Shown here piece after piece: positions 1 through 64,000 of a DNA stretch of 64,000 nt. The position numbers and the translations under genes were made by a program. This DNA is from an uncultured Prevotella sp. (lineage in GTDB: Bacteria; Bacteroidota; Bacteroidia; Bacteroidales; Bacteroidaceae). The notes beneath the pieces are model-generated. The model was not told the DNA's origin. It saw nothing but the letters and a program-made list of their open reading frames with translations, and ran no database searches. Each line of letters opens with the position of its first letter. Position 1 is the stretch's first letter. Where the stretch lies: contig CAMVOS010000008.1 of the NCBI GenBank assembly GCA_947169185.1, positions 1-64,000 of the forward strand. Reading direction: 5' to 3'.

Positions 1-86
1 CGACATGAAGAAGGGCGCCGTCAGCCATGAGGAGTGGCTGGCGTCAAAGAAGAAGACCACGGATTCCACGGATTAAACGGATTAGC

Positions 87-296
87 ATGAACACGAAAGC
101 GTTTGAAATCAGGGCCTATTACAAGTCTGAGCTGGCGATGCTGTACTTTCCGGACATGACGAGGCGCGGTGCCGTCCGTCGGTTGAACAACTGGCTGAAG
201 ATTAACCCGAGGCTCGCTGATCTTGCCGATGCCAACGACTTCACGCCAGTCCAGGTGGCGCTCATTGTCAGCGAGGTCGGCGAGCCATACCGGTAG
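87..296 (+). CDS. DUF4248-like protein
   Basis: MNTKAFEIRAYYKSELAMLYFPDMTRRGAVRRLNNWL resembles the DUF4248 family of Bacteroidales mobile/cassette regions; internal ATG at 87 preferred over the track start at 27. Confidence 0.75.
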   Translation: MNTKAFEIRAYYKSELAMLYFPDMTRRGAVRRLNNWLKINPRLADLADANDFTPVQVALIVSEVGEPYR

Positions 297-352
297 ATGC
301 AAATTCTGACTCATAAGCCCTGCGTTGACGGTTAACAAAAACCGTGAAAACC

Positions 353-475
353 CTTTTCTCAGGTCGAGACTTCGTCTCTTATGCTGTGTCTGCATCCTTT
401 GCCCCATAAGCGAGCTTATGGTCAAAGCCTGCAGGCACAGCATCAGTCCCTATGGGGACAACAACCTGAGAAAAG
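353..475. other. Cloverleaf-foldable structured element 1 (123 nt)
   Basis: Closing stem CTTTTCTCAGG(353-363)/CCTGAGAAAAG(465-475); hairpin GAGAC-TTC-GTCTC (366-378); long arm ATGCTGTGtcTGCA.../...TGCAggCACAGCAT (381-443) with inner CTTTG..CCATAAG/CTTATGG..CAAAG; hairpin GTCCC-TATG-GGGAC (446-459). Confidence 0.7.
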
Positions 476-529
476 AAAAACCCGCTTACGCTTCAAAAAA
501 CCCATGTGGACCGTAGTGATGGTATTTTC

Positions 530-967
530 CTAAAAAGCAGTGATGGTTTTGGTATTTGCATCGTAATAGTATTTCTCACACTGATCCTTCACAGGCGCAA
601 AATTGAATAATATACCTATAGGCGTGTTTGTCAGACGCATATAATTCCATAGTTGTTGCCGTTGTTCAACTCCCAGCGCGGTGATTGCTTTACATTCCAC
701 TGCCACATTCCCCTTACAAAGAAAATCCATAAAGTGCTTGTGCTCCAGAAGACGCCCATGATAGGAAACCTGAAAATAATATTCTTTTACACAGGGGACC
801 TGTTTCTCTTCAAACGACATCTTGAGAGCCTCCTGATACACGTATTCGTTCAGCCAAGGCCCTAATTCCCTATGGACCTCCTGACAGCATCCTATGATGT
901 CGTAAACATATGATTTCAACTCTGTTATGAATTCTTTGTTATGGTCTGAGTTCGCAACTATTTTCAT
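530..967 (-). CDS. GxxExxY family protein (PD-(D/E)XK nuclease-like)
   Basis: HRELGPWLNEYVYQEAL ... VAVECKAITALGVEQRQQLWNYMRLTNTPIGILFNF matches the GxxExxY motif and core; start at MKIVANSD (967) rather than 1147. Confidence 0.85.
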   Translation of the reverse strand: MKIVANSDHNKEFITELKSYVYDIIGCCQEVHRELGPWLNEYVYQEALKMSFEEKQVPCVKEYYFQVSYHGRLLEHKHFMDFLCKGNVAVECKAITALGVEQRQQLWNYMRLTNTPIGILFNFAPVKDQCEKYYYDANTKTITAF

Positions 968-1039
968 TCTTGTCTTTTTTTGTAAAACGGAATAAGAATC
1001 CCGTTTATTGCGCTCTGCCCTCGGTTTTTCTCTGTTTTT

Positions 1040-1162
1040 CTGAGCTGTGCTGCATAGCCGTAGGCTGTTATAAGTTATCGGGCATGGACTGCTAAGCTTG
1101 CTTAAGCAGAACTTGTCCGATGGCTTAGAACAAATGCTGAAAAGCATTGCAGCACAACTCAG
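1040..1162. other. Cloverleaf-foldable structured element 2 (123 nt)
   Basis: Closing stem CTGAGcTGTGCTGCA(1040-1054)/TGCAGCACAaCTCAG(1148-1162); hairpin AGCC-GTA-GGCT (1056-1066); long arm ATCGGGCA(1077-1084)/TGTCCGAT(1114-1121) with CTGCTAAGC/GCTTAAGCAG; hairpin ATGCT-GAAA-AGCAT (1134-1147). Confidence 0.7.
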
Positions 1163-1465
1163 GGTTTTATAGGTTTTCTTTTATCATCCTGCAAATTTGT
1201 GCAACTTTTGGTCATTTTGTGCAACATTCGACCATGAACGACCACGAACGTCCACTTGGCAAAACGGAATGTCGTAATTTTGCATTTGAAAATGCGAGAA
1301 CAGGCGGCGCCTCAGCAAAGAGCAAGCTCTCTGCATTCGGCTTGCACTGTCCTTGCACATGGAAATCGGGACGCGGAACGAGTAGTGCGCAATACTCCGA
1401 AAGTATTCCCGAATAGTCCGAAAGTATCTAATTTTAATGTTTAATTTTTAATTTATTTTACGATT

Positions 1466-2089
1466 ATGTTGGAACTTAATTTGACAAAGAACACTAACGA
1501 CCAGCTGCCCGGCACACTGGGCAAGTACTACGCCCGCGTCGAGTACAAGGACACCATGGGCATCGACAAGCTGGCCAAGCACATGCACCAGCACAACGCC
1601 GTATGGTCGCGCGGTCTGGTAGTCGGTCTGCTCACCGACCTCACGGACTGCATCAAGGAACTGGCCCTGCAGGGCTACGTGGTGAAGATTGACGACCTCG
1701 GCCTGTTCAAGGCCACCGTCGAGGCCAACGGTCTGACGCTGCAGCAGGGCGCCAAGGTCACCGCCGGACGCGGCGTCCAGCGCAAGGACGAGGAGCTGCA
1801 GGCCGACATCAGCAAGCAGCAGTTTGCCATCAAGAACGTCAAGCTGCTCGTGCAGGCCACCGGCGAGACCACCATCGACTCGATGAACGGCGACGCACAG
1901 ACCACCTTCACGTCGAAGGCCAAGGCCCTCGTGCTGAGTCTGACGGGAAGTAACGAAAACGAAAACGAAAACCAAAACACTGGCGGTAACTCCGGCAACA
2001 GCGGTGGTAACACTGGCGGTAATACCGGTGGCGACACGGGCGGTAACACTGGAGGCACTACCGGTGGCGGTGAGGAAGGCGGAATGTAA
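1466..2089 (+). CDS. HU-like (HU-HIG) DNA-binding protein with Gly/Asn/Thr repeat tail
   Basis: N-terminal HU-HIG-like domain typical of Bacteroidales; C-terminus NENENENQNTGGNSGNSGGNTGGNTGGDTGGNTGGTTGGGEEGGM. Confidence 0.85.
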   Translation: MLELNLTKNTNDQLPGTLGKYYARVEYKDTMGIDKLAKHMHQHNAVWSRGLVVGLLTDLTDCIKELALQGYVVKIDDLGLFKATVEANGLTLQQGAKVTAGRGVQRKDEELQADISKQQFAIKNVKLLVQATGETTIDSMNGDAQTTFTSKAKALVLSLTGSNENENENQNTGGNSGNSGGNTGGNTGGDTGGNTGGTTGGGEEGGM

Positions 2090-2143
2090 GGAGATGATAG
2101 ATGAAAAATGAAAAATTAAAGATTAGGATGAAAGAATTATTAG

Positions 2144-2257
2144 ATGAAATGGGAAACTTGGAAGACCATTATTCAGGTCATCGTAAGCATTCTGACGGCG
2201 GCACTGACCGCACTGGGCACCACGTCGTGCATGGGCCATGGCCCAATCTACATGTAA
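2144..2257 (+). CDS. Smalltalk protein (37 aa), not in the ORF track
   Basis: Direct translation MKWETWKTIIQVIVSILTAALTALGTTSCMGHGPIYM*; the small TM peptide typically found downstream of HU-HIG genes. Confidence 0.85.
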   Translation: MKWETWKTIIQVIVSILTAALTALGTTSCMGHGPIYM

Positions 2258-2277
2258 GACGTAAGAAGTGAAAAAGG

Positions 2278-2312
2278 GCAGTTTGCACAAGTTGCAGACT
2301 GCTTTTTTTTTT
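2278..2312 (+). terminator. Rho-independent terminator after smalltalk gene
   Basis: GCAGTTTGCA-caagt-TGCAGACTGC followed by T10. Confidence 0.75.
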
Positions 2313-2376
2313 GAACACAAAAAAAAACCGCCAGATTCACATCTGACGGTCGATTCTCTCAATTAGAGTTCGTAAA

Positions 2377-2547
2377 TTACTTAACGCTGTCAGCAGCAAC
2401 TGTATCAGCAGCAGCAGTGTCAGCAGCAGCGGTATCAACAACTGCGATAGAATCAGAATCAACGGCCTCAGCCTGCTGAGTCTTGTTACCACAAGAAGCG
2501 AAAGAAATAGCTGCAACAGCTACGAACATCAAAACTAACTTTTTCAT
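2377..2547 (-). CDS. Small lipoprotein with Asp/Thr/Ala-rich repeat tail (56 aa), not in the ORF track
   Basis: Translation MKKLVLMFVAVAAISFASCGNKTQQAEAVDSDSIAVVDTAAADTAAADTVAADSVK*; lipobox SFASC. Confidence 0.8.
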   Translation of the reverse strand: MKKLVLMFVAVAAISFASCGNKTQQAEAVDSDSIAVVDTAAADTAAADTVAADSVK

Positions 2548-2826
2548 TTTTTCTAAGCTTTTTAAATCTGTAAAACAATCATTTGTTTATTAAAACGCTG
2601 CAAAGGTACGCATTTTTTTAATACGACGTATCATTTTTTTTGTTTTTTTTTAGGTCTTTTTTGTAACTTTTTAGCAAAGCGCTGAAAATCAACAACTTGC
2701 AAAATGTTAAATTTCGTGTATTTTTTACCCTTTCAAGAATAATTGCAAAAAAATGGCGAAAAGTGCGTTTTTTTGCGTACCTTTGTGCCCGTAAACAATA
2801 CACCTTATTATATATATAAGAAACGC

Positions 2827-4173
2827 ATGATAGATACGTCAGCCTTTCAAGGCAAAAAAGCGAAATATTACACGGTGGGATGTAAGTTGAACTTCTCGGA
2901 GACATCGACATTTGGCAAGATGCTGAGCGAGATGGGTGTTGTTGAGGCCACCAAGGACGAGCAGGCGGACATTTGTCTGATCAATACCTGCGCGGTGACG
3001 GACGTGGCCGACCATAAGTGTCGTCAGGTCATCCACCGGCTGGTGCGCGAGAATCCTGGGGCCTTCGTCGTGGTGACGGGCTGCTATGCGCAGCTGCAAC
3101 CTATTAGAATCAGTAAGATGGAGGGTGTGGACTTGGTGCTGGGTTCGAACGAGAAGGCGAACCTCATCCAGTTCCTTTCAGAGCGTTTTGTGAATCGCGA
3201 TAATACCGCGTTATACAGAACATACAAAACTGAGAAGACGAAGGACATCAAGACGTTTGCGCCCAGCTGTTCGCGAGGCAACAGGACGCGTTATTTCTTG
3301 AAGGTTCAGGACGGCTGCGACTACTTCTGCACCTACTGTACCATACCATTCGCCCGCGGTTTCAGTCGTAACCCGCCGATAGCATCGCTGGTGGCGCAGG
3401 CCGAGGAGGCTGCGCGCGAAGGTGGCAAGGAGATTGTGCTGACGGGCGTGAACATCGGTGACTTTGGCAAGACGACGGGCGAGAAGTTCATAGACCTGGT
3501 GAAGGCGCTGGATGGCGTAGAGGGTGTGCAGCGCTACCGTATCAGCTCGTTGGAACCCGACTTGCTGAGCGACGAGCTGATAGACTACTGTGCGCAGAGT
3601 CGTGCCTTCATGCCGCACTACCATATTCCGCTGCAGAGTGGCAGCGATACGGTGCTGAAGCTGATGCACCGCCATTACGACTGCCAGCTGTTTGCCGACA
3701 AGATACGACATATCAAGGCGGTGATGCCCGATGCGTTTATCGGTGTCGACGTGATGGTGGGCTGTCGTGGCGAGACGCCTGAATGTTTCGAGGAGACCTA
3801 CGACTTACTGTCCGGACTGGACGTGACGCAGCTGCACGTGTTCCCATACAGTGAGCGTCCGGGCACGTTGGCACTCGACATTCCTTACAGGGTCGGCGAG
3901 AAAGACAAGAAGGAGCGCAGTCGCAGGTTGCTGGAACTGTCAGACCAGAAGACGCACGCCTTCTACGAGCGGCATATCGGACAGGAGGCTGAGGTGCTGT
4001 TCGAGAAGTCGACAGAAGGACGTGCCATGCATGGTTTTACAAAGAACTATGTGCGTGTAGAACTGTCGCCTGCTGAAGCGAATGATGAATACGACAATCA
4101 GCTGATAAAGTGTACGTTAGGCGACTTTAACTATAGAAAAACGGCGTTGAAGGTTGAGAAAATGAGAACATGA
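2827..4173 (+). CDS. mtaB: tRNA (N6-threonylcarbamoyladenosine(37)-C2)-methylthiotransferase MtaB
   Basis: MTTase/radical-SAM fold: YYTVGCKLNFSE, CDYFCTYCTIPFARG, TRAM-like C-terminus; start MIDTSAFQG at 2827. Confidence 0.9.
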   Translation: MIDTSAFQGKKAKYYTVGCKLNFSETSTFGKMLSEMGVVEATKDEQADICLINTCAVTDVADHKCRQVIHRLVRENPGAFVVVTGCYAQLQPIRISKMEGVDLVLGSNEKANLIQFLSERFVNRDNTALYRTYKTEKTKDIKTFAPSCSRGNRTRYFLKVQDGCDYFCTYCTIPFARGFSRNPPIASLVAQAEEAAREGGKEIVLTGVNIGDFGKTTGEKFIDLVKALDGVEGVQRYRISSLEPDLLSDELIDYCAQSRAFMPHYHIPLQSGSDTVLKLMHRHYDCQLFADKIRHIKAVMPDAFIGVDVMVGCRGETPECFEETYDLLSGLDVTQLHVFPYSERPGTLALDIPYRVGEKDKKERSRRLLELSDQKTHAFYERHIGQEAEVLFEKSTEGRAMHGFTKNYVRVELSPAEANDEYDNQLIKCTLGDFNYRKTALKVEKMRT

Positions 4174-4177
4174 GAAG

Positions 4178-5197
4178 ATGGATAAAGTAGCTATCGTCAT
4201 ACTGAACTGGAACGGGGCCAAGATGCTGCGCCAGTATCTGCCCACGGTGCTGAACTACTCGCGCGACGAGGCCACGGTCTATGTGGCCGACAATGCCTCG
4301 ACGGACGATTCACTCGACCTGTTGCGTCGTGAGTTCCCGGAGTGTAAACTCATCGTGCTGGACAAGAACTGGGGATTTGCCGAGGGCTATAACAAGGCGC
4401 TCAAGCAGATTGAAGCCGAATACTACCTGTTGCTGAACTCGGACATCGAGGTGACGCACCACTGGCTGACACCGCTGACGGAATTTATGGACGTGCATCC
4501 GGAGGTGGCGGCATGCCAGCCTAAGCTGCTCTCCATCTATAACAAGGATCAGTTCGAGTATGCGGGGGCGAGTGGGGGATACCTGGACCGCTATGGTTAC
4601 CCCTTCTGTCGCGGACGCATCTTCGAGACCGTCGAGGACGACAACGGCCAGTATGACTATGCGACGGAGATACTGTGGGCCACAGGTGCTGCGCTGATGA
4701 TTCGTTCGAAAGACTATTGGGACTGTGGCGGACTGGACGGTCGTTTCTTTGCCCATAACGAGGAGATAGACCTGTGCTGGCGCCTGCGCATCCGTGGTCG
4801 TAAGCTCTACTGTCTGCCTGAATCGTACGTCTATCATGTCGGTGGCGGCACGTTGCCCAAGTCGAACCCGATGAAGACCTTCCTGAACTTCCGCAATAAT
4901 CTGACGATGCTCTACAAGTGTCTGCCCGACGAGGAGTTGCAGCACGTCATGCGCTGGCGGTGGGTGCTGGACTATCTGGCAGCGTGGGAGATGCTGATAC
5001 TGAAGCGTAACATGGGCGACTTCAAGGCCATCTTCAAGGCCCGTCGCGCTTTTAAGCGCTGGCGTCACGACTTCGACGAAGACCGTCGCCAGATACAGGC
5101 TTCGCGTCAGGAAAAAGAAATACCAGAGCAACGACGCTTCTCATTGCTCTGGCAGTATTATGCGAAAGGCCGCAAAACCTTTAGTCGTCTACCTTGA
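4178..5197 (+). CDS. Family 2 glycosyltransferase
   Basis: VAIVILNWNGAKMLRQYLPTVLNYS...ADNASTDDS, NEEIDLCWRLRIRG. Confidence 0.9.
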   Translation: MDKVAIVILNWNGAKMLRQYLPTVLNYSRDEATVYVADNASTDDSLDLLRREFPECKLIVLDKNWGFAEGYNKALKQIEAEYYLLLNSDIEVTHHWLTPLTEFMDVHPEVAACQPKLLSIYNKDQFEYAGASGGYLDRYGYPFCRGRIFETVEDDNGQYDYATEILWATGAALMIRSKDYWDCGGLDGRFFAHNEEIDLCWRLRIRGRKLYCLPESYVYHVGGGTLPKSNPMKTFLNFRNNLTMLYKCLPDEELQHVMRWRWVLDYLAAWEMLILKRNMGDFKAIFKARRAFKRWRHDFDEDRRQIQASRQEKEIPEQRRFSLLWQYYAKGRKTFSRLP

Positions 5198-6473
5198 CGA
5201 CCACTGGCTTTTCTACTTCCTTGCACCAAGCTTTCAGGTAGTCGAACCACTCTTTGGCCGTGTGATAGCCGAACGACTCGTTGGCTGACGTATAGGTCAC
5301 CTTATACGCCATCTGACGGCCATTGACCTTCAGCACTAAGGCGTAATTGTCCTTGTTGGCTGGCTCTTCGCTGACAACATTCTGTTGTGGCACCAAAACG
5401 GCCAGTCCTACCGTTTCGCGTTTCCAATTGAGCGTGTCGGTAGAGGGGTAGTCGGTGCCCCAGCAGGCGCGCAGACCCTTCTTGTTGCTGAACTCCTCAG
5501 AACCTTTGACGTTGATGATACCCGTCGAGAAACGATAGTCGCTGACGTCCTTGTTGAACAGCACGTCAACGTCCGTATCACGATGGCCGGCATACTGTGT
5601 GTAGCGCAGGGTCATATTAAGAGGTGAGAGGTGAGAGGTGAGAGGTGAGAGATTACCTTTCGGTGCCAACCAGCCTTTGTCGATGACCTCGACGATGGTA
5701 CGTAGCGGTCCGTACGAGATGATGCGCTGGGTACGTGTGGCAACGGGTTCCACGAGTGTGGGCTTCTGACCGTCCCATCCGCGGAAGGCCCCCAGTCCAA
5801 ACGTCTGACCAACCCACAGCACGTCGTCGCCATAGCCCCGCTTCTTTTGGTCTGCATCTGTATAGAACTGCGTCTCCTTCAGTTCGAGCTGCTTGGTGAA
5901 CTTGCCATAGAGGTCCAATGTCTGACGGGCATCGAAGTAGATGCGGATGCCGTTGAGCTCGCTCTCGAAGTCGACGCCGTGGTGATGCTGGATGTTATAC
6001 GTGTAGGCCGCATCGCCGCGTGCGGTAATCGATTCAATGTAGTTGTTCTGCTGGTTCTTCTTCAGCTTCTTGTCCTTGGTGTTGCTCAGCACCATCTCGG
6101 CAAAGACGCGAGCAGGGTAGGGACGTGGCTCGCCTTCGTCCATGAGCGTGACGGTGAACTGCTGCTTCTCCTTCTTGTCGATATTGGTCAGGAAGCAGAG
6201 CTCGTCGAAGGTGTCGTTCTTGTCGAGGTCGTCCAGCTGACAGGGCACTTCCTGTCCGTTCAGCGTGACCAGAGCAGAGCGCACCTCGCCATACGATGAC
6301 AGATTAATAACAATAGGTACGTCCGTACGCGCGATATTCATGGGATTGCTGACGGTGACGGTAATGGTTTTGCTGGCTGAAGCCGTTGCGGTCAGCATCG
6401 ACAGCAAGAAAAGTGCTATTGCTTGTTTCATATTCAACTTTTTAGTAGTTTTGAGTATGCAAATTTCACACAA
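5181..6473 (-). CDS. DUF4861-like exported protein (contains an in-frame heptamer-repeat insertion)
   Basis: Signal peptide MKQAIALFLLSMLTATASA; DUF4861-like sequence; LSPLTSHLSPLN segment encoded by (GAGGTGA)n on the + strand. Confidence 0.75.
   Translation of the reverse strand: MCEICILKTTKKLNMKQAIALFLLSMLTATASASKTITVTVSNPMNIARTDVPIVINLSSYGEVRSALVTLNGQEVPCQLDDLDKNDTFDELCFLTNIDKKEKQQFTVTLMDEGEPRPYPARVFAEMVLSNTKDKKLKKNQQNNYIESITARGDAAYTYNIQHHHGVDFESELNGIRIYFDARQTLDLYGKFTKQLELKETQFYTDADQKKRGYGDDVLWVGQTFGLGAFRGWDGQKPTLVEPVATRTQRIISYGPLRTIVEVIDKGWLAPKGNLSPLTSHLSPLNMTLRYTQYAGHRDTDVDVLFNKDVSDYRFSTGIINVKGSEEFSNKKGLRACWGTDYPSTDTLNWKRETVGLAVLVPQQNVVSEEPANKDNYALVLKVNGRQMAYKVTYTSANESFGYHTAKEWFDYLKAWCKEVEKPVVVKVDD
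5621..5652. repeat. Heptamer tandem repeat (GAGGTGA)n inside the DUF4861 gene
   Basis: gaggtga x4 + gagatta. Confidence 0.9.
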
Positions 6474-6602
6474 ATAAACGAAAAAGGGGGTAATGATGCA
6501 CTTTTTTTTATCTTTTTTAGGTTAAAATTTGGATTTTAAAATATTTTTTAGTAATTTTGCATCGGATTTTAACATATATAAGCTATTTAATACAATACGT
6601 TA

Positions 6603-7400
6603 GTGCGCAAGACATACGGAATATTGTTTTTCATGATGCTGTTGTGCTTTGGATGCCAGTGGCAACTGAAGCCCAACGATGATGATGGCCCTGCCAACAT
6701 CAGTATTGCGCGCTACGACCGTATTGAGAGCTTATACCTGACGACAGGCGACTATTCTGCCCTGCAACAGATGAATACATATTTCCCCATGCAGACGCGT
6801 ACGCTGATAGAGGATGTGCTGCATATCGGTAAGGTGGACGATCCGGAGACCAACAGCCGATTCCTGCACTTCTTCCAGGACTCCACACTTCAGCGTATGC
6901 TGATTGACGTGCAGCAGCAGTATGCGGACATGGATGACGTCAACGAGGAGCTGGCATCTGCCTTCGAGCGTCTGCAGGACGAGATGCCTGGCCTTGACAT
7001 TCCACACATCTATGCGCAGATAGGGTCCTTCGACCAGAGCATCATTGTGGCTGACGGGGCGTTGGGCATCAGTCTTGACAAGTATCTGGGCGCTGACTAT
7101 CCTTTCTACCAGCAGAACTACAGTGACGACCAGCGTCGTGTGATGGAGCGTTCGATGATAGTGCCTGACTGTCTGGGCTTCTATCTGCTCAGCTTCTATC
7201 CTATGCCTCGCGACATGGTGGGTTCGCAGGAAGGCCGCGACCAGCACATGAGCAAGATACAATGGGTGGTCAACGAGGTGACAGGCCGTCGGGTGTTTGA
7301 CAATGACCTGATTGCAGCTGTCGATCATTATATGAAAAACAACAAAGACAAGAGCTTTGACGATATGTTGCGTAGTGGCAGCAAAACAATTTTTAAATAA
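6603..7400 (+). CDS. gldB: Gliding motility lipoprotein GldB-like
   Basis: Lipoprotein signal LLCFGC; GldB-like sequence (ALGISLDKYLGADYPFY; GTG start). Confidence 0.8.
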   Translation: MRKTYGILFFMMLLCFGCQWQLKPNDDDGPANISIARYDRIESLYLTTGDYSALQQMNTYFPMQTRTLIEDVLHIGKVDDPETNSRFLHFFQDSTLQRMLIDVQQQYADMDDVNEELASAFERLQDEMPGLDIPHIYAQIGSFDQSIIVADGALGISLDKYLGADYPFYQQNYSDDQRRVMERSMIVPDCLGFYLLSFYPMPRDMVGSQEGRDQHMSKIQWVVNEVTGRRVFDNDLIAAVDHYMKNNKDKSFDDMLRSGSKTIFK

Positions 7401-7416
7401 AAAATAACTTTTCCGT

Positions 7417-7448
7417 TTTGGGTTTTTCAGCGCTAATTTGTAACTTTG
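7417..7448 (+). promoter_or_regulatory. Bacteroidetes-type promoter for dnaB
   Basis: TTTG (7417-7420), N20, TAACTTTG (7441-7448), i.e. TTTG/TAnnTTTG consensus, 22 nt upstream of the dnaB ATG. Confidence 0.7.
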
Positions 7449-7469
7449 TAGCCCGAAAACGAAAAAGCT

Positions 7470-9014
7470 ATGCCAGAACAGAACAATAATACGAGTGGAA
7501 ACCGCAGGCGCAGACAGCAGCCTGTCGATAATAGTTATGCCCATGTACAACCACAGGCCAGGGAGATAGAATGTGCCGTGCTGGGCGCTCTGATGATTGA
7601 CAAGGACGCCTATGCCGTGGTGTGCGAGATGCTCACGCCGGAGAGTTTCTATGAGCCTCGCAACCAGAAAGTGTATCGGGCTATTATGGAACTGTCGCTG
7701 CACGAGTCGCCTGTCGATGTGTGGACGGTGACGGAACAGCTGGCCAAGCAGGGTGACCTGGAAGATATCGGTGGTCCAGGTTATGTGACGGAGTTGTCGT
7801 CGCGTGTGGCTTCGTCAGCCAATATCGAGTACCATGCACGTATTATTGCACAGAAGTCGTTGGCTCGTCAGCTCATATCCTTTGCTGGCAACATCGAAAC
7901 GAAGGCCTTCGACGAGACCATCGATGTTGATGATCTGATGCAGGAGGCTGAGGGCTCGCTGTTCGAGTTGGGGCAGCGCAACATGAAGAAGGACTATACG
8001 CAGATTGACCCTGTCATCAAGAATGCCATTGACGTCATTCAGAAAGCCGCTGCCAATAAGGATGGTCTCACAGGTGTTCCAACAGGTTACCATAAACTTG
8101 ACGATATTACTTCAGGTTGGCAACCCAGTGACTTGGTCATCATCGCCGGACGTCCTGCCATGGGTAAGACGTCGTTTGCACTGTCGATGGCTAAGAACAT
8201 TGCTGCCGACTATCAGGTGCCTATGGCTTTCTTCTCACTGGAAATGTCGAACGTGCAGCTGGTGAACCGTCTGATATCCAATGCATGCGAGATTCAAGGC
8301 TCGAAGATTCTGAACGGTCAGTTGCAGCCTGACGAGTGGGATCGTCTGGACAAGCGCGTGAACAACCTGCTGGGTGCTCCACTGTATGTTGACGACACCC
8401 CTGGTCTGTCGGTCTTCGAACTGCGTACCAAGGCCCGTCGTCTGGTTCGCGAGCACGGTGTGAAGATTATCATGATTGACTATCTGCAGCTGATGAACGC
8501 CAATGGTATGCGCTTCTCGTCGCGTCAGGAGGAGGTGTCAGTCATCTCGCGTTCGCTGAAGGGACTGGCCAAGGAGCTGGATGTCCCCATTCTGGCACTG
8601 TCGCAGTTGAACCGTGGCGTTGAGAGTCGTGAGGGCTTGGAGGGCAAGCGTCCGCAGTTGAGTGACTTGCGTGAGTCGGGAGCCATCGAGCAGGATGCCG
8701 ATATGGTGCTGTTCGTCCACCGTCCAGAGTACTACCACATATACCAGGATGACAACGGGCACGACTTGCGTGGTATGGCGCAGATTATTATTGCCAAGCA
8801 TCGTAAGGGTGCTACGGGCGACGTGCTACTGACCTTCCGAGGTGAGTTTACGCGTTTCGAGAATCCTGAGGACCGTCGCTTGGGCCGTTCAGTACAGAAC
8901 GACAATGGTGGCGAGATATTGGGCAGTAAAGTAAATGGCGCCCAACCGATGGGTGGTGAGTCGCCATTTGCTGGTGAGAGCTTTGAGGAGCAGCCGGGCG
9001 GAGCGCCATTCTAG
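7470..9014 (+). CDS. dnaB: Replicative DNA helicase DnaB
   Basis: Walker A GRPAMGKTSFAL, MIDYLQLM, SQLNRGVESR. Confidence 0.97.
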   Translation: MPEQNNNTSGNRRRRQQPVDNSYAHVQPQAREIECAVLGALMIDKDAYAVVCEMLTPESFYEPRNQKVYRAIMELSLHESPVDVWTVTEQLAKQGDLEDIGGPGYVTELSSRVASSANIEYHARIIAQKSLARQLISFAGNIETKAFDETIDVDDLMQEAEGSLFELGQRNMKKDYTQIDPVIKNAIDVIQKAAANKDGLTGVPTGYHKLDDITSGWQPSDLVIIAGRPAMGKTSFALSMAKNIAADYQVPMAFFSLEMSNVQLVNRLISNACEIQGSKILNGQLQPDEWDRLDKRVNNLLGAPLYVDDTPGLSVFELRTKARRLVREHGVKIIMIDYLQLMNANGMRFSSRQEEVSVISRSLKGLAKELDVPILALSQLNRGVESREGLEGKRPQLSDLRESGAIEQDADMVLFVHRPEYYHIYQDDNGHDLRGMAQIIIAKHRKGATGDVLLTFRGEFTRFENPEDRRLGRSVQNDNGGEILGSKVNGAQPMGGESPFAGESFEEQPGGAPF

Positions 9015-9048
9015 GAAATCCTAGGAAGTCCTAGGAAGTCCTAGGAAA
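9012..9048. repeat. 10-bp tandem repeat (CTAGGAARTC)n
   Basis: ctaggaaatc ctaggaagtc ctaggaagtc ctaggaaatg immediately at the dnaB stop codon. Confidence 0.85.
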
Positions 9049-9054
9049 TGTTGG

Positions 9055-10734
9055 CTATTTCGAATATTTCTCTATCAGGGACTGGGCTTGTTCGTGACCC
9101 AGTTCTTTTGCTTTCTGCAGACTTTTGAGACCTTCCTGTTTCTGGCCTTTGACACAGAGCGCCAGTCCTAACAAGAGGTGTCCGTTGGAGTCATTAGGTG
9201 ACAGTCGGATGGCTTCACGGGCTGAGTTGATGGCATCGTCAGTCATTCCCAGACGTACCTCTACCGAGGCCTTCTCAGCCTGGTACAAAGACTCCTGCGG
9301 GGCCATCTCTGCGGCTTTCTTGATGTCGTCAATGGCCTGCTGGTACAGATGTCCGGCATATTCAGCCTGTTCGCGAATGTAGTAGAACTCTGCCGTCAGC
9401 TGTCCAGACATAAGCTTTTCGTATTCGTTGTAGTCGTTGACAGCAGGACGGTATTTGCCTGCTTGGTCTAACAGTCGGGCGCGTGCCAGCAGATAAGGCG
9501 CTGCAGCGCGCAGATAGGGCTTCGTGAACACGTTGACGGCGCTGTCTAATTGCGCAATGGCACCTTCTTGATCCTTTAGTGCCAAACGACATTGGGCTGC
9601 TGCATAGAAGGTGTCGGCACCTCGCATTTCGCTTTTTGATAGCTGCTGGTACAGGAGGAAAGCTGCTTCATACTGTTCCATGGCATACTGAAGCTGTGCC
9701 TGCTGTTGCAGATAGACCGCCATGGGACTGACAGCGTAAGCCTCCTGCGACTCTTTCAGAGCCAGTTCCAATGTCCATGGCTCGTAGGGATGATTAGCTT
9801 GCAACAGGCGGTGCTGATAGATCAGGTTGGCATACTGGTAGTGCACGTCATCCTTCTTGTCTGCCACCTTCAGAGCTTGTTGCATGTCTTTTTCTGCGTC
9901 AGCAAATTGCAGCGATGAGGCCAGAGTACGTGCACGGTAGATGTACCCGTCAGGGTTTTGTGGGAACTTCTGGATGAAACGTTCCAGGAAGCTGACGTAT
10001 TGCAGCGAGTCCATAGCCGTAGCAGCCATATACAATGCCAGCTGTGCTTGTTCCATATTATCGGGCAATGCTTTGGGTATGCCTGTAGCTTTCATAGCTG
10101 GCGCATTCATTCCCAGACCGGTCATCTGCATCGAACTGACAAACAGGGCACTGACGGCATAGCTCTGCTTGGCCTTCGCATCTGCGGAGGGCTGCAGAAT
10201 ACCTATCACTTCGCCAGCATCGTTCAGCACAGGGCTACCTGTCTGCTGCTCATCGGGTTGCATGTCGAGCGTATAGTAGGCATAGACCTCCTGAAAGACT
10301 TCTGCAGCACTTACCGTGCCACGCTTGCAGACGGGTTGTTTCTTGACAACATAGGGCAACAGCCATGCGGTAGTGCCCTGTTCAGCCTTCGTCGGGGCGA
10401 TGCTGAGTGTTTGTGGTTTCTTGATGGCGACCTTGAACTTTGCAACGTCATACATATCGTTGGCACCGATGATGCATTCCACAGGCCACTCCTTGCCCTG
10501 GGCATCGATGACGATGGCTCGTTGGGCATCCTTGAAGGGCAGATAGCTGCTGATGGCTTCACCATTGCTATTGATGAAGAAACCGTTAGAACTGCCCAAC
10601 AGTTGGTTGTCCTTGTTGAATGTCTTCAGGGTGAACACGGCATTGGCAGCCTTTTTAGCCCACGAAGGGTTTTGTGCCACTGCGTGACTAAAGAACAAAG
10701 AAAAAAGAATGAATAATAATGATAGTCGTTTCAT
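9055..10734 (-). CDS. Trypsin-like serine protease / TPR protein, exported
   Basis: Signal peptide; N-terminal HtrA-like segment (NAVFTLKTFNKDNQLLGSSNGFFIN, QQTGSPVLNDAGEVIGI) followed by TPR repeats. Confidence 0.75.
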   Translation of the reverse strand: MKRLSLLFILFSLFFSHAVAQNPSWAKKAANAVFTLKTFNKDNQLLGSSNGFFINSNGEAISSYLPFKDAQRAIVIDAQGKEWPVECIIGANDMYDVAKFKVAIKKPQTLSIAPTKAEQGTTAWLLPYVVKKQPVCKRGTVSAAEVFQEVYAYYTLDMQPDEQQTGSPVLNDAGEVIGILQPSADAKAKQSYAVSALFVSSMQMTGLGMNAPAMKATGIPKALPDNMEQAQLALYMAATAMDSLQYVSFLERFIQKFPQNPDGYIYRARTLASSLQFADAEKDMQQALKVADKKDDVHYQYANLIYQHRLLQANHPYEPWTLELALKESQEAYAVSPMAVYLQQQAQLQYAMEQYEAAFLLYQQLSKSEMRGADTFYAAAQCRLALKDQEGAIAQLDSAVNVFTKPYLRAAAPYLLARARLLDQAGKYRPAVNDYNEYEKLMSGQLTAEFYYIREQAEYAGHLYQQAIDDIKKAAEMAPQESLYQAEKASVEVRLGMTDDAINSAREAIRLSPNDSNGHLLLGLALCVKGQKQEGLKSLQKAKELGHEQAQSLIEKYSK

Positions 10735-12389
10735 TGTTTCAAAAGTTGTTTGGCGTTTTCTATGGCAGCTTCGGTTATCTGGCTGCCACTCAACATTTGT
10801 GCTATTTCCGTAATGCGCTCATCTTGTGAGAGTTCCTGCATCTGACTGGTCGTGCCTTTTGCTGTCTCCTCTTTCGATACACGGTAGTGGTGACTACCTT
10901 TTGAGGCTATCTGGGGCAGATGGGTGATGGAGATGACCTGTCGCTCGGTCTGTCCCATCTCCTGCATGATATCAGCCATCTTTTCAGCAATCTTGCCGCT
11001 GACGCCCGTATCGATCTCATCGAAGATGATGGTGGGCAGCTTCACGGCGCCGCTAATCATGGCTTTTAGCGACAGCATGACACGGGCTATCTCGCCACCT
11101 GACGCTACCTGGGAAACAGGCTGGAGTGGGGTAGAGGTATTGGCTGAGAAAAGGAAAGACACTGCGTCTTGTCCGTTCCTTCCCAGCTCTCCTTTCTCGA
11201 TGTTCACCTCGAAGCGCACGTTAGGCATACCCAGTGGCACCAGTCGCTGGCGCAGCTGCTGTTCTATCTCTTTGCTGGCCTTCTGACGCAGTTTTGTCAG
11301 GGTATCAGCCTGCTGTTGACTCTTAGCTTTTAGCTTTTGGCATTGTGCCTCTAATTCTGCCAGAGCCTCATCGCTGTTCTCGATGTTGCTCAGCTTCTGC
11401 TTCAGTTCGTCACGTTGGCTGATGAGTTCCTCTACCGTCTCAACATGGTATTTCTTCTCCAGCTCGTAGATGCGGTCCAGACGACTGTTGACATGGTCCA
11501 GTTTTGAAGGGTCGAAGTCGGTATCTTCCAATAGTGAGCTCACCTCGTCGGCAATGTCTTTCAGTTCTATGCGGCAGCTCTCTAAGCGTTCAGCCAACTC
11601 TGCTGTTTGTGGCAGCACTTTGCTGATACCACTCAAGGCATTCTTGGCGGTGTGTACCTGACTGACTACGCCAGTCTGTTCACCATACAGGGCATTGTCT
11701 GCTTCGTAAAGGGCTGTCTTGATGTCCTCAGCATGTTCCATGGTCTCGCTCTGCTGCTCCAGCTCTTCCTGTTCGCCCTCTGTCAGATGGGCATTCTCCA
11801 GTTCCTCATACTGGAACTGCAGAAAGTCCTGGCTTTGGCGGTTACGCTCTATATCGTCCTTCAGCTGTATCAGTTGAGAGTTGAGAGTTGAGAGTTGAGA
11901 GAAGGTCTGCTGATAGGCGGCCAGTTCCTGTTGATCGTTGGCGATGATATCCACTACGCTCAGCTGGAAGTCCTGCTTCTGTAGCAATAGGTTCTGATGC
12001 TGTGAGTGTACGTCAACTAATTGTTCGCCCAGTTCTTTTAACTGACTTAGTCCTACCGGTGTGTCGTTGATGAATGCACGGCTTTTTCCTGCCGCTGTCA
12101 ACTCTCTGCGCACGATGATATCCTCAGCATCCTGTTCTATTTCGTTATCTTCGAAGAAGGTGCCCATATCATAGCGTGATAGGTCGAAGTGGGCTTCTAT
12201 GATGCACTTCTCTGCCCCAGGCTTGATGCTTTTCGAATCGGCTCGCTGACCCAGCAGCAGTCCGATGGCTCCCAATATGATGCTCTTACCGGCACCTGTC
12301 TCACCAGTAATAACCGAGAAGCCCGGATACAGCTCAATGTCCAAAAGGTCTATGAGTGCGTAGTTCTTGATATATAGTTGCTTCAGCAT
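10731..12389 (-). CDS. recN: DNA repair protein RecN
   Basis: MLKQLYIKNYALIDLLDIELYPGFSVITGETGAGKSIILGAIGLLLG; IIFDEIDTGVSG; VISITHLPQIAS. Confidence 0.97.
   Translation of the reverse strand: MLKQLYIKNYALIDLLDIELYPGFSVITGETGAGKSIILGAIGLLLGQRADSKSIKPGAEKCIIEAHFDLSRYDMGTFFEDNEIEQDAEDIIVRRELTAAGKSRAFINDTPVGLSQLKELGEQLVDVHSQHQNLLLQKQDFQLSVVDIIANDQQELAAYQQTFSQLSTLNSQLIQLKDDIERNRQSQDFLQFQYEELENAHLTEGEQEELEQQSETMEHAEDIKTALYEADNALYGEQTGVVSQVHTAKNALSGISKVLPQTAELAERLESCRIELKDIADEVSSLLEDTDFDPSKLDHVNSRLDRIYELEKKYHVETVEELISQRDELKQKLSNIENSDEALAELEAQCQKLKAKSQQQADTLTKLRQKASKEIEQQLRQRLVPLGMPNVRFEVNIEKGELGRNGQDAVSFLFSANTSTPLQPVSQVASGGEIARVMLSLKAMISGAVKLPTIIFDEIDTGVSGKIAEKMADIMQEMGQTERQVISITHLPQIASKGSHHYRVSKEETAKGTTSQMQELSQDERITEIAQMLSGSQITEAAIENAKQLLKQ
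11872..11903. repeat. Heptamer tandem repeat (AGTTGAG)n inside recN
   Basis: agttgag x4; encodes SQLSTLNSQL. Confidence 0.9.
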
Positions 12390-12427
12390 AGTAAATTCTC
12401 ATTTTCTCAATTTCTCAATTTCAAAGC

Positions 12428-13339
12428 TCACTCCTTGATCTTGTTCCATGCGTTCGACTGCGATGCGTTGATATTGAACAGCAGGTCGTACACCTGCTCT
12501 TTCTCCTTTGCTGTGCCCTTGCCTTTATAGATGTTGGCCAGCTCATCGCGTTTGTAGTCCGTCCAGATTTGTGGCAACAGCGACAACGGCTTCTCCTCGT
12601 GCGCCTTTTTCAGCTGCTGCAACGCCTCGGTCACGTTGCCACGCCCACGTTCAGCATTCAGAGCCATCTCGTCCAGTCCCTTGCGGTAGTAGTCGTACTG
12701 CAACTGTCGGAAGGGTTTCATAGCCTCGTCCAGATAGTCGTTGATGATGGCAAAACGGTTGCGTGAATTCTCGAAGGCCTTCCACCCCGGGAAATCCAGG
12801 TTTTGTGCGTTATTGGTCAGCAACAGGCAGCGTTGCAGTACCTCTGTACCACCTAAGGGTGAGAACGAGTCCAGATCCAGCCCGATAATCAGATAGGCAT
12901 AGTATGCCATCAGTGCCGTCAGCTGGTTGTCTATGGTCTCATCGTTGAAGTTCAGCTGGTCAAACTGGGCGAAATCGAAATTGAAGTCTCCATCCTTATT
13001 ATTATATAAGGTCGTTGTGTAGGCAGAGTTCCACACGGGTCGGTTAGCCTGAATCATTGCTGTACACATGATGCGGTTCTGTGCCTTGTCATATTTCACT
13101 ACCGTCAGATTGAAACTCACCGAGATGCGCTCGTTCTGTTGGAATTGCAGTTCTGTCCACTGGTGGTCGTTCATCCATTGCTCCAGTGTCTGTTGTAGGT
13201 TCTCGAACACGCTCTTGTCCGACGTGCCCACCTGTTGCGTATTGATGTTGATCTTCACTTGCAACTCCTGCGCCTCTGTAGGTGAGCAGATGCAGAACAA
13301 GAGTGCCATTAGCAATCCTACAACCTGTCGCATAAGCAT
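12428..13339 (-). CDS. DUF4835 family protein (PorD-like)
   Basis: LQVKININTQQVGTSDKSVFENLQQTLEQWMNDHQWTELQFQQNERI; usual neighbour of coaBC/recN in Bacteroidales. Confidence 0.85.
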   Translation of the reverse strand: MLMRQVVGLLMALLFCICSPTEAQELQVKININTQQVGTSDKSVFENLQQTLEQWMNDHQWTELQFQQNERISVSFNLTVVKYDKAQNRIMCTAMIQANRPVWNSAYTTTLYNNKDGDFNFDFAQFDQLNFNDETIDNQLTALMAYYAYLIIGLDLDSFSPLGGTEVLQRCLLLTNNAQNLDFPGWKAFENSRNRFAIINDYLDEAMKPFRQLQYDYYRKGLDEMALNAERGRGNVTEALQQLKKAHEEKPLSLLPQIWTDYKRDELANIYKGKGTAKEKEQVYDLLFNINASQSNAWNKIKE

Positions 13340-13360
13340 TCTCTGGTTTTAATGATTAGT

Positions 13361-13828
13361 TTATTGTACTATCTTGAAACGCACTCGGAAAGAGTGTTCA
13401 TGTTCCTCCCAGTTGGTTCCGAGCATTTCAAAACGGCCTATCTGACCTGTCGAGCGTACATGGCGACCTATGCAGGGGCATACGTCGTAGTCGCCAATAC
13501 GTACAAGACGGATAGTGTCTGAGGCATCTTGGGGCAGACGGTCGGCATTGATGCCTTCTGGCAGCTGGTCACGACTAACGAAATCGAAGGTGACGGGCAG
13601 GTCCTCGTCGATGAGGCGCTGCATCTCACGTTCTATCTCCTTCTCTTCCTGTCTGCTGGGCTTGTGGTCCAGATAGAAACTCATCTTGCTCTTTTTACGC
13701 TCGATGTGTGCATTATAGGAGCGCTCACAGCCAAAGAGCCGTATCATGGTTTGGTTCAAGAGGTGTTCCGCCGTATGGGCTGGCGGAAACTCCTCTTTGT
13801 TGTGCTCGTTCAGAATATAGTCTTCCAT
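13361..13828 (-). CDS. AlaX-like alanyl-tRNA trans-editing domain protein
   Basis: HTAEHLLNQ and CPCIGRHVRSTGQIG, the metal-binding motifs of the tRNA-editing SAD/AlaX domain. Confidence 0.8.
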   Translation of the reverse strand: MEDYILNEHNKEEFPPAHTAEHLLNQTMIRLFGCERSYNAHIERKKSKMSFYLDHKPSRQEEKEIEREMQRLIDEDLPVTFDFVSRDQLPEGINADRLPQDASDTIRLVRIGDYDVCPCIGRHVRSTGQIGRFEMLGTNWEEHEHSFRVRFKIVQ

Positions 13829-13857
13829 CTTACTTCTTACCTCTTACATCAGACTTC

Positions 13858-15519
13858 TCACGCTTTCATTTTCCAGACACGTGCACCATAGGCATCAATA
13901 GTCATATCGACAGCACTGTCAGCCTTGAAAATGAAGCTGAGCTTGTCGCTTGACAACAGGTCTGCAGCTTTAGCTTTATGTTCTTTCATCTGCAGATAGT
14001 CGAAGGCATGAGCAGGAATGTTGATGCTGATGTTGACAGGTTCACCATCGAAGTTGACAGCTACCAGCAATAAGTCGGAATCAGCACGGCGCAAGAAGAC
14101 ATACTGACGTTGTAGATGCTTGTTGACATACATCAGATCGAAGAAATAGCCATTGAAGATGGCACACTCTCTGCGGGCTATCTTCATGGTTTTCTTATAG
14201 ATATGGAAGAGTTCCTTCTCTTCGTCAGTCAGCTGTTTCATATTGGCACGACAGAGGGTGTCGATGCTCCAATAGTCGAAAATCGTGGTACGTCCGTCAT
14301 TGCCCGAGAAACCTTCATGGTCCATGCCTCGCTCGCCATATTCCTGGCCAGCATAGAGCATGACAGGGTTCTGTTGCATCAGCACGGAGGCAACGAAGGC
14401 GGGAATGCCTTTGCGCGCATCAGCAGCAAAAAAGTCGCTGGCGATGCGCTGCTCGTCATGATTCTCAAGGAAGTAGAGCATGTGGTCACGGATGTCGTCA
14501 GTCTGTTGCCAAGCCCAGCTGATGGCTTGTGTAGGCTGCTGACCGCAGATGACGGCACGCATGGTGTCGTACATGCCTACCTTGTCGTAGAGCCAGTCGA
14601 AGCCCGATGCCAGGTAGTGTCGGTATTCGTTGGGGTTGTATACCTCACCGATAAACACGAGGTCAGGATATTGTTTCTTGACGACCTGTGTGGCGTATGC
14701 CCAAAACGCTGCTGGCACCATCTCTGCCATGTCGCAGCGGAATCCGTCGATACCTTTGGCTGCCCAGAATAGTAGGATGTCAGTCATCTTCTGCCAGGTA
14801 TCGGGCATCGGGGTGAAATGTTCTACGCGTCCGCCATAGTAGTCTACGCCGTAGTTCAACTTTACGGTCTCATACCAGTCATTCTTGCCAGGGGCGTTGT
14901 CGAAATGGTCGTTGCCTGTGGCTTTGGCGGGTTCTTCAAGATAAGGCTCAGCCTCTCCTGCATAGAGGTCGAAGTAGGGCGTAAAGCGCTGCCCAGGACA
15001 ATAGTAGAAATTGTTCTGGGGGTCGAAGCCATGGTCTTGATGGTCTGTTTCGCCCAAATCCGTAACATCTGCTGGCTTGCAGATGCTGCGGTATTGGCGG
15101 GCCACGTGGTTGGGCACAAAGTCTATGATGACTTTCAGTCCAGCTGCGTGGGTACGAGCTATCAGTTCTTCAAACTCTTTCATGCGTCTGGGCACGTCGA
15201 CAGCCAAATCCGGGTCTACGTCATAGTAGTCGGTGATGGCGTATGGTGAGCCAGCACGTCCTTTCACCACAGCAGGATGCTGTCGTGGTATACCGTATTC
15301 GTCATAGATGGTCTGCGAGGCATGTCTGATGATACCCGTATACCAGACGTGAGTAATACCCATGCTGGTAATCTGGGTCAGCATGGTTGGCGAGATATCG
15401 GCAAATTTGCCACAGCCGTTTTCTGCTATGGTGCCATTCTCTTTGCGAGTCGTGTTTTTGTTGCCGTAAAGGCGTGTAAAGACCTGATAGATCAGTACCT
15501 TTTTATTGTTCAATGCCAT
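13858..15519 (-). CDS. GH13 alpha-amylase family glycoside hydrolase
   Basis: VIIDFVPNHVAR, GIDGFRCDMAEMVP, FIGEVY, FLENHDEQR. Confidence 0.92.
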   Translation of the reverse strand: MALNNKKVLIYQVFTRLYGNKNTTRKENGTIAENGCGKFADISPTMLTQITSMGITHVWYTGIIRHASQTIYDEYGIPRQHPAVVKGRAGSPYAITDYYDVDPDLAVDVPRRMKEFEELIARTHAAGLKVIIDFVPNHVARQYRSICKPADVTDLGETDHQDHGFDPQNNFYYCPGQRFTPYFDLYAGEAEPYLEEPAKATGNDHFDNAPGKNDWYETVKLNYGVDYYGGRVEHFTPMPDTWQKMTDILLFWAAKGIDGFRCDMAEMVPAAFWAYATQVVKKQYPDLVFIGEVYNPNEYRHYLASGFDWLYDKVGMYDTMRAVICGQQPTQAISWAWQQTDDIRDHMLYFLENHDEQRIASDFFAADARKGIPAFVASVLMQQNPVMLYAGQEYGERGMDHEGFSGNDGRTTIFDYWSIDTLCRANMKQLTDEEKELFHIYKKTMKIARRECAIFNGYFFDLMYVNKHLQRQYVFLRRADSDLLLVAVNFDGEPVNISINIPAHAFDYLQMKEHKAKAADLLSSDKLSFIFKADSAVDMTIDAYGARVWKMKA

Positions 15520-16396
15520 GAGCGGGAATGTCCTTGTTGATCTTGGCTATCATGCCTTGAAGCGCTTTACCAGGACCACATTCCGTGAAGTCGGCGGCTC
15601 CGTCGGCTATCATATTCTGTACAATCTGTGTCCAGCGTACTGACGAGGTGAGCTGAGCAATCAAGTTTTGCTTGATTTCAGCGGCATCGGTGTGGGGCTT
15701 GGCATCCACATTCTGATAAACAGGGCATTTGGGCGTCTGGAACTCTGTCTTTTCGATGGCTGCCTGAAGTTCATCCTTGGCAGGCTGCATCAGAGGCGAG
15801 TGGAAGGCACCACCAACCTTCAGAGGCAGAGCGCGCTTGGCACCAGCGGCCTTCAGTTGTTCGCAAGCCTCATTGACGGCATCGATATTACCAGAAATTA
15901 CCAGCTGTCCTGGGTTGTTGTAGTTAGCAGGGACCACGACACCCTTACCCATCTTGCTGACCTCAGCGCAAACCTCCTCGACCTTATCGTCGGGCAGACC
16001 GATGATGGCTGCCATGGTCGATGGCTGGGCCTCGCAAGCCTTCTGCATAGCCATAGCACGAGCATACACCAGTTTCAGGCCATCTTCAAACGATAGGGCT
16101 CCTGCAGCTACCAGTGCTGAGAATTCGCCCAGCGAGTGTCCGGCAGTCATCTCGGGTTGGAACTTGTCGCCCATGCAGATAGCGCTGATCACTGAGTGCA
16201 GGAAAACGGCAGGCTGTGTCACCTTGGTCTGCTTCAGGTCATCATCGGTACCCTCGAACATGATGTCGGTGATACGATATCCCAAGATGTCGTTAGCTTT
16301 CTCAAACAATTCTTTTGCTGTCTCGTTGTTATCGTACAGGTCCTTACCCATTCCTACGAACTGAGCGCCCTGTCCGGGAAATACAAATGCTTTCAT
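15503..16396 (-). CDS. fabD: Malonyl-CoA-ACP transacylase
   Basis: FVFPGQGAQFVGMGKDLY; AGHSLGEFSALVAAG. Confidence 0.97.
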   Translation of the reverse strand: MKAFVFPGQGAQFVGMGKDLYDNNETAKELFEKANDILGYRITDIMFEGTDDDLKQTKVTQPAVFLHSVISAICMGDKFQPEMTAGHSLGEFSALVAAGALSFEDGLKLVYARAMAMQKACEAQPSTMAAIIGLPDDKVEEVCAEVSKMGKGVVVPANYNNPGQLVISGNIDAVNEACEQLKAAGAKRALPLKVGGAFHSPLMQPAKDELQAAIEKTEFQTPKCPVYQNVDAKPHTDAAEIKQNLIAQLTSSVRWTQIVQNMIADGAADFTECGPGKALQGMIAKINKDIPAHGIEQ

Positions 16397-16448
16397 TGTC
16401 TTTTTCTTATATACCTATTATTTTATTATAGAAACTGGGGATAATTCC

Positions 16449-16485
16449 TCATTTTCTCATTTTCTCAATTTCTCAATTTCTCAAT
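16449..16485. repeat. 8-nt tandem repeat between fabD and the DUF3127 gene
   Basis: tcattttctcattttctcaatttctcaatttctcaatt. Confidence 0.85.
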
Positions 16486-16486
16486 T

Positions 16487-16897
16487 TCAAAACGGCAGGT
16501 CATCCGTTGAACCTTCGCCTGCAGGCTCCTGAGCTGGAGGGAACGGACTGTTTGCATCAGCGCCACCTACGGGCTGCTGTGGAGGAAATGGAGAGGTCGG
16601 AGCACTACCAGCAGGAGGTACTACAGCGCCACGCTGTACGTTATAGGCACGAATTTCGTTAAACCAGCGGCCATTATACTCGTGCGCGTCAATGTCAAAC
16701 TGTACGGTGATGTCCTCGCCCATCTGGATATTGAACTGTTTGATACGGTCCTCACCGAAAATGCGGAACATGCATTTTCTGGGATACTGACCTGGTACTT
16801 CAATGACATACTCCTGTGACATCCATGCATTACCCGTGCGCTGAGACACACCACTGTTTGCTGGAAGAATTGCGATTACTTTTCCTGTTAAATCCAT
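16487..16897 (-). CDS. DUF3127 family protein
   Basis: MDLTGKVIAILPANSGVSQRTGNAWMSQEYVIEVPGQYPRKCMFRIFGEDRIKQFNIQMGEDITVQFDIDAHEYNGRWFNEIRAYNV. Confidence 0.85.
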   Translation of the reverse strand: MDLTGKVIAILPANSGVSQRTGNAWMSQEYVIEVPGQYPRKCMFRIFGEDRIKQFNIQMGEDITVQFDIDAHEYNGRWFNEIRAYNVQRGAVVPPAGSAPTSPFPPQQPVGGADANSPFPPAQEPAGEGSTDDLPF

Positions 16898-17063
16898 AAT
16901 ATTATACCTTAATTTATATTGTTTTTTACGTTTCAGACGGCGAAATTACGAAAAATAGTTTTAAAAAGCGCATTTTTCCTCAAATATTTTTTGATTTGAC
17001 CAGTTTATTTTGTATTTTTGTACTCAATTTCGTAGAATGACAAACTAAAAACGAGAAATATAC

Positions 17064-18188
17064 ATGAGATTTACCGTATCAAGCACTGCGCTAAGCAGCA
17101 AACTCAATGCTCTTTCGAGAGTCATTAACAGTAAAAATTCTCTGCCCATCTTGGCAGACTTCGTATTCGATGTTCAGAATGGTCTCCTGCATCTGACTGC
17201 TTCTGACAGCGAAAATGTGATGAACACCCAGCTGGAGCTGTCTGACAGCGATGGCGATGGTCGTTTCTGTGTTGGTAGCCACGACCTGTTGGAAGCTGTG
17301 AAGGGCTTCTCTGAACAGCCTATCACCTTTGAGGTCGACCAGACCACCAATCTGGCAAAGATCTCTTATCAGAATGGTATGTTCTCTCTGCCCGTAGAGA
17401 GTGCCGACGAGTTCCCCACGTCTCAGGGTGTAGCCATGAATGCTTCGGTCATTACCATTTCTAATGCTTTGTTGGGCGAGAACATCACTCGTTCGCTGTT
17501 TGCCACTGCTCAGGACGAGCTGCGCCCTGTGATGAATGGTATCTATTTCGACTTGACGGCTGAGTATCTGGCTATTGTGGCTTCCGATGGTCATAAGCTG
17601 GTGCGCAATAAGATTATGACGATTCATAGTGACCAGCCTGCTGCATTTATCCTGCCTAAGAAGCCTGCTTCACTGCTGAAGAACCTGCTGGGCAAGGACG
17701 GTGGCGATGTCACCATCCGTTTCGATGAGCGTAATGCACAGATCAACTTCGGTGATGACGAGCTCATTTGCCGTCTCATCGAGGGACGCTATCCTAACTA
17801 CAACAGCGTCATTCCTCAGAACAATCCCAACCAACTCACTGTCGACCGTCTTGGTTTGCAGGCAGCCCTGCGTCGTGTACAGCCTTTTGCCAACGATTCC
17901 AGCAACCTCATTCGCTTCCATGTCGAAGGTGGTACGCTACAGTTGGATGCCGAGGACTATGACTTCTCGAAGACGGCTACTGAGCGTCTGTCATGCTCGT
18001 ATAGCGGACAGCCTATGAGCATTGGTTTCAAGGGCTCTTCGTTCATCGAGATTCTGGGCAACTTCGATTGTCAGGAGGTCATCATCCAGTTGGCCGATCC
18101 CAGTCGCGCTGGTTTGGTACTGCCTTCTGAACAGCCTGAGAATCAGGATGTGCTGATGCTGATGATGCCGATGCTGATCAACGATTAG
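17064..18188 (+). CDS. dnaN: DNA polymerase III beta sliding clamp
   Basis: MRFTVSSTALSSKLNALSRVINSKNSLPILADFVFDV...MMPMLIND. Confidence 0.97.
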   Translation: MRFTVSSTALSSKLNALSRVINSKNSLPILADFVFDVQNGLLHLTASDSENVMNTQLELSDSDGDGRFCVGSHDLLEAVKGFSEQPITFEVDQTTNLAKISYQNGMFSLPVESADEFPTSQGVAMNASVITISNALLGENITRSLFATAQDELRPVMNGIYFDLTAEYLAIVASDGHKLVRNKIMTIHSDQPAAFILPKKPASLLKNLLGKDGGDVTIRFDERNAQINFGDDELICRLIEGRYPNYNSVIPQNNPNQLTVDRLGLQAALRRVQPFANDSSNLIRFHVEGGTLQLDAEDYDFSKTATERLSCSYSGQPMSIGFKGSSFIEILGNFDCQEVIIQLADPSRAGLVLPSEQPENQDVLMLMMPMLIND

Positions 18189-18205
18189 GCGCGCCTAATC
18201 GTTGA
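18178..18205. repeat. 28-bp perfect palindrome overlapping the dnaN stop
   Basis: TCAACGATTAGGCG|CGCCTAATCGTTGA. Confidence 0.95.
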
Positions 18206-18206
18206 C

Positions 18207-18246
18207 ATTGAGAAAATGAGATAATGAGAAATTGAGACATTAAGAC
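18207..18246. repeat. 8-nt tandem repeat between dnaN and the exonuclease gene
   Basis: attgagaa aatgagat aatgagaa attgagac attaagac. Confidence 0.85.
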
Positions 18247-18248
18247 TG

Positions 18249-19061
18249 ATGAAACTGAATTTGACAAAACCACTGGTGGTTTTCGACTTGGAAACCACCG
18301 GTCTTGATATGGTGAAAGACCGTGTCATCCAGATATCATACATCAAGGTATATCCCGATGGTCGTGAGGAACGTGGCAACGAACTCATCAATCCCGAAAA
18401 GCCTCTCGATCCGTTTATCACGCAGTTGACAGGCTTTTCCGATGACGACCTGAAAGACAAGCCCACCTTCAAGCAGCTGGCCAAGAAATTGGAGGAGGTG
18501 TTCAAAGGCAGCGATATTGCTGGTTTCAACTCCAACTTCTTCGATGTGCCCATGCTGGCCGAAGAGTTCCTTCGTGCTGGTGTCGACTTCGATTTCTCGA
18601 AGGCCCGTTTGATTGATGCCTGCACCATCTTTAAGAAGATGGAACGCCGCAATCTGGCTGCAGCCTATAAGTTCTATTGCGGTCGAAAGATGGAGGACGA
18701 TTTCGAGGCCCATCGTGCCGATCAGGATACGGAGGCTACCTATCGTGTGCTGATGGGCGAGCTTGATATGTATGCCCCTGGTGCCAACGAGGATGCCGAG
18801 AAGGTGCTTGAGAACGATATGGACAAGTTGGCCGAGTTCTCGCGTCAGAACGATAATGTCGATTTCGCTGGCCGTATTGTGTGGGCCGATGTCAATGGTG
18901 TCCGTACCGAGGTCTTCAATTTCGGTAAGCACAAGGGCCTGCCTGTTGCCCAGGTGCTGCGCATGGATCCCGGCTACTACAGCTGGGTGCTCGCTGGCGA
19001 TTTCACCTATAACACCAAGCAGGTATTAACGCGTATCCGTCTTAGAGAAGCAAACAAATAA
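18249..19061 (+). CDS. 3'-5' exonuclease (DnaQ-like)
   Basis: VVFDLETTGLDMVKDRVIQIS; GFNSNFFDVPML; HRADQDTEATYRVL. Confidence 0.93.
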   Translation: MKLNLTKPLVVFDLETTGLDMVKDRVIQISYIKVYPDGREERGNELINPEKPLDPFITQLTGFSDDDLKDKPTFKQLAKKLEEVFKGSDIAGFNSNFFDVPMLAEEFLRAGVDFDFSKARLIDACTIFKKMERRNLAAAYKFYCGRKMEDDFEAHRADQDTEATYRVLMGELDMYAPGANEDAEKVLENDMDKLAEFSRQNDNVDFAGRIVWADVNGVRTEVFNFGKHKGLPVAQVLRMDPGYYSWVLAGDFTYNTKQVLTRIRLREANK

Positions 19062-19063
19062 GA

Positions 19064-20290
19064 ATGTTAAAGGGTAAGAAGATCGTACTGGGCATTACGG
19101 GTTCTATCGCAGCCTATAAGGCCTGTCTCATAATTCGTGGTCTGGTGAAGGCTGGTGCCGAGGTGCAGGTTGTCATCACCCCTGCCGGTAAGGAGTTTAT
19201 CACCCCCATCACGCTGTCGGCACTCACGCACAAACCTGTCATCAGCGACTTCTTCTCGCAGCGCGATGGCACGTGGCACTCCCATGTCGCCCTGGGTTTG
19301 TGGGCTGATGCCATGCTTATCGCTCCCTGCACAGCTTCTACGTTAGGCAAGATGGCCAATGGCGTTGCCGACAATATGCTCATCACCACCTATCTCTCCA
19401 TGAAGGCCCCTGTCTTCATTGCCCCGGCCATGGATCTCGATATGTTCCAGCATCCTACTACCCAGCAGAACATGGAGCGCCTCAGAAGTTTTGGCAATCA
19501 CATCATCGAGCCTGCCACCGGTTTCCTTGCCTCTGGTCTTGAGGGCAAGGGCCGCATGGAGGAACCAGAGAAAATCGTTGATTTTCTAAATGAGAAATTA
19601 GGAAATGTAGACAATGAGACATCTCTCACCTCCCTGCGCGGTAAGCGCATCATGATTACCGCTGGTCCTACCTATGAGCGTATTGATCCTGTTCGCTTTA
19701 TTGGCAACTACTCCAGTGGCAAGATGGGCTTCGCCTTGGCTGAGGAGTGTGCCCGTCGTGGTGCCGAGGTCACCCTTATCACTGGTCCCGTGAATGCTCA
19801 ATTCTCCCTCCTCCCTCCTCCTTCTTCCCTCCACCGCGTGGACGTGGAGTCTTGTCAGCAGATGTACGACGCAGCCACCGCAGCTTTTCCCCAGATGGAT
19901 GCCGCCATCCTTTGTGCTGCTGTTGCTGACTTCCGGCCTGAGCATGTCGCTGATAAGAAAATCAAAAGGGTGGGGCAGACCATGGACATCCATCTGGTTC
20001 CCAATCCCGATATTGCTGCCACTTTGGGGCAGATGAAGTGTGATGGTCAGGTTCTTGTGGGTTTTGCCTTGGAGACCAACGACGAGGAGGCTAATGCCCA
20101 GCGTAAACTCGAAAAGAAGAACCTTGATTTCATTGTCCTTAATTCCTTGCGCAATGAAGGCACCTGCTTCCGCTCTGACGACAACCAGATCTCCATCATC
20201 TCCCGCTCTGGTACTCAGCACGACTACGAGTGCAAGCCCAAATCCCAAGTCGCCGCAGATATCATAGACGAACTTTCAAAGTTTTTTTAG
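19064..20290 (+). CDS. coaBC: Bifunctional phosphopantothenoylcysteine decarboxylase/synthase
   Basis: LGITGSIAAYKA; APAMDLDMFQHPTTQQN; ITAGPTYERIDPVRFIGNYSSGKMG. Confidence 0.97.
   Translation: MLKGKKIVLGITGSIAAYKACLIIRGLVKAGAEVQVVITPAGKEFITPITLSALTHKPVISDFFSQRDGTWHSHVALGLWADAMLIAPCTASTLGKMANGVADNMLITTYLSMKAPVFIAPAMDLDMFQHPTTQQNMERLRSFGNHIIEPATGFLASGLEGKGRMEEPEKIVDFLNEKLGNVDNETSLTSLRGKRIMITAGPTYERIDPVRFIGNYSSGKMGFALAEECARRGAEVTLITGPVNAQFSLLPPPSSLHRVDVESCQQMYDAATAAFPQMDAAILCAAVADFRPEHVADKKIKRVGQTMDIHLVPNPDIAATLGQMKCDGQVLVGFALETNDEEANAQRKLEKKNLDFIVLNSLRNEGTCFRSDDNQISIISRSGTQHDYECKPKSQVAADIIDELSKFF
19801..19833. repeat. Heptamer tandem repeat (CTCCCTC)n inside coaBC
   Basis: ctccctc ctccctc ctccttc ttccctc; encodes FSLLPPPSSLHR. 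Confidence 0.8.
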
Positions 20291-20305
20291 ACTCTCCGCA
20301 TAATG

Positions 20306-20338
20306 AAAAACGCTATCAGTTTTTGATAGCGTTTTTTT
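20306..20338 (+). terminator. Rho-independent terminator (coaBC)
   Basis: AAAAACGCTATCA-gtttt-TGATAGCGTTTTTTT. Confidence 0.9.
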
Positions 20339-20344
20339 ATGGGT

Positions 20345-21406
20345 TTACTTCAATGATAGCTTCATGAAGACCGGATAGTGGTCGGAATAGGTCAGCTCCG
20401 TCTTGTAGTAGGAGAGACCCTTCAAAGCCTCGTCGTGGAAGATGTAGTCGATACGTACGGGCTTCTTGCTGGCACGGTAGGTCTGGGCCCATCCTGAACC
20501 GCACTCCTTGAAACCGTCGACCATGTTGCCCAATACCGTATTGTAGACAAATGAATACGGGACGTCGTTGAAGTCGCCACAGAGAATAACAGGCTTTTCT
20601 GACGCACGGACCTCATTGGCTACCATGATAGCCTGACCGGCACGGAACATCATCCCCAGCATGTAGTTGCCAAAGATGGCTTCGAAGAATCTGTTGGAGT
20701 CGACATCAATGCCCTGCGCCTGTAGCTTGCCGGCTTTATGGAGTGTGCGGTTGATACCTGTGGTCTCGAGGTGGATGTTGAAAACACGGATCTGCTCACC
20801 ACGGACATCGATATCTGCCCACATGGCGCTGTTGTTGGTCTCCTCAAAGAGAATCTTCCGAGTGCCCTTGATGGGGTAACGGCTATAGATGACCATATCC
20901 TCGCGACCGACAGCCATATAAGGGAAATACTCCTTGTAGCTGTCGGAGTTCTTCTTGTCGCCACTGACATCATTATACTCCTGCATACAGAGCACATCGA
21001 CATTCTGGCGACGCATCTCGGCCAGGATATCCTGCGCCATGAATCCTGACGTCTCGCGATTGAACATAAACACGTTATATGTGGCCACCTTGATGCCAGG
21101 TTGTGCGTCGGCACTCTTGTCGAGGGAACGGAACTGCCACATGGTACCTATATACGGTATGCAGCAGGCGATGGTGATGGCAGGAATAAGCATAAAGAGC
21201 CACTTGCGGCGTATGAGCCAATAGACGAGCATGATAACATTGCCCAGAATAAGAAGGGGCAACATGTAAACCAGGATGGCTCGTGCCGAGTGTCCGACAG
21301 GACTGACGTTACCGCCAAACAGGGCTGCAATCGTGAAAATGGTCAGTATGGCCTGCACTGTCAGTAACATGGCAGCGACATACTTCATGACAGCTAATCT
21401 TCCCAT
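20345..21406 (-). CDS. Endonuclease/exonuclease/phosphatase family protein with N-terminal TM segments
   Basis: VATYNVFMFN, VLCMQEYNDVSG, ILCGDFNDVPYSFVY, YSDHYPV. Confidence 0.9.
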   Translation of the reverse strand: MGRLAVMKYVAAMLLTVQAILTIFTIAALFGGNVSPVGHSARAILVYMLPLLILGNVIMLVYWLIRRKWLFMLIPAITIACCIPYIGTMWQFRSLDKSADAQPGIKVATYNVFMFNRETSGFMAQDILAEMRRQNVDVLCMQEYNDVSGDKKNSDSYKEYFPYMAVGREDMVIYSRYPIKGTRKILFEETNNSAMWADIDVRGEQIRVFNIHLETTGINRTLHKAGKLQAQGIDVDSNRFFEAIFGNYMLGMMFRAGQAIMVANEVRASEKPVILCGDFNDVPYSFVYNTVLGNMVDGFKECGSGWAQTYRASKKPVRIDYIFHDEALKGLSYYKTELTYSDHYPVFMKLSLK

Positions 21407-21430
21407 TATGATTTCGTATTAATCTATAGC

Positions 21431-22687
21431 TTATTCTAATCCTTGAACATACTTACCGACAGTGTCGAGCAGGTCTTCCACACGGAAAGGCTTGGCGAGG
21501 AACTCGTCGCAGCCTGCAGACCTGGCCTCACGGATGTTTTCGTCGAAGGCATAGGCGGAAAGGGCTACGATGGGTATCTCGTGGTTGACCTCCTTGATGA
21601 TACGGGTAGCATCCAAACCATTCATATCCGGCATACGGATATCCATCAGAATCAGGTCGGGGTGCTCGTCTTCACAGAGCGTAACGGCTTCAATACCATT
21701 GTGGGCTCTTAACAGGCGGTAGCGCTTTGCCAGCACGATGCGTACCAGTTCGTAGTTGGAGTCCTCGTCTTCGGCCACCAAGATGAGTGGCGCATTCTGC
21801 ACGTTGGTCTTTGTGCTGACACGTATGGTGCGTGAATTGGTGGTGATGCGGGAGTTCTTCTGCAGTCCACCGATGGTGCCTTCGAAGGGAAGGGTGAAAC
21901 GGAAGGTAGAGCCTTCGCCCAGCTTCGAGGATACCGTGATATTGCCGTGCATCTTCTCGACAATAATCTTACAAAGTGCCAGGCCCAAACCGTAGCCGTT
22001 CTGCTGTTCGGCATCGCGTGAGACGTAGGTCTGGAAGATGTGCTGGATGTCCTCAGGGGCAATGCCTGAACCGGTATCGGAGACATAGAATTCTACCTCC
22101 TGACCATCATTGATAAGTCGGTAGCCATAATTGATGGTACCCTTGGAGGTGTGTTTTAGCGCGTTGCTGATGAGGTTCGAAAACACCTGCGTCAGACGGT
22201 TCTGGTCAGTGTTCAGCGTCACCTTCATGTTGGGTTGCGACCATTGCAGGTTGACCGTATCGGGACAACGGAACTTGAACATGAGCTGAATGCCCCTGCA
22301 CATCTCGTTGAGGTCGGTCATCTGCTTCTTGATGGCAATCTCACCGGCTTCCACACGTGACAAATCAAGGATCTCGTTGATGAGTGCCAATACACGGCCA
22401 TTATTGCTTTCAATAATCTCCATGTACTTCATACGGTCTTCAGGCGAATCGGTCTCGGCCATGACGCGTGAGAATCCTTCGATAGCATTGAGGGGTGTGC
22501 GAATCTCATGACTCATGTTAGCCAGGAATAGAGACTTCATCTTGCTGGCTTTCTCAGCCTTTTGCGCCATCGTCTCGTATTCGGCTAATTTTTTACGCGC
22601 CTCCTCCAGTTCTTTCTCTACAGCGCGTTTTGTTTCGTTAGCTTCTGCTATTTTCTGAAGCAGAACTTCACGTTCTTCTTGACTCAT
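21431..22687 (-). CDS. Hybrid histidine kinase/response regulator (no obvious sensor domain)
   Basis: FLANMSHEIRTPLNAI (HisKA), HATPase motifs (DTGSGIAPEDI, GLGLALCK), C-terminal REC (LILMDIRMPDMNG). Confidence 0.93.
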   Translation of the reverse strand: MSQEEREVLLQKIAEANETKRAVEKELEEARKKLAEYETMAQKAEKASKMKSLFLANMSHEIRTPLNAIEGFSRVMAETDSPEDRMKYMEIIESNNGRVLALINEILDLSRVEAGEIAIKKQMTDLNEMCRGIQLMFKFRCPDTVNLQWSQPNMKVTLNTDQNRLTQVFSNLISNALKHTSKGTINYGYRLINDGQEVEFYVSDTGSGIAPEDIQHIFQTYVSRDAEQQNGYGLGLALCKIIVEKMHGNITVSSKLGEGSTFRFTLPFEGTIGGLQKNSRITTNSRTIRVSTKTNVQNAPLILVAEDEDSNYELVRIVLAKRYRLLRAHNGIEAVTLCEDEHPDLILMDIRMPDMNGLDATRIIKEVNHEIPIVALSAYAFDENIREARSAGCDEFLAKPFRVEDLLDTVGKYVQGLE

Positions 22688-22770
22688 ATCTTGCTATCCG
22701 TACATAAACCGCTGCAAAGTTACGACAAAATTATGAAATATGAAAATTTTTGAGGATTTTTCTGCGCTTT

Positions 22771-23967
22771 TTATCCTCTTTTTGCTTTTTCCCATGTTCC
22801 GCCTCCACGATGGCTGTACAGATAGGGAATGCCGGCAAAGACATTCATATTCATAAACAGAAAGTAGTAGGGCACATAGAGCCACTTGCTCCGGTGGCCT
22901 TTCTGTTCCAGCCAATAGCCGCACAGGGCAGCCACATAGAACAGGATCTGGAGCATCCAAATGACGGTATACACGGTACCCGCCTTCAGCATAACCAATG
23001 CAACATTGAGTGGGATGAGTGCCATAAGGGCAAAGGGGGTGATGCTCCAGCGTAACACACGATGGCTCACAAACTGGAAAGCCACAACAGGGCGGCGGAA
23101 GGGGTTCATCATTCGCCGTAGCCACCAGCTGCTTTGCAGACCACCAGCGGCAATACGCCGTTTGCGTTTGGACTCCTCCTGAAGGTCGGCAGAGCCGTAT
23201 TCCATCGCATAGGCATCACTGGTATAGGCTATCTTATAGCCCTTGTCGACCATCTCCATGGACATGACAAAATCGTCGAGCAGGGCATTCTCGGGCATAG
23301 GTTCGTAGAGGGCGGTGCGGATGGCATTCAGCTCACCGGCAGCACCCATGGCACTGTAGAGCTCGCTATCCATGCGCTTCAGGGCACTCTCGTATTGCCA
23401 ATACAAGCCTTCGCCCTCGGCAGCAGCCTGTCCCTCGTGGCGCGCCATGACACGTTTCTCGCCAGCCACACAAGCCACCAGGGGATCTTGCATCAGACGG
23501 ACTATCTCGCGGATGGCTCCCGTGTTCACCATGGTGTTGGCATCGGTCATGACCGTGATGTCGCTCTTGACCATTGACAGACCGTGGTTCAGCGCTGCCG
23601 TCTTGCCTTTGCGCTCGGGGGAGAAGACAATCTCCACGTCAGGATAGGCCTTCAGACATTCGTTGGTATTGTCAGACGAACCATCGGTGACCCACATGAT
23701 GTGTAACTTGTCCTTGGGGTAGTCCAGCTGGTGGATATCCTTCATCTTCAGGTCTACCACGTCTTGTTCGTTGTAGGCACAGACCATGAAGGTCACTTCT
23801 GGCAGTTCAGCATCGTCAGCGGGCAAAGCCTTCCTCTCAGCCTTGCCCCTCACGATACGTTTCAGTTGGACTAACAGCCATAGCAGCATGCCATATCCCA
23901 GATAGGTGTAGAATACGAGGAATGCGCATATCCAGAATGCGGTCTTCAATGCTACCATAACTATCAA
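22771..23967 (-). CDS. Membrane family 2 glycosyltransferase
   Basis: TM helices; EVTFMVCAYNEQDVVDLK, VTDGSSDNTNECL, MTDANTMV, QWW-like RRIAAGGLQSSWW. Confidence 0.9.
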   Translation of the reverse strand: MIVMVALKTAFWICAFLVFYTYLGYGMLLWLLVQLKRIVRGKAERKALPADDAELPEVTFMVCAYNEQDVVDLKMKDIHQLDYPKDKLHIMWVTDGSSDNTNECLKAYPDVEIVFSPERKGKTAALNHGLSMVKSDITVMTDANTMVNTGAIREIVRLMQDPLVACVAGEKRVMARHEGQAAAEGEGLYWQYESALKRMDSELYSAMGAAGELNAIRTALYEPMPENALLDDFVMSMEMVDKGYKIAYTSDAYAMEYGSADLQEESKRKRRIAAGGLQSSWWLRRMMNPFRRPVVAFQFVSHRVLRWSITPFALMALIPLNVALVMLKAGTVYTVIWMLQILFYVAALCGYWLEQKGHRSKWLYVPYYFLFMNMNVFAGIPYLYSHRGGGTWEKAKRG

Positions 23968-23984
23968 TGTTTAATGCTTAATGC

Positions 23985-25565
23985 TTAAGAATTGCTCTCG
24001 ACTTCTTCCTGCATGTCGATGAACTGCTGGTCCTTGTCGTAGAATTCGTACTGCAGGAAAGCCAGCTTCTGCGAGGGGATGATGCGCACGCCCATGCCAT
24101 ATTTCATCTGCCACTGGCGCTTAAGCGACCAGAAGCCCTGATTGATGTAGGCGGCAACATAGGGGTGCACATGTAGGAAGAATCTGCGGATACCAATCTT
24201 GTTGACCAGACGGTCAATCTTGCTCTCCAGTTGATCCGTAAACAGGATAGACGACTTGATTTTGCCCTTGCCAAAGCAGGTGGGGCAGGTCTCCTCGACA
24301 TTGACATCCATAGCCGGACGAACACGCTGGCGCGTGATTTGCATCAGTCCGAACTTGCTGAGTGGCAGGATGTTGTGGCGTGCTCTGTCTTTCTGCATGT
24401 TCTTGCACATGCGCTCATAGAGCATCTGACGGTCTTCAGCCAGATTCATATCGATGAAGTCTACCACGATGATGCCGCCCATATCGCGTAGTCGCAGCTG
24501 GCGTGCCAGCTCGTCGGCAGCACCGAGGTTCACCTCCAGTGCGTTGGCTTCCTGACCATTTTCGGCGCGAGTACGGTTGCCCGAGTTCACATCTACCACA
24601 TGCATGGCTTCTGTCTGCTGGATGATGAGATAGGCGCCGCGTTTGTAATTCACCGTCTTGCCAAAGCTCGACTTGAGCTGCTTGGTGACGTTGAAGTTGT
24701 CGAAGATGGGCATCGTACCATTGTATTTCTTGACGATGTCCTTCTTGTCGGGCGCTATCAGAGTCACATAATCCTTCACCTGGTTGTAGATGTCGTCATC
24801 ATTGACATAGATGCCATCATACGTTGGGTCGAACACGTCGCGTAGCAGGGCAACGGCTCTGCCGGTCTCCTCAAAGCATAGCTGTGGCGTCTTGGTGGCC
24901 TTCTGCGCTTTGGTGATGGTGTCTTCCCATCGTTTCATGAGCACCTTCAGTTCTGCGTCGAGCTCTGCCACACGCTTGCCTTCGGCCGATGTACGAACAA
25001 TAATACCGAAGTTCTTGGGGCGGATGCTCTGCATGAGCTGTTTCAGTCGGGTGCGCTCCTCGCTTTTCTTGATTTTAGAGGATACAGAGACTTTATCACC
25101 GAAAGGCATCAGCACCATGAAGCGTCCTGCAAAGCTGAGCTCGCAGCTCAGACGCGGGCCTTTGGTGTTGATGGGTTCCTTGACCACCTGTACCAGTATC
25201 TCCTGACCCTGTTTCAACGTGGTCTGGACACTGCCCTCTTTCGGCAGGTCGGGCAGACGGGTGGCTTTCGAGATGGGATAAAGTTTCTTCTTGTCGCTTT
25301 GTACCTGTTTCAGATACTTTTCGTAAGAGCTGAATTGAGTGCCGAGGTCAAGATAGTGCAAGAAGGCATCGCGCTCTGAGCCTACCTCCACGAAGCAGGC
25401 ATTCAGGCCGGGCATGAGCTTACGCACACGCCCCAGATAGATGTTGCCTACAGAGTAGCTAGCCTCTTCTCGCTTCTCGTTCTGGTATTCCACCAGGTCC
25501 TTGTCTTCGAGCAGGGCTATCGATATCTCTTTAGGCTGAACGTCGATGATTACTTCACTTGTCAT
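23985..25565 (-). CDS. rng: Rne/Rng family ribonuclease (RNase G)
   Basis: VGNIYLGRVRKLMPGLNACFVEVGSERDAFLHYLDL; IIVVDFIDM; CPTCFGKG. Confidence 0.95.
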   Translation of the reverse strand: MTSEVIIDVQPKEISIALLEDKDLVEYQNEKREEASYSVGNIYLGRVRKLMPGLNACFVEVGSERDAFLHYLDLGTQFSSYEKYLKQVQSDKKKLYPISKATRLPDLPKEGSVQTTLKQGQEILVQVVKEPINTKGPRLSCELSFAGRFMVLMPFGDKVSVSSKIKKSEERTRLKQLMQSIRPKNFGIIVRTSAEGKRVAELDAELKVLMKRWEDTITKAQKATKTPQLCFEETGRAVALLRDVFDPTYDGIYVNDDDIYNQVKDYVTLIAPDKKDIVKKYNGTMPIFDNFNVTKQLKSSFGKTVNYKRGAYLIIQQTEAMHVVDVNSGNRTRAENGQEANALEVNLGAADELARQLRLRDMGGIIVVDFIDMNLAEDRQMLYERMCKNMQKDRARHNILPLSKFGLMQITRQRVRPAMDVNVEETCPTCFGKGKIKSSILFTDQLESKIDRLVNKIGIRRFFLHVHPYVAAYINQGFWSLKRQWQMKYGMGVRIIPSQKLAFLQYEFYDKDQQFIDMQEEVESNS

Positions 25566-25601
25566 GAACTATTAACTCTAAACGTTTAACTCTTAACTGA
25601 A

Positions 25602-25648
25602 GAAGGAGCGCTCTCGGCTCTGCTTTCTCCTGCCGATTGCACTCCTTC
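25602..25648. repeat. Imperfect inverted repeat between rng and the COX24-like gene
   Basis: GAAGGAG(25602-25608)...TCGGC(25614-18)...GCCGA(25632-36)...CTCCTTC(25642-25648). Confidence 0.6.
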
Positions 25649-25681
25649 CATACGTTTCTTTTCTCTGTTGGTCACCAGAGC

Positions 25682-25771
25682 TTACTTGCTCTTATGACGA
25701 TTCTTGCGCAGTCTCTTCTTACGCTTGTGAGTAGCCATCTTGTGGCCCTTCTTCTTTTTTCCGTTTGGCAT
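25682..25771 (-). CDS. 29-aa very basic peptide, AURKAIP1/COX24 (mS38)-like, not in the ORF track
   Basis: Translation MPNGKKKKGHKMATHKRKKRLRKNRHKSK*; matches the Bacteroidetes peptide annotated with the AURKAIP1/COX24 domain. Confidence 0.8.
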   Translation of the reverse strand: MPNGKKKKGHKMATHKRKKRLRKNRHKSK

Positions 25772-25810
25772 AATGTATAACTTATTAAATAATTTTGTGT
25801 GATATTATTT

Positions 25811-26086
25811 TTACTTCATCTTCTCTACAAAGCTCTTAGCGGGCTTGAAGTGAGGAATATCATGGGCATCGATCACCAATGTGGTGTTCTTAGAGATATT
25901 ACGAGCGGTCTTCTTGGCACGATGCTTGACAGTAAACGTACCAAAACCACGCAGGTACACATTTTCTTTGTTCTCGGCCATGCAGACGCGAATCTCTTCC
26001 ATAAAGGCCTCTACAGTAGCTGAAACATCCTTCTTGGGAAGGCCTGTATCTTCAGCGATTTTGTTGATAATATCTGCTTTTGTCAT
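25811..26086 (-). CDS. HU family DNA-binding protein
   Basis: MTKADIINKIAEDTGLPKKDVSATVEAFMEEIRVCMAENKENVYLRGFGTFTVKHRAKKTARNISKNT. Confidence 0.95.
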   Translation of the reverse strand: MTKADIINKIAEDTGLPKKDVSATVEAFMEEIRVCMAENKENVYLRGFGTFTVKHRAKKTARNISKNTTLVIDAHDIPHFKPAKSFVEKMK

Positions 26087-26271
26087 TGTTGTTTTTATTG
26101 TTAAATCGTATTTCGGACTGCAAAGTTACTAATTTTCAGTGGGATATAAAAATATTATTAGCTTTTTTTTTGCTAAAAAGGCTAATTTTTTTTCTTTTAC
26201 CTTGTTTTTGACCTTACTTTCTAACTCCTTATATATTATTAAGGTACGTGTACGCGAACCCGGAGAAGCCA

Positions 26272-27837
26272 TTAATAGCCGTCGTTCTGTGAGAGGTTGG
26301 TGTTGAGGGCCCTGACATCGGCAGGGATGGGGTAGAGGCTGGTGTGACCATCAGTCTCGTCGACGGCATCAGGACCATCATAGAGCGACTTGTATTGTCC
26401 GAAACGGATAAGGTCCTGTCGACGCCATCCCTCCCAGCAGAGTTCGAGCATGCGTTCGTCCAGCAGGTTCTGGAGAGTATAGGGACGGGTAGGCATATTG
26501 GCTCGTTTGCGTACGGCATCGAAATCCTGATGACCGTCCTCATCCATTCGCAGCTTGGCTTCGGCACGCATGAGCAGCACGTCGGCAAAACGGAACAGCA
26601 CGATGTCGTTGTCCATGAGCTTGCCATCTTTGGGGGCATTCTTGTCCACCTCGTATTTGCGCATGCGGGCACCGGCTGTCTCGACATAGGGTGAACCGCT
26701 GAGGTCGAGTTCTACGGCCTCAGGATAATAGGTCAGGGGCTTGCCTGTGCGGTCAAGTATCGGATGACCATTCAGGTAATCGACGCGATCATAGAAGAAG
26801 TTGTCCATCAGACGGTAATCCGGCTCCTGGGTGCCATAACCGAAAATCTGCATGGTGCGCTTGGTGGCACACGAACCATTCTCGCCCGTAAAGCCGTAGG
26901 CTGCAGCATGTCGATAGTGGTAGCTGCGGTACATGTTCTGCTGCTGGTTGGTGTAGAGATGCTTGTCCATGGGAATCACAAAGATGTTCTCCTTGGAGAA
27001 GTGGTTGTTAACCAGGAAATTATCCGCGTAGTTGGTCTCCAACTCATAGCCCTCATCCTCGATTTCATCACAGTGTTTGATGCAAAGTTTGTAGTTCTCC
27101 AGATCCTCATGGCCCGTATAGACTGCAGCATTGAGATAGAGCTTGGCCAACACAAAAGAGGCAACAGAATATGTGATGCGTCCGTAGTAGTCGCCTTCAC
27201 TCACGCTGTTGGCGAATGGCAGCGCCTCTTTGCAGGTCTCCAACTCCTTGACACAGAAGTTATAGACCTCGCTACGCGGAGCACGTGTCACCTCGTTCAT
27301 CGAGACATGGGTAGACACCACGAGGGGTACATCGCCAAAGAGGTCGATAAGGTACCAGTAGTACATGGCTCGCAAGGCCCTGACCTCAGCACGCCATGAG
27401 GTGTAGTTGAAGCCAGCCAACTGCTGGTACTTGTCAAGCGTCTCTAACGAGCGGTTGCACAAGGTGATGACCTTATAGAGATATAACCAGGCATTCTTGG
27501 GGAGGTCATGGCCTGCCGTCCATGAATGCTTGTACATAGCCTGCCACAGGCCACCATCGTACCAGTCACCGCCTCGTGTGGGGAGTATGGCCTCGTCGGA
27601 ACCAAAGGTCTGGAGGTCATAGACCCCTCGGCACGTGCCTTGCAGACCTTGTCCGTCAAGATTGCCTCCGATGTGATAATACAAGGTTGCTACGGTGTTG
27701 CGGAAGAGTGCATCGGCATTCGTATATGCCTCCTCTTCAGGTATCTGGTCGCGCGGTTTCTCGTCAAGGGAACAGGCGGTGAGGACTGTGGCTATGGCAC
27801 AGCCTGCGAGACAACGGAATATATGATTGATGGACAT
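26272..27837 (-). CDS. RagB/SusD family outer-membrane lipoprotein
   Basis: Lipobox LTACS; SusD-like sequence (LRAMYYWYLIDLFGDVPLV, ELCWEGWRRQDLIRFG). Confidence 0.93.
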   Translation of the reverse strand: MSINHIFRCLAGCAIATVLTACSLDEKPRDQIPEEEAYTNADALFRNTVATLYYHIGGNLDGQGLQGTCRGVYDLQTFGSDEAILPTRGGDWYDGGLWQAMYKHSWTAGHDLPKNAWLYLYKVITLCNRSLETLDKYQQLAGFNYTSWRAEVRALRAMYYWYLIDLFGDVPLVVSTHVSMNEVTRAPRSEVYNFCVKELETCKEALPFANSVSEGDYYGRITYSVASFVLAKLYLNAAVYTGHEDLENYKLCIKHCDEIEDEGYELETNYADNFLVNNHFSKENIFVIPMDKHLYTNQQQNMYRSYHYRHAAAYGFTGENGSCATKRTMQIFGYGTQEPDYRLMDNFFYDRVDYLNGHPILDRTGKPLTYYPEAVELDLSGSPYVETAGARMRKYEVDKNAPKDGKLMDNDIVLFRFADVLLMRAEAKLRMDEDGHQDFDAVRKRANMPTRPYTLQNLLDERMLELCWEGWRRQDLIRFGQYKSLYDGPDAVDETDGHTSLYPIPADVRALNTNLSQNDGY

Positions 27838-27842
27838 GGTGT

Positions 27843-30506
27843 TCAGAATTGAATGTTAAGACCAAAAGAGTAGGAACGGTAGACTGGGAAGGACCGTTTG
27901 TCATCGACACCAATGGTACCATCAATGACCGATGAGTTAATCATGGGTGTCAGTCCCGAATAGCCGGTAATGGTGGCCAGATTATTGATGCTGCACGAGA
28001 GACGCAGGTTACGGATATACTTAGAGCGTAGGGGAACGTTCCACCCGACGGTCACATAGTCGATGTTCACGTAGTCGCCATTCTCCAGCCAATAGTCGCT
28101 GATGTCCTGATCCTGGATGTTCATCTCGGGAGCCCCCTGCATTACATTGTAGTTGGGCAGCGAGAGCATATTCATGTACGACAATGCCGTACCATTGTAT
28201 ATCTTGTGGCCAAAGGCACCATTCATCTGTACCGTGATGTCCCACTGCTTGTAGCGCAGGGCGATATTCGAGCCCATCGTGGCCTTTGGTGTGGCCTGTC
28301 CGCAGATATAGCTCTCGTCGGTCTTCATATATTCCTTGCCACCGTTGGCATTCTCCTTGAAGCCCAAGAAGTGAGGCAGATAGAAGACGCCAAGCGGTTG
28401 TCCCACGATTTGATAGCAGACATCGCTGGCACCATGATAGCCTGCACCGTAGAGATAGCTGAGGCCTTTGATGTTAGGTGCCGTGAGGTGTTGCCCGTTG
28501 TAGTCGCCATTCAGCGTGATGAGCTTGTTTGCCTCAAAGGTCCAGTTCATATTGATGGTCAGCTCCAGGTCTTTCTGGCGGATGGGGGTGATACCGAATC
28601 CCAGCTCAAAGCCGTGGTTGCGCATCTTACCGAGGTTGGCCAGCAGGTGGTCGTAGGTAAAGGGTGGTACCGGCACGTCATAGCTGTAGAGCATGTCGCT
28701 GGTGCGCGACGAGTAGAAATCTGCCGTCAGCACAATGCGGTTCTGCCAAAAGGCCATGTCCAGTCCTACGTTGAAGGTACGCTTGATTTCCCAGCGCAGG
28801 TCAGGATTGGCATTACGGATGGTGCCCAGTGTGGTGGATAGTGCGCCATTGACGTTGACGATACCATTGGGCTGTATGAGCTGTTGTGACATATAGGAGT
28901 CGATACCCCCCAGGTTACCACTCTTGCCATAGCCCATGCGCAGCTTCAGTTTGCTCAGCCAGGGGACAGACGCCATCCAAGGCTCGTCGCTTACGACCCA
29001 TGCACCGCTGATGGAGGGGAAGAATCCCCATCGGTTGTTGGCACCAACCTTCGACGAGCCGTCGGTACGGGCATTGACATTCAGCGTGTAACGATTCAGA
29101 TAGGTATACTGTGCCCGGAAGAGGAACGACTCCATGTGTGTGTCGGCAAAGAAGGAGTTGGTACCTTCCCAAGGACGTGCAGCACCAGCCGAAAGGTTAT
29201 CGTAGCCATAGGCGTCTGTGGAGAAACTATAGACCGTTGTATAGAATCCTTTCAATTTCTGACTCTCTGCCTCGACGAGTGCCAGCAGGTCCAGATGATG
29301 GTCTGTACCGAAGTCATGCTGCCAGTTGAGTGACAGGTTGCCCAGCCATTCCTCGCTCTTGCTATGTCTGCGATATGCCTCGCCATGGCTCCACACGATG
29401 GTAGGGTAGTAGTGTCCATTGTCGATGCTGTTATAGGAGAATGAGCCGAAGGCTGACATCGTCAGGCCATAGCCCAGATTGGTCGTTACCTTCAGGTGGG
29501 TGTTCACATGCGCATTGTTTTCGTCGTCCTGCATGGTCAACAGCGAGTTGGGGTTATTGATCCAAAGGGCTTCGGGCACCTGACCGAACGTACCATCGGC
29601 ATTGCGACCGTCAGGGTATGTGGGATTGAAGGTCGCTGCTGAGTAGAACAGCTTCTGCTGGAAAGGTATGTAATCAAATTTCTGTAGCGATCCGAAGACA
29701 CCCAGTTCGAAAGTCATCCTGTTGTCAAAGGCCCGTTGCATGATATCGAGCTTGGCAATGTAGTTACGGTAGCGGTTGTTCTTGATAATGGTGCGATGAT
29801 CCTGCATACCGATGGAGGCACGGTAGTTGGCCGTCTGTGAACCGCCTCCAAAGGCGATATGGTGGTTATGTACGACACCTGTCCGTGTGGGCGATTTTGT
29901 GAAATCGGTGTCGTAGCCCTTGTCGATGATGCTCATGCCTAACTGGCAGGCTGCTTGCCGGAACTGTGGGGCACTGAGCATATCCAAGTTTTTATAGATG
30001 CTCTCGAAACCAATGTTGCCATTATAGGCGATATGGAAACGCTCTCCACTGCCTTTTTTCGTGACTACCTGGATGACACCTGCTGCACCACGGCTACCAT
30101 ATTGGGCAGTCTCTGAGGCATCCTTCAGAATGGTGAAGCTCTCGATGTCGGCAGGATAGATGGTAGACAATGTCGTGATGTCACTCTGTACACCGTCGAT
30201 GATGACCAACGGGTCGTTGCCACCAGTCAGTGAGGTGGTGCCTCGCACACGAACGGCATTGATCATCGCCTCTTGGTTGATACCGGACTGTACCTGTACA
30301 CCGGCAGCCTGACCTGAGAGCGCGTCCAGTGAGTTGTTGACCAGTCCTTTGTTCATGCGCTCCTGTGTCACCTGGTCTACGGCACCAGCTGTTGTCCGCT
30401 GATTACCACTGCTATAGCCAATGCACACACGAGTAGAGTCTTTCGGGGTCTGTGCCGCTCCAGTGATGCTGATGGCAAGGAGTGTTGTGGTCAGTAGTAA
30501 TTTCAT
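27843..30506 (-). CDS. SusC/RagA family TonB-linked outer membrane protein (short form)
   Basis: Plug domain (ALSGQAAGVQVQSG...VRVRGTTSLTGGNDPLVIIDGVQSD), TonB-dependent barrel to C-terminal YSFGLNIQF; lacks the usual N-terminal carboxypeptidase-regulatory-like domain. Confidence 0.93.
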   Translation of the reverse strand: MKLLLTTTLLAISITGAAQTPKDSTRVCIGYSSGNQRTTAGAVDQVTQERMNKGLVNNSLDALSGQAAGVQVQSGINQEAMINAVRVRGTTSLTGGNDPLVIIDGVQSDITTLSTIYPADIESFTILKDASETAQYGSRGAAGVIQVVTKKGSGERFHIAYNGNIGFESIYKNLDMLSAPQFRQAACQLGMSIIDKGYDTDFTKSPTRTGVVHNHHIAFGGGSQTANYRASIGMQDHRTIIKNNRYRNYIAKLDIMQRAFDNRMTFELGVFGSLQKFDYIPFQQKLFYSAATFNPTYPDGRNADGTFGQVPEALWINNPNSLLTMQDDENNAHVNTHLKVTTNLGYGLTMSAFGSFSYNSIDNGHYYPTIVWSHGEAYRRHSKSEEWLGNLSLNWQHDFGTDHHLDLLALVEAESQKLKGFYTTVYSFSTDAYGYDNLSAGAARPWEGTNSFFADTHMESFLFRAQYTYLNRYTLNVNARTDGSSKVGANNRWGFFPSISGAWVVSDEPWMASVPWLSKLKLRMGYGKSGNLGGIDSYMSQQLIQPNGIVNVNGALSTTLGTIRNANPDLRWEIKRTFNVGLDMAFWQNRIVLTADFYSSRTSDMLYSYDVPVPPFTYDHLLANLGKMRNHGFELGFGITPIRQKDLELTINMNWTFEANKLITLNGDYNGQHLTAPNIKGLSYLYGAGYHGASDVCYQIVGQPLGVFYLPHFLGFKENANGGKEYMKTDESYICGQATPKATMGSNIALRYKQWDITVQMNGAFGHKIYNGTALSYMNMLSLPNYNVMQGAPEMNIQDQDISDYWLENGDYVNIDYVTVGWNVPLRSKYIRNLRLSCSINNLATITGYSGLTPMINSSVIDGTIGVDDKRSFPVYRSYSFGLNIQF

Positions 30507-30534
30507 AGTGTCGTGTTGTTTTTAGCATATTGTT

Positions 30535-31704
30535 TTATTCTAATGAACGCTTATACCATTCGAAGAGTTTCCTGACGCCTTCGTCAATCTCAACTTTGTG
30601 CGTCCAGCCTAACGAATGGAGTTTTGATACATCGATGAGTTTGCGCATGGTGCCATCGGGCTTGGAGGTGTCGAATTCCACCTCGCCTTCGAAGCCAACA
30701 GCCTTGACAACGAGCTCAGAGAGTTCGCGGATGGTGAGTTCCTTGCCCGTGCCAACATTGATGTGGCAGTTGCGGATCTCGCCTAACTGAGGAATGGCAC
30801 CACCACGACCAGCTGAGTGGTTGCGGTCTACAGCACCATCGGTACTGGCACCATAGTGTACGCTCGAATACTTCTCGATGCCTATCACATCCTTGAAGTC
30901 GACGTTCAGCAGCACATGCACAGAGGCATCGGCCATGTCCTCGGACCACAGGAATTCGCGCAATGGGGTGCCGGTGCCCCAAAGGGTCACCTTGTTGTCT
31001 TCAATGCCGTATTTCCGTAATAACATTAAAACGGTATCACGGGATGAAGAACCATCGACGCCCTCAACGGGACGCTTATTCAAATCCGTGGCTATCTTGT
31101 CCCATGCGCCATCATGAATCAGCTTGGCCAGATAGACCTTACGCATCATGGCGGGCATCACATGGCTGTTCTCCAGATGGAAATTGTCGTTCGGACCATA
31201 CAGATTGGTGGGCATCACAGCGATGTAGTTGGTGCCATACTGCAGATTATAACTTTCGCACATTTTCAGACCCGCAATCTTCGCAATAGCATACTCCTCG
31301 TTGGTGTACTCCAGCGGGCTGGTGAGGAGGCAGTCTTCCTTCATGGGTTGCGGTGCATTCTTCGGGTAGATACAAGTACTACCCAGGAACAGCAGCTTCT
31401 TCACACCATGGGCATAGGCCTCACTGATGACGTTACACTGTATCTTCATGTTCATCATGATGAAGTCAGCGCGATACAATGAATTGGCCATGATGCCGCC
31501 TACAAAGGCTGCTGCCAGCACCACAGCATCCGGACGCTCCTCGTCGAAGAAATGCTTCACGGCCACCTGGTCGGTCAGATCCAGCTCCTTGTGCGTTCTT
31601 CCCACAAGGTTGTTGTAGCCTCGGGCCTTCAGGTTGTTCCAAATAGCGGAGCCCACTAATCCGTGATGCCCCGCTACATATATCTTACTTTCTTTATTCA
31701 GCAT
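30535..31704 (-). CDS. fcl: GDP-L-fucose synthase
   Basis: [60 protein letters not shown]. Confidence 0.93.
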
Positions 31705-32788
31705 CTTCTTTCTCCATTTGTGCTTTCAAGAACAACTTCTTCACAAACTTCATGTCGTGCTTCACCATAATTTTGACAAGTTCAGGGAAGCTGGTCTTCT
31801 GTGGATTCCAACCCAATTTGGCCTTGGCCTTGGCAGGATTACCTAACAGTTGCTCAACCTCGGCTGGACGGAAGTACTTAGGATCGACCTCGACCAATGC
31901 CTTGCCTGTGGCCTTGTCGTAACCCTTCTCGTCAACACCATCGCCACGCCATTCCAGTTCGATACCAACCTCCTTGAAGGCCAAACTCGTGAATTCACGA
32001 ACAGTATGGTATTCGCCAGTGGCAATAACAAAGTCGTCGGGCTCTGGCTGCTGCAGGATGAGCCACATGCACTCGATATAGTCCTTGGCATAGCCCCAGT
32101 CACGCAGTGAGTTCAGGTTGCCCAGATAGAGCTTGTCCTGATAACCCTGGGCGATACGGGCGGCAGCCAGCGTAATCTTACGTGTCACGAAGTTCTCGCC
32201 ACGACGCTCACTCTCGTGGTTGAACAGGATACCATTGCAGCAGAACATGCCATACGACTCACGGTAGTTCTTCATAATCCAGAAACCATAGAGCTTGGCA
32301 ACGGCATACGGACTGCGAGGGTAGAAAGGAGTCGTCTCGCTTTGCGGCACCTCCTGTACCTTACCATATAACTCACTGGTTGATGCCTGATAGATACGGC
32401 ATGTCTTTTCTAGTCCACAGATACGTACAGCCTCCAACAGGCGTAGTACACCGTCAGCATCTACATCCGCTGTATATTCCGGTACGTCAAAGGATACCTT
32501 CACGTGACTCTGGGCTGCCAGATTGTATATTTCTGTTGGTCTCACCTCACCGATGACACGAATGAGTGATGACGAGTCGGTCATGTCGGCCCAATGTAGG
32601 TTTACCAGGCGTGCCTTCTTCATGTCGCGCACCCACTCGTCCAGATAGAGGTGTTCGATACGTCCCGTGTTGAACGACGAAGAACGGCGTAGCAAACCGT
32701 GAACTTCGTAGCCTTTCTCAATGAGGAACTCGGCCAGATACGAACCGTCCTGACCAGTAATGCCAGTAATAAGAGCTATATTCTTCAT
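31694..32788 (-). CDS. gmd: GDP-mannose 4,6-dehydratase
   Basis: [43 protein letters not shown]. Confidence 0.97.
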
Positions 32789-33864
32789 TTATCTTGTCCA
32801 CTAAATTGCTTGATTCTTTGTTCTTCCGACAGCTTACAGATGAGCAAGGTGTCATTGTTCTCGGCCACGATGAAACCATCCAATCCCTGAATGACCACCT
32901 TCTTCTCCTGTGTAGTATGCACGATATTGTTATGACTCTCGAAGAGTGTGATATCCGGTCCGATACAGGCATTGCCATACAAGTCCTTCTTGGTCTGCTG
33001 GTGCAGAGAACCCCATGTGCCCAGATCACTCCAGCCGAAGTCGGCAGGGCATACAAAGATTTCTTCGGCCTTCTCCATGATGGCATAGTCTACCGAGATA
33101 TTCTCGCACTCGGGGAACTGCTCGTCGATGGTAGCCTGCTCCTTGTCAGTGCCATAGACAGGCAGCATGCCCTCGAAAATCTTGGCCATTGTGGGCTGGT
33201 ACATGCGGAAGGCATTGACAATGGTGTTAACATTCCAGATAAAGATGCCCGCATTCCAGAAGTAGTTGTTCTTTGAAATATACCTTGTAGCCGTAGCCAA
33301 ATCGGGCTTCTCGCGGAATGAGTCTACACGGAATATCTCCTTGTTGCGCAGCGATTGTGCCGAGAGGTTGGCCTCGATATAGCCGTAACCCGTCTCTGGA
33401 CGGTTAGGCTTCATGCCCAGCGTGATGATGGCATCGCTCTCGCCTGAGAATGTCAGACATGCGCTGATTACGCGCTGGAATTCCTGTACATTCATGACAA
33501 TATGGTCACTGGGGGTTACTACGATGTTGGCCTTTGGATCTTTCGACTTGATGCGCCATGACACGTAGGCGATGCATGGTGCAGTGTTTCTACGGCATGG
33601 CTCACACAGGATGTGGTCCTGAGGCATGTCGGGTAACTGCTCAGCAACAGTGTCGGCATAGTTCCTGTTCGTTACTACCCATATATTTTTAGCATTGACG
33701 ATACCCTGAAAACGCTCTACCGTCAGTTGTAACAACGACTTGCCGATGCCCATGACATCGATAAACTGCTTCGGCTTCTCAGCCGTGCTCATAGGCCAAA
33801 AACGACTACCTACGCCGCCTGCCATGATGACCAGATGATTATTGATTCTTGCCATAATCTGCAA
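32785..33864 (-). CDS. manC: Mannose-1-phosphate guanylyltransferase
   Basis: [42 protein letters not shown]. Confidence 0.95.
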
Positions 33865-33921
33865 TAAGTTAATGAATAGAATGATGCAAAATTAATAAAT
33901 ATCTATGAATTAACCAAATAA

Positions 33922-33957
33922 TAGCCCCGCTTTTTTCAGAGCGAGGCTACTTTTTTT
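33922..33957. terminator. Terminator hairpin (DedA side / manC promoter side)
   Basis: TAGCCCCGCttttttcagAGCGAGGCTA + T-run; A/T-rich on both sides. Confidence 0.6.
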
Positions 33958-33977
33958 GTCTTGGATTAAGAAGGGGC

Positions 33978-34604
33978 TTATGCTGTCCTTTTCTTCATCC
34001 ATGTCTTGACGGCAAACCAGATGATGGCTATCACGACAAGGGCGATGATGATGAGCTTGATGTACTCGGCATACTCAGAAATCTTATCGTTCAGCTGATC
34101 CTCGGGAACGATGGTGTGCAGATACCAGCCCAGCCCAGCCAGGATGGCATGCCAGCAACCGGCACCGATAGTGGTGTAGAGAAGGAACTTCCAGTAGTTC
34201 ATGCGTGCCAGTCCGGCAGGAATCGAGATAAGGTGGCGGATGCCAGGAATCAGTCGACCAGTCAGTGTGGCCACGATGCCATGTTCATCGAAGTAACGCT
34301 CTGACTTCTCGACTTTTTCTTGATTCAGCAGACACATCTTGCCCCATTTGCTATTGGCGAACTTGTAGATGACGGGACGTCCGACATAGAGTGCTACAAC
34401 ATAGTTAATACTGGCACCGAGATCGGCACCGATGGTGGCAAAGAGGATGACCAACCAAACGTCTAACTGTCCGCTGGCTGCATGGTAGGCAGCCGGGGTT
34501 ACTACGAATTCAGAGGGCACAGGTACCACCGTACTCTCCAACAGCATCAGAAACAGGATGGTGCCGTAGTTGAGGTTGCTAAGCAGTGATGTTATAAAAT
34601 TCAT
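33978..34604 (-). CDS. DedA family membrane protein
   Basis: MNFITSLLSNLNYGTILFLMLLESTVVPVPSEFVVTPA...GRPVIYKF; start 34604 preferred. Confidence 0.92.
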   Translation of the reverse strand: MNFITSLLSNLNYGTILFLMLLESTVVPVPSEFVVTPAAYHAASGQLDVWLVILFATIGADLGASINYVVALYVGRPVIYKFANSKWGKMCLLNQEKVEKSERYFDEHGIVATLTGRLIPGIRHLISIPAGLARMNYWKFLLYTTIGAGCWHAILAGLGWYLHTIVPEDQLNDKISEYAEYIKLIIIALVVIAIIWFAVKTWMKKRTA

Positions 34605-34641
34605 TTTATTTCGTATTTTCGTTGTTTTCGATGTTTCGAGA

Positions 34642-36075
34642 TCACGAGTTATTGTGGAGCCGTTGCTCCATGTATGTGACATAATCGCTGACGGGCAGGG
34701 TCTCAGGGAAGAGACAACCGAGTACGCTAAAAGCCTCTTTAGGATCTTGCTCAACAGCCAACCGCAAATATTTTATAAACTCCTCGTTACGCCCCAGATC
34801 ATAACAGCACAGCGCCATATAGGCATTGCCACTTTTGTATTCAGGATAGTATTCCCTGACAAGTTGGAAGAACTTGAGCAGCATTTGGTAGCAGGCGTTA
34901 AGATAGCGATTGTCATAGAGTGACACAATGATGCGCAACAAGATGGCCGGTGAATTATCGCTCTTCATAATGGCCTGTTTAAAGGCCTCTTCAGCTTCAG
35001 CAATCAGGTTGTTTTGCAACAAGATATGGCCTTTGACCACCAGCATGTCTGTATGGTCGCAATCATACGCCTCTGTCTTGTCGAGCATATCTAGGGCTTG
35101 TTTGACTTGATGTTGGGCACTATAGCAGAATGCCAGTTCCTGATAGATCTGTGCCAGGAATGGCGAATCCTTGGGGGCTACAGCCAATGCCATGCGTAGC
35201 AGGGGCAAAGCCTCGTCGTGGCGAACCATATTGACCAGACAGACACCTTGGTGTAATAGTCCGAATTCGTCATCGGGTTCCAGCTCGCTATAGCGTTTAA
35301 AGTATTTCAGCGCCTCTTCGTAATTGCCTAATCGGAACAGTCCACTGGCTTTGCTGCTGACAGCATCAGGGTCGTTAGGATCAATGGCGATGGCATATTC
35401 AGAACTGGTAATGGCATTCGAATAGTCTTCGTTCATGAACTGTGCCGATGCCAGCGCATTCCAATACTGTTTGGAGTAGGGATGCTGGTCAATTAGTTCG
35501 TTGAAGATACGTTCCGAATCCTTGTACTTGCCTAGTCCGAATAGTGTACGTGCCATGAGTTCCTTGAAGTCGTCGCTTTCGTCACCTCGTGAACGAAGCA
35601 TCCATTCGTAGGCCTTTTCGTTCTGGTCGTAGTCGATGTAGAGGTTGGCACAGTCGCGTACAAAGTCTTCATACTCATCGGGTTCCACACTCTTTGCATA
35701 TTCGCGCAGGTAGTCATCAGCCTGCTGGCTGTTACCCTCGGCAATCATAATTTCGGCCACCAGATAGTGATAGTCTGGGTCGTCATGATTCTCTATCTCG
35801 TCACAATAGAAATGAGCTTGTGTGAAGTCACCGATGCCAACGGCCTTACGGGCTTTGAAAACGTTAGGCAATGTTGCGGTGGGGTATAACTCAAGGGCAT
35901 AGTCGATAGCTGCTTCAGCCTTGTCGTCGAAGCCTTGCCATCCATAGTAATCGGCCAAATCTACTAAGTCGTCAGCATCCATAAATGGGTTTCTGCCCGC
36001 ATTTATGGATGCCTCGTAGTTTTCCAGCAGTTCCTGGAATTCTTCGCTCTTGAAATATTCTTCGTCGATGTTCAA
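34642..36075 (-). CDS. TPR repeat protein
   Basis: Successive TPR-like helices throughout 477 aa. Confidence 0.85.
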   Translation of the reverse strand: MNIDEEYFKSEEFQELLENYEASINAGRNPFMDADDLVDLADYYGWQGFDDKAEAAIDYALELYPTATLPNVFKARKAVGIGDFTQAHFYCDEIENHDDPDYHYLVAEIMIAEGNSQQADDYLREYAKSVEPDEYEDFVRDCANLYIDYDQNEKAYEWMLRSRGDESDDFKELMARTLFGLGKYKDSERIFNELIDQHPYSKQYWNALASAQFMNEDYSNAITSSEYAIAIDPNDPDAVSSKASGLFRLGNYEEALKYFKRYSELEPDDEFGLLHQGVCLVNMVRHDEALPLLRMALAVAPKDSPFLAQIYQELAFCYSAQHQVKQALDMLDKTEAYDCDHTDMLVVKGHILLQNNLIAEAEEAFKQAIMKSDNSPAILLRIIVSLYDNRYLNACYQMLLKFFQLVREYYPEYKSGNAYMALCCYDLGRNEEFIKYLRLAVEQDPKEAFSVLGCLFPETLPVSDYVTYMEQRLHNNS

Positions 36076-36099
36076 GTATTCTCTAACTTCTCTAACTTC

Positions 36100-37857
36100 T
36101 TACCTCTTCCAAGTATCTTTCAGTCCGACAGTCTTGTTGAACACAAGATGATTGGGCGTGGTGTCCAGATCCAGCGTGAAGTATCCGATACGCTGGAACT
36201 GTAGGAAGTCGCCAGCCTTCTTCTCCTTCAGGTAGGGTTCGACCATGCAATTATCCAGAACCTTCAATGAGTCAGGATTCAGCAGTTCGCGGAAGTCGCG
36301 TTCGTCAGCGCCAGGATTCTCGATGGAGAACAGACGGTCATAGAGGCGTACCTCGGCCTTCACAGCATCCGCGCAGTTTACCCAATGTAGTGTCTTACCC
36401 TTGATCTTACGGTCGGCACCAGGCTGTCCGCTACGTGTCTCAGGGTCATAGGTGGCATAAACGGTTGTCACATTGCCCTCGGCATCTTTGTCGCAGGGGT
36501 GCTCCTCGTCACACTTGATGATGTAGGCATTCTTCAGACGGACCTCCTTACCAGGGGCTAGACGCTGGAACTTCTTCTCAGCTACCTCCATGAAGTCGTC
36601 GCGCTCAATCCACAGCTCACGGCTGAAGGTCACCTTGTGTGTACCCTCGGCCTCGTTCTCGGGATTGTTCACAGCTTCCATCTCCTCGGTCTTACCTTCT
36701 GGATAGTTGGTCAGAATCAGCTTAATAGGATCTAGAACGGCACTGACACGAGTCGCCTTCTTGTTCAGGTCGTCGCGCACGTTCGACTCCAACAAAGCAT
36801 AGTCGTTCAGGGCGTCGAACTTGGTATAGCCGATGGCATTGATGAAGTTACGCACACTCTGCGACGAATAGCCGCGACGGCGCATACCGCAGACGGTTGG
36901 CATGCGGGGGTCGTCCCATCCGTTCACCAGCTTCTCGTCCACCAGCGCCTTCAGCTTACGCTTCGACATCACGGTATAGGTGATGTTCAGACGGTTGAAC
37001 TCAATCTGGCGTGTGCCGTCGTACTTGGCGTCAACGATGTCGGGATTATAGTCGCCGGCCTTACCCTCGGCAATCTGCTCCTTGATGTATTCGCGCAACA
37101 GCTCCACAAACTTGTCGTACAGCGGACGGTGAGGCACGAACTCCAGCGTACAGATAGAGTGGGTGACGCCCTCGAAGTAGTCCGACTGGCCGTGGGCGAA
37201 GTCGTACATCGGGTAGCAGTGCCACTTCGTACCGGTACGGTGGTGGGGAATCTGAATGATGCGATAGATGATGGGGTCGCGGAAGTGCATGTTGGGGTTC
37301 GCCATGTCCAGCTTGGCACGCAGCACCATCGAGCCCTCCACGGCCTCGGCGGTGTTCATGTGCTCAAACAGGCGCAGGTTCTCCTCCACGGGGCGGTCGC
37401 GGAACGGACTGGGTCTTCCCGGCTGTGTCGGCGTACCCTTCTGCTCGGCAATCTGCTCCGAGGTCTGCTCGTCCACGTAGGCCAGCCCTTTTTTGATGAG
37501 CCATACGGCAAAGTCCCACAGCTTCTCGAAATAGTCCGAGGCGTAGTACACGTTCTCCCAGTGGAAACCGAGCCACTTGATGTCGCTCATGATGTTCTCC
37601 ACGTATTCCGTGTTCTCTTTCGTGGGATTCGTATCGTCGAAACGCAGGTTACAGATGCCGCCGAACTCCTCGGCAGCACCGAAATCCATGCAGATGGCCT
37701 TGGCGTGGCCGATGTGGATATATCCGTTGGGTTCTGGTGGGAAACGCGTCTGAATGCGTCCACCATTCTTACCTGCTTCCAGGTCTTCCTTTACAAACTG
37801 TTCTACGAAGCTGAGGCTTTTCTTCTCCTCGCCTTCAGTCATAATCTTTTCTTCCAT
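36100..37857 (-). CDS. glnS: Glutaminyl-tRNA synthetase
   Basis: TRFPPEPNGYIHIGHAKAICMDFG; VMSKRKLKALVDE. Confidence 0.97.
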   Translation of the reverse strand: MEEKIMTEGEEKKSLSFVEQFVKEDLEAGKNGGRIQTRFPPEPNGYIHIGHAKAICMDFGAAEEFGGICNLRFDDTNPTKENTEYVENIMSDIKWLGFHWENVYYASDYFEKLWDFAVWLIKKGLAYVDEQTSEQIAEQKGTPTQPGRPSPFRDRPVEENLRLFEHMNTAEAVEGSMVLRAKLDMANPNMHFRDPIIYRIIQIPHHRTGTKWHCYPMYDFAHGQSDYFEGVTHSICTLEFVPHRPLYDKFVELLREYIKEQIAEGKAGDYNPDIVDAKYDGTRQIEFNRLNITYTVMSKRKLKALVDEKLVNGWDDPRMPTVCGMRRRGYSSQSVRNFINAIGYTKFDALNDYALLESNVRDDLNKKATRVSAVLDPIKLILTNYPEGKTEEMEAVNNPENEAEGTHKVTFSRELWIERDDFMEVAEKKFQRLAPGKEVRLKNAYIIKCDEEHPCDKDAEGNVTTVYATYDPETRSGQPGADRKIKGKTLHWVNCADAVKAEVRLYDRLFSIENPGADERDFRELLNPDSLKVLDNCMVEPYLKEKKAGDFLQFQRIGYFTLDLDTTPNHLVFNKTVGLKDTWKR

Positions 37858-37868
37858 ATCTTGTTTCT

Positions 37869-37897
37869 TAACTTTTATCTTTTATCTCTTATCTTAC
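37869..37897. repeat. Heptamer tandem repeat between glnS and mltG
   Basis: cttttat cttttat ctcttat cttactt. Confidence 0.8.
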
Positions 37898-38943
37898 TTA
37901 ATACCACGCTCGTTCAGCGCCTTGGTATACTTCGCGGCATTCTTCAGATGCTCCTGATAGGTGCGGGCAAAATTATGCGTTCCTGAGAAATCCTCTTTGG
38001 CACACATATACAGGTAGTCGTGGTTAACAGCATTTAACACGGCATCGATACCTTTAACAGACGCAATCTTGATGGGGCCAGGAGGCAGTCCCGTATTCTT
38101 GTAGGTGTTATAAGGCGACTGAATGGTCAGCAGTTTCTGCCAGATGCGCTTCAGTTCAAATTGCTTTAAGGCAAATTTGATGGTCGGGTCGGCCTGCAGA
38201 GGCATATTTGTCTTCAGACGATTCAGATACATACCGGCTATCATGGGTTTCTCAGCAGTGTTGGCGGTCTCTTCATCGATGATGCTAGCCAGTGTACACA
38301 CCTCGACAGGCGTGAGCTGTATCTGGGCTGCTTTCTTCTCATGGTCACCTTGCCAGAAACGCTGGTATTCCTTCTCCATGCGTTGCATTAGAGCATCGAG
38401 ACTCATGTTCCAGTAAACGTCGTAAGTGTTCGGTACAAACATAGCGGCAACGGTACAGGTATCGAAACCATATTTCTGACACACTTCGTCGCTATATAAT
38501 GCATTGGCGATGGTGGCAGAGTCAAGCATCAGTTTTTTACTGAGCACGCTTGCCAGACGATCCATTGTTCGTACTTCCGGAATGGTAAGGTGCAGACTTG
38601 CCTGCTGACCATTCTTCAGTTTACGGAACAATGTAAAGGCTCCTTCTTTAGGCTCTATGGCATAACGGCCCGTCCGGATCTTTTCGCTGTAGCCAGTATG
38701 GCGCATCAAGGCGGTAAGTCCTGTCAGTCCTGCCGTATGGCTCATGGGGCGCAAATGCATGATGACAGAATCCTGCGTATCGTCATTGTCGATATACAGA
38801 TACTGTGTGTTGTCAGCCCTAGAGACAGGCGTGAAAGCATAGAAGACCGTGAGGCCTACGATGAGCAGCATACCAAATATGGCGATATATAGATAAGTGC
38901 GTGAATCCAGTTTTTTCATCGCTTTCTTGTATTTTCGCTGCAA
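37894..38943 (-). CDS. mltG: Endolytic transglycosylase MltG
   Basis: LASIIDEETANTAEKPMIAGMYLNRLKTNMPLQADPTIKFAL; SPYNTYKNTGLPPGPI. Confidence 0.95.
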   Translation of the reverse strand: MQRKYKKAMKKLDSRTYLYIAIFGMLLIVGLTVFYAFTPVSRADNTQYLYIDNDDTQDSVIMHLRPMSHTAGLTGLTALMRHTGYSEKIRTGRYAIEPKEGAFTLFRKLKNGQQASLHLTIPEVRTMDRLASVLSKKLMLDSATIANALYSDEVCQKYGFDTCTVAAMFVPNTYDVYWNMSLDALMQRMEKEYQRFWQGDHEKKAAQIQLTPVEVCTLASIIDEETANTAEKPMIAGMYLNRLKTNMPLQADPTIKFALKQFELKRIWQKLLTIQSPYNTYKNTGLPPGPIKIASVKGIDAVLNAVNHDYLYMCAKEDFSGTHNFARTYQEHLKNAAKYTKALNERGIK

Positions 38944-38953
38944 AATTACGAAA

Positions 38954-38988
38954 TAATTTATAATTCATAATGCATAATTCGTAATTAT
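38954..38988. repeat. Heptamer tandem repeat upstream of malQ
   Basis: ataattt ataattc ataatgc ataattc gtaatta. Confidence 0.8.
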
Positions 38989-38992
38989 TTTG

Positions 38993-39000
38993 TATTTTTG
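38993..39000 (+). promoter_or_regulatory. -7 box (TATTTTTG) for malQ
   Basis: TAnnTTTG consensus 18 nt before ATG 39019; implies the track start at 38998 is not used. Confidence 0.5.
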
Positions 39001-39018
39001 CAGAAAAGTTTGCATGTC

Positions 39019-41688
39019 ATGAAGCTAAAATTCTCAATACATTACCATACTGCATGGGGTGAAAGCCTGCATGTCAGCATCGATTTTCATAGCCAAGACG
39101 GAACCGTGCGCCATCAGGTTTTGCTGATGCAGACGGAAGATGGTGAACTGTGGACGCTCGAAACATCGGTGTTGATGAGTCGTCAGCATCCCGTGTCACA
39201 CATCGTTTATCGCTACCAAGTGGAAGATGCTGATGGACTGGTGCTTCGCAAGGAGTGGGACATGATACCCCGTATTTACCACTTTGATGCCACCAAGGAT
39301 TACGTCTTTCCTGACGAATGGCGTGACCGCCCATTGCCCATGCATCTCTATTCCTCGGCCTATCAGACCACTGTGCATGGACATCAGGGCGAACAGGTAG
39401 AGGCCCTGCGTCTGCCGTTATTTCGCAGAACCATCATCTTCCGTGTCTCTGCACCCCAACTGAAGGCAGGACAAATGGTGGCTGTCTGTGGCTCACATCC
39501 TGCCATCGGCTCGTGGAACACCAGCCGTTATCTGCCTATGGAGTATGCTGGAAATGGTGAGTGGCTGCTGACTGTCAATGCCCAGGGGTGGTTGCTACCT
39601 ATAGAATATAAATATGTGGTGGTGGACGGTCATACTCATGAGTTGATGGCCTGGGAGGAAGGCGACAACCGTTCTGTACCCGTCAGTTCTGCTGATGGGA
39701 GTACTAATGATATTCCCGACGGCCAAGTTCTGGTGCTCTTTGGTGGTCATCTGCGCTTAGCTGAAGAGACTTGGCGTGCTGCTGGTGTGGTCATTCCTGT
39801 ATTCTCGCTGCGTAGTGAGCATTCCTATGGTGTGGGCGATTTCGGTGATTTGCGCCGTTTTGTCGATTGGGCGGTGGCAACAGGCATGAAGTTCATTCAG
39901 GTGCTGCCTGTCAACGATACCACGACCGATGGTCATTGGCACGACTCCTATCCGTATAACATCGTCAGCATGTTTGCCCTGCATCCACACTATATCGACC
40001 TGGAGGCTGCAGGTACGCTACGTTCTAAAGCCCAGATGACCAAGTTCTTGCGTCGTCGTCAGGAGTTGAATGCCCTGCCGTATAGCGACTATGAGGCTGT
40101 GGAGCGTGTAAAAACTGAATACCTGCAGCTGCTGTTCGAGGAACAGGGCAAAGCTGTTGTTGATTCCAAGGATTTTAAGACCTTCGTCTCTGATAACGAG
40201 GACTGGCTGAAACCCTATGCCGCGTATCGCAATGAGTCTGCAGACTATGTGCATTTTGTGCAATTTTTATTGCACATCCAGCTCAAGGCAGCAGCCGACT
40301 ATGCTCGTGAAAAGGGCGTGGTACTGAAAGGAGACCTGCCTATTGGTGTCAATCGCGATAGCGTGGAGACGCGTAATTATCCGGAACTCTTCAATCTTGA
40401 CTCACAGACAGGTGCTCCACCTGACGCCTTTTCGCGTGAAGGACAGAACTGGGGGTTCCCGACCTACAATTGGGATAATGAGAAAATGAGAAATGAAGAA
40501 AATGAGAAAAACTCAATGTCTCATTCTCTCAATGTCTCAATATCAGCTTTGCTGAACAAACGTCTCAGTCAGATGTCGCAATATTTCGATGCACTTCGTA
40601 TCGACCACGTCCTGGGCTTCTTCCGCATCTGGGAGATTCCGCAGAATGCCGTCTATGGCTTGTTGGGCCATTTCTCGCCAGCCCTTCCGTTGACAGCCGA
40701 CGAGATAGCCTATTTCGGTTTGCCGTTCCGCAAGGAGCTCTTTACCAAACCCTTCGTTAACGACCGTCTCATAGAGCGTTTGTTTGGCATGCATGCCCAG
40801 TTTGTCCGTAACAACTTCCTGGTGCGTAAAGCTTACGGGCTCTACGACCTGAAGCCCGAATACGACACCCAGCGTAAGGTGGCTGAGGCCTTTGCTGAGC
40901 GCAGGGATGAGAGCAGCCTTTGGATTCGAGACGGACTGATGCGACTTATCAGCGATGTGCTCTTCGTCGAGGATCCTCATCAACCCGATATGTATCACCC
41001 ACGCATTGGCGTCATCAACGACCCCATCTTCGAGGCGCTATCTTCGGAAGAGAAGGATGCCTTTTTGCGGTTGTATAACAACTACTTCTACCAGCGCCAC
41101 TCATTCTTCTGGGGACAGCAGGCACTCAAGCGACTTCCTGCCATGCTCAAGGACTGCCGCATGCTGATTTGTGCTGAGGATTTGGGCATGTTGCCAGACT
41201 GCGTGGAACCTGTATTGGACCAGTTGCGCATCCTTACTCTCGAAATCCAGCAGATGCCCAAACATCAGGGCTTCGAGTTTGCGCACCTCGATGCCAATCC
41301 CATCCGCTCTGTCTGTACCATTTCCACTCATGATATGGCACCGCTGCGTCAATGGTGGCAGGAACAGCCCGAGCACCGCCAGCGCTACTATGTGACGATG
41401 TTGCAGAAGGAGGGTAGGGCTCCCGAGCAGTTACCGGCCCATCTGGCTGAGGAGATTATTGCCCGACACCTCTATTGTCCTTCGATGCTTTGCATATTGC
41501 AGTTGCAGGACTGGTTGGCAATGGATATGGAACTGCGCCGCAAGAATCCTCAGGACGAGCGCATCAATGTGCCCAGCGATGCCTACAACCGTTGGCAGTA
41601 CCGCATGCATCTGACCATCGAGGAACTCCTGGCTGCCACTAAATATAATAATAAGGTAAAAACGATGATTCAGCGCAGTAAAAGATAA
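39019..41688 (+). CDS. malQ: 4-alpha-glucanotransferase with N-terminal starch-binding-like domains (in-frame repeat insertion)
   Basis: CBM20-like N-terminus; GH77 core VGDFGDLRRFVDWA...LPVNDTT; FDALRIDHVLGFFRIWEIP; CAEDLG. Confidence 0.93.
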   Translation: MKLKFSIHYHTAWGESLHVSIDFHSQDGTVRHQVLLMQTEDGELWTLETSVLMSRQHPVSHIVYRYQVEDADGLVLRKEWDMIPRIYHFDATKDYVFPDEWRDRPLPMHLYSSAYQTTVHGHQGEQVEALRLPLFRRTIIFRVSAPQLKAGQMVAVCGSHPAIGSWNTSRYLPMEYAGNGEWLLTVNAQGWLLPIEYKYVVVDGHTHELMAWEEGDNRSVPVSSADGSTNDIPDGQVLVLFGGHLRLAEETWRAAGVVIPVFSLRSEHSYGVGDFGDLRRFVDWAVATGMKFIQVLPVNDTTTDGHWHDSYPYNIVSMFALHPHYIDLEAAGTLRSKAQMTKFLRRRQELNALPYSDYEAVERVKTEYLQLLFEEQGKAVVDSKDFKTFVSDNEDWLKPYAAYRNESADYVHFVQFLLHIQLKAAADYAREKGVVLKGDLPIGVNRDSVETRNYPELFNLDSQTGAPPDAFSREGQNWGFPTYNWDNEKMRNEENEKNSMSHSLNVSISALLNKRLSQMSQYFDALRIDHVLGFFRIWEIPQNAVYGLLGHFSPALPLTADEIAYFGLPFRKELFTKPFVNDRLIERLFGMHAQFVRNNFLVRKAYGLYDLKPEYDTQRKVAEAFAERRDESSLWIRDGLMRLISDVLFVEDPHQPDMYHPRIGVINDPIFEALSSEEKDAFLRLYNNYFYQRHSFFWGQQALKRLPAMLKDCRMLICAEDLGMLPDCVEPVLDQLRILTLEIQQMPKHQGFEFAHLDANPIRSVCTISTHDMAPLRQWWQEQPEHRQRYYVTMLQKEGRAPEQLPAHLAEEIIARHLYCPSMLCILQLQDWLAMDMELRRKNPQDERINVPSDAYNRWQYRMHLTIEELLAATKYNNKVKTMIQRSKR

Positions 41689-41727
41689 CGTAATACCGTT
41701 ATAACGTAATAACGCCCAATCGAAAAA

Positions 41728-42393
41728 ATGTTCAAGACTTACATCTTCGACCTCGACGGTACCTTGCTCGATACCTTGCAGGACTTGGCCAACAGCGTGA
41801 ACTATGCGTTACGACAGCACAGCATGCCTGAACACTCAACAGACGACATCCGGTGCTTCGTGGGTAATGGTGTGCGCCTGTTGATGGAGCGTGCTGTACC
41901 TGACGGGGCACGAAACCCGCAGTTCGAAGCCGCCTTTGCCATCTTCCGCCAGCACTATATGCAACACTCGCTCGACACAACGCGCCCCTACGATGGTATT
42001 CATGAACTGATTCACGAACTGAAGGCGCGAGGCTGCAGGATGGCGGTGGTCAGCAACAAGATGATGGCTGCCACACAGGAACTGGTCCGCCATTTCTTCC
42101 CTGACATCGAGGTCGCTATTGGTGAACACGAGGCTGCAGGCATCAAGAAAAAGCCTGCCCCAGATACCGTCTATGAGGCGATGAGGCAGTTAAACATTCC
42201 TCTTACCTCTCACCCCTCATCTCTCACCTACGATTCCGTCTACGTTGGCGACAGCGATGTCGACCTTGCTACAGCCCGCAATAGTGGTCTGCCCTGTATC
42301 AGCGTTCTCTGGGGGTTCCGCGATCGTGACTTCCTCAAGGCTCATGGTGCCACCACCTTTGCTGAGCATCCATTGGATATTTTGGAACTATAA
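41728..42393 (+). CDS. HAD family hydrolase (phosphoglycolate phosphatase-like)
   Basis: YIFDLDGTLLDTLQDLANSVNYAL; VYVGDSDVDLATARNSG. Confidence 0.92.
   Translation: MFKTYIFDLDGTLLDTLQDLANSVNYALRQHSMPEHSTDDIRCFVGNGVRLLMERAVPDGARNPQFEAAFAIFRQHYMQHSLDTTRPYDGIHELIHELKARGCRMAVVSNKMMAATQELVRHFFPDIEVAIGEHEAAGIKKKPAPDTVYEAMRQLNIPLTSHPSSLTYDSVYVGDSDVDLATARNSGLPCISVLWGFRDRDFLKAHGATTFAEHPLDILEL
42201..42228. repeat. Heptamer tandem repeat inside the HAD phosphatase gene
   Basis: tcttacc tctcacc cctcatc tctcacc; encodes PLTSHPSSLT. Confidence 0.85.
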
Positions 42394-42405
42394 CACAAAA
42401 ATGCA

Positions 42406-43638
42406 ATGACTATGACGGCTAAACAATCTTTATCTGTGTTGCTACTGCTGCTGGCTATTTCAACTCATGCCCAGCAGGTGGTGAGTGGCGTGGTGAAGGA
42501 TCGCCAGACGGGCTATGCATTGAGTCATGTCAGCATCACGGCGGAAGGCTCGGAGGCTCATACCGTTACGAATGATGATGGACGCTTTACGCTGAAAGTG
42601 AAAAATGCGCCTAAGTTTATCCAGCTGAGCCATATTGGTTATAAAACGCGTCGTCACCAGCTGAACGGGCAGACCGAGGGGCTGCAGATATTGATGTCTA
42701 GCCATTCTGTGACTCTTGACGAGGTCATCGTGTCATCGCAGGACCCTTTGGAGATTGTGCGTGCAGCCATGAAGCACATTCCTTCCAACTATTCCTCGCA
42801 GCCAGAACTGAAAAACTGTTTCTATCGTGAGGTGACGCGTCGCGGTTCGCGCTATATCGCTGTGGCTGAGGCTGTCATGGAAATGTATAAGTCGAGCTAT
42901 GCCTACGGACCAGAAAGAGATGCGGTGGGTATTCTGAAGGGCCGCCGCCTGATGAATATGAAGTCTAAGGATACATTGGGCGTGAAGATTCAGGGTGGTC
43001 CAGTGATGCCGTTGATGGCCGATGTGGCCAAGAATCCTGACTACATGCTGAACTATCATGACTTGGCACAATGTACGCTGTCTATGGAGCTGCCCACTAA
43101 GATTGATGGTCGTCTGCATTATGTGGTCCGTGTGGAGCCAATGGCTGTTACTACCTATCCGCTGATGGGTGGTTTGCTGTATATTGACCAGGAGTCGTTC
43201 ACCATTACCCGTGCCGAACTGCAACTGGATGTGCGTGACTGGCGCCGCGCTTCGGAATATATGCTGGTCAGGAAGCCTATGGGATTGCGTTTCCGCCCCA
43301 AGCAGCTTACGATGACGATAGCCTATATGACCGATGAGCAGGGTATTACCCACATGAGCTATCTGCGCAACGAGATGCGTTTCAACTGCGACTGGAAGCG
43401 GAGGCTCTTTGCTTCGAGCTATACAGCGGTCAGCGAGATGGTGGTGACGGACAAGGTGGCTTTAGGTGCCGATGCCAAACGACCGAAGGGACGTTCATCG
43501 TTTGGACTAAAAGACCGCTTCTACGACCGTGTAGAGTATTTTGACGATCCAGCATTCTGGGCCGACTATAACATCATTGAGCCTACTGAGAGTCTGGAAC
43601 ATGCCATAGATAAACTCAAGAAGAAATTGAGAAATTAA
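42406..43638 (+). CDS. Carboxypeptidase-like regulatory domain outer-membrane/secreted protein
   Basis: QVVSGVVKDRQTGYALSHVSITAEGSEAHTVTNDDGRFTLKV...IGYKT. Confidence 0.8.
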   Translation: MTMTAKQSLSVLLLLLAISTHAQQVVSGVVKDRQTGYALSHVSITAEGSEAHTVTNDDGRFTLKVKNAPKFIQLSHIGYKTRRHQLNGQTEGLQILMSSHSVTLDEVIVSSQDPLEIVRAAMKHIPSNYSSQPELKNCFYREVTRRGSRYIAVAEAVMEMYKSSYAYGPERDAVGILKGRRLMNMKSKDTLGVKIQGGPVMPLMADVAKNPDYMLNYHDLAQCTLSMELPTKIDGRLHYVVRVEPMAVTTYPLMGGLLYIDQESFTITRAELQLDVRDWRRASEYMLVRKPMGLRFRPKQLTMTIAYMTDEQGITHMSYLRNEMRFNCDWKRRLFASSYTAVSEMVVTDKVALGADAKRPKGRSSFGLKDRFYDRVEYFDDPAFWADYNIIEPTESLEHAIDKLKKKLRN

Positions 43639-43640
43639 AA

Positions 43641-44201
43641 ATGAAAACATTACTTATACTTTTCACTTTTCACTTATCACTTTTCACTTCCCTACATGCT
43701 CAGCCTGCTGGGGTAGCATTAGACACGCTGACCATACAGCATATTGACTTTGAGGGTAAGACGCAGCAAGGCGTGCTGATATGCAACAAGACGATATCGA
43801 AAGACTTGCGCGAGATATTTACTGAGCTTTACAAGGCGAAATACCCTATAGAGCGTATCCGCCCGATTTCTGAGTATGGCAACGACGATGAGCGCTCGAT
43901 GCAGGCCAACAATACCTCGTGCTACTGCTATCGCACCGTTGAGGGCAGTAGCAAGCTGTCGAAACATGCCCGAGGACTGGCTATCGATGTGAACCCACTC
44001 TATAACCCCTGCGTCAAAAGGAAAAAGGACGGCACGCTGTTGATCCAACCCTCAACAGGCAAGCCCTTCGTGAACCGTAGCAAGTCGTTCAAGTATAAGA
44101 TTACGCCAAAGGATTTGTGTTATCGACAGTTCGTCAAGCATGGATTCCGATGGGGTGGGGCTTGGCGCTCGTTAAAGGACTACCAGCACTTTGAAAAATA
44201 A
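43641..44201 (+). CDS. M15 family metallopeptidase (exported)
   Basis: SKHARGLAIDVNPLYNP; KHGFRWGGAWRSLKDYQHFE; signal peptide MKTLLILFTFHLSLFTSLHA. Confidence 0.85.
   Translation: MKTLLILFTFHLSLFTSLHAQPAGVALDTLTIQHIDFEGKTQQGVLICNKTISKDLREIFTELYKAKYPIERIRPISEYGNDDERSMQANNTSCYCYRTVEGSSKLSKHARGLAIDVNPLYNPCVKRKKDGTLLIQPSTGKPFVNRSKSFKYKITPKDLCYRQFVKHGFRWGGAWRSLKDYQHFEK
43659..43693. repeat. Heptamer tandem repeat encoding the signal-peptide core of the M15 peptidase
   Basis: cttttca cttttca cttatca cttttca cttccct; encodes LFTFHLSLFTSL. Confidence 0.9.
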
Positions 44202-44202
44202 A

Positions 44203-44230
44203 AAAAGGAACTCTTTGCAGAGTCCCTTTT
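44203..44230. terminator. Convergent bidirectional terminator
   Basis: AAAAGGAACTCT-ttgc-AGAGTCCCTTTT between convergent genes. Confidence 0.75.
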
Positions 44231-44252
44231 AATATGCTAGTGTCATGGCTAT

Positions 44253-46463
44253 TTACTTCATGACTTTATGCCCATTTACGATATACAGTCCATGAGGCAG
44301 GCTCTGCCATTCGGTCTTTGTACCCACCTTGACACCCATGAGGTTGTAGACGTTAGACGTCTTAGGAATGTCTCTAGCAATCGTTTGAATAGCTGTCGGC
44401 GTCGGGCTGGTAACCTTCAGTTCGCGGGCAGCAGAGGTCTTGCTCTTACCGTTTTCTGCAGTTACAATAGCTGTGATGGCGTAGGTTCCCATCGCATCAG
44501 GTACAAAGTCACAGGTATAGGTGCTTGTGGTGCCCTGTTGTGCCATAGTGCCAATTAGCATATTGTTGGCATAAACTTTTACGTGACTGATGGGACTGTT
44601 TCTTGATGTGAATTTTCCCTCGATTTCAATATGGTCGCCAACACCATATTCAGCGCTGAAGTTCATCAGCTTGGTTGACATGCCGTCACCTTCCTCATAG
44701 CGGTTTAGTGTGATGCTCTTAATCTTGAAGCCGCCCTTTTCAATCATCATCGAAATGACATGACGTCCAGCGGTCAGGGGCACGATGGTCTTACCGTGCA
44801 ACAGCTTGTAGTTAGAGGAACCGCCAGTATTGGGAACCTCTACAAACTCGGTGAGGTACGACAGACTGTCGAGACCGTATTCTGTCAAGTGGAATCGGCC
44901 ATTAGCATTGTCTGCAGCAACCTCGGCGTCGAACGAGTAGTAACCGTCTTCTTTCACGTTGACGGTATAGTCCATCCACTGGCCGTTTGTCATAGAAGCA
45001 CCCTCGGTGCGTGAGGCGCTGGAGTAGCTTACACCTGAAAGACCCTTATCGTACTCTATAGTATTGATGGTGCCAGGCAACTCAGGAATAGTTTCGTTGT
45101 AAGGCTCGCGTTTTGTTGTATCAGAGAGTACTTGGAAACGACCGTAGCGCTCATAAGTGGTGCCGTCGGTAGCAGTCACCACGGCCTTTGTGCTTTTCGT
45201 ACCTGATGAACTCGTGGTGTATTCTACAATATAAGGCGCCTCAGTCATGGTTTTTACCAACTCATTGCCAACATAGAAATCCACCTTCTGGATGGTCTTA
45301 GTAGCCAAACGAGCATGAATCTTGATGGGCAGCACATCACCCTTGGCCACCTTCATGCTGGCAGGGCGGATATAGACCGAGGCCTCCTTCTTTGCGCCAG
45401 GGAATGGACCGGTAGCGGCCTTGGCCTTATCGCTGGCCATGTACTCTTTCAGCCAGGTCATAGCAGGACGCTCTTCACCATTAATGTAAAGGCCTGAAAT
45501 ACCCGGTCCTATCAAATTGCCATTTGCGTCCCTTGCGTCTTGATATGGATTGTTTTTTTCTTTCAAGTTAATCCAAGTCTTGCCATAAACATAACCCCAC
45601 AAGGTAATACCTGCACAATAGGAAGCCTCCCACATCAAAGGAACCTGTGCCTGATAGTCTTTTTTCTGACTGTTACCATGAGTTTCGGGGTCATAGTCGC
45701 CAATATCATATTCAGTAACGTACATGGGCATCTTCAGCGCATCTTGCTGCTTCTTCATGACGCTACTTAATTCGCTGGCGCTGCAGCCACCCAAGTCGTG
45801 GGCCTGATTGCCGTAGGCGTCAATAGGTGCACCGGCATCACGCAGAGCTTGTACCAAGTTGATATAGTTGTCAACATCCCATCGGAATGAGTTATAGTCA
45901 TTGTAAATCAGAATAGCATCCGGCCAGCGCTGTCCAGCCATGTCGAAGGCCTTGATGAGCCAGTCGTAACCGGTCTTGCCACCACCACCCAATGACTCTT
46001 TTATCATCGAGTTACCATTCTGATGATTTCCTACAGCCTCGTTCACCACGTCAATCATGGGCAAGGTCTTGTACTTTGTCTTGACTTGATTAAACCAATT
46101 GGTGATAGCCGCATAGCGCTCCTTCGGTGTCAGGTCTGGTAGCCAGTTCGGATACTGGGCACCCCACACCAGCGCGTGGAACTTGTAGGGGAAGTTGTGG
46201 TTCTTGGCATAGTTGAACGCATTGTCACAGCCCCAGTTGAATTTCCCTCTAGTGCCTTCTACCGAACCCCATTTCGATTCGTTTTCACAAGTAATCTGGT
46301 TCCAGAGTTCATAGAACTTTGGCACACCGCCTCCGGCTTCCACACTACCGACGGTGGTAATGTTGCCAAGGAACTTGTTGGGGTTCGTTGACAACTGCGC
46401 CTGCATGTTACCTGTTGTCAGGCAGCTTGCGATGAATGTTGTGATAATAAGTTTTGTTCTCAT
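44253..46463 (-). CDS. GH10 endo-1,4-beta-xylanase with C-terminal CBM-like module and sorting-like tail
   Basis: ITCENESKWGSVEG, HALVWGAQYPNW, DVVNEAVG, VTEYDIGD; downstream CBM6-like sequence; C-terminal NLMGVKVGTKTEWQSLPHGLYIVNGHKVMK. Confidence 0.92.
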   Translation of the reverse strand: MRTKLIITTFIASCLTTGNMQAQLSTNPNKFLGNITTVGSVEAGGGVPKFYELWNQITCENESKWGSVEGTRGKFNWGCDNAFNYAKNHNFPYKFHALVWGAQYPNWLPDLTPKERYAAITNWFNQVKTKYKTLPMIDVVNEAVGNHQNGNSMIKESLGGGGKTGYDWLIKAFDMAGQRWPDAILIYNDYNSFRWDVDNYINLVQALRDAGAPIDAYGNQAHDLGGCSASELSSVMKKQQDALKMPMYVTEYDIGDYDPETHGNSQKKDYQAQVPLMWEASYCAGITLWGYVYGKTWINLKEKNNPYQDARDANGNLIGPGISGLYINGEERPAMTWLKEYMASDKAKAATGPFPGAKKEASVYIRPASMKVAKGDVLPIKIHARLATKTIQKVDFYVGNELVKTMTEAPYIVEYTTSSSGTKSTKAVVTATDGTTYERYGRFQVLSDTTKREPYNETIPELPGTINTIEYDKGLSGVSYSSASRTEGASMTNGQWMDYTVNVKEDGYYSFDAEVAADNANGRFHLTEYGLDSLSYLTEFVEVPNTGGSSNYKLLHGKTIVPLTAGRHVISMMIEKGGFKIKSITLNRYEEGDGMSTKLMNFSAEYGVGDHIEIEGKFTSRNSPISHVKVYANNMLIGTMAQQGTTSTYTCDFVPDAMGTYAITAIVTAENGKSKTSAARELKVTSPTPTAIQTIARDIPKTSNVYNLMGVKVGTKTEWQSLPHGLYIVNGHKVMK

Positions 46464-46478
46464 AAATTAAATTAGTTG

Positions 46479-48731
46479 TTATCTGATAAATAATAGTTCT
46501 CGATATTTCGGTAGCGTCCAGAGACCGTCCTCCACAATCATTTCCAGCTTGTCTATCTCCAGGCGGATATCCTCCATCTTCGGACAAACGGTGTCGTGAT
46601 ACTGGATGGCGCGTTGGTGGATGTTGGCTATCTGGTTGGCAATGCGACGTGCCTCGGTCAGCTCCTCAACCAGCTGTTCTATCTTCTCGGTGCGCTCGGC
46701 AATTTCCTCAATGAGTTTCATGTTACGACTGCTCAGTCGCTCGGCCTTGTCGGCTGAAAAGACGGCCTTCATGCCTTGCACGTTCTTGATGAGTTGCGAC
46801 TGGTAGTGTGTCGATACCGGGATGATGTGGTTCATGGCCAGGTCGCCCAGCACGCGGGCCTCAATCTGCACGGTCTTGACGTACATTTCCCACTTGACCT
46901 CGTTGCGGGCTTCCAGCTCCTTACGGTTCATCACCTTCGTGCTTTCGAACATTTTGACGCTTGTGGCGTCCAGATAGTGCTCGAAGATAATCGGACACGA
47001 CTTCTCGACGTCCAACCCGCGCTTGGCAGCCTCCTTGACCCATTCTTCCGAATAGCCATTGCCGTCGAAACGGATAGGCTTGCAGGCTTTGATGTCTTCG
47101 CGCAACACCTCGACAATGGCGTGGAACTTAGCGGTATGACCTGTGCCTGAAGCGTAGGCAGGGTTCTTCTCGAACTCGGCAATCTTTTGGTCTACACGCT
47201 CCTTGAACGATATCAAGGCTTCAGCCATTGCCGCATTCAGGGCTATCATGGCCGATGCACAGTTGACGCTCGAACCGGGTGCACGGAACTCGAAGCGGTT
47301 ACCCGTGAAGGCAAAGGGCGAGGTGCGGTTGCGGTCGGTATTGTCGATGATGAGGTCGGGAATCTGCGGAATGTCAATCTGCATGCCTTTCTTGCCCTTC
47401 AGCGTGAAGAGTTCAGTGGCTTCCGACTCCTCAATCTTGTCCAGCAGTTCGGTCAGCTGGGTGCCAAGGAACGAGGAAATGATGGCTGGTGGAGCCTCAT
47501 TGCCGCCCAGGCGGTGGGCATTGGTGGCACTCATAATCGAGGCTTTCAGCAGTCCGTTATGCTTGTAGACAGCCATCAGCGTCTCGACGATGAAGGTGAC
47601 GAAGCGCAGCGTCTCGTTGGCTGTGGCTTCAGGGTTCGAGGCGTCAATCTTGCCTGGGGCATGCAACAGCACGCCATTATCAGCAGACAGACTCCAGTTG
47701 TTATGCTTACCTGAGCCGTTGATGCCGTCGAAGGGCTTTTCGTGCAACAACACGCGGAAACCGTGGTTGCGGGCCACCTTCTTCATCAGCGACATCAAGA
47801 GCATGTTATGGTCGACAGCCAAGTTGCACTCCTCGAAGATGGGTGCCAACTCGAACTGGTTGGGAGCCACCTCGTTATGGCGTGTCTTGCATGGAATGGC
47901 CAACTCCAGGGCCTGAATCTCGAGGTCCTTCATGAAGGCCTGCACGCGGTCGGGAATGGTGCCGAAGTAGTGGTCGTCCATCTGCTGGTTCTTAGCACTC
48001 TCGTGGCCCATCAGCGTGCGGCCGGTCATCAGCAGGTCGGGACGTGCCGAGTAGAGCCCTTCGTCCACGAGAAAGTACTCCTGCTCCCAACCCAGATTGA
48101 CCTGCACCTTGGTGACGTCGTTATAAAAATACTGGCAAACATCCTTGGCAGCCTTGCCCACGGCATGCAGCGCACGCAGCAGGGGAGCCTTGTAGTCCAG
48201 CGCCTCGCCGGTATAGGCTATAAATATGGTGGGAATACACAGCGTGTCGTCAATGATGAACACCGGGCTGGTGGGGTCCCAGGCCGAGTAGCCGCGGGCC
48301 TCGAAGGTGTTGCGGATACCACCGTTGGGGAACGATGAGGCGTCAGGCTCCTGCTGCACGAGCAGTTTTCCGCTGAACTTCTCAATCATGCCGCCCTTGC
48401 CGTCGTGCTCTACGAAGGCGTCGTGCTTCTCGGCAGTACCTTCGGTCAGCGGCTGGAACCAGTGGGTATAGTGCGTGACGCCCATTTCCAGGGCCCATTG
48501 CTTCATGCCGTCAGCCACAGCGTCGGCAATCGAACGGTCCAGCGAGGCACCGTTGTCCATCACGTCAATCATCTTGTCGTAGATGTCCTTTGGCAGGTAT
48601 TTATACATCTTCTTGCGGTCGAAAACGTATTTGCCAAAGAACTCTGCGGGGCGCTCTTTTGGAACATTTACCTCTATTGGACGTTTCTTAAATGCTTCCT
48701 CTACTACCTGAAATCTTAAATTGTTTGCCAT
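46479..48731 (-). CDS. glnN: Glutamine synthetase type III
   Basis: AEFFGKYVFDRKKMYKYLPKD; EKPFDGINGSGKHNNWSLS; NRTSPFAFTGNRFEFRAPGSS; start MANNLRFQ at 48731. Confidence 0.95.
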   Translation of the reverse strand: MANNLRFQVVEEAFKKRPIEVNVPKERPAEFFGKYVFDRKKMYKYLPKDIYDKMIDVMDNGASLDRSIADAVADGMKQWALEMGVTHYTHWFQPLTEGTAEKHDAFVEHDGKGGMIEKFSGKLLVQQEPDASSFPNGGIRNTFEARGYSAWDPTSPVFIIDDTLCIPTIFIAYTGEALDYKAPLLRALHAVGKAAKDVCQYFYNDVTKVQVNLGWEQEYFLVDEGLYSARPDLLMTGRTLMGHESAKNQQMDDHYFGTIPDRVQAFMKDLEIQALELAIPCKTRHNEVAPNQFELAPIFEECNLAVDHNMLLMSLMKKVARNHGFRVLLHEKPFDGINGSGKHNNWSLSADNGVLLHAPGKIDASNPEATANETLRFVTFIVETLMAVYKHNGLLKASIMSATNAHRLGGNEAPPAIISSFLGTQLTELLDKIEESEATELFTLKGKKGMQIDIPQIPDLIIDNTDRNRTSPFAFTGNRFEFRAPGSSVNCASAMIALNAAMAEALISFKERVDQKIAEFEKNPAYASGTGHTAKFHAIVEVLREDIKACKPIRFDGNGYSEEWVKEAAKRGLDVEKSCPIIFEHYLDATSVKMFESTKVMNRKELEARNEVKWEMYVKTVQIEARVLGDLAMNHIIPVSTHYQSQLIKNVQGMKAVFSADKAERLSSRNMKLIEEIAERTEKIEQLVEELTEARRIANQIANIHQRAIQYHDTVCPKMEDIRLEIDKLEMIVEDGLWTLPKYRELLFIR

Positions 48732-48736
48732 GATGT

Positions 48737-49591
48737 TTAGTCGTTGTATCGTTTTGTGATGTCGTTGTAATTCTCTATTCTGCGGTCTCTTAGGAACGGC
48801 CACCAGCGGCGCACCTGCTCAGAGCGCTGCATGTCGACCTCGACGAGCGCTACTGCCTCTTGGTCAATGGGTGCCTCGTACAGCAATTCGCCTTGCGGAC
48901 CGGCCACAAATGATGTGCCCCAAAACGGCACGCCATCTTCCTCGCCCACGCGGTTGACTGTTATGACGGGCAGTCCGTTCGCTACGGCATGTCCGCGCTG
49001 TACCGTTTGCCACGCCATGCGCTGGCGTTCCTGTTCCTCGCGTGTATCGTTGGGGTCGTAACCGATGGCGGTAGGATATATCAGCAGCTCCGCACCAGCC
49101 AGCGCCATCAGTCGGGCGGCTTCAGGATACCATTGATCCCAGCACACCAGCACGCCCAGCTTGCCTAACGATGTCTCGATGGGTTGGAATCCCAGGTCGC
49201 CAGGCGTGAAGTAGAACTTCTCGTAGTATCCCGGGTCGTCGGGGATGTGCATCTTGCGATATTTGCCGGCAATGGTGCCGTCCTTCTCCAGCACGACCGC
49301 CGTGTTATGGTAGAGTCCTGTAGCGCGACGTTCGAACAGCGACGTGACAATGACCACTTGCAACTCTTTGGCGATGTCGCCAAAGAACTTGGTCGACGGA
49401 CCAGGAATGGTCTCTGCCAAGTCGAAGAGGTTCACATCCTCTTGCTTGCAGAAGTACAACGAGTTGTGCAATTCCTGCAACACAATGAGTTCTGCACCCT
49501 CTTTGGCCAGCTGGCGAATCTTGGTCGCCAAGTGGAGCATGTTGGTTTTCACGTCCTCGCCGTTATGCTGTTGTATGATACCTATCTTCAT
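48737..49591 (-). CDS. aguB: N-carbamoylputrescine amidase-like carbon-nitrogen hydrolase
   Basis: MKIGIIQQHNGEDVKTN...LIVLQELHNSLYFCKQE; KYRKMHIPDDPGYYEKFYF; VLVCWDQWYPEAAR. Confidence 0.92.
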   Translation of the reverse strand: MKIGIIQQHNGEDVKTNMLHLATKIRQLAKEGAELIVLQELHNSLYFCKQEDVNLFDLAETIPGPSTKFFGDIAKELQVVIVTSLFERRATGLYHNTAVVLEKDGTIAGKYRKMHIPDDPGYYEKFYFTPGDLGFQPIETSLGKLGVLVCWDQWYPEAARLMALAGAELLIYPTAIGYDPNDTREEQERQRMAWQTVQRGHAVANGLPVITVNRVGEEDGVPFWGTSFVAGPQGELLYEAPIDQEAVALVEVDMQRSEQVRRWWPFLRDRRIENYNDITKRYND

Positions 49592-49612
49592 AATTGGGTA
49601 TAATTCAGGGTG

Positions 49613-49644
49613 CAAAGGTACGAATAAGTGAGTAAAAAGCCAAA
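49613..49644 (-). promoter_or_regulatory. Promoter of aguB
   Basis: Minus strand TTTG-N20-TACCTTTG. Confidence 0.65.
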
Positions 49645-49741
49645 TAAATTTGGACTTTTTCGAACGTGAGTACCTTCTTCGTTAACGAAAAAGGTACGAA
49701 TAAGTGTGAACTTTACAAAGTAAAATGGCAAAAATCTTTGG

Positions 49742-51025
49742 CTATTTATTCAATTTTGCCAAATAGTATGCCCTGACATCCGCCCATTTATAGTACGGCC
49801 ATGAGGCTGTCTCGATGGGCATGTGGGCCTCGCGCTCGTTAAACAGCACCTTGACCAGCGTGTCGCCCTCCTTGCCCTTTTTCGGACGGTAGAATATGAA
49901 CTGCACATTGCAGGCCGTTGGAATCAGATAGTACGAGCGGAACGTCTCGTCCAGCTTGTTGAGGTCGCTGACCGATGTGGCCGATCCGTCCAGGTCGAGC
50001 ATACAGAGCAGGGGCAGCACCACCGTGTCGTGACCGAATCGCAGCGATACCTGCTTCTGGGTCACCGTGTCGGCCGTCTCGATGATGTTTCGTAGCAGAT
50101 ATTTCTGATTCCAGGGCAGACGGCCGCCCGTTTGTGGGGCATTGCTGTACATCAAGTACCAGTAGAGGTTGTTGCTAATCCACAGGCTGTGCAGCTCCTC
50201 GGGGGTAAACAGTTCCAGCAACCAGGCGTCGCCATCGTGGCTCTGCATGTTCAGGGCGATGTCGGCTATCTTGCCCATCAGCGGACCCGTCGTCACGTTC
50301 AGGTACACCCAATGCTGGTCGTTGAACAAGGTCTGCATCAGGCGTTCGGGGTGACGGACACTATCGCTGATGGCCGACTGCCGTTGCATGGCGCGCATGA
50401 TGTCCCTCGATGGCATGGCGCGTGGTGCCGAGTGGTTCATGTAGTGCATATCGGCCTTGCTGGCGTCGTTGTAGATGCGAGCCGAGGGGTTGGCGGCCTG
50501 CAACTCTTCGCATTCGGCCATCATCGAGATAATGGCGCGGATGGACGTCGTGGATATCGAGTGAATGGGCAGGTTGGGCGTCTTGAAGATTTCGGGGAAG
50601 TTCTGAGCCATGCGCTTGGCGATGCCGTGATGCTGGCGCTGGCCAACGGCGGTCAGGTCGCCCAGACGGTCCTTTGTGGTCTTCTGTATCGAGTCAAGCT
50701 TCGCCAGCACCTGCTCACCCAGAGGTGTCAGCTTGCCGGCATCCTTGGCCTTTTTCAGCGTCTCGACGGGCATGCCGTAGTCGCTCTCTTCCAGCATGTA
50801 GCGGGCACCGTGGCGTCCATAGTGCGACAGATAGTAAGGCTCGTAACCCTTTGGCGCAGGGGTCAGCGTGGTGCGAGGCAGACGGTCGTAGTCCGTCATG
50901 TTGCCGGCAGCTAAGAATTTGTCGGCAGCAATCTCTTCGAGTGCCGTCTTACCGGAAAAACGTTGTACTTGTGCCGAAGCGGCCACAGAGCATGCCAATA
51001 ACAGGCCAATGAAAATCTTCTTCAT
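49742..51025 (-). CDS. Histidine-type (acid) phosphatase, exported
   Basis: YYLSHYGRHGARYMLEES (RHG motif) and C-terminal SLRFGHDTVVLPLL (HD motif); signal peptide. Confidence 0.85.
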   Translation of the reverse strand: MKKIFIGLLLACSVAASAQVQRFSGKTALEEIAADKFLAAGNMTDYDRLPRTTLTPAPKGYEPYYLSHYGRHGARYMLEESDYGMPVETLKKAKDAGKLTPLGEQVLAKLDSIQKTTKDRLGDLTAVGQRQHHGIAKRMAQNFPEIFKTPNLPIHSISTTSIRAIISMMAECEELQAANPSARIYNDASKADMHYMNHSAPRAMPSRDIMRAMQRQSAISDSVRHPERLMQTLFNDQHWVYLNVTTGPLMGKIADIALNMQSHDGDAWLLELFTPEELHSLWISNNLYWYLMYSNAPQTGGRLPWNQKYLLRNIIETADTVTQKQVSLRFGHDTVVLPLLCMLDLDGSATSVSDLNKLDETFRSYYLIPTACNVQFIFYRPKKGKEGDTLVKVLFNEREAHMPIETASWPYYKWADVRAYYLAKLNK

Positions 51026-51130
51026 AGTTGATAGTAAAAGTTGTTGTTAAGTTGAATTGCTTATTATTGCCTACAAAGGTACAACAAAAAATCGAGCCAA
51101 CATCATGTTAGCCGACTTTTTTTCATAAAA

Positions 51131-51167
51131 ATTACCGCCAGTAATATCGAATTTTACTGACGGTAAT
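51131..51167. terminator. Strong hairpin overlapping the 3' end of the 51154-51486 ORF
   Basis: ATTACCGcCAGTAA-tatcgaatt-TTACTGaCGGTAAT, T-rich on the minus-strand exit side. Confidence 0.55.
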
Positions 51168-51486
51168 CTGAGGGTTTAATGTCACAAAAGACTGCAACGC
51201 CACACTCTCGAAGAGAGAAACGTCCCGCTGTGACACTCAATTGCCCCTTGTTATCGCCCGAATCAGCGCACAAAAGGCTTATCTGACCGCATGGTTCGAG
51301 CCATTGGCCGCTTGGATACTGGAACTCTGCACCCGATATTTTTGCCCCTAAAGGAGCGTAAAGCATGGGGTGTTCGGGCTGAAACATGTCTTTACTCGTT
51401 TGCGAGAGCAGCAATTTCTGGGTCTCTAAGCCCTTACCGAGAGTAGGCATCTCGGGGGGCGTCGGTCTTGTAATGTCGTAAATCAT
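51154..51486 (-). CDS. Hypothetical protein (orphan, probably island remnant)
   Basis: 110-aa ORF MIYDITRPTPPEMPTLGKGLETQKLLLSQTSKDMFQPEHPMLYAPLGAKISGAEFQ...; no family recognised. Confidence 0.5.
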   Translation of the reverse strand: MIYDITRPTPPEMPTLGKGLETQKLLLSQTSKDMFQPEHPMLYAPLGAKISGAEFQYPSGQWLEPCGQISLLCADSGDNKGQLSVTAGRFSLRECGVAVFCDIKPSDYRQ

Positions 51487-51538
51487 AATGTGTTACGTGC
51501 TTTTTAGTGAAATAATAATTTTGATTAATTCCTGTGCT

Positions 51539-51698
51539 ATTTCAGTTTTTCAGTTAGGTTTTTGAGGGGTATGCATTTCCGAATTCTTTATATATAATAT
51601 ATATAACTTATTAATTATTAATTATTAATTAGTTATAAATACCAATAAGTAGACTTGACGAATAAATACCCCCTTATTTCTAACTGAAAAACTGAAAT
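51539..51698. repeat. Inverted repeat flanking an AT-rich block
   Basis: ATTTCAGTTTTTCAGTTAG (51539-51557) / CTAACTGAAAAACTGAAAT (51680-51698), inner GGGGTAT (51566-72) / ATACCCC (51666-72); centre tatatataatatatata and (ATTAATT)3. Confidence 0.85.
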
Positions 51699-51747
51699 AA
51701 CTGAAATACTCCTCACTCTTCTATCAGGCCCTCCAACGCCCACAGCC

Positions 51748-51962
51748 TTATTCTTGTACGGAGAAAGTGAAAAAGGTGTTGGGGTAGGGCTCGTTCTTCA
51801 GCGTGAAGTGCCACCACTCGGTGCTGACGGGTTTGAAGCCGTGGCGGAGCATGACTCTGCCAGCATAACAAAGTTGCTATTCGTGCCCCGTCGGGCACTG
51901 GCTATTGATGTTCCCATCATGACGAGCAGGAATCCTGCTAAAAGACTTTTGCTTATCTTCAT
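51748..51962 (-). pseudogene. Degraded M15D (VanX-like) D-Ala-D-Ala dipeptidase
   Basis: Minus strand: signal-peptide-like MKISKSLLAGFLLVMMGTSIASARRGTNSNFVML, then in another frame the C-terminal signature MLRHGFKPVSTEWWHFTLKNEPYPNTFFTFSVQE*; the intervening catalytic body is missing. Confidence 0.75.
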
Positions 51963-51972
51963 TTTTTATATT

Positions 51973-52938
51973 TTAATAGTATTGCATGGTGCAGCAATGC
52001 AGCGAACCGTGCTGGCGGATGACGGCGCGACAGTCGATGCCAACGATTTCGCGGTCGGGGAAGGCTAGTCCGATGGTCTGCATGGCCTCTGCGTCCAGGT
52101 CGGGCTGATTGTAAGTCGGCACCAGGACGGCCCCGTTCACGACCAGATAGTTGGCGTAGGTAGCCGGCAGACGGTCATCGCCATCGAAGATGGGGCGGGG
52201 CAGTGGCAGCTTCAGCAGACGGTAGGGGCGGCCATCAAGCGTTCGCAGCTCATGCAGTTCCTGTTCCATGAGCGCCAGGTCGGGATGGTCGTCGTCGCCA
52301 TCGGTATATAATAAGGTGTCGTCGGGGCAGATGCGCACCAAGGTGTCGATGTGTCCGTCGGTATCGTCGCCAATGAGCGAGCCGTGCTGTAGCCAGACGA
52401 TGCGTTCGGCACCCAGCCACAGCTTCAGCCGGTCTTCTATCTGCTGCTTTGTCAGGGGCTGATTACGATGAGGAGCCATCAGACAACATTCCGTAGTGAA
52501 GATGGTGCCCTTGCCGTCGCTCTCTATTGAACCGCCTTCTAGCACGAAGTCCAAATGGTCTTCGTACTGGCCTCTGACCAGTCCTTGGTCGTAGAGTTGC
52601 TTGTTGATAGCATTGTCTAAAGCCGCCTCAAACTTCTCGCCCCAGCCGTTGAAGCAGAAGTCAAGGAGGTGGAGGGCTGAGTCCTCTTCCACCGTGATGA
52701 AGCCATGGTCGCGGGCCCAAGTATCGTTAGAAGTAAGAGGTAAGAGGTAAGAGGTAAGAGGTGAGAGAACGGATTGTAGGGCTTTTGGCGCAACAATCAA
52801 TAAATCTTCGCGCTTTTGGATCTCACGCGCCATCTCTTTGTAGACAGCCGTAATCTCGGGCAGTATCGGTGCCCAATCTGTATTCTCGTACGGCCACGTC
52901 AGCTGAACACAGCTCTGGTGCTCCCACTCGGCGGGCAT
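51973..52938 (-). CDS. aguA: Agmatine deiminase / peptidyl-arginine deiminase family (in-frame heptamer insertion)
   Basis: MPAEWEHQSCVQLTWPYENTDW; NDTWARDHGFITV; LEGGSIESDGKGTI; GDDTDGHIDTLVR. Start set at 52938 because the -7 box ends at 52965. Confidence 0.9.
   Translation of the reverse strand: MPAEWEHQSCVQLTWPYENTDWAPILPEITAVYKEMAREIQKREDLLIVAPKALQSVLSPLTSYLLPLTSNDTWARDHGFITVEEDSALHLLDFCFNGWGEKFEAALDNAINKQLYDQGLVRGQYEDHLDFVLEGGSIESDGKGTIFTTECCLMAPHRNQPLTKQQIEDRLKLWLGAERIVWLQHGSLIGDDTDGHIDTLVRICPDDTLLYTDGDDDHPDLALMEQELHELRTLDGRPYRLLKLPLPRPIFDGDDRLPATYANYLVVNGAVLVPTYNQPDLDAEAMQTIGLAFPDREIVGIDCRAVIRQHGSLHCCTMQYY
52730..52768. repeat. Heptamer tandem repeat inside aguA
   Basis: gaagtaa gaggtaa gaggtaa gaggtaa gaggtga; encodes LSPLTSYLLPLTS on the minus strand. 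Confidence 0.9.
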
Positions 52939-52964
52939 GCGTCTATTTCGTTCTTTCATGCCTG

Positions 52965-52996
52965 CAAAGGTAGTGTAAATGGAGCAAAAAGCCAAA
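52965..52996 (-). promoter_or_regulatory. Promoter of aguA
   Basis: Minus strand TTTG-N20-TACCTTTG with the same upstream TTATTTGGCTTTTT as aguB. Confidence 0.65.
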
Positions 52997-53022
52997 TAAT
53001 TATTCTTAAAATGTGAAAAAGA

Positions 53023-53048
53023 AAGCCTGACATGAAGATGTCAGGCTT
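53023..53048. terminator. Terminator hairpin
   Basis: AAGCCTGACA-tgaaga-TGTCAGGCTT. Confidence 0.75.
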
Positions 53049-53060
53049 ACTTGAATATGA

Positions 53061-54725
53061 TTAGATGATGGGAATATCCGACATGTCGTCAAGGGGCAGA
53101 TTGAAGAAGAATGACGAGGTGCTCCATGCGCGGGGCGTAGCCTCGTTGATGAGCAGCCAGCGGCTCCATCCCACCAGCTTGTCGAAGGTCGTCAGCAGGT
53201 AGGTATCAGCAAAGGTGCTGCCCCATGTGTCCTTCTTCTCCAACTCAAAGTGGGCGAGGCTGCCGTCGCCGCTGTCATCGCCGCTACCACCCACGTATTT
53301 GTATTTCTCCCTGGTGCCGTCGGTGTAATAAACATCTGCTTTATCCAGGCCTATGGCCTTGCCGTATTCATCTTCAATGTAACTGTATAGTACATAGTTG
53401 CCCTTCACGGCAAGCATTACGCTGTAGTCCACCTGATAGTTGTGGTTGGTCAGGTATTTGGCATAGCGCTGATGGGCAATACAGCCGTTGAATGCCGTCT
53501 TGACGCGATTGTAGAGGTCTTGGTCGAAGACTTCGGGCAGTACTGTGAAGATGCTCTTCATGTATTTTGCCATATCGTATAAAGGCTCACTGTTATATAT
53601 CTTCACGGCATTGTTGGTGCACTCGTCGATGGCAGCGCGCTGCTCTGGCGTGCCATTCTGATAGGTATCCACCAAGCGGTCAGTAAACTCCTTCAGTACA
53701 GGAGCCAAGTCGTCAAGATTCTTGGTCTCAGTCAGAGTCAGGTCATAGTATGCGGGATTTTCTGGATACTGGGGATTGTAGAATGCTGCATCCCAGCTGT
53801 CCACTGTGGCGTCGACGAAGTTGGAGAGTGCCGTCTTGGTATCCTTACCCTCAGCAAAATTGTCGACAAGGCTTCCAAAGGCACCACCGTCACCCCACAT
53901 GATGTAGGTGGAGCTGGCAATATAGTCGGTCACGTCCTTGACATCATACATGAACTCCAGGTTGTTCATCAGACAGAGGTAGAGTACAATGCCATCCACG
54001 CGTACATCGGCACTCCTGACACCCCGAGCGAAACTCTTGGCCGAGAAACACTTGTCTTGTCCATTGACCTGATAACCGTCATCGAAAATCAGTCCGCGGC
54101 GCTGTGGACTGCTGGCTGCTTCAGCCGTATCATCACAGGGCAGATAGCCGCCACCGTGGTCGGCCAGCATGAGGATGTACTTTTTGGCGGGATAGGTCTT
54201 GGTAGCCCAGTTGATGAAGTTGGTCAGCGAGTCGGGGCAGGTGCAGTCGGCATTCGGCTGGCCGTAAGGCTCCATCTCATTGAATTGCTTGTACAGGGGC
54301 TTCTTGGCGTCAAGGGCGAAGCGATAGCTGGCACCGGCCTGAGGATGGCATAGGTAGAAGTAATTGACCGCATCATATTTTTCTAACTTCTCATCGCTTA
54401 CATTCTTAACCTCATAATCTGCCCATTCGACGATAGTATCATAGCTGTAGTATTCATAAACAGTCGGTTTGTACGATGCTTTGTACTGGGCCACGACGTT
54501 TACACGGTCGAAGTTCTTGGCTTGTGCCTGGTAGAAAGTGCGGAAATTCTGTAGGATAGCCGCGTCTACATTGTTGCCACCACAACCATACCAAAGGATG
54601 GTGGCCTCGGCCAGGTCATCCTGTACAGGATTCGGTGTGGGGTTGTCGTCAACTGAGCACGATGTCAGCACCGTCGTTGTCATCATCAGCGTTATGGCCG
54701 CTGTAGCCAATAATAATTTTCGCAT
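53061..54725 (-). CDS. Clostripain-related (C11) cysteine peptidase, lipoprotein
   Basis: Lipobox VLTSC; ILMLADHGGGYLP; ILWYGCGGNNVD. Confidence 0.88.
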   Translation of the reverse strand: MRKLLLATAAITLMMTTTVLTSCSVDDNPTPNPVQDDLAEATILWYGCGGNNVDAAILQNFRTFYQAQAKNFDRVNVVAQYKASYKPTVYEYYSYDTIVEWADYEVKNVSDEKLEKYDAVNYFYLCHPQAGASYRFALDAKKPLYKQFNEMEPYGQPNADCTCPDSLTNFINWATKTYPAKKYILMLADHGGGYLPCDDTAEAASSPQRRGLIFDDGYQVNGQDKCFSAKSFARGVRSADVRVDGIVLYLCLMNNLEFMYDVKDVTDYIASSTYIMWGDGGAFGSLVDNFAEGKDTKTALSNFVDATVDSWDAAFYNPQYPENPAYYDLTLTETKNLDDLAPVLKEFTDRLVDTYQNGTPEQRAAIDECTNNAVKIYNSEPLYDMAKYMKSIFTVLPEVFDQDLYNRVKTAFNGCIAHQRYAKYLTNHNYQVDYSVMLAVKGNYVLYSYIEDEYGKAIGLDKADVYYTDGTREKYKYVGGSGDDSGDGSLAHFELEKKDTWGSTFADTYLLTTFDKLVGWSRWLLINEATPRAWSTSSFFFNLPLDDMSDIPII

Positions 54726-54763
54726 ATTTCAGTATTTTTCTGGATGTGTTTGTTATTGTGAAA

Positions 54764-56677
54764 TTACCAAATTCTTACGCGGTCCTTTGGTGCACGATAG
54801 AGCTTGTCGCCGGCTTTCACGCCAAAGAGGTCGTACCAGGCATCAGTATTTGTGACCGTACCGTTGATGCGCTCTCTTGGCAATGAATGACCGTCTTTTA
54901 AATTAGCTGTTTCTATGCCTTCACCGGTGGTACGCAGGAGGGCATACTTAGCTGTATACTTGGATTGCCAGAGTTTTGCAAGTGCCAAGAAGTAGCGTTG
55001 ACGCTGGAGGTCGAACTGCTCGCCTTTGAAGCCGCTCTCGGTAAGATGACGCACATAAGTGTCGTAGGCCAGCAAGACGCCGCCCAGGTCGGCAATATTC
55101 TCGGCAACGGTATAAGCACCATCATTCTTAACGCCAGGTAATGCCCAAGGCATCACCTCAAAGTTGCTGTAGCAGTCGATAAGCTGCTGTGCACGATTCT
55201 GGAACTCTTGACGGTCGGCATCGCTGGCCCAGATGTCTTCTCGGTCGCCTATCTTGTTGAATTGTGCACCCTCGGTGTCGAATCCGTGGGTGATTTCGTG
55301 TCCGAATACCATTATGGTAGCATAGTTATGGGCGTCGTTCTGCTGCGGATTATAGAGGGGGGCCATCATCCAGGCAGGGAAGATGTTCATGGCATTAAGG
55401 TTCGCGGTATAGAAAGCGTTCGTGACAGTAAGGTCATAGCTGGTTATGAGTGAATGAAAACTTGCTCTTGGGGTCTCCATGCCTGCAATTTTCCTACATA
55501 AGGCCAGATTGGTGCGGCGCAGAGCCATGACGTCGTCGAGAAGTGTCTTCTCGTTGCTGATGTCAGCAAATCCTTCAGAGAACCATTCGTCAGGACTGCC
55601 GATGTTGAATGTCATGGCGTTGAGTTTCTCGATGGCCGATTGCTTAGAGGCTTCGCTCATCCATTCGTTGGCAGCAATGCGCTGACGGAAGGTCTGGCGC
55701 AACTGAGAGCAATAGTCCATTGTGCGTTGCTTCATTTCGGGCGTGATGTATGCATTGGTGAAAATGTACGACTTCTCGTACTTTAGCAAGCTATTCGCAC
55801 AGTTCTGAACCATCTGCATACGTGTCGCCGGACTAACCAATGCCATGTCTCTGGCAACTCCCGTAGCCATGACTTGTTTCAACTGGTCAAGATTAGATTG
55901 TAAACCAAGCATCCCTGCCAAGACATAATCCATACTTTCTGGTTTAATCGTGGCATCCGCGTCAATACTGTAGGCATCGTCGAGATTGAAGCCGAGCTCG
56001 GTAAAGATGGCAGTCAGCATCGGCCACTTGTCGTGGTCGTATGCGCGACGGGAACCAGCACCCCTTAGAGGATGAACGCAAGCCTGCAAGTCAGGATTGC
56101 TGAGCAATTGCCACTTCATGCTGTTCTTGTCAATCGTGTTGCTGATAGGAGCATAGTCACTACTATTCGGAAAAAACGATACGCCGATATGTCCGTTTTT
56201 TGAAAACAACGCAGCACCGAATGTCGTTGCATAGCCTTCGTTGATCAGTTCTCCCCAAAGTTTCCAAGCTTCTTCACAAGTTTTTACAGCCTCAATTCTC
56301 GCCAAGGCGGCGTTAATCTTGGTCATGATTTCGGCGGAGTCAGCTTTAGCAGCATCTGCCAACAGCTTTTCATAGTTCGGGAAGGGAAGTGCAGACATAC
56401 GCTCTCTTATCATGTCCGGAATCTCTTGGGCCATGATGCTCTTAAACGTGAACGATGACTCGTCAACCTCTGTGCTGTTCCAGTAACCGCCGTTACAATA
56501 CATAAAGAAGTCGTCACCTGGACGTATGCTTGTGTCCTTGTCGGTTTCGGGGACGTTCCACTGTCCATTATCCACTACTGGTGCGGGGTTGTCCTCAATG
56601 CTGATACACGATGTCAACACAGTCAGGTTCATGGCGCAGCAAAAGACGGCTGCGAGTACAGTCAGAATCTTCTTCAT
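54764..56677 (-). CDS. M13 family (neprilysin-like) metallopeptidase, lipoprotein
   Basis: VFGHEITHGFDTEGAQFN, ENIADLGGVLLAYD; lipobox VLTSC. Confidence 0.95.
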   Translation of the reverse strand: MKKILTVLAAVFCCAMNLTVLTSCISIEDNPAPVVDNGQWNVPETDKDTSIRPGDDFFMYCNGGYWNSTEVDESSFTFKSIMAQEIPDMIRERMSALPFPNYEKLLADAAKADSAEIMTKINAALARIEAVKTCEEAWKLWGELINEGYATTFGAALFSKNGHIGVSFFPNSSDYAPISNTIDKNSMKWQLLSNPDLQACVHPLRGAGSRRAYDHDKWPMLTAIFTELGFNLDDAYSIDADATIKPESMDYVLAGMLGLQSNLDQLKQVMATGVARDMALVSPATRMQMVQNCANSLLKYEKSYIFTNAYITPEMKQRTMDYCSQLRQTFRQRIAANEWMSEASKQSAIEKLNAMTFNIGSPDEWFSEGFADISNEKTLLDDVMALRRTNLALCRKIAGMETPRASFHSLITSYDLTVTNAFYTANLNAMNIFPAWMMAPLYNPQQNDAHNYATIMVFGHEITHGFDTEGAQFNKIGDREDIWASDADRQEFQNRAQQLIDCYSNFEVMPWALPGVKNDGAYTVAENIADLGGVLLAYDTYVRHLTESGFKGEQFDLQRQRYFLALAKLWQSKYTAKYALLRTTGEGIETANLKDGHSLPRERINGTVTNTDAWYDLFGVKAGDKLYRAPKDRVRIW

Positions 56678-56711
56678 TGTCTTACTTTTTTTAATAATGG
56701 TGTTTGATAGT

Positions 56712-57623
56712 TTATTTCTTGCTTTTCTTTGATTTCTTCATGTATTTATGGTATGCCTCCGCTAGTTGTTGGCGACGCTCGGGAGTGACAGTAATCATGC
56801 GCATGTTGGTTCCGTCCTGCGGCTTGATGCCTTCCTTGTTGAAGAAGAAGCTGTAGACCATGTCGCCATGAATGTCGTCATAGGTCTTGCCGTCCTCGCC
56901 CAGGAACAAGGTAGGCGCATCATCATCACCATCTGTCTTTCCCATCCATCCCAACAAGGGTCTTTCTACGTTCCAGCCGTCCTTGGCTATCATGACGTAG
57001 TTCTTGCCGTCCAAGGTCACCTCGATGAGCTTGTCGCCGAACGATTCCTTGTACTGGTTAACGATGTGTTCGTATAATATGGATGTCGTGACATCCGTAT
57101 GCTCTATGCCGGACATCTTGTTCTTGGTCACCCTGTCGCGGATATCCGTCATATACATCAGCGCCTTCGCCATATTTTCCTTTATCATGCTGTACAGCAT
57201 ACCCATAAAGGCTACAGAACACAAGTATTCGTCGCTAATCTCCACACCAACTTTATAGGCATGGAAGTATTCGTCGATGTAGAACAGGGCCTTGTCCAGG
57301 TCCTTCTTGTCAGAAGCTAACGTCATCAGCATCGTTAAGGCCTCGCGAAGCACGGAATCAGGGACCTCCTTGTTATAGTCGGTGGCCTGATGATAGATAC
57401 GTTCAAAGTATTTCTCAGACTGCGACTGGTTATACATGCCGCTGTCCTTATCGAGCAGGAAGTGGCCTGCATCAAGCTGGGCCTTCCAGTCCTTGGGGTT
57501 GTCGTCGGCAGCCTTTGTCAGACGGAAGAATTTCTGTGCCTTAGATTCGGGCTCTTCCGTTTGGGCATTCACATTCAGTGCAGCGATGCAGATAATGGCT
57601 GCTAACACAATAAACTTTCTCAT
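56712..57623 (-). CDS. Hypothetical exported protein
   Basis: 303 aa with signal peptide MRKFIVLAAIICIAALNVNA; some TPR-like content. Confidence 0.65.
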   Translation of the reverse strand: MRKFIVLAAIICIAALNVNAQTEEPESKAQKFFRLTKAADDNPKDWKAQLDAGHFLLDKDSGMYNQSQSEKYFERIYHQATDYNKEVPDSVLREALTMLMTLASDKKDLDKALFYIDEYFHAYKVGVEISDEYLCSVAFMGMLYSMIKENMAKALMYMTDIRDRVTKNKMSGIEHTDVTTSILYEHIVNQYKESFGDKLIEVTLDGKNYVMIAKDGWNVERPLLGWMGKTDGDDDAPTLFLGEDGKTYDDIHGDMVYSFFFNKEGIKPQDGTNMRMITVTPERRQQLAEAYHKYMKKSKKSKK

Positions 57624-57675
57624 ACGCGGATATCGTTTGGTGAAATGTGGACTTTACTTGGTATAGATGTGAATA

Positions 57676-58173
57676 TTACTTGGCATATTTGGCCTGATAT
57701 TCTTGCTCCAGCTGTGCTTTTAAAGCATTTGTCTTGCTGTTTGCACGTATCATTGTAATATTGCTAAGGCCTCTGGACCATACAAATTCCTCGTAGTCAT
57801 GGACTGTGACGAAACCTTCGATTTTAACTTCTGGGAATGTACATATTAACTGCAATTTGTCATAGGTAAAAGAACCATTGTTCTCTACTTTCTGAATGTT
57901 AGTGATGTCCTTGGTATTCAAAGTAGTACCATTAATTATGACTTGACTTAAAAAGCTTGAAAAACTTACGGTGTATATAACACAGTTAACAGAATTGCCA
58001 TTTAGAGTATAGAATTCAAACCGACCACCGTTATAATCACTCATCCATTCGCCATTGATGGTAAATTGCTTGTTGTTGCCACCATCATCACCATCACTGC
58101 CACAAGAAACGAGAGCTGTTGCCATTACACATCCGCACATCAGTACGAACATTGTCTTGAAAAATGTCTTCAT
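57676..58173 (-). CDS. Hypothetical lipoprotein
   Basis: MKTFFKTMFVLMCGCVMATALVSCGSDGDDGG lipobox. Confidence 0.7.
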   Translation of the reverse strand: MKTFFKTMFVLMCGCVMATALVSCGSDGDDGGNNKQFTINGEWMSDYNGGRFEFYTLNGNSVNCVIYTVSFSSFLSQVIINGTTLNTKDITNIQKVENNGSFTYDKLQLICTFPEVKIEGFVTVHDYEEFVWSRGLSNITMIRANSKTNALKAQLEQEYQAKYAK

Positions 58174-58214
58174 AATTGTTTGATTTTTTGTTGTTAATAT
58201 GAATGATTATAAGT

Positions 58215-58397
58215 TTATACGATTCCTGCTTTCCTCATTTTCTGACGCATCTCCTCGTTCTGCCGGATGAAGCGCTCGATGAAGACGTTTTGTTCGCCGA
58301 TACGCCAACGCTGATAAATAATGATAGCTATCAGCGCCAGCACCACAACAATCATGGTGGCGGCGAGGGCTACTGCGAAAACAAATGTTATATCCAT
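58215..58397 (-). CDS. Small single-TM protein
   Basis: MDITFVFAVALAATMIVVVLALIAIIIYQRWRIGEQNVFIERFIRQNEEMRQKMRKAGIV; start 58397, because the upstream part of the track ORF lies in the repeat array. Confidence 0.65.
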   Translation of the reverse strand: MDITFVFAVALAATMIVVVLALIAIIIYQRWRIGEQNVFIERFIRQNEEMRQKMRKAGIV

Positions 58398-58428
58398 ACG
58401 ATTGTTTGTTTGAATCGTTTGCAAAATT

Positions 58429-58522
58429 AGTCTGTTTGCTGGAAACAATAGTCTCATGGTAGGAAAAAAGAGTCTCATTTCGTGAAAAACCGCATTCCGA
58501 TAGTCTCAAATCGAGAAAAAAG
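58429..58522. promoter_or_regulatory. Four phased direct repeats (AGTCTCA-N6-GAAAAA), putative operator array
   Basis: Copies begin at 58429 (degenerate), 58450, 58471 and 58502; spacing 21, 21, 31 bp. Confidence 0.8.
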
Positions 58523-58550
58523 CAAGCCTGACATGAGACTGCCAGGCTTG
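58523..58550 (-). terminator. Terminator hairpin of the TPR-AraC regulator
   Basis: CAAGCCTG...CAGGCTTG with the minus-strand exit into TTTTTT. Confidence 0.7.
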
Positions 58551-58575
58551 TTGTTATGATGAAATGGGCGATTTG

Positions 58576-60282
58576 CTATTTGTTGGCCACTTGTCGGTAA
58601 TCAGATGGCGACATGCCATAGGTATCGCTGAAAACGCGGAAGAAGGAACTGCGCGAGAAACCAGAGAGTTCAGCGATAAGCGTCACAGAGTTGGTTGTCG
58701 TTGACAGCAAATGTGCAGCATAGCGCAGCCTGTACTCGTTTAGGAAACTATTGACGCTCTTGCCATTGGTGCAGGCGCTGATGGCATCGGTGATGTAGTG
58801 CTCGTTGGTGCCAAGCAGTTGGGCTAGACGGCTGCGGTCGAGTTCCGAGTCGGTATAAATATGTTCTGGGGACTCCATGAACTCGCAGATGTGGCGGAAG
58901 AGCTGTTGTTCGGTAGTGAGCTGTTCCTCGGGTTCGGCCTTCAACTGCTCAATGGCCTGTTGCTGCTCTCGCTCGCGCTGTTTTATATCGTCCAGAAGTC
59001 GGCGGTTCTTCTCAAGGAGCACATTATTATATATATAGGAGCGCCAAAGCAGGTAGGCAATGAGCAGACAAATAAGGATGGCGGCAATGGCGATAACGCG
59101 ATAGACGGTAGTCTGGAACTCCGACTCCTCTAGTGCCAGTTCTTTTTTGTGTGTCTGGTAAATAACTGCCAGTTCGCTGGCATCGTTCTTCTTCTGCCAG
59201 ACAAGGGCGGAGTCGATGGCTGCGTTGATGCTGTCGGCAAGGACTAGTGCATCGACGTTACGACTAGCCTTACGGTAGGCTGAATAGCGTGGAGAAAGGC
59301 GTTCGGCAATGTTGTCGAAGGTCATCTGTGCACCATCGGTAGCCAGATAGGTGCTGTCAATCTGTTCGTACCAGTAAGCGGCCTCGTTGTAACGACCTAC
59401 CGCCATCAGGTATTCGGCGGCCTCGGAGTAGGCCCTCGGCTCGAAAAGACGGCTGCGGGGAACGGCAGCGTATGTGGTGGCAGCCTGGGCGGTTTGTCCC
59501 GATTCTTGTAGGTATAGTGCCCGCGTGAGGGCAATATGGCCTTTCCATTCCTCTATCAGTAGTGAGTCATCATGCTCTTGCTCAGCGAGGGCTATCCCCT
59601 CTGCGCAGCGGTCATTCCATGCCAACGCCCCTTCGAGGTCTCCTATTTCGTGGTGAATTGTGGATATCTTCATACAGATCCAAGCCAACCCCCATCCTTT
59701 TAGGCGCTCATTATTGACGTACTGTAGTTCTGCTTCGTAGGCTTTCTGGCCCGTAAGCTGCGCCTCGTCGAACTGTTGCAACTGTATTTGGCAGTCTGCC
59801 ATCAGCATCAGCAAGGCTGCTTCAGCCTTTTTAGGAAATGCCTTGTTGTCCTTAGCTTGAGGCAATAACTCAGTAATAACGCTCAGTGCACCTTCGGTAT
59901 CGCCTCGTCTGAAGCGCAGATATGCCCATCGGTAGCCTGCGTCGGTATAGCTGTCCCAGTCTTGCGATGGTTTGGGGGCATAGCCCTTATAGGCCTTCTT
60001 ATAGAAATGCTCTGCAATCCGCATCTGCCAGCCTTGGTCGTAGGCCAGTCCTCGCAGATGGTCGGCTTTCATTGTACATATAATCTGTGATTGCTCCATA
60101 CTGTCGATGATAGCCAATGTCCGCCTTAGGTCTTTTGCTTTGCGTGCTTCGTTATACTGCTGCCACGCAACATTTGCCTTTGCCTCGTTCATTGTGTCGT
60201 TGCGATTTGTGCAACCCACAATGGTCAGCATGGCGCAGACTATCCAGATAACAATATATTGGAGACTTCTCATTCGTGTCAT
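58576..60282 (-). CDS. TPR / transmembrane / AraC-type HTH transcriptional regulator
   Basis: N-terminal lipoprotein-like signal and TPRs, TM helix VIAIAAILICLLIAYLLW, coiled coil, C-terminal AraC HTH (LSGFSRSSFFRVFSDTYGMSPSDYRQ). Confidence 0.92.
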   Translation of the reverse strand: MTRMRSLQYIVIWIVCAMLTIVGCTNRNDTMNEAKANVAWQQYNEARKAKDLRRTLAIIDSMEQSQIICTMKADHLRGLAYDQGWQMRIAEHFYKKAYKGYAPKPSQDWDSYTDAGYRWAYLRFRRGDTEGALSVITELLPQAKDNKAFPKKAEAALLMLMADCQIQLQQFDEAQLTGQKAYEAELQYVNNERLKGWGLAWICMKISTIHHEIGDLEGALAWNDRCAEGIALAEQEHDDSLLIEEWKGHIALTRALYLQESGQTAQAATTYAAVPRSRLFEPRAYSEAAEYLMAVGRYNEAAYWYEQIDSTYLATDGAQMTFDNIAERLSPRYSAYRKASRNVDALVLADSINAAIDSALVWQKKNDASELAVIYQTHKKELALEESEFQTTVYRVIAIAAILICLLIAYLLWRSYIYNNVLLEKNRRLLDDIKQREREQQQAIEQLKAEPEEQLTTEQQLFRHICEFMESPEHIYTDSELDRSRLAQLLGTNEHYITDAISACTNGKSVNSFLNEYRLRYAAHLLSTTTNSVTLIAELSGFSRSSFFRVFSDTYGMSPSDYRQVANK

Positions 60283-60380
60283 TCTTTTCTACTTAATAGA
60301 ATACGGCTGCAAAGGTACAAAAAAAAGTATGAAAAGCCATCTTGATTTTGAAGAATATTTTGTATCTTTGCAGACGATTT

Positions 60381-60845
60381 ATGATGTTGGAACTGCATAA
60401 CGTGACAATAGGCCAGCAGATACGCGGATTGTCGGCGACAGTCAGCGAAGGTAATGTGCTGAGCATCATGGGTTCACAGGGCAAGGGTAAGACCACGCTG
60501 CTGAGAGCCCTGTTGGGTTTTCTGCCCATTGACGAGGGACATTTCTGCATCGACGGAGAACTGCTGACGCCACAGTCGGCCCCCTGGTTTCGCAAGCAGA
60601 TGGCCTATGTGCCCCAGCATTTGGAGGTGCCCGAGGGTTATGAAGAAGTGTCTACCAACTATATGCGACTGTTGGAGCATGCTGTTCATTCCGGCAAGGC
60701 ACTCTTGATAATTGACGAACCCCGCGAACCATTGAACAGCGAGGATGCAGTACGCGCCAATCGCCTGATTAGTGAGGCTGCAAAGCGCGGAGCCACCGTC
60801 GTGGCAGTCAACACAAATATAACTCCAAACCAGATACAGCTATGA
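60381..60845 (+). CDS. Short ABC-type ATPase lacking the signature/helical region
   Basis: Walker A GSQGKGKTTLL, Q-loop MAYVPQ, Walker B ALLIIDEP; no LSGGQ; 154 aa. TATCTTTG -7 box at 60363-60370. Confidence 0.8.
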   Translation: MMLELHNVTIGQQIRGLSATVSEGNVLSIMGSQGKGKTTLLRALLGFLPIDEGHFCIDGELLTPQSAPWFRKQMAYVPQHLEVPEGYEEVSTNYMRLLEHAVHSGKALLIIDEPREPLNSEDAVRANRLISEAAKRGATVVAVNTNITPNQIQL

Positions 60846-61111
60846 AGACGGTATACCTTATTATATTATTAGCACTTCTGGGTTGGAAAGGCTATTACGC
60901 CTGGCTCCGTGGACGTAGACAATGGATTCAGGACATGCAGCAGTACCAGTCGCTATGGGAATATCTGTTGGGTAATGGTGCCAGCGTATCGGAGGTGCGC
61001 AAACTCTTTGTAAAGAGAGCCCAACAACGTGCCTTTATGCCCATGCTGAAACAGTGGCGACTATGGACTGTCGTTGCAGCAGTAGGTATATTAATATGGA
61101 TTATTTTTTAA
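60842..61111 (+). CDS. Small membrane protein coupled to the ABC ATPase
   Basis: ATGA overlap with the upstream gene; two hydrophobic segments (YLIILLALLGWKGYYAWL, LWTVVAAVGILIWIIF). Confidence 0.75.
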   Translation: MKTVYLIILLALLGWKGYYAWLRGRRQWIQDMQQYQSLWEYLLGNGASVSEVRKLFVKRAQQRAFMPMLKQWRLWTVVAAVGILIWIIF

Positions 61112-61132
61112 CTTAAAAGCTATACTATATAT

Positions 61133-63370
61133 ATGATTCAAACAGTTGTAAAAAGAGACGGACGCATCGTTGGATTCAACGAGCAGAAAATTATGGCTGC
61201 TATCCGTAAGGCCATGATGCACACAGACAAGGGCGAAGACGAGCGCTTGTTGTATCAGATAACCGACCACATTGCCCAGCGTGGCGACAGTCAGATGACA
61301 GTGGAGCAGATTCAGGACCTGGTGGAACTGGAACTGATGAAGTCGAGCCGTAAGGACGTGGCTCAGAAATATATTGCCTATCGCAACCAGCGTTCGATAG
61401 CCCGCAAGGCCAAGACGCGCGACGTGTTTCTGGACATCGTGAATATCAAGAACAACGACGTGACGCGCGAGAATGCCAACATGAATGCTGACACCCCTGC
61501 GGGCATGATGATGAAATTCGCTTCGGAGACCACCAAGCCTTTCGTCGACGACTACTTGCTTTCGGCAGAGAGCCGCGATGCCGTGGAGCATAACTACCTG
61601 CACATCCACGATAAGGACTACTATCCTACGAAGTCGCTGACCTGCGTGCAGCACCCATTGGACAACATCCTGAACTGTGGCTTCATTGCCGGACACGGGG
61701 CTTCGCGAGCTGCCAAGCGCATCGAGACGGCTTCGGTATTGGCTTGTATCTCGATGGAGTGTTGTCAGAACGAGATGCACGGCGGACAGGCCATTCCCGC
61801 ATTCGATTTCTACTTGGCTCCCTATGTGCGCATGAGTTACATCGAGGAACTGAAGGCATTGGAAGACCTCTATGGTGAGGACTTCAAGGACATGTACGAC
61901 GAACCCTTGATGGACTATCTGAAGCAGCCACTCGACGGACTGGAGGGTAGGGAGCGTGCCCGTCAGCATGCCATCAATAAGACGGTAGGTCGCGTGCATC
62001 AGGCTATGGAGGCATTTATCCACAATATGAACACCATTCACTCGCGTGGTGGTAACCAGGTGGTATTCTCGAGTATCAACTACGGAACAGACACAAGCGC
62101 CGAGGGCCGCTGCGTGATGCGTGAAATCCTGCTGTCGACCTACGAAGGTGTGGGCAATGGCGAAACGGCTATCTTCCCCATCCAGATTTGGAAGAAGAAG
62201 CGTGGTGTGAATTATCTGCCTGAGGACCGTAACTTCGACCTGTATCAGTTGGCTTGTAAGGTGACGGCTCGCAGGTTTTTCCCAAACTTCCTGAATTTGG
62301 ATGCGACCTATAATCAGGATCCTGACTGGCGCGCTGACGACCCCAAGCGTTACATTCATGAGGTGGCTACGATGGGCTGTCGTACACGAGTGTTTGAGAA
62401 CCGCTTCGGACCTCGCACCTCTATCGGTCGTGGTAACCTGTCGTTTACGACCATCAACATCGTGAAACTCGCCATTGAATGTATGGAAGAGAAAGACCAG
62501 CAGAAGCGCATCGACATGTTCTTTGCCAAGCTGGACAATATGTTAGAGGTGGCTGCCAAGCAGTTGGACGACCGCTACCAGTTCCAGAAGACGGCCTTTG
62601 CCAAGCAGTTCCCGTTGCTGATGAAGAGTCTGTGGATTGGTGCCGATAAGTTGGGCCCCACGGATACCATCGAGAGCGTCATCAATCAGGGTACATTAGG
62701 TATAGGCTTCATTGGACTGGCCGAATGTCTGGTGGCACTTACAGGCAAGCATCATGGCGAGAGCGACGAGGCTCAGGAGTTGGGCTTGAAGATTGTGAGC
62801 TATATGCGTGAGCGCGTCAATGAATTCTGCGAGCGCTACCATCATAACTATTCCGTATTGGCAACACCTGCCGAGGGCTTGAGCGGTAAGTTCACAAAGA
62901 AGGACCGCAAGCAGTTTGGCGTGATTCCTGGCGTGACGGATCGCGACTACTACACCAATTCGAACCACGTGCCTGTCTATTATAAATGTAGTGCGCGCCA
63001 CAAGGCTGAAATCGAGGCGCCCTATCACGAGATGACGCGTGGTGGACACATCTTCTACGTCGAAATAGATGGCGATGCCACGCACAATCCACAGGTTATC
63101 ATGAGTGTGGTGGATATGATGGACCAGCTGAATATGGGTTATGGCAGCGTGAACCACAACCGCAACCGCTGTATGGACTGTGGCTACGAGAATGCGGACG
63201 ACAAACTGGACAAGTGTCCGAAGTGTGGTAGCGCTAATATCGATAAGTTGCAGCGCATTACGGGTTATCTCGTGGGTACGACGGACCGTTGGAACTCAGG
63301 AAAACTGGCAGAGCTGAACGACCGTGTGACGCACATTGACCACGGTTCGCAGGACCTCTTTGGAGATTAA
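61133..63370 (+). CDS. nrdD: Anaerobic ribonucleoside-triphosphate reductase
   Basis: ATP-cone N-terminus VVKRDGRIVGFNEQKIMAAIRKAM; C-terminal zinc site CMDCGYENADDKLDKCPKCGS; KLAELNDRVTH. Confidence 0.97.
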   Translation: MIQTVVKRDGRIVGFNEQKIMAAIRKAMMHTDKGEDERLLYQITDHIAQRGDSQMTVEQIQDLVELELMKSSRKDVAQKYIAYRNQRSIARKAKTRDVFLDIVNIKNNDVTRENANMNADTPAGMMMKFASETTKPFVDDYLLSAESRDAVEHNYLHIHDKDYYPTKSLTCVQHPLDNILNCGFIAGHGASRAAKRIETASVLACISMECCQNEMHGGQAIPAFDFYLAPYVRMSYIEELKALEDLYGEDFKDMYDEPLMDYLKQPLDGLEGRERARQHAINKTVGRVHQAMEAFIHNMNTIHSRGGNQVVFSSINYGTDTSAEGRCVMREILLSTYEGVGNGETAIFPIQIWKKKRGVNYLPEDRNFDLYQLACKVTARRFFPNFLNLDATYNQDPDWRADDPKRYIHEVATMGCRTRVFENRFGPRTSIGRGNLSFTTINIVKLAIECMEEKDQQKRIDMFFAKLDNMLEVAAKQLDDRYQFQKTAFAKQFPLLMKSLWIGADKLGPTDTIESVINQGTLGIGFIGLAECLVALTGKHHGESDEAQELGLKIVSYMRERVNEFCERYHHNYSVLATPAEGLSGKFTKKDRKQFGVIPGVTDRDYYTNSNHVPVYYKCSARHKAEIEAPYHEMTRGGHIFYVEIDGDATHNPQVIMSVVDMMDQLNMGYGSVNHNRNRCMDCGYENADDKLDKCPKCGSANIDKLQRITGYLVGTTDRWNSGKLAELNDRVTHIDHGSQDLFGD

Positions 63371-63388
63371 AGATTAAACATGTAAAAA

Positions 63389-63892
63389 TTGATTCGTGTA
63401 CTGAACGTCATAGAAGATACGATGGTGGATGGTCCTGGCTTTAGGACCTCCATCTATTGTGCAGGCTGTCGTCATGCATGCAAGGGTTGCCATAATCCGC
63501 AGTCGTGGGCCTTCGACCAGGGTAGGGAGATGACCACGCAAGAGCTGATGAAGATTATCGTGGCCGACCCCTATGCCAATGTGACGTTTTCGGGTGGCGA
63601 TCCGATGTACCAGTGCGATGGTTTCGCTGAACTGGCACGGGCTATACATGCACAGACCAACAAGGACATTTGGTGCTATACGGGATTTACCTACGAGTCG
63701 CTGATTACTCGGGCACAGCGCGAACTACTCTATGAACTCGACGTGTTGGTGGACGGTCCCTTTGTTGAGAGCCTGCGTGACCCAGACTTGCTGTTTCGTG
63801 GATCCAGCAACCAGCGCATCATCGACGTTCAGAAAACGCTCTATGCAGGCGAAGTGGTGCTGTGGCAAGCGGACATAGAAGTAAAGAGATAA
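63389..63892 (+). CDS. nrdG: Anaerobic RNR-activating protein (radical SAM)
   Basis: IEDTMVDGPGFRTSIYCAGCRHACKGCHNPQSW; apparently non-ATG start (TTG 63389 or GTG 63396). Confidence 0.93.
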   Translation: MIRVLNVIEDTMVDGPGFRTSIYCAGCRHACKGCHNPQSWAFDQGREMTTQELMKIIVADPYANVTFSGGDPMYQCDGFAELARAIHAQTNKDIWCYTGFTYESLITRAQRELLYELDVLVDGPFVESLRDPDLLFRGSSNQRIIDVQKTLYAGEVVLWQADIEVKR

Positions 63893-63904
63893 AAGTGAAG
63901 AGTT

Positions 63905-64000
63905 ATGAAGAAATATATCCTTGATTTAACGGTAAGAGCCGTAGAACGTATCAGCGAGAAGCATGTACTGATACGACTGACGGACAACAAACCACTGCCA
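63905..64000 (+). CDS. pyrK: Dihydroorotate dehydrogenase electron-transfer subunit-like (partial, runs off the window)
   Basis: MKKYILDLTVRAVERISEKHVLIRLTDNKPLP... Confidence 0.6.
   Translation, partial: MKKYILDLTVRAVERISEKHVLIRLTDNKPLP

Follow-up and report, generated by a model that had tools for sequence, protein, structure and literature searches.

What is the array of direct repeats at positions 58429-58522 for, and which protein reads it? The array lies in a 64,000-nucleotide stretch of DNA from an uncultured Prevotella sp. (the window), between the gene for a TPR-AraC regulator and a run of genes that includes two peptidases. In the rumen, Prevotella are responsible for a large share of the proteolysis through which dietary nitrogen is lost as ammonia, and in our literature search no regulator or operator was found described for their secreted peptidases. 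The reading we favor, with a probability of roughly 80%, is that the transmembrane TPR-AraC regulator encoded next to the array uses it as an operator for activating the peptidase operon.

The minus strand carries the regulator gene, the array, and the target genes alike, and on it the repeated motif reads TTTTTC-N6-TGAGACT (AGTCTCA-N6-GAAAAA on the plus strand). Three copies are exact: distal copy 1 (58502..58520, TTTTTCTCGATTTGAGACT) and copies 2 (58471..58489, TTTTTCACGAAATGAGACT) and 3 (58450..58468, TTTTTCCTACCATGAGACT), the first and second halves of a conserved dimer spaced at 21 bp. The degenerate copy 4 (58429..58447, TGTTTCCAGCAAACAGACT) has three mismatches, overlaps the -33 region (TTG), and abuts the -7 box. 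In this order the start-to-start distances are 31, 21, and 21 bp, or about 3, 2, and 2 helical turns. The initial annotation described four phased copies; its coordinates and spacings hold, but only three of the copies are exact, the one at 58429 being degenerate. Its placement of the array, 3' of the TPR-AraC gene and 5' of a minus-strand gene run that begins with a small membrane protein, was confirmed. A distal copy at 31/32 bp is also present in four related loci (L034, L040, L042, L044). In the relatives the TTGTTTC half of copy 4 is better conserved than the AGACT half, and this copy belongs partly to the operator and partly to the core promoter.

The regulator gene is followed by an intrinsic terminator (58523..58550, minus strand) with an 11-bp stem, which insulates the operator-driven operon. 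A stem consensus is also visible upstream of the operators in relatives, where a loose stem test was positive in 54 of 73 cases vs 223 of 600 controls. At 58520-58523 a T-run is common to the terminator and the distal operator copy, and binding at that copy could affect termination of the regulator gene, or the reverse.

When the 178-bp intergenic region was shuffled with dinucleotide composition retained, none of 1500 shuffles contained three 19-mers at least 74% alike, and a chance origin of the array is excluded. Helical phasing and repetition alone would also fit a structural, recombination, or RNA element, such as an invertible promoter, an attachment site, a riboswitch, or a REP-like repeat. 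However, the repeats are direct, not inverted, the array is always oriented to the promoter and the gene start, and an Rfam search matched no RNA element; since the array is upstream of the promoter, it lies outside the transcript. We regard an element of this kind as hardly credible. Site-specific inversion is ruled out by the direct repeats, all of them oriented to the promoter.

Next to the repeats stands a promoter with a -7 box (58422..58429, minus strand, TAATTTTG) of the Bacteroidales form TAnnTTTG, 22 bp after the dimer. This geometry is conserved: among 74 such operators (consensus TTTTTCcCGTTTTGAGACTCTTTTTTCCTACCGTGgGACTgTTGTTTCCTGAAaAcagaCTAaTTTTGCAGaCGAAA), TAnnTTTG is found exactly 22 bp past the dimer in 72, and the commonest distance to the start codon is 68 bp. 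The 21-bp-spaced dimer is present in all 24 regulator loci from other Prevotella, mostly rumen Prevotella and close relatives, that were retrieved by a protein similarity search. When same-strand half-site pairs 15-80 bp apart were collected from the 24 loci with no spacing imposed, 38 of the 46 pairs were exactly 21 bp apart, so the spacing is not due to chance; the remaining 8 were at 31/32 bp or at the sums 52/53.

The overlap of the last repeat with the core promoter could also indicate a repressor, which would occupy the repeats reaching the -33 and -7 elements and, until released by a signal, keep RNA polymerase blocked. Against this, the strong copies are direct repeats located upstream of -33 at an invariant spacing, and conservation is lowest in the copy that overlaps the promoter. 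Direct repeats upstream of -33 with fixed spacing are the usual arrangement for AraC-type activators. We consider repression unlikely and the array probably a site of activation.

As a check, the initial annotation had proposed searching the genome for the motif. In the assembly to which the window belongs (2.64 Mb, 75% complete) the only exact matches are the three copies of the array, and one further site has one mismatch. At two mismatches the single-copy motif gave 57 matches vs 86 for a reversed control, which is background level, and hence no regulon can be claimed in this genome from the single-copy motif; the search yielded one operator and one target operon. A search of 399 genomes of the genus for the dimer pattern gave matches in 23, whereas the reversed control pattern matched in none of the 399; in the wider family the dimer is rare (at 3 mismatches, 4 of 251 genomes). 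Of the 27 genomes with a close regulator, 17 also have the operator, vs 6 of the 372 others (Fisher p = 2e-18). Ten regulator genomes have no operator at 2 mismatches, and 6 of the 23 operator genomes give no regulator match at E <= 1e-90; many of these discordant genomes, though not all, can be put down to divergent paralogues and incomplete assemblies. In several genomes there are at least four operators, most of them grouped near the regulator. At five loci (L032, L035, L039-L041) the operator precedes the small membrane protein and the regulator together, which implies autoregulation there; this arrangement is absent in the window.

The six operator genomes that have no close regulator match, together with the further AraC proteins encoded in the genome, could mean that the array is the operator of another DNA-binding protein and that the TPR-AraC gene is merely adjacent. 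We find this quite improbable, for the dimer is present at every one of the 24 regulator loci, the operator sequence changes largely with the HTH type where sensor and HTH domains have been exchanged, and in several of the genomes with no close match a relative carrying the other sensor type (sensor B) lies beside the operator.

The exchange also indicates which domain recognizes the repeats. The regulators have sensors of two types, A and B, about 20% identical to each other, and HTH domains of two types (1 and 2), which are 66-92% identical within a type and 45-56% identical across types. All four combinations of sensor and HTH occur, a natural domain swap. Whichever sensor is present, operators beside HTH type 1 are mostly TGRGAC-T and those beside HTH type 2 mostly TGAAAC-A or TGAGAC-A. 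At the protein-retrieved loci, ACT is found in the operators of 18 of 18 type-1 loci vs 0 of 5 type-2 loci (p = 3e-5), the type-2 loci not being independent; the five may stem from few exchange events. Exceptions are L148 (HTH 2), which has ACT sites, L035 (HTH 1), where two operators are ACA and one is ACT, and the type-2 loci L145, L147, L151, and L154, with ACG operators. The TTTTTC half is near constant across HTH types, as expected if the type-variable second HTH reads the TGAGACT half, and we infer that this second HTH, whose recognition helix differs by type, does so. This covariation of HTH and operator argues strongly, if by inference, for the AraC domain as the part of the regulator that reads the array. 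Beside the same operators there is also a second lineage of TPR-AraC proteins, whose HTH domains are of the same types but whose sensor is unrelated (L033:4043-5752, L035:5871-7640, L162:4709-6436, and L145:11018-12715), so that a single regulon may answer to two sensors.

In the window the predicted reader is the 568-aa TPR-AraC regulator (58576..60282, minus strand). It comprises a lipobox cysteine, Cys24 (IVGC), which is invariant in 32 homologues, a TPR solenoid (residues 29-338), a long helix (342-449) that includes a transmembrane segment at about 392-414 by hydropathy, and an AraC HTH (457-567). Pfam matched HTH_18 (2.6e-13, above cut-off) and HTH_AraC (6.3e-7), and matched no histidine kinase or receiver domain in this protein. 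The AF2 model (mean pLDDT 86) shows the TPR domain, the long helix, and a helical C-terminal AraC domain in one chain. The PDB structures matched by the model are generic TPR proteins, including Rap, NprR, and MalT, with 11-16% identity. Sensing of peptides in the periplasm by the regulator is plausible.

The array precedes a minus-strand run with intergenic gaps of 34-52 bp. Its first gene encodes a 60-aa single-pass membrane protein with a cytoplasmic helical tail (58215..58397), followed by a 165-aa lipoprotein (57676..58173) and a 303-aa exported protein (56712..57623), both of no known family, a lipoprotein M13 metallopeptidase (54764..56677; Pfam M13, 2.8e-41), and a lipoprotein C11 peptidase of the clostripain family (53061..54725; Pfam C11, 3.1e-22). 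Proteins similar-looking to the 303-aa protein sit in operator-driven operons of the relatives. Past the C11 gene, after a 101-bp gap, an ORF (51973-52995, minus strand) appears to resemble an agmatine deiminase/PAD-type protein.

Of the 74 operators, 71 precede either the small membrane protein (23) or a signal-peptide-like start (48). By Pfam, about 37 of the 114 non-redundant proteins of operator-driven runs are peptidases, from families M13 (10), C11 (10), S41 (6), C10 (4), S8 (3), M4 (2), and S28/S37 (2); for 71 flanking proteins, the best 25 families listed include one M19 peptidase. The initial annotation had proposed that the array is the regulator's operator and controls a secreted-peptidase regulon. 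Across the relatives, the 24 loci, the co-occurrence, the tracking of HTH type, and the seven exported-peptidase families argue for this proposal, whereas in the window's own genome, with its one operator, the "regulon" is reduced to one operon.

The signal peptide MKK..MTLAAVLCCAMT recurs in many of the target proteins, although their families are unrelated. The AAVLCC leaders have identical codons (GCAGCCGTCCTTTGCTGC) in 24 of 30 cases, each expected at 0.1% from local codon use. In the window the shared leader is that of the M13 gene (lipoprotein leader segment, 56628-56653), and near-identical leader DNA is found in L033, L041, L043, L144, L156-L159, and others. A degenerate leader pattern was present in 6 of 8 genomes that have the operator vs 0 of 4 that lack it. 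Some of the targets are related by descent, which accounts for part of the identity; since the payload families differ, copying of the leader segment is likely.

The small membrane protein lies 39-109 bp after an operator in 22 of 30 copies. In its AF2 model residues 3-57 form a single helix, with the tail on the arginine-rich side of the transmembrane segment, and no periplasmic sensory domain is present. Among 27 aligned homologues Tyr28, Trp31, Arg32, and Asn37 are invariant. The tail reads RIGDQNVFIERF in HTH-type-1 loci and RI[NSC]D[NS]N..L in HTH-type-2 loci, in both sensor backgrounds; linkage could explain this agreement, as the genes for the HTH and the small membrane protein are often adjacent, with the operator. 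A Y-x2-W-R-x4-N pattern after the membrane helix is common to the small protein and to residues 410-419 of the regulator. We make no claim of homology between the two: their profiles align exactly at this pattern, but the match is not significant (E = 0.058, probability 1%). At type-2 loci the frame of the small protein has no stop of its own and extends through a further exported sequence of signal-peptide-like type, for a total of 182-183 aa (L145:12921-13469, L151:16742-17290, L154:6807-7358). The small membrane protein is a conserved and probably co-regulated candidate partner, and its role, as a best guess, is feedback or co-sensing.

These observations suggest the following mechanism. 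The lipid-anchored periplasmic TPR domain would sense an extracytoplasmic signal, for which our guess is peptides from protein breakdown, and the single long helix that crosses the membrane would relay the signal to the AraC domain in the cytoplasm. On the 21-bp-spaced direct repeats, two such domains would then sit side by side on one face of the DNA, each contacting the TGAGACT half through its C-terminal HTH, and would bring RNA polymerase to the -33/-7 promoter, with which the last repeat overlaps. The result would be to switch on the 60-aa membrane protein, the lipoproteins, and the secreted M13 and C11 peptidases. The co-regulated membrane protein, the sensor/HTH exchange, and the identical-codon signal-peptide cassette on unrelated enzymes go beyond the initial annotation. 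Tentatively, they might be parts of a plug-in module, in which operator-promoter-signal-peptide DNA is copied before unrelated peptidase genes, the block of HTH, operator, and small protein is exchanged between TPR sensors, and the small protein pairs with the signaling helix as a feedback partner; we hold this extended scheme to be possible but doubtful. For Prevotella secreted peptidases the analysis yields an operator, a promoter geometry, a regulator, a candidate membrane partner, and a predicted target list, and with the natural domain-swap series specificity can be tested directly for an entire class of membrane regulators of the TPR-AraC kind.

The arrangement can be compared with several known systems. 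E. coli araI1-araI2 is a direct-repeat operator of AraC/XylS-family activators. As in that family, the regulator has an HTH_18 domain, the two direct repeats are about two helical turns apart, and the proximal site reaches the -33/-35 region; a direct-repeat operator with a spacing of about 21 bp was found beside the target promoter. Unlike at araI1-araI2, a third copy is present distally, at 31 bp, in some loci here, and unlike AraC, which has a cytoplasmic sugar-binding domain, the predicted sensor is a lipid-anchored periplasmic TPR solenoid with a membrane helix. Rap, NprR, and MalT, which are cytoplasmic, use a TPR solenoid as ligand sensor. The regulator would resemble them in this respect, a likeness drawn from model similarity among many TPR proteins at 11-16% identity, but its TPR domain is predicted to be periplasmic.

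The hybrid two-component systems of Bacteroides (PMC3404733) likewise combine a periplasmic sensor, a membrane helix, and an AraC-type output in one chain and control neighboring genes for extracellular nutrient breakdown. The TPR-AraC regulator differs from them in having no kinase or receiver domains, and its predicted targets are peptidases, not glycan enzymes, together with a co-regulated small membrane protein. In ToxR/ToxS and VtrA/VtrC (PMC9214523), as here, a membrane-spanning transcription factor and a separate small membrane protein are encoded side by side. The output is of the AraC rather than the ToxR type, and the partner, unlike ToxS and VtrC, has a cytoplasmic helix, almost no periplasmic part, and no lipocalin domain. 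The genes for the small membrane protein and the regulator lie near each other with a shared operator, and the two proteins may act jointly, as the partners in a co-component system would.
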